Origin: Sulfurovum sp.
GTDB taxonomy: Bacteria; Campylobacterota; Campylobacteria; Campylobacterales; Sulfurovaceae
Length of the DNA stretch: 8,522 bases
Direction of reading: 5' to 3'
Assembly: GCA_026193735.1 (NCBI GenBank)
Contig: JAPHUJ010000329.1
Coordinates: 1 to 8,522, forward strand
Shown in pieces: positions 1 through 8,522 of the stretch. The position numbers and the translations under genes are program-made. A model generated the notes under the pieces. That model ran no database searches. It saw only the letters and a list, made by a program, of their open reading frames with translations, and was not told the DNA's origin. Position 1 is the first letter of the stretch. Every line of letters starts with the position of its first letter.

Positions 1-956
1 AAAGAGCTATCTATGACCGTTATGGTAAAGCCGGGCTTGAAGGACAAGGTGGCTCTCGTGGCGGCTTTGGCGGCTCCAATATGGATGACATCATGGATAT
101 GTTCAACTCTATGTTTGGTGGTTCAGGTGGTGGATTTGGCGGAGGATTTGGTCAAACACGCAGAGACCCAAGCCAAAAATATGCACTGGACTTTGAGATA
201 GAACTTCCATTGGCTTTCCATGAGGCAGTCTTTGGCTGCGAAAAGAAAATAGACATTCGATATAAAACACCTTGTAGTGACTGTAAAGGTACAGGTGCAA
301 AAAATGCAAAATTAGAAACTTGTGACTACTGTCAAGGTCAAGGTCAAGTACTTATGAGACAAGGGCCTATGCAGTTCGCACAAACTTGTCCAAAATGTCA
401 TGGTCAGGGCCAAAGCATTAAAGAAGAGTGCGGAAACTGTAGTGGTAAAGGCTACCATATAGAAGAGGATACAGTGACTGTAAACATTCCTGCCGGGGTA
501 GACTCAGGTAACCGTCTTAGAGCACAGGGGTATGGAAATGAAGCCAAGAACGGACAACGTGGTGACCTCTACCTAACATTCATTGTCGAAGAAGATGAAA
601 ACTTCATTCGTAATGGAAATGATATCTATATAGAAGTACCTGTGTTCTTCACACAAGCCATACTAGGGGAAACCATCTCCATACCTGCATTGGATGGCGA
701 ATTGGAACTTGAACTTAAACAAAGTACGAAAGATAAAGAACAATTTATCTTCGATGGTGAAGGTGTTGTTGATGTACATGGAGGACGTAAAGGTCGTCTT
801 ATTGCTCAAGTTCAAATGATACTCCCTAAGAAAATAAACGAAGAACAAAAAGAATTACTCGAAAAACTCCAGGAAAGTTATGGTGTAGAGAGTCGTCCTC
901 ATAAAAGCACTTTTGATTCTGCATTTGATAGAGTAAAAAACTGGTTTAAAAGCTAA
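1..956 (+). CDS. dnaJ: Chaperone protein DnaJ (Hsp40), 5'-truncated by window edge
   Basis: This is the co-chaperone that delivers unfolded clients to DnaK and stimulates its ATPase in the cytoplasm. The reading frame is open from base 3, before the first in-window ATG at 81. Its first residues (AIYDRYGKAGLEGQ) are the end of the J domain, so the start and the HPD motif lie outside the window. A Gly/Phe-rich linker follows (about bases 50-150). Next is the zinc-binding domain with all four CxxCxGxG repeats (CSDCKGTG, CDYCQGQG, CPKCHGQG, CGNCSGKG) between about 273 and 452. The two C-terminal substrate-binding beta domains run to a normal end (NWFKS). The four intact zinc repeats make it a type I DnaJ rather than a CbpA-type protein. 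About 317 residues are visible, as expected for DnaJ lacking its first 50-60 residues. grpE and dnaK are not in view. Confidence 0.97.
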   Translation, partial: RAIYDRYGKAGLEGQGGSRGGFGGSNMDDIMDMFNSMFGGSGGGFGGGFGQTRRDPSQKYALDFEIELPLAFHEAVFGCEKKIDIRYKTPCSDCKGTGAKNAKLETCDYCQGQGQVLMRQGPMQFAQTCPKCHGQGQSIKEECGNCSGKGYHIEEDTVTVNIPAGVDSGNRLRAQGYGNEAKNGQRGDLYLTFIVEEDENFIRNGNDIYIEVPVFFTQAILGETISIPALDGELELELKQSTKDKEQFIFDGEGVVDVHGGRKGRLIAQVQMILPKKINEEQKELLEKLQESYGVESRPHKSTFDSAFDRVKNWFKS

Positions 957-984
957 ACCTTCTTATTCCGTGGGCTTTGCCCAC
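943..984 (+). terminator. Possible dnaJ terminator hairpins
   Basis: Two small inverted repeats sit at the end of dnaJ. The first, GGTTTA (943-948) and TAAACC (954-959), overlaps the stop codon and is followed by a T-rich stretch (TTCTTATT). The second, GTGGGC-TTT-GCCCAC (970-984), is a stronger GC-rich 6-bp stem with a 3-base loop but has no T tract after it. Either could end dnaJ transcription. Neither is a textbook intrinsic terminator, so this is an inference from position and pairing only. Confidence 0.4.
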
Positions 985-1048
985 AACTTCCAATCCTTTA
1001 CATTCTATATATAGTTCAATGATTTCCCATCCTGTCTCTTTTATAAAC

Positions 1049-1061
1049 GATAATTATTTTC
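1049..1061 (+). promoter_or_regulatory. Fur/PerR-type operator candidate upstream of the ferritin-like gene
   Basis: The 13-mer GATAATTATTTTC differs at one position from the palindromic Fur-family core GATAATnATTATC. It lies 19-31 bases upstream of the candidate -10 box at 1080-1085, overlapping where a -35 element would sit. Control by an iron or peroxide sensor would suit an iron-handling protein. In AT-rich DNA such matches also arise by chance, so confidence is moderate to low. Confidence 0.35.
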
Positions 1062-1079
1062 CTTTAAGTTTTATAAGAC

Positions 1080-1085
1080 TATACT
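1080..1085 (+). promoter_or_regulatory. Candidate -10 box for the ferritin-like gene
   Basis: TATACT lies 49 bases before the start codon at 1134 in a very AT-rich stretch. There is no clear TTGACA-like -35, which is usual for Campylobacterota vegetative promoters. Transcription would begin near 1091-1093 and give a leader of about 40 bases. That leader contains the inverted repeat AGAAAA (1093-1098) / TTTTCT (1104-1109) and an AAGGA ribosome binding site (1122-1126). Confidence 0.4.
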
Positions 1086-1133
1086 AAATTAAAGAAAAAA
1101 TAATTTTCTGCATCTTATTAAAAAGGATAAATC

Positions 1134-1649
1134 ATGGCACGAAGAGGAAACTCGATCATTAAAGGAATTGAGATCAATGAGATCATTTCGGTACTCAATA
1201 AAGCGTATGCTGACGAATGGTTGGCCTACTATCAATATTTTATAGAAGCTAAGGTCATCAAAGGCATCATGAAAGATGCAGCCATAGCAGAACTAACACA
1301 ACATGCTGCCGATGAACTCAGACATGCAAATATGGTAGCAGACAGGATTTTACAATTGGGAGGAACCCCTCTGCTTCATCCTCAAGAGTGGTTTACCCAT
1401 ACAAACTGTGGCTATGAAGAACCAAAAGATTTTGATGTGGTGAGCATACTTGAAGATTCTATTAAAGGTGAACAGTGTGCTATCTCTGTCTATTCACACA
1501 TAGTAGAAATGACCCGTCATAAAGATGTAGTCACTTACGATATCGTCTCACAGATATTGGCAGATGAAGTAGAACATGAAGAAGATCTACAGACACTGCA
1601 TGATGATATCACTGAGTTTATCACAGATATCAAGAAAAACATGCACTAG
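1134..1649 (+). CDS. Ferritin-like diiron protein (bacterioferritin / Dps-like, DPSL type)
   Basis: The 171-residue protein is a four-helix-bundle ferritin-like protein, expected to oxidise and sequester iron or consume peroxide in the cytoplasm. The ligand pattern is complete: E28 (helix A, ADEW), E61 and H64 (ELRH, helix B), E113 (GEQC, helix C), E145 and H148 (EVEH, helix D). This is the E, ExxH, E, ExxH set of bacterioferritin-like diiron sites. There are exactly two cysteines, C92 (HTNCGYEEP) and C115 (two residues after ligand E113). A cysteine pair near a bacterioferritin-like site is the hallmark described for DPSL proteins ('thioferritins'), so that subfamily is my preferred call. 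It could instead be annotated simply as bacterioferritin. No heme-ligating methionine is evident. The ATG start has a good AAGGA site upstream. The gene has its own promoter region and ends one base before the convergent DUF5718 gene. Confidence 0.85.
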   Translation: MARRGNSIIKGIEINEIISVLNKAYADEWLAYYQYFIEAKVIKGIMKDAAIAELTQHAADELRHANMVADRILQLGGTPLLHPQEWFTHTNCGYEEPKDFDVVSILEDSIKGEQCAISVYSHIVEMTRHKDVVTYDIVSQILADEVEHEEDLQTLHDDITEFITDIKKNMH

Positions 1650-1650
1650 C

Positions 1651-2448
1651 TTACTGCACTTTTTGGTGCAGTATCACTTTGGTATCTGATGTATCAAAAC
1701 CAACATCATCGATATTTTTATCATAAGCAATAACATATACTTCATCACCACTTTTTAAATAATTGTTTTCGCCAAACTCTGCATATTCTGTTGCACCTAT
1801 GGAAATAAGTGCCTGCTTTGGATAATGTGTTGCTTTGAGATGTGCAGCGATATTTTCAAGCGGTCCAAAATCTTCCTGGGTGTTCATCTTGTCTATAAGC
1901 CACGTTTTAAGCTTAGTGTAAAAGTAAGAGTAACCAAGGAGTGGTGCATCTACGCCATAAGGGTGTATGACCCCTTCACGCTTTACAAAAGAGCATAGAT
2001 GATAGTTATCCATTACGCCGCCCTCTTCAAATTTATCAATAGCTATCCATTTGTCACCTATACCCTTAGAGTTTATGCCCCAGGACTTTTTCTCTGAAAT
2101 CTTTTTTGCACCTTCTTTACGAATGGTACAGTCATTAAAAGTAGTAAACTTTTGAGCGATCAGATCAGTGACGTCTTTGTCATCATTATAAATAATATCA
2201 AAAAGCACAGCTATTTCGGGTTCAACTTGTGCATTGGCTTCATAGTCAGGAAGATTGAGCGTATCTGTACCTATAGAGTACAAACCTAAAAAAGAGGCTG
2301 ACCCAGGCAGATAAAAAGGAAAGATTCCTTTGGGTGCATCGGCTTCAGCAGTAATGACATTTTCAAAATCTTTAAGTTCGCCTGCTTGTTCTAAATGATG
2401 CGCAAAATTCCCTGCTACACCTAAACATATCGTATCTTGTAATTCCAT
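1651..2448 (-). CDS. DUF5718 family protein, probable fumarylacetoacetate hydrolase-fold enzyme
   Basis: The 265-residue soluble protein matches my memory of the DUF5718 family common in Campylobacterota. The function is unassigned, but the sequence carries landmarks of the FAH superfamily (metal-dependent C-C hydrolases, decarboxylases and isomerases acting on 2-oxo acids). The N-terminal ICLGVAGNFAHHLEQAG resembles the FAH opening (IxxxGxNYxxHxxE). VEPEIAV gives an ExE pair (E76, E78), as in the FAH metal site. FNDCTIR (104-110) resembles the NDxSARD motif and supplies D106, the third expected metal ligand, 28 residues on. SWGINSKG (122-129) resembles the W...K segment that follows. SGDEVYVIAYD (233-243) resembles the C-terminal GD element. 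There is no signal peptide, so it is cytoplasmic. The ATG is preceded by AAGGA at a suitable distance. It appears monocistronic. The family name is fairly secure; enzyme activity is inference. Confidence 0.75.
   Translation of the reverse strand: MELQDTICLGVAGNFAHHLEQAGELKDFENVITAEADAPKGIFPFYLPGSASFLGLYSIGTDTLNLPDYEANAQVEPEIAVLFDIIYNDDKDVTDLIAQKFTTFNDCTIRKEGAKKISEKKSWGINSKGIGDKWIAIDKFEEGGVMDNYHLCSFVKREGVIHPYGVDAPLLGYSYFYTKLKTWLIDKMNTQEDFGPLENIAAHLKATHYPKQALISIGATEYAEFGENNYLKSGDEVYVIAYDKNIDDVGFDTSDTKVILHQKVQ
1652..1673. terminator. Perfect 8-bp hairpin at the convergent gene junction
   Basis: TACTGCAC (1652-1659) and GTGCAGTA (1666-1673) pair perfectly around the 6-base loop TTTTTG. The hairpin starts three bases after the ferritin-like stop codon (1647-1649). 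It also forms the last codons and part of the stop of the opposing gene. It may work as a shared bidirectional transcription end or 3' RNA stabiliser. No clear T tract follows the stem on either strand, so intrinsic termination is uncertain. Confidence 0.5.
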
Positions 2449-2475
2449 AAAAATCCTTAGACAAATAATTAACGT

Positions 2476-2481
2476 AGTATA
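2476..2481 (-). promoter_or_regulatory. Candidate -10 box for the DUF5718 gene
   Basis: Read on the minus strand, TATACT lies 27 bases before the ATG at 2448, and the ribosome binding site AAGGA lies between them. There is no recognisable -35. The short leader of about 20 bases is plausible. The call rests on sequence and position only. Confidence 0.35.
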
Positions 2482-2539
2482 TCTTAGGGATGGTTATAAG
2501 GTGTTTTAATATATTTTATATAAAGTATAAATGAGGCGC

Positions 2540-2563
2540 AGCTACTATCCAGAGGTAGTAGCT
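2540..2563 (-). terminator. Hairpin downstream of the retropepsin-like gene
   Basis: AGCTACTATC (2540-2549) pairs with GGTAGTAGCT (2554-2563) over ten positions, including one G-U wobble, around the loop CAGA. It begins 15 bases beyond the stop codon of the minus-strand protease gene and separates it from the next minus-strand gene. The stem is strong. The following minus-strand sequence (GCGCCTCATTTATAC) is not a proper T tract, so efficiency is uncertain. Confidence 0.55.
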
Positions 2564-2578
2564 AATGAAACTCACTTT

Positions 2579-3145
2579 TTATTTAGGTAATGCCATAGGT
2601 TTTACCTGAAACTTCTTTCCCACATCTACGATAAAATAATCACGCAGAAAATTACGTCCTATCAGCACTGGATATTGATATGATTCTCGATCATTTAAAT
2701 TGACAGAGATAAGCTGTGAAACATCACCGATCACTATACGCATTTTTACCACATAACGCCTTTGGCTATCGTCCCCGTGGCGCTTAATTAGAATCGTTTT
2801 AATAACTTTTCTCTCTATGTCATATTTCTTTTCTCCCACCAACAGATCAAATCGTACCCATTCTTTGCCATCACGCTCAAAAGGTGTAATATTTTGGGCA
2901 TCAATAGATGTTGTCTTGGCACCTGTGTCAATACGCGCTTTAAGTACTATATTGGGTGGTACTAGACGAACATTTTCTATGGCTCCAATAATGCTCTTGG
3001 AATCAGGTTTCTCGGTATTGAGATTTTCGAAAGTGCTATTTTGATCTTCTACAGGTAGTGTTTTCACTTTGGCTTCAATAAAAGATGTAGTGCAAAACAA
3101 AAGCACCAACAGGATACCGTAGCGCCATTTCATTTGTAAAATCAT
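2579..3145 (-). CDS. Exported retropepsin-like aspartic protease, RimK-associated type (old name: ATP-dependent zinc protease)
   Basis: The 188-residue protein has an N-terminal hydrophobic segment (residues 9-20, GILLVLLFCTTS) that acts as a signal peptide or anchor. A linker of about 35 residues follows, then a single retropepsin-like domain. The catalytic motif is ARIDTGAKTTSIDA, with DTG at 73-75. The matching C-terminal landmark is YPVLIGRNFLRDYFIVD (158-174). Such one-lobe proteases work as homodimers, each chain giving one aspartate. Family members are often beside RimK-like ATP-grasp ligases and are still labelled 'ATP-dependent zinc protease', though nothing here binds ATP or zinc. 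No ligase is nearby. The first ATG (3145) is supported by GGAG with 7-base spacing; the ATG at 3133 has no such site. The protein probably acts in the periplasm, and its substrate is unknown. Confidence 0.85.
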   Translation of the reverse strand: MILQMKWRYGILLVLLFCTTSFIEAKVKTLPVEDQNSTFENLNTEKPDSKSIIGAIENVRLVPPNIVLKARIDTGAKTTSIDAQNITPFERDGKEWVRFDLLVGEKKYDIERKVIKTILIKRHGDDSQRRYVVKMRIVIGDVSQLISVNLNDRESYQYPVLIGRNFLRDYFIVDVGKKFQVKPMALPK

Positions 3146-3168
3146 AGTTATTCTCCATAAAATAATAC

Positions 3169-3177
3169 ATTATATCA
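3169..3177 (-). promoter_or_regulatory. Extended -10 promoter of the retropepsin-like gene
   Basis: On the minus strand TGATATAAT is a perfect extended -10 (TGnTATAAT). It sits 24-32 bases before the start codon at 3145, with GGAG between. No -35 is evident, and an extended -10 does not need one. It is the best promoter match in the window. Confidence 0.6.
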
Positions 3178-3229
3178 TATACATTAAAACTATACTCTAA
3201 TAGCTAGTGAACTTAAAATACGCATATAC

Positions 3230-3393
3230 ATGTTGAAGAGATTCAGAAAAGAATTCATCCATCTTGCATTAGATCAAATGAAATCTAAATTGAGCCAAAT
3301 ATAGAAACAATAAAAGAGATTGCAGAATGTTTTAAAATTTTAGTTGAGGATTATGAAAAAGGAACTGTATTTCAATTTGATAATACGAAGTGA
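3230..3393 (+). pseudogene. Possible frameshifted remnant of an unrecognised small protein
   Basis: Two short plus-strand open stretches abut in different frames. From ATG 3230, one reads MLKRFRKEFIHLALDQMKSK and continues LSQI to a stop at 3302-3304. In another frame, EPNIETIKEIAECFKILVED (from 3292) continues YEKGTVFQFDNTK to TGA at 3391-3393. Joined by one frameshift they give a plausible, charged, helical C-terminal segment of about 55 residues, richer in Lys, Glu and Ile than random AT-rich translation. There is no ribosome binding site before 3230, and I do not recognise the family. It may be the tail of a lost gene, or chance. The frame of the first part is open back to 3188. Confidence 0.3.
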
Positions 3394-3419
3394 AAGTGTC
3401 TTTCAGAATTTTGTCACAA

Positions 3420-3455
3420 GTACGTTACCACTATACTATCAATAATATAACGTAC
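3420..3455. repeat. Inverted repeat GTACGTTA...TAACGTAC
   Basis: Perfect 8-bp arms (3420-3427 and 3448-3455) are separated by a 20-base AT-rich spacer. The repeat lies between the coding remnant and the end of the tandem DUF302 gene. The long spacer argues against a terminator. It could be an operator or a footprint left by an excised element, but there is no direct support for either. Confidence 0.35.
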
Positions 3456-3488
3456 CGTGCCACTTAAAAAAAGTGTGTATCTTATACC

Positions 3489-4466
3489 TTACTGCGTAAG
3501 ACCTGTTAATATCTTTTTCATTCCTGCTTGTGCTGCTTCCAAAACTTCCATATCTTCTTTGTTATCAATGGCCATAGAACTCATCCAATTATATACAGAA
3601 GGAAAGCCTATTTGCATCATGTCCTCATTTTTCTTTTTACTAAGATAGAGTGAACATGGTGCATATGCTCCTGCTTCCGGTCTTGTTTTGGCAATGGTAT
3701 ATATTACCGGTAGTTTACAAATAGAATACACTTCATAAAAATCAAATGCTTCATAGTTTGATTCGTCAAAATCATCACCTAGATTATTATGCCCAGCAAT
3801 GACAAATCCATTAGGTGCGAGCTCACCTTCAAAGCCCATCTTAAATTCTTCTAACTGATCTTCCCACTCATCTGCATCCATTTCCATGCTAAAACTAGTT
3901 ACAAGCTCAGCTTTTGCTTCTTGTATCCCATAAGGTAACTCGTCAAATGAACCATTTGGCATCGCTTTTTTTAACGTTTGTTTTACAAGTGTTCTTAAGT
4001 CATGTAAAGTTTTATCATCAATGGGTGCTTTTATAATTTTAGCCATTGCTTCCGCCGTTAAAGAAGAGACTGAAATGGTTTTTTCACCTTTTTTTGTATA
4101 AATAGACATACTCATAGGAGCAAAAAGACCTATATTCGGATATTTCTTAACCAGCTCCAGGACTGTATCTTGTTTATAAAATGTAAAAAGATTATAGATA
4201 TCAAAACTTGACTCTTTAAACTGTTTAACAAAAGGTCCATTCATATCTCTGTTAGCAGAGATAATAAACCCTGCTTCTTTAAATGCCTTTTCTATACTTG
4301 CCGGAGTGATTTTCCCATCTGCATTTTCTGAAGTAAATATTTCAATATCAGCCGTAGCGTTCTTAATAATAGTAGGTTCCTTAGGTGCGACATTTACTAT
4401 TTCTTTTGCCATCACTCCAGTAACTACCAATAATGCACAAAGCATTCCTTTAATAAACATATTCAT
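3489..4466 (-). CDS. Exported protein with two DUF302-like domains (paralogue A)
   Basis: The 325-residue protein has a signal peptide (cleavage likely after VMA, residue 20) and two DUF302-like halves, so it is probably periplasmic. The first half contains FIISANRDMNGPFVKQF (67-83) and the GLFAPMSMSIYTKKG segment (113-127). The second contains GFVIAGHN (220-227), SICKLPVIYTIAKTRPEAG (248-266) and APCSLYL (269-275). In DUF302 families the conserved pattern is a Cys followed about 20 residues later by PC. The second half keeps both (C250, C271). In the first half the equivalent places are F/Y and APM, so only the second domain could do cysteine chemistry. DUF302 has no established biochemical function. 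The ATG at 4466 has AAGGA upstream. It lies 30 bases downstream of its paralogue and is the last gene of the block. Confidence 0.75.
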   Translation of the reverse strand: MNMFIKGMLCALLVVTGVMAKEIVNVAPKEPTIIKNATADIEIFTSENADGKITPASIEKAFKEAGFIISANRDMNGPFVKQFKESSFDIYNLFTFYKQDTVLELVKKYPNIGLFAPMSMSIYTKKGEKTISVSSLTAEAMAKIIKAPIDDKTLHDLRTLVKQTLKKAMPNGSFDELPYGIQEAKAELVTSFSMEMDADEWEDQLEEFKMGFEGELAPNGFVIAGHNNLGDDFDESNYEAFDFYEVYSICKLPVIYTIAKTRPEAGAYAPCSLYLSKKKNEDMMQIGFPSVYNWMSSMAIDNKEDMEVLEAAQAGMKKILTGLTQ

Positions 4467-4496
4467 TTTTAATTTTCCTTTTATTTTATTTTATTT

Positions 4497-5414
4497 TTAT
4501 TCTGCAGATTCTTCTATAATATTCTGCATATCTGATTGTGCTTTTTCTAACATTGCTAACAATTTTTTGTCATCAATGGCTAGTGTTGAAGTAAGATTGT
4601 CTATATTTAAAGAGACTATCTCTGTTTTATTACTTCCTTTTTTATGATAGATCACCATAGTACAAGGTGCAAAAGCACCTGCCTCAGGCTTTGTTTTAGA
4701 AAGTTCGTAAATAATTTTCAACTTACAAAGAGAATAAGCATCATAAAACAGATAGTCTTCTCTCTTCTCCTCTTTGAGTACAGCATTAAAGTCAATATAA
4801 TTCGCCACAACAAAACCACTTGGTTTCATACCGTTCTGCATCATCATCATAAGATCACCCATGGCTTCCACAGCTTCATCATCATCAACATCAAAAGAAT
4901 ACTTTGTATACAATGGCTTATCTGTTTTTACATTTTCATAACCTAAGGATGTTTCAACCGCTGTAGGGAGTATGCTCATTATAGTTTTTTTATTGAGTGC
5001 CTCCAGATCAGAGAACAAAGGATCTTTCTTTTTTATAATATTTTCTTGCGCTTTAGCCGTTAAAAATGCTATGTAAAGGGCATCATCACCTTGATGTTGA
5101 TAGACTGTAATAGAAAAGGGTGTAAAAATACCACTTTCGGCATATTTAGGTACTAATCCCACAGATGTTTCAGGGTGGTAGACTGACATAAGGCTATAGC
5201 TTTGAAAGGTAGTTGTACCAAACTGTTTTTTGTATGGACCGTTCATATCTTGGTTTTTAGCTACCATATATCCATTTGCTGTTAAACCATCTGCAATGGA
5301 CTGTGCACTTACTTTTAAATCTTTATTCTCTACTTTATAAAGTAGAATGTCATCATTGGCAAAAGCAGTTCCATAGGTTAATATCAATACAAATATCAGT
5401 ATCAATTTTTTCAT
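4497..5414 (-). CDS. Exported protein with two DUF302-like domains (paralogue B)
   Basis: This 305-residue paralogue of the next gene has the signal peptide MKKLILIFVLILTYGTAFAN (cleavage likely after AFA). The domain order is the same: NQDMNGPYKKQF (54-65) and SGIFTPFSITVYQHQG (94-109) in the first half; GFVVAN (200-205), YSLCKLKIIYELSKTKPEAG (227-246) and APCTMVIYHKKG (249-260) in the second. As in paralogue A, the Cys pair survives only in the second half (C230, C251, also 21 residues apart). The exact conservation of DMNGP and PEAGA.APC between copies shows tandem duplication under selection. A TTG three bases upstream (5417) could extend the frame by one residue, but the ATG at 5414 has the better spacing to AAGGA. 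It starts 67 bases after the DsrE gene. The role is unknown; a thiol or sulfur-related periplasmic role is inferred from context. Confidence 0.75.
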   Translation of the reverse strand: MKKLILIFVLILTYGTAFANDDILLYKVENKDLKVSAQSIADGLTANGYMVAKNQDMNGPYKKQFGTTTFQSYSLMSVYHPETSVGLVPKYAESGIFTPFSITVYQHQGDDALYIAFLTAKAQENIIKKKDPLFSDLEALNKKTIMSILPTAVETSLGYENVKTDKPLYTKYSFDVDDDEAVEAMGDLMMMMQNGMKPSGFVVANYIDFNAVLKEEKREDYLFYDAYSLCKLKIIYELSKTKPEAGAFAPCTMVIYHKKGSNKTEIVSLNIDNLTSTLAIDDKKLLAMLEKAQSDMQNIIEESAE

Positions 5415-5461
5415 CAAATCATCCTTATTATTTTATATAGTAATATACCAATTTTGTGTAA

Positions 5462-5467
5462 ATTATA
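5462..5467 (-). promoter_or_regulatory. Candidate -10 box for the DUF302 gene pair
   Basis: On the minus strand TATAAT occurs within TTTACATATAATTTACAC, 48 bases before the ATG at 5414 and inside the 67-base gap after the DsrE gene. This is the only gap in the block large enough for an internal promoter. The DUF302 pair might therefore be transcribed both from the upstream operon promoter and from here. No clear -35 is present. Confidence 0.4.
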
Positions 5468-5481
5468 TGTAAAATAACTAT

Positions 5482-5919
5482 CTATGGTCGTATATAAGTA
5501 TACCCCTGTAATTGTTTTTCAATGATCTCTACGATCCCTGCTGTGACTATCTCAACATCATCAAGTAGATCTTTTTTTTCTATCTTGAGTGTACGCATCG
5601 TATTGCCGCAAGCGATAAACACGACATCATAGGTCATCAAAGCTTCAACACGCTTACGGATATCCGTATCCCATTTTTTCAATAAAGTATGTATACCTTG
5701 AGAATATGCAACTACCACAATCTCTGTATTTTCAGGTCTATAAAATTTCATCACATTATTCACAGAACTTAACACGTGGTTTATCTCTTTTTTATCACCG
5801 GAGACGATGGAAAAAACTATTTTCCTCGGGTTATCAATCGAAGGTTTGGGTTCAGCGAACTCTGTTTCTGCAAAGCCCATACTGAACAATAATACAAATG
5901 CCATCACTATCTGTTTCAT
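5482..5919 (-). CDS. Exported DsrE-family protein (YchN-like, COG1416 type)
   Basis: The 145-residue protein consists of a signal peptide (MKQIVMAFVLLFSMGFAETE; cleavage likely after GFA, residue 17) and one DsrE/DsrF-like Rossmann-type domain. Typical landmarks are KIVFSIVSGD (33-42), EIVVVAYSQGIHTLL (66-80), YDVVFIACGNTM (97-108), then IVTAGIVEIIEKQLQGYTYIRP at the C-terminus. C104 in the ACGNT turn is the only cysteine. It is in the usual place of the reactive cysteine that carries persulfide in some DsrE relatives, but family membership alone does not prove sulfur transfer. Cytoplasmic relatives (DsrE, TusD) work in sulfur relay, whereas this one is exported. Its start is 4 bases after the stop of the cytochrome-thioredoxin gene, and its AAAGG ribosome binding site overlaps that gene's last codons, so translation is closely coupled. 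Confidence 0.88.
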   Translation of the reverse strand: MKQIVMAFVLLFSMGFAETEFAEPKPSIDNPRKIVFSIVSGDKKEINHVLSSVNNVMKFYRPENTEIVVVAYSQGIHTLLKKWDTDIRKRVEALMTYDVVFIACGNTMRTLKIEKKDLLDDVEIVTAGIVEIIEKQLQGYTYIRP

Positions 5920-5923
5920 TTCT

Positions 5924-6700
5924 TTACCTTTTTAGTTGGATTTTATCTTTTGCTTCCTTGAGGATATCAAGAAAATCTTCTTTGTTCCATGAACCTGGAA
6001 TGTTGTTTATTACTCTACCTTTTTTATCAATAAAAATAAAGCTTGGTGTCAAATAAGCCTTTAATCCCAAGGGGAGTTTTGTAGTAGAGATATCTACTTC
6101 AACAGGAACAAAGTCTTTTTCTAAAACCTGAATCACCTCTTCCTCTATCATTACTTCTGCATCCATTTTTCTACAGAAATGGCATTCTTTTGTCATGACT
6201 TTGATCATTATGATCTTGTTTTCTTTTTCTGCCTTTTCCAATGCTTTGTCAAAACCTTCGTACTTCACACTTTTTTCTTTGATCACCTTCGTATCAAAAT
6301 CATAAATAAATGTACTCACTTCTTCCAATTCATCTTCTGTAACCTTTCCCTTTAAACTGGGCATGGTTTTAAAATGCTGCATCACATCATCTAGACAGAG
6401 ACTCTTCTCTCTATCTGGGTTGAACACATACTCACTGATGAAGGCTGCCACTTCCATGCGGTGTATGTCATTATCACCTTTAGGATCACCGATACGCTGC
6501 TTTAGTCGGTAAGAGAGTTGGTTTAGCGTGGGTGCAGTCAGTTTAAGCAGTGTATTGTTATGATCTAAAAAATTCTCTTTTAACTTAGACATAGAGATAA
6601 AGCCTTGATGGCATGAAGCACATTTTTTTTCATAAACTTCTTGCCCTTCTACTCCAAAAAGCAGACTTGCACACAAAAAAACCGATAACACTAATTTCAC
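5924..6700 (-). CDS. Periplasmic cytochrome c-thioredoxin fusion protein
   Basis: The 258-residue protein joins two redox domains. After a signal peptide (1-18) comes a class I-like monoheme cytochrome c domain (about 20-136). Its heme motif is CASCH (27-31), and M113 in FKTMPSLKG is the likely axial ligand, followed by the usual final helix (EDELEEVSTFIYDF). A thioredoxin-fold domain (about 145-255) follows, with CHFC (173-176) in TKECHFCRKMDAEVM and the cis-proline in YLTPSFIF (P219). This arrangement could move electrons between a protein thiol or disulfide and the respiratory cytochrome pool. SoxW-like thioredoxins of sulfur oxidisers are a possible analogue. The start is GTG at 6700, preceded by GAGGA. 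It overlaps the stop of the preceding hydrolase gene by four bases (GTGA), so translation is coupled. The domain assignment is strong; the physiological partner is not known. Confidence 0.88.
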   Translation of the reverse strand: MKLVLSVFLCASLLFGVEGQEVYEKKCASCHQGFISMSKLKENFLDHNNTLLKLTAPTLNQLSYRLKQRIGDPKGDNDIHRMEVAAFISEYVFNPDREKSLCLDDVMQHFKTMPSLKGKVTEDELEEVSTFIYDFDTKVIKEKSVKYEGFDKALEKAEKENKIIMIKVMTKECHFCRKMDAEVMIEEEVIQVLEKDFVPVEVDISTTKLPLGLKAYLTPSFIFIDKKGRVINNIPGSWNKEDFLDILKEAKDKIQLKR

Positions 6701-7614
6701 TCTTCATCCTCGCTATACATTTCTAATTCACTGTATGCATCAAAAACATTACGACGATGAAGCACATCATAAAGCTTCATGTGCTTATACTCCGGCATCA
6801 CCACACGTTTGGTAATTTCATCGATACCCACATCATCCGATAAAGCCTCTAAAATTTGCTTTTTCATCTCAATGAGATATCTTTTAAATACCTGTGTAGC
6901 ATTGGAGTCTGTTGCATAACCATGCCCGCCTACTATGACTTCAGCATGCATGCTATCTATAAGATCCAAAGCTTTAAGTGAACCAATGATGGAGCCGTCA
7001 CGCAAAGAACTCAACCTATCATTAAAGACCAGATCTCCTACAAAAAGTACCTTTTTTTGAGGTAAATAGACAATAAGATCGCCTTTTGTGTGTGCTTTGT
7101 CTACCAATTGTTTTATGGCAAATGCAGTACCACCTATGGTAAAATCATAATATTGATCAACTACTCTATCGAGTTTTACTACTTCAGTACCCGCGTAAAT
7201 CTCTTTGCCTACACTCTTTGCCATGCGTGTAGTCATTCCTGGTATGACATTTTGTTCATAGGTCTTTGGACCCATCAACAAAGCGCCTTTGCTTTTATAA
7301 AAACTATTGCCCAACCAATGGTCATCATGATCATGTGTATTGATGACAAATTTTACAGGGAGTTTTGCGATCTCTTGCATTTGAGTATACGCCTGTTGTG
7401 CATAACCAAAAGTAGGACCGCTGTCGATAACGACAAAGCCCTCTTTTGTTTTTACAAAGCATGTGTTGACCATGTTGCCACCATTTTCTTTGCTTATGTT
7501 TTCAGGTGCTCCAAAAAAACAGTAAACATCTTTGGCAAGTTCCACAGGCTTTAAGTGATATTCATACGCCTGTAGAGTCAAAAATGACAAACAAAACACC
7601 ATCATGCTTTTCAT
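6697..7614 (-). CDS. Exported metallo-beta-lactamase-fold hydrolase (quinoprotein relay / SoxH-like)
   Basis: The 305-residue protein has a short signal peptide (1-16) and a complete binuclear MBL metal site: THDHDDH (93-99; H94, H96, D98, H99), H175 in KAHTKGDL, D194 in FVGDLVF and H231 in GGHG. The order and the segment AHTKGDLIVYLPQKKVLFVGDL resemble the periplasmic SoxH and 'quinoprotein relay system zinc metallohydrolase' group rather than the true antibiotic beta-lactamases. It is less like the mononuclear-iron ETHE1 persulfide dioxygenases, since it keeps the full two-metal set. The SoxH substrate is unsettled; glutathione or other thiol esters have been suggested for the fold. The ATG at 7614 has AGGA upstream and lies nine bases after the porin stop. 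Its end overlaps the cytochrome-thioredoxin start by four bases, so it sits firmly in the operon. Confidence 0.87.
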   Translation of the reverse strand: MKSMMVFCLSFLTLQAYEYHLKPVELAKDVYCFFGAPENISKENGGNMVNTCFVKTKEGFVVIDSGPTFGYAQQAYTQMQEIAKLPVKFVINTHDHDDHWLGNSFYKSKGALLMGPKTYEQNVIPGMTTRMAKSVGKEIYAGTEVVKLDRVVDQYYDFTIGGTAFAIKQLVDKAHTKGDLIVYLPQKKVLFVGDLVFNDRLSSLRDGSIIGSLKALDLIDSMHAEVIVGGHGYATDSNATQVFKRYLIEMKKQILEALSDDVGIDEITKRVVMPEYKHMKLYDVLHRRNVFDAYSELEMYSEDEE

Positions 7615-7623
7615 ATCTTTATC

Positions 7624-8522
7624 CTAGAAAAGGTAGTTAAACTCTAAACGATATTCATTATAAGACACATCTGCTTTACCTGTTGATCCTGGATCAGCAT
7701 CAACCAAACCTATACGTGTTCTCATTTGAAGTCTTTTTGTGATATTCGTCCATGTATCTAGGTGCCAGATGTTACTGTCTGCCTGTACATATGTTTTTGC
7801 ATCATCAAAATCCTGTATTGCATATCTTAAACTTGCTTTCCAAGTTGAGTTGAACTTATACACAGCTCTTGCCATAAAAGTTTCAGTATTTGCAACCCAG
7901 TTATACTGTGCCATTGCTCTTGTAAATCCACCTGTAGGAAATCCTCTCCATGGAGCAACGATATCTGCTTCATCTGCAACTTTTGAATACCCTAGTCTAA
8001 AGAAACCTTTTTTGTTTGGCATTTCAAGGTCAACTCTGGCTGCAAAAAGACTACTATCTAGTGAATTTGCTGTACTTAAATCATAACCAGCACCTATAAG
8101 AGAATCTGTCTTACCAGAAAGGTTACTGTTTGTAACTGCAGCAACATCTCCTCCACCATCATCCATTTGAGCAAAATATCTTATACCTGGTCTCACTGCC
8201 CATCCATTATCAAGCGCTACCCTATAGTGTGCTTCAGCCACAATATCGGTCACTACGCCAGGCACTGTTAAAGCACTTAATGTAAAGTCTAGATTGTCTA
8301 CAGCTTTTGTATTTACATCTGCTAAAAACATGTCATGGTTTGGATCTTCTCCAGCTGCAACAAAATTCGCATAGCTAAGCCCTTTATGTACACCTGCATC
8401 ATCATTATTATCCCATGAATTACCATCAGCATCCTTAAATGTTATAACATCATGCGCATCTTCATGGTCTCTTAGCTTTTGTTTTCCAAACCAAGCTGCT
8501 CTAGCTGTAGTTTTTGGTGCTA
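7624..8522 (-). CDS. Outer-membrane porin, Campylobacterota OprD-like type, 5' end outside window
   Basis: The minus-strand frame is open to the right edge, with no stop after 7626. The first in-frame ATG seen (8331) is internal: coherent protein sequence continues upstream of it (for example AWFGKQKLRDHEDAHDVITF, about 8432-8493), and there is no ribosome binding site. The visible 299 residues alternate hydrophobic and polar residues in amphipathic beta strands (AEAHYRVALDNGWAVRPGIRYF, TFMARAVYKFNSTWKASLRYA). They end in YNEYRLEFNYLF, a typical outer-membrane beta signal with a terminal Phe. There are no cysteines in the visible part. It is probably a passive channel for small anions or organic compounds, and it leads the operon, so it may supply the substrate of the periplasmic proteins that follow. 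The specificity cannot be told. Confidence 0.85.
   Translation of the reverse strand, partial: APKTTARAAWFGKQKLRDHEDAHDVITFKDADGNSWDNNDDAGVHKGLSYANFVAAGEDPNHDMFLADVNTKAVDNLDFTLSALTVPGVVTDIVAEAHYRVALDNGWAVRPGIRYFAQMDDGGGDVAAVTNSNLSGKTDSLIGAGYDLSTANSLDSSLFAARVDLEMPNKKGFFRLGYSKVADEADIVAPWRGFPTGGFTRAMAQYNWVANTETFMARAVYKFNSTWKASLRYAIQDFDDAKTYVQADSNIWHLDTWTNITKRLQMRTRIGLVDADPGSTGKADVSYNEYRLEFNYLF

What the first reader, a model, noticed from the sequence alone, without database searches (positions are those of the whole stretch)
3489..8522. Six-gene cluster encoding a pore and five exported redox/sulfur-fold proteins
Seen: porin, MBL hydrolase, cytochrome c-thioredoxin, DsrE, DUF302 and DUF302 genes are all on the minus strand, with spacings +9, -4, +4, +67 and +30, and every complete product has a signal peptide. 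Known: MBL/SoxH, thioredoxin, DsrE and cytochrome c families recur in sulfur-oxidation and thiol-redox pathways. Inference: these genes form one periplasmic system in which the porin admits a substrate, the MBL protein hydrolyses a thiol ester or related bond, the DsrE and DUF302 proteins bind or carry sulfur through cysteines, and the cytochrome-thioredoxin protein passes electrons to respiration. No Sox or Dsr core enzyme is in view, so this would be a distinct or accessory module. I know of no described system with this exact set.
Basis: partly seen in the sequence, partly recalled or inferred. Interest (0 to 1): 0.7.

Follow-up and report, generated by a model that had tools for sequence, protein, structure and literature searches.

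The report
Sulfur-unloading end of thiosulfate operon
These six genes are almost certainly the tail end of a bacterium's thiosulfate-oxidation gene cluster, whose core genes lie on another contig of the same assembly, and the little-studied DsrE and DUF302 proteins they encode are predicted to unload leftover sulfur from that pathway's carrier protein.

Summary
The six genes are real and as described. The claim that no Sox core is nearby is a contig-edge artefact. In same-family relatives the set follows a sensor-regulator-kinase-soxXYZAB run, same strand and order (19 of 21 loci; the other two contigs end first). In the same MAG a second contig carries soxXYZAB and stops in the porin's first 38 codons; the window starts about 170 codons further in. 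Part of the set is in print in Sulfurovum indicum (dsrE-soxW-soxH1, raised on thiosulfate). New here: in 249 Campylobacterota genomes a two-domain, two-cysteine DUF302 protein accompanies every SoxB cluster without SoxCD (21 of 21) and none with it (0 of 18), and lies beside 10 of 22 stand-alone SoxC clusters. SoxY's C-terminal arm splits the same way (GGCG 19 of 19, GGCGG 18 of 18). The contrast rests on two deep SoxB lineages, so it is one evolutionary event, and it fails in some Alphaproteobacteria. Most likely the DsrE/DUF302/thioredoxin trio removes sulfane sulfur from SoxY; no step is tested. The window's DUF302 pair has two origins, not a recent duplication.

The parts
7624..8520 (-). 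C-terminal 298 residues of an OprD/Occ-type outer-membrane porin, cut by the contig end
   Evidence: matches residues 209-513 of a 513-aa relative, 71%; fold match of that relative to OpdC, OpdK, OprD. Contig C260 of the same MAG ends in residues 1-38 of such a porin.
6697..7614 (-). Exported metallo-beta-lactamase-fold hydrolase (called soxH1 in Sulfurovum indicum)
   Evidence: PF00753; TIGR04558 SoxH-related E 1e-54 but below that model's cut-off (185.6 against 300 bits); zinc ligands H94, H96, D98, H99, H175, D194, H231 invariant in 16 rows.
7318..7335 (-). HxHDDH zinc motif of the MBL protein (residues 94-99)
   Evidence: motif in 32 of 36 SoxB-linked copies called Type I by script; the other 4 are two short pieces (L066, L168), one non-orthologue (L079) and one contig piece of a Type II cluster (L263).
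5924..6700 (-). Exported monohaem cytochrome c fused to a thioredoxin domain (its place is called soxW in Sulfurovum indicum)
   Evidence: Pfam PF00034 and PF03190/PF13098; 32 of 48 Type I copies have CxxCH and over 200 aa, the rest are shorter or lack the motif.
6608..6622 (-). CASCH haem c attachment motif (residues 27-31)
   Evidence: Sequence; C27, C30, H31 and M113 nearly invariant.
6173..6184 (-). CHFC thioredoxin active site (residues 173-176)
   Evidence: C173 and C176 invariant in 25 rows; CxxC in 48 of 48 Type I and 14 of 15 Type II copies.
5482..5919 (-). Exported single DsrE-like protein with one conserved cysteine
   Evidence: PF02635; C104 invariant in 20 rows; in 21 of 21 Type I and 14 of 18 Type II clusters.
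5608..5610 (-). Codon of the conserved DsrE cysteine (C104)
   Evidence: motif in 46 of 46 Type I and 13 of 13 Type II copies.
4497..5414 (-). DUF302b: two-domain DUF302 protein, kin of the SoxB-linked DUF302 of other families (an upstream TTG would start it at 5417)
   Evidence: PF03625; 100/100 branch with the SoxB-linked copies of f7, f8, f11; one clade with the Sulfurovum DUF302a copies rejected, p-AU 2.2e-5. Long branch (0.94).
3489..4466 (-). DUF302a: two-domain DUF302 protein of the Sulfurovum SoxB-linked type
   Evidence: PF03625; model pLDDT 89 with the fold repeated; matches DUF302 structures 1q9u (E 6e-6) and 1j3m.
3717..3719 (-). Codon of Cys250 of DUF302a
   Evidence: Cysteine in 120 of 121 relatives.
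3654..3656 (-). Codon of Cys271 of DUF302a
   Evidence: Cysteine in 120 of 121 relatives; the matching sites of domain 1 are F94 and M118.

Best explanation
By gene order in relatives and by matching contig ends in the same assembly, the six genes are most likely the downstream half of a soxXYZAB thiosulfate-oxidation cluster, and its DsrE, DUF302 and thioredoxin proteins would take the sulfane sulfur that SoxB leaves on the SoxY carrier arm and pass it on where no SoxCD is encoded beside SoxB. Shown: the gene order, the contig ends, the conserved cysteines, the SoxCD/DUF302 split and the SoxY arm split within Campylobacterota. Inferred: the porin admits thiosulfate; SoxXA loads it on SoxY; SoxB releases sulfate; the remaining SoxY persulfide is attacked by the lone DsrE cysteine or the DUF302 cysteine pair; the CxxC thioredoxin, often fused to haem c, resets the carriers and exchanges electrons with the respiratory chain (direction unknown). 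The sulfur would end on SoxYZ2-SoxCD in genomes that have it, and elsewhere (polysulfide or sulfide) in those that do not. The MBL hydrolase is an optional helper.
For: Gene order: 19 of 21 same-family loci. Same MAG: contig C260 has SoxX, SoxY, SoxA and SoxB over the NCBIfam cut-offs, a SoxZ homologue, and ends in the porin start. Phylum sample of 249: DUF302 at 21 of 21 SoxB clusters without SoxC (19 on one contig; G000 and G145 across contig ends; G147 from the coordinates, not fetched) and at 0 of 18 with SoxC. With the general PF03625 model, 15 of those 18 genomes have short DUF302 proteins elsewhere, none on the stretch with SoxB. A DUF302 paralogue is within 9 kb of 10 of 22 stand-alone SoxC clusters, also in the own genome. 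SoxY arm in the sample: GGCG 19 of 19 without SoxC (2 loci hold no SoxY), GGCGG 18 of 18 with. Cysteine pair 120 of 121. Outside the phylum: Methylosinus soxZ-soxB-DsrE-DsrE-DUF302 with no SoxC annotated or found by phmmer in 9 kb each side; DUF302 in sox clusters of Acidithiobacillia that lack soxCD (PMC5037610, passages). Expression: dsrE, soxW, soxH1 up 2.17-3.83-fold on thiosulfate versus S0 in S. indicum (PMC10045233, passages).
Against: Types I and II are two deep SoxB clades, so the perfect split is one evolutionary contrast. Outside the phylum the rule fails: DUF302 lies in SoxCD-bearing clusters of Ruegeria and a Paracoccus and of Sulfitobacter (PMC11034169, passages), and the T. thioparus sox operon lacks both soxCD and DUF302 (PMC5248467, passages). 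DsrE and the thioredoxin also accompany SoxCD-bearing clusters (14 and 17 of 18). 4 of 21 Type I clusters show no thioredoxin at my threshold (G248, G249, G290, G327). Ten stand-alone SoxC clusters lack DUF302. One Type II genome, G162, has a two-domain DUF302 far from sox, which PF03625 did not pick up, so that control is not fully sensitive; the Arcobacter-type copies L240 and L242 have no sox within 10 kb. No binding, transfer or phenotype data for DUF302.
Confidence: 0.5

Rival explanations
1. The module only keeps SoxY chemically ready: thioredoxin, DsrE and DUF302 form a thiol-repair chain like SoxS/SoxV/SoxW of Paracoccus, without carrying product sulfur.
For: The thioredoxin gene is called soxW in S. 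indicum; thioredoxin and DsrE accompany SoxB in both cluster types; alphaproteobacterial sox clusters hold CcdA plus thioredoxins.
Against: It does not explain why, in this phylum, DUF302 appears only where SoxCD is missing from the SoxB cluster, or why a paralogue sits beside many SoxCDYZ clusters.
Confidence: 0.22
2. The module is a dedicated relay that carries sulfane sulfur from SoxYZ1 to SoxYZ2-SoxCD in split Sox systems.
For: DUF302 paralogues sit at both halves in the own genome and in G024, G033, G127, G155, G232, G245, G290, G304. The two carriers have different arms, GGCG and mostly GGCEG.
Against: 8 of 21 Type I genomes have no SoxC over the cut-off and still have DUF302 (G131, G147, G154, G177, G241, G248, G249, G327). 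G003 and G133 have no DUF302 at their SoxC.
Confidence: 0.15
3. DUF302 is a passenger of one ancient operon lineage, and its link with missing SoxCD has no functional meaning.
For: Type I and II SoxB are two deep clades; a single origin of all SoxB-linked DUF302 is not excluded (75/58).
Against: DUF302 also lies in sox clusters of Methylosinus, Ruegeria, Paracoccus, Sulfitobacter and Acidithiobacillia; within Type I the same slot is filled by two well-separated DUF302 groups (100/100 branch).
Confidence: 0.1
4. One reading: an MBL-centred thiol-ester pathway separate from Sox.
For: The MBL keeps all zinc ligands.
Against: MBL is absent from 6 of 21 same-family loci and 3 of 21 Type I clusters; in the 19 loci where soxB is on the contig the genes follow it.
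Confidence: 0.03

Closest known systems
soxABXY1Z1 region of Sulfurovum indicum ST-419 (dsrE, soxW, soxH1)
   Same: Same families next to the sox core; induced on thiosulfate (PMC10045233, abstract and passages).
   Different: The text has no hit for 'DUF'; in the passages I saw, neither a cytochrome fusion nor a porin is counted to the unit, and DsrE and SoxW are only given an electron-transport role.
DUF302 gene between soxA and soxB in Thermithiobacillus, Acidithiobacillus and Thiohalorhabdus
   Same: DUF302 in a sox cluster lacking soxCD (PMC5037610, PMC5248467, passages).
   Different: 191-aa protein in another slot and in other classes; the authors suggested trithionate oxidation.
Paracoccus sox accessory genes (CcdA-like SoxV, thioredoxins SoxW and SoxS, MBL proteins)
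   Same: Periplasmic thioredoxins and MBL proteins around soxXYZAB (the Sox letters V, W, S, H are recalled).
   Different: SoxCD is in the cluster; no DUF302, DsrE or cytochrome-thioredoxin fusion is annotated there; another Paracoccus has DUF302.
Methylosinus trichosporium pOB3b1 soxZ-soxB-DsrE-DsrE-DUF302
   Same: SoxB followed by DsrE and DUF302, no SoxC in 9 kb.
   Different: Alphaproteobacterial plasmid; 192-aa DUF302; no soxX or soxA annotated nearby.

Membership tests
Sox thiosulfate-oxidation system | soxXYZAB core adjacent and on the same strand | tested here: met
   19 of 21 relatives; own genome contig C260 with SoxX, SoxY, SoxA, SoxB over the cut-offs and a SoxZ homologue. Adjacency in this genome is inferred across a gap in the porin.
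Sox thiosulfate-oxidation system | SoxY carrier with C-terminal GGCGG arm | tested here: inconclusive
   Own SoxY passes TIGR04488 but ends GGCG, one glycine short, like 19 of 19 Type I SoxY of the sample.
Sox thiosulfate-oxidation system | SoxCD sulfane dehydrogenase in the cluster | tested here: not met
   SoxC of this genome is on contig C186 with a DUF302 paralogue; the cluster is of the SoxCD-less type.
SoxH | Score over a curated SoxH-family cut-off | tested here: inconclusive
   TIGR04558 E 1e-54 but 185.6 bits against 300; that model is for PQQ-linked relatives. The label SoxH1 is the paper's.
SoxW/SoxS thioredoxin | Exported thioredoxin fold with CxxC | tested here: met
   export judged by eye. 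The haem c fusion is extra; function not tested.
DsrEFH complex | DsrE with DsrF and DsrH partners, cytoplasmic (recalled) | tested here: not met
   Single DsrE-family gene with an export-like start and no second DsrE-family gene in the window.
DUF302 (PF03625) | Pfam match over the gathering score | tested here: met
   39.1 and 30.5 bits against 23; fold match 1q9u.
Sulfur carrier acting on SoxY | Persulfide transfer from SoxYZ | not testable with these tools
   Needs purified proteins or mass spectrometry.

The most novel reading that the evidence does not exclude
A two-domain DUF302 family is a new periplasmic sulfane-sulfur carrier of Sox: in Campylobacterota it takes over next to SoxB wherever SoxCD is not encoded beside it, reads a shortened SoxY arm (GGCG instead of GGCGG), and in split systems works at both halves as the missing link between SoxYZ1-AB and SoxYZ2-CD.
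Probability: 0.3. Interest if true: 0.78.

Novelty: new variant of a known kind. Interest (0 to 1): 0.52.

Why it matters
Sulfurovum and Sulfurimonas are abundant sulfur oxidisers at vents and seeps, and most of those compared in print carry Sox split into soxABXYZ and soxCDYZ (PMC10470523, passages). I found no account of how the two halves share sulfur. The DUF302/DsrE trio and the different SoxY arms give a short list of genes and residues with which to test it, and a possible function for a domain of unknown function that recurs in sox clusters of several classes.

Tried and rejected
Rejected: a system separate from Sox; MBL as the essential enzyme; recent tandem duplication as the source of the DUF302 pair (p-AU 2.2e-5); a relay to SoxCD as the universal role (8 of 21 Type I genomes lack SoxC); cytoplasmic DsrEFH membership.

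Led nowhere: profile search of the DUF302 alignment against solved-structure sequences (0 hits); promoter and terminator scans, no more than shuffles; the electron direction of the cytochrome-thioredoxin; two plasmid records without annotation; the SoxC tree, where DUF302 comes and goes. All SoxB-linked DUF302 as one clade is neither shown nor rejected (75/58). 'Not in print' rests on the searches in an open-access library only.

Bias and dropped rows: of the 80 DUF302 loci (best 80 of 169), 22 hold SoxB, 33 SoxC or SoxD, 2 only SoxY2, 23 none; many of the 23 are short contigs, and 8 of them still hold MBL/thioredoxin/DsrE genes. Those loci were chosen by DUF302, so the unbiased test is the 249-genome sample. 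One search used 38 of the 39 genomes with SoxB over the cut-off (G147 not fetched) plus the partial G311; its Fisher p of 1.6e-11 is for that set. In Type II, G010 and G328 are cut by contig ends near SoxB, and G328's SoxC is on another contig. Pooled arm counts were 44 Type I rows, but two of them are the same genome (L085, L088), so 43; 9 rows were dropped there (8 at locus ends, 1 other paralogue), and L333 under 'C only' is a contig piece of a Type II cluster. In one search the porin was recognised in 10 of the 19 loci; 8 have an unmatched ORF of 385-412 aa in its slot and L083 has none. The kinase misses in Type I (G024, G145) are fetched-end or contig-end effects.
Full report
1. Observation. 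The window (contig 296 of a 1.70-Mb, 78%-complete MAG) holds the six minus-strand genes as described. The porin, which no Pfam model hits, looks like an OprD/Occ barrel by the fold of a relative, at modest model confidence. The closest named relatives are Sulfurovum.

2. What it is. A plasmid of Sulfurovum mangrovi shows the same genes after soxXYZA and a frame-broken soxB. I fetched 20 further same-family loci. In 19 of the 21 loci the order is soxX, Y, Z, A, B, porin slot, (MBL), (cytochrome-)thioredoxin, DsrE, DUF302, all on one strand; a cache sensor, response regulator and kinase precede soxX where the fetched stretch reaches far enough, displaced by some kb in L072. The porin slot holds a recognised porin in 10, an unmatched ORF of 385-412 aa in 8, nothing in L083. 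Two loci without sox are contigs that end just past the MBL gene. In the same MAG SoxB is on contig C260. That contig is 7,794 bases and ends in codons 1-38 of a porin whose start resembles the Sulfurovum porin; the window begins near residue 209 of 513. SoxX, SoxY, SoxA and SoxB of C260 pass the NCBIfam cut-offs. The simplest reading is one cluster with a gap of about 0.5 kb.

3. How constant the parts are. In the 21 same-family loci MBL is absent in 6 (L075, L076, L078, L079, L083, L084) and the haem half in 2 (L083, L084). In 21 Type I clusters of the phylum sample (20 genomes over the SoxB cut-off plus partial G311) DUF302 is in 21, DsrE in 21, the kinase in 19, MBL in 18, thioredoxin in 17, the porin in 15. 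So DsrE and DUF302 are the fixed part.

4. The SoxCD contrast. Of 249 Campylobacterota genomes, 39 have SoxB and 39 have SoxC over the family cut-offs. SoxB clusters fall in two types. Type II (18 genomes) has SoxC-D-X-Y-A-B together (G328 over two contigs), with thioredoxin in 17, DsrE in 14, MBL in 5 and DUF302 in 0. Type I (21 genomes) has SoxC elsewhere or nowhere, and DUF302 at 21: 19 on the same contig (G147 from coordinates only) and 2 (G000, G145) across contig ends. In G145 the MBL gene is cut by both contig ends, which supports the join. A control with the general PF03625 model found DUF302 proteins in 15 of the 18 Type II genomes, none on the stretch with SoxB; it missed the two-domain copy of G162. 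The Fisher p of 1.6e-11 must not be taken at face value: the SoxB tree puts the two types in two deep clades (100/100), so this is one contrast.

5. The other half. Of 22 stand-alone SoxC clusters in the sample, 10 have DUF302 within 9 kb, 10 do not, and 2 (G014, G257) are cut by contig ends. The own genome has one, on contig C186. Among the 80 best DUF302 relatives in named genomes 22 loci carry SoxB and 33 carry SoxC or SoxD (biased sample).

6. SoxY arms. In the phylum sample SoxY ends in GGCG in 19 of 19 Type I loci that hold it, including the own genome, where the stop codon follows directly, and in GGCGG in 18 of 18 Type II clusters. In the pooled set the Type I count is 43 of 43 distinct clusters; stand-alone SoxCDYZ clusters have GGCEG (43) or GGCGG (11, one of them a piece of a Type II cluster). 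[quoted passage not shown] I found no paper linking SoxY arms to DUF302.

7. DUF302. The model of DUF302a is confident (pLDDT 89) and repeats the DUF302 fold. Only domain 2 has the cysteine pair C250/C271, kept in 120 of 121 relatives; at the matching sites domain 1 has mostly F or M and mostly M or L. A similar cysteine pair can be read in the Sox-linked DUF302s of Methylosinus, Ruegeria and Paracoccus (by eye, not aligned). The window's two copies have different origins: DUF302b joins the SoxB-linked copies of other families (100/100), DUF302a the Sulfurovum copies; one clade of both is rejected. Four other clusters keep the same pair (L077, L170, L172, L173). DUF302b sits on a long branch (0.94), and the tree has no root, so which copy is older is not shown.

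8. Mechanism. In classical Sox, SoxXA joins thiosulfate to the SoxY cysteine (recalled), SoxCD oxidises the sulfane sulfur on SoxYZ and SoxB releases sulfate (PMC9122950, passages). Where SoxCD is not beside SoxB, something must handle that sulfur. DsrE-family proteins are sulfur carriers with one active cysteine (recalled), and DUF302 has a conserved pair. I infer that they unload SoxY, with the thioredoxin resetting them. Because 8 Type I genomes have no SoxC over the cut-off, the acceptor cannot always be SoxYZ2-SoxCD. Expression fits: dsrE, soxW and soxH1 are up 2.17-3.83-fold on thiosulfate against S0 in S. indicum (PMC10045233, passages).

9. Against. Outside the phylum the DUF302-for-SoxCD rule does not hold: Ruegeria, a Paracoccus and Sulfitobacter have both, and the T. 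thioparus sox operon has neither. The DUF302-Sox link itself does recur: Methylosinus and Acidithiobacillia (PMC5037610, which already noted that soxCD is missing there). Of the 27 plasmid records with a SoxB-like match besides Sulfurovum I opened 9; 7 had annotation and 3 of these had DUF302 near soxB.

10. Verdict. Filing: the accessory tail of the SoxCD-less soxXYZAB cluster of Campylobacterota, partly known, with a new and testable role for DUF302. Confidence in the Sox filing about 0.97; in sulfane unloading about 0.5.

Noticed in passing
L066:3240-14889 (G024, contig length equal to S. lithotrophicum 42BKT, 2,217,891 bp): Three head-to-tail copies, 3,883 bp apart and identical, of the block MBL-Trx-Trx-DsrE-DUF302a; two copies carry only a 181-aa MBL piece. 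Recent amplification of the module without the sox core, or an assembly effect.
   Followed up: partly
L091:5-8462 (G087): Exact tandem copy, 4,229 bp apart, of DUF302-SoxC-SoxD in a MAG; may be an assembly effect.
   Followed up: partly
L346 and L347 (G020, G053), and 15 hits with one in-frame TGA listed: Thioredoxin-like frames with TGA in place of the first cysteine of CxxC (*PVC) in 2 of 3 read: looks like a selenoprotein thioredoxin family.
   Followed up: partly
L090, L097, L098 (855-1056 aa): Very long proteins in which DUF302 is nearly the only domain recognised; L090 is in the own genome (contig 85). Neighbours not studied.
   Followed up: no
L088:1268-3197 (own contig C260): Between the kinase and soxX lie a 470-aa ORF with no Pfam match and a second DsrE-like gene (168 aa); in the loci only L072 and L084 show other genes in that slot.
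   Followed up: no
L338:8603-12250 (Methylosinus trichosporium pOB3b1): soxZ-soxB-DsrE-DsrE-DUF302 with no SoxC within 9 kb: an independent SoxB-DsrE-DUF302 set.
   Followed up: partly
L246 (CAMCYD010000071.1, titled Helicobacter pylori PMSS1): Its DUF302 groups with Arcobacteraceae copies; the record title is probably wrong.
   Followed up: no
upstream of soxX in Type I clusters, e.g. L067:168-3062: A dCache sensor protein, response regulator and histidine kinase precede soxX; a kinase match was found in 19 of 21 Type I and 1 of 18 Type II clusters: possibly a dedicated thiosulfate or sulfur sensor.
   Followed up: partly
window 2579-3145, minus strand: RloA/RimB-like retropepsin (PF05618) with a hydrophobic N-terminus; not matched in the nearest relative L065.
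   Followed up: no
window 1134-1649, plus strand: Ferritin-like protein (PF00210) nearest to archaeal-type Dps models of NCBIfam, all below their cut-offs.
   Followed up: no
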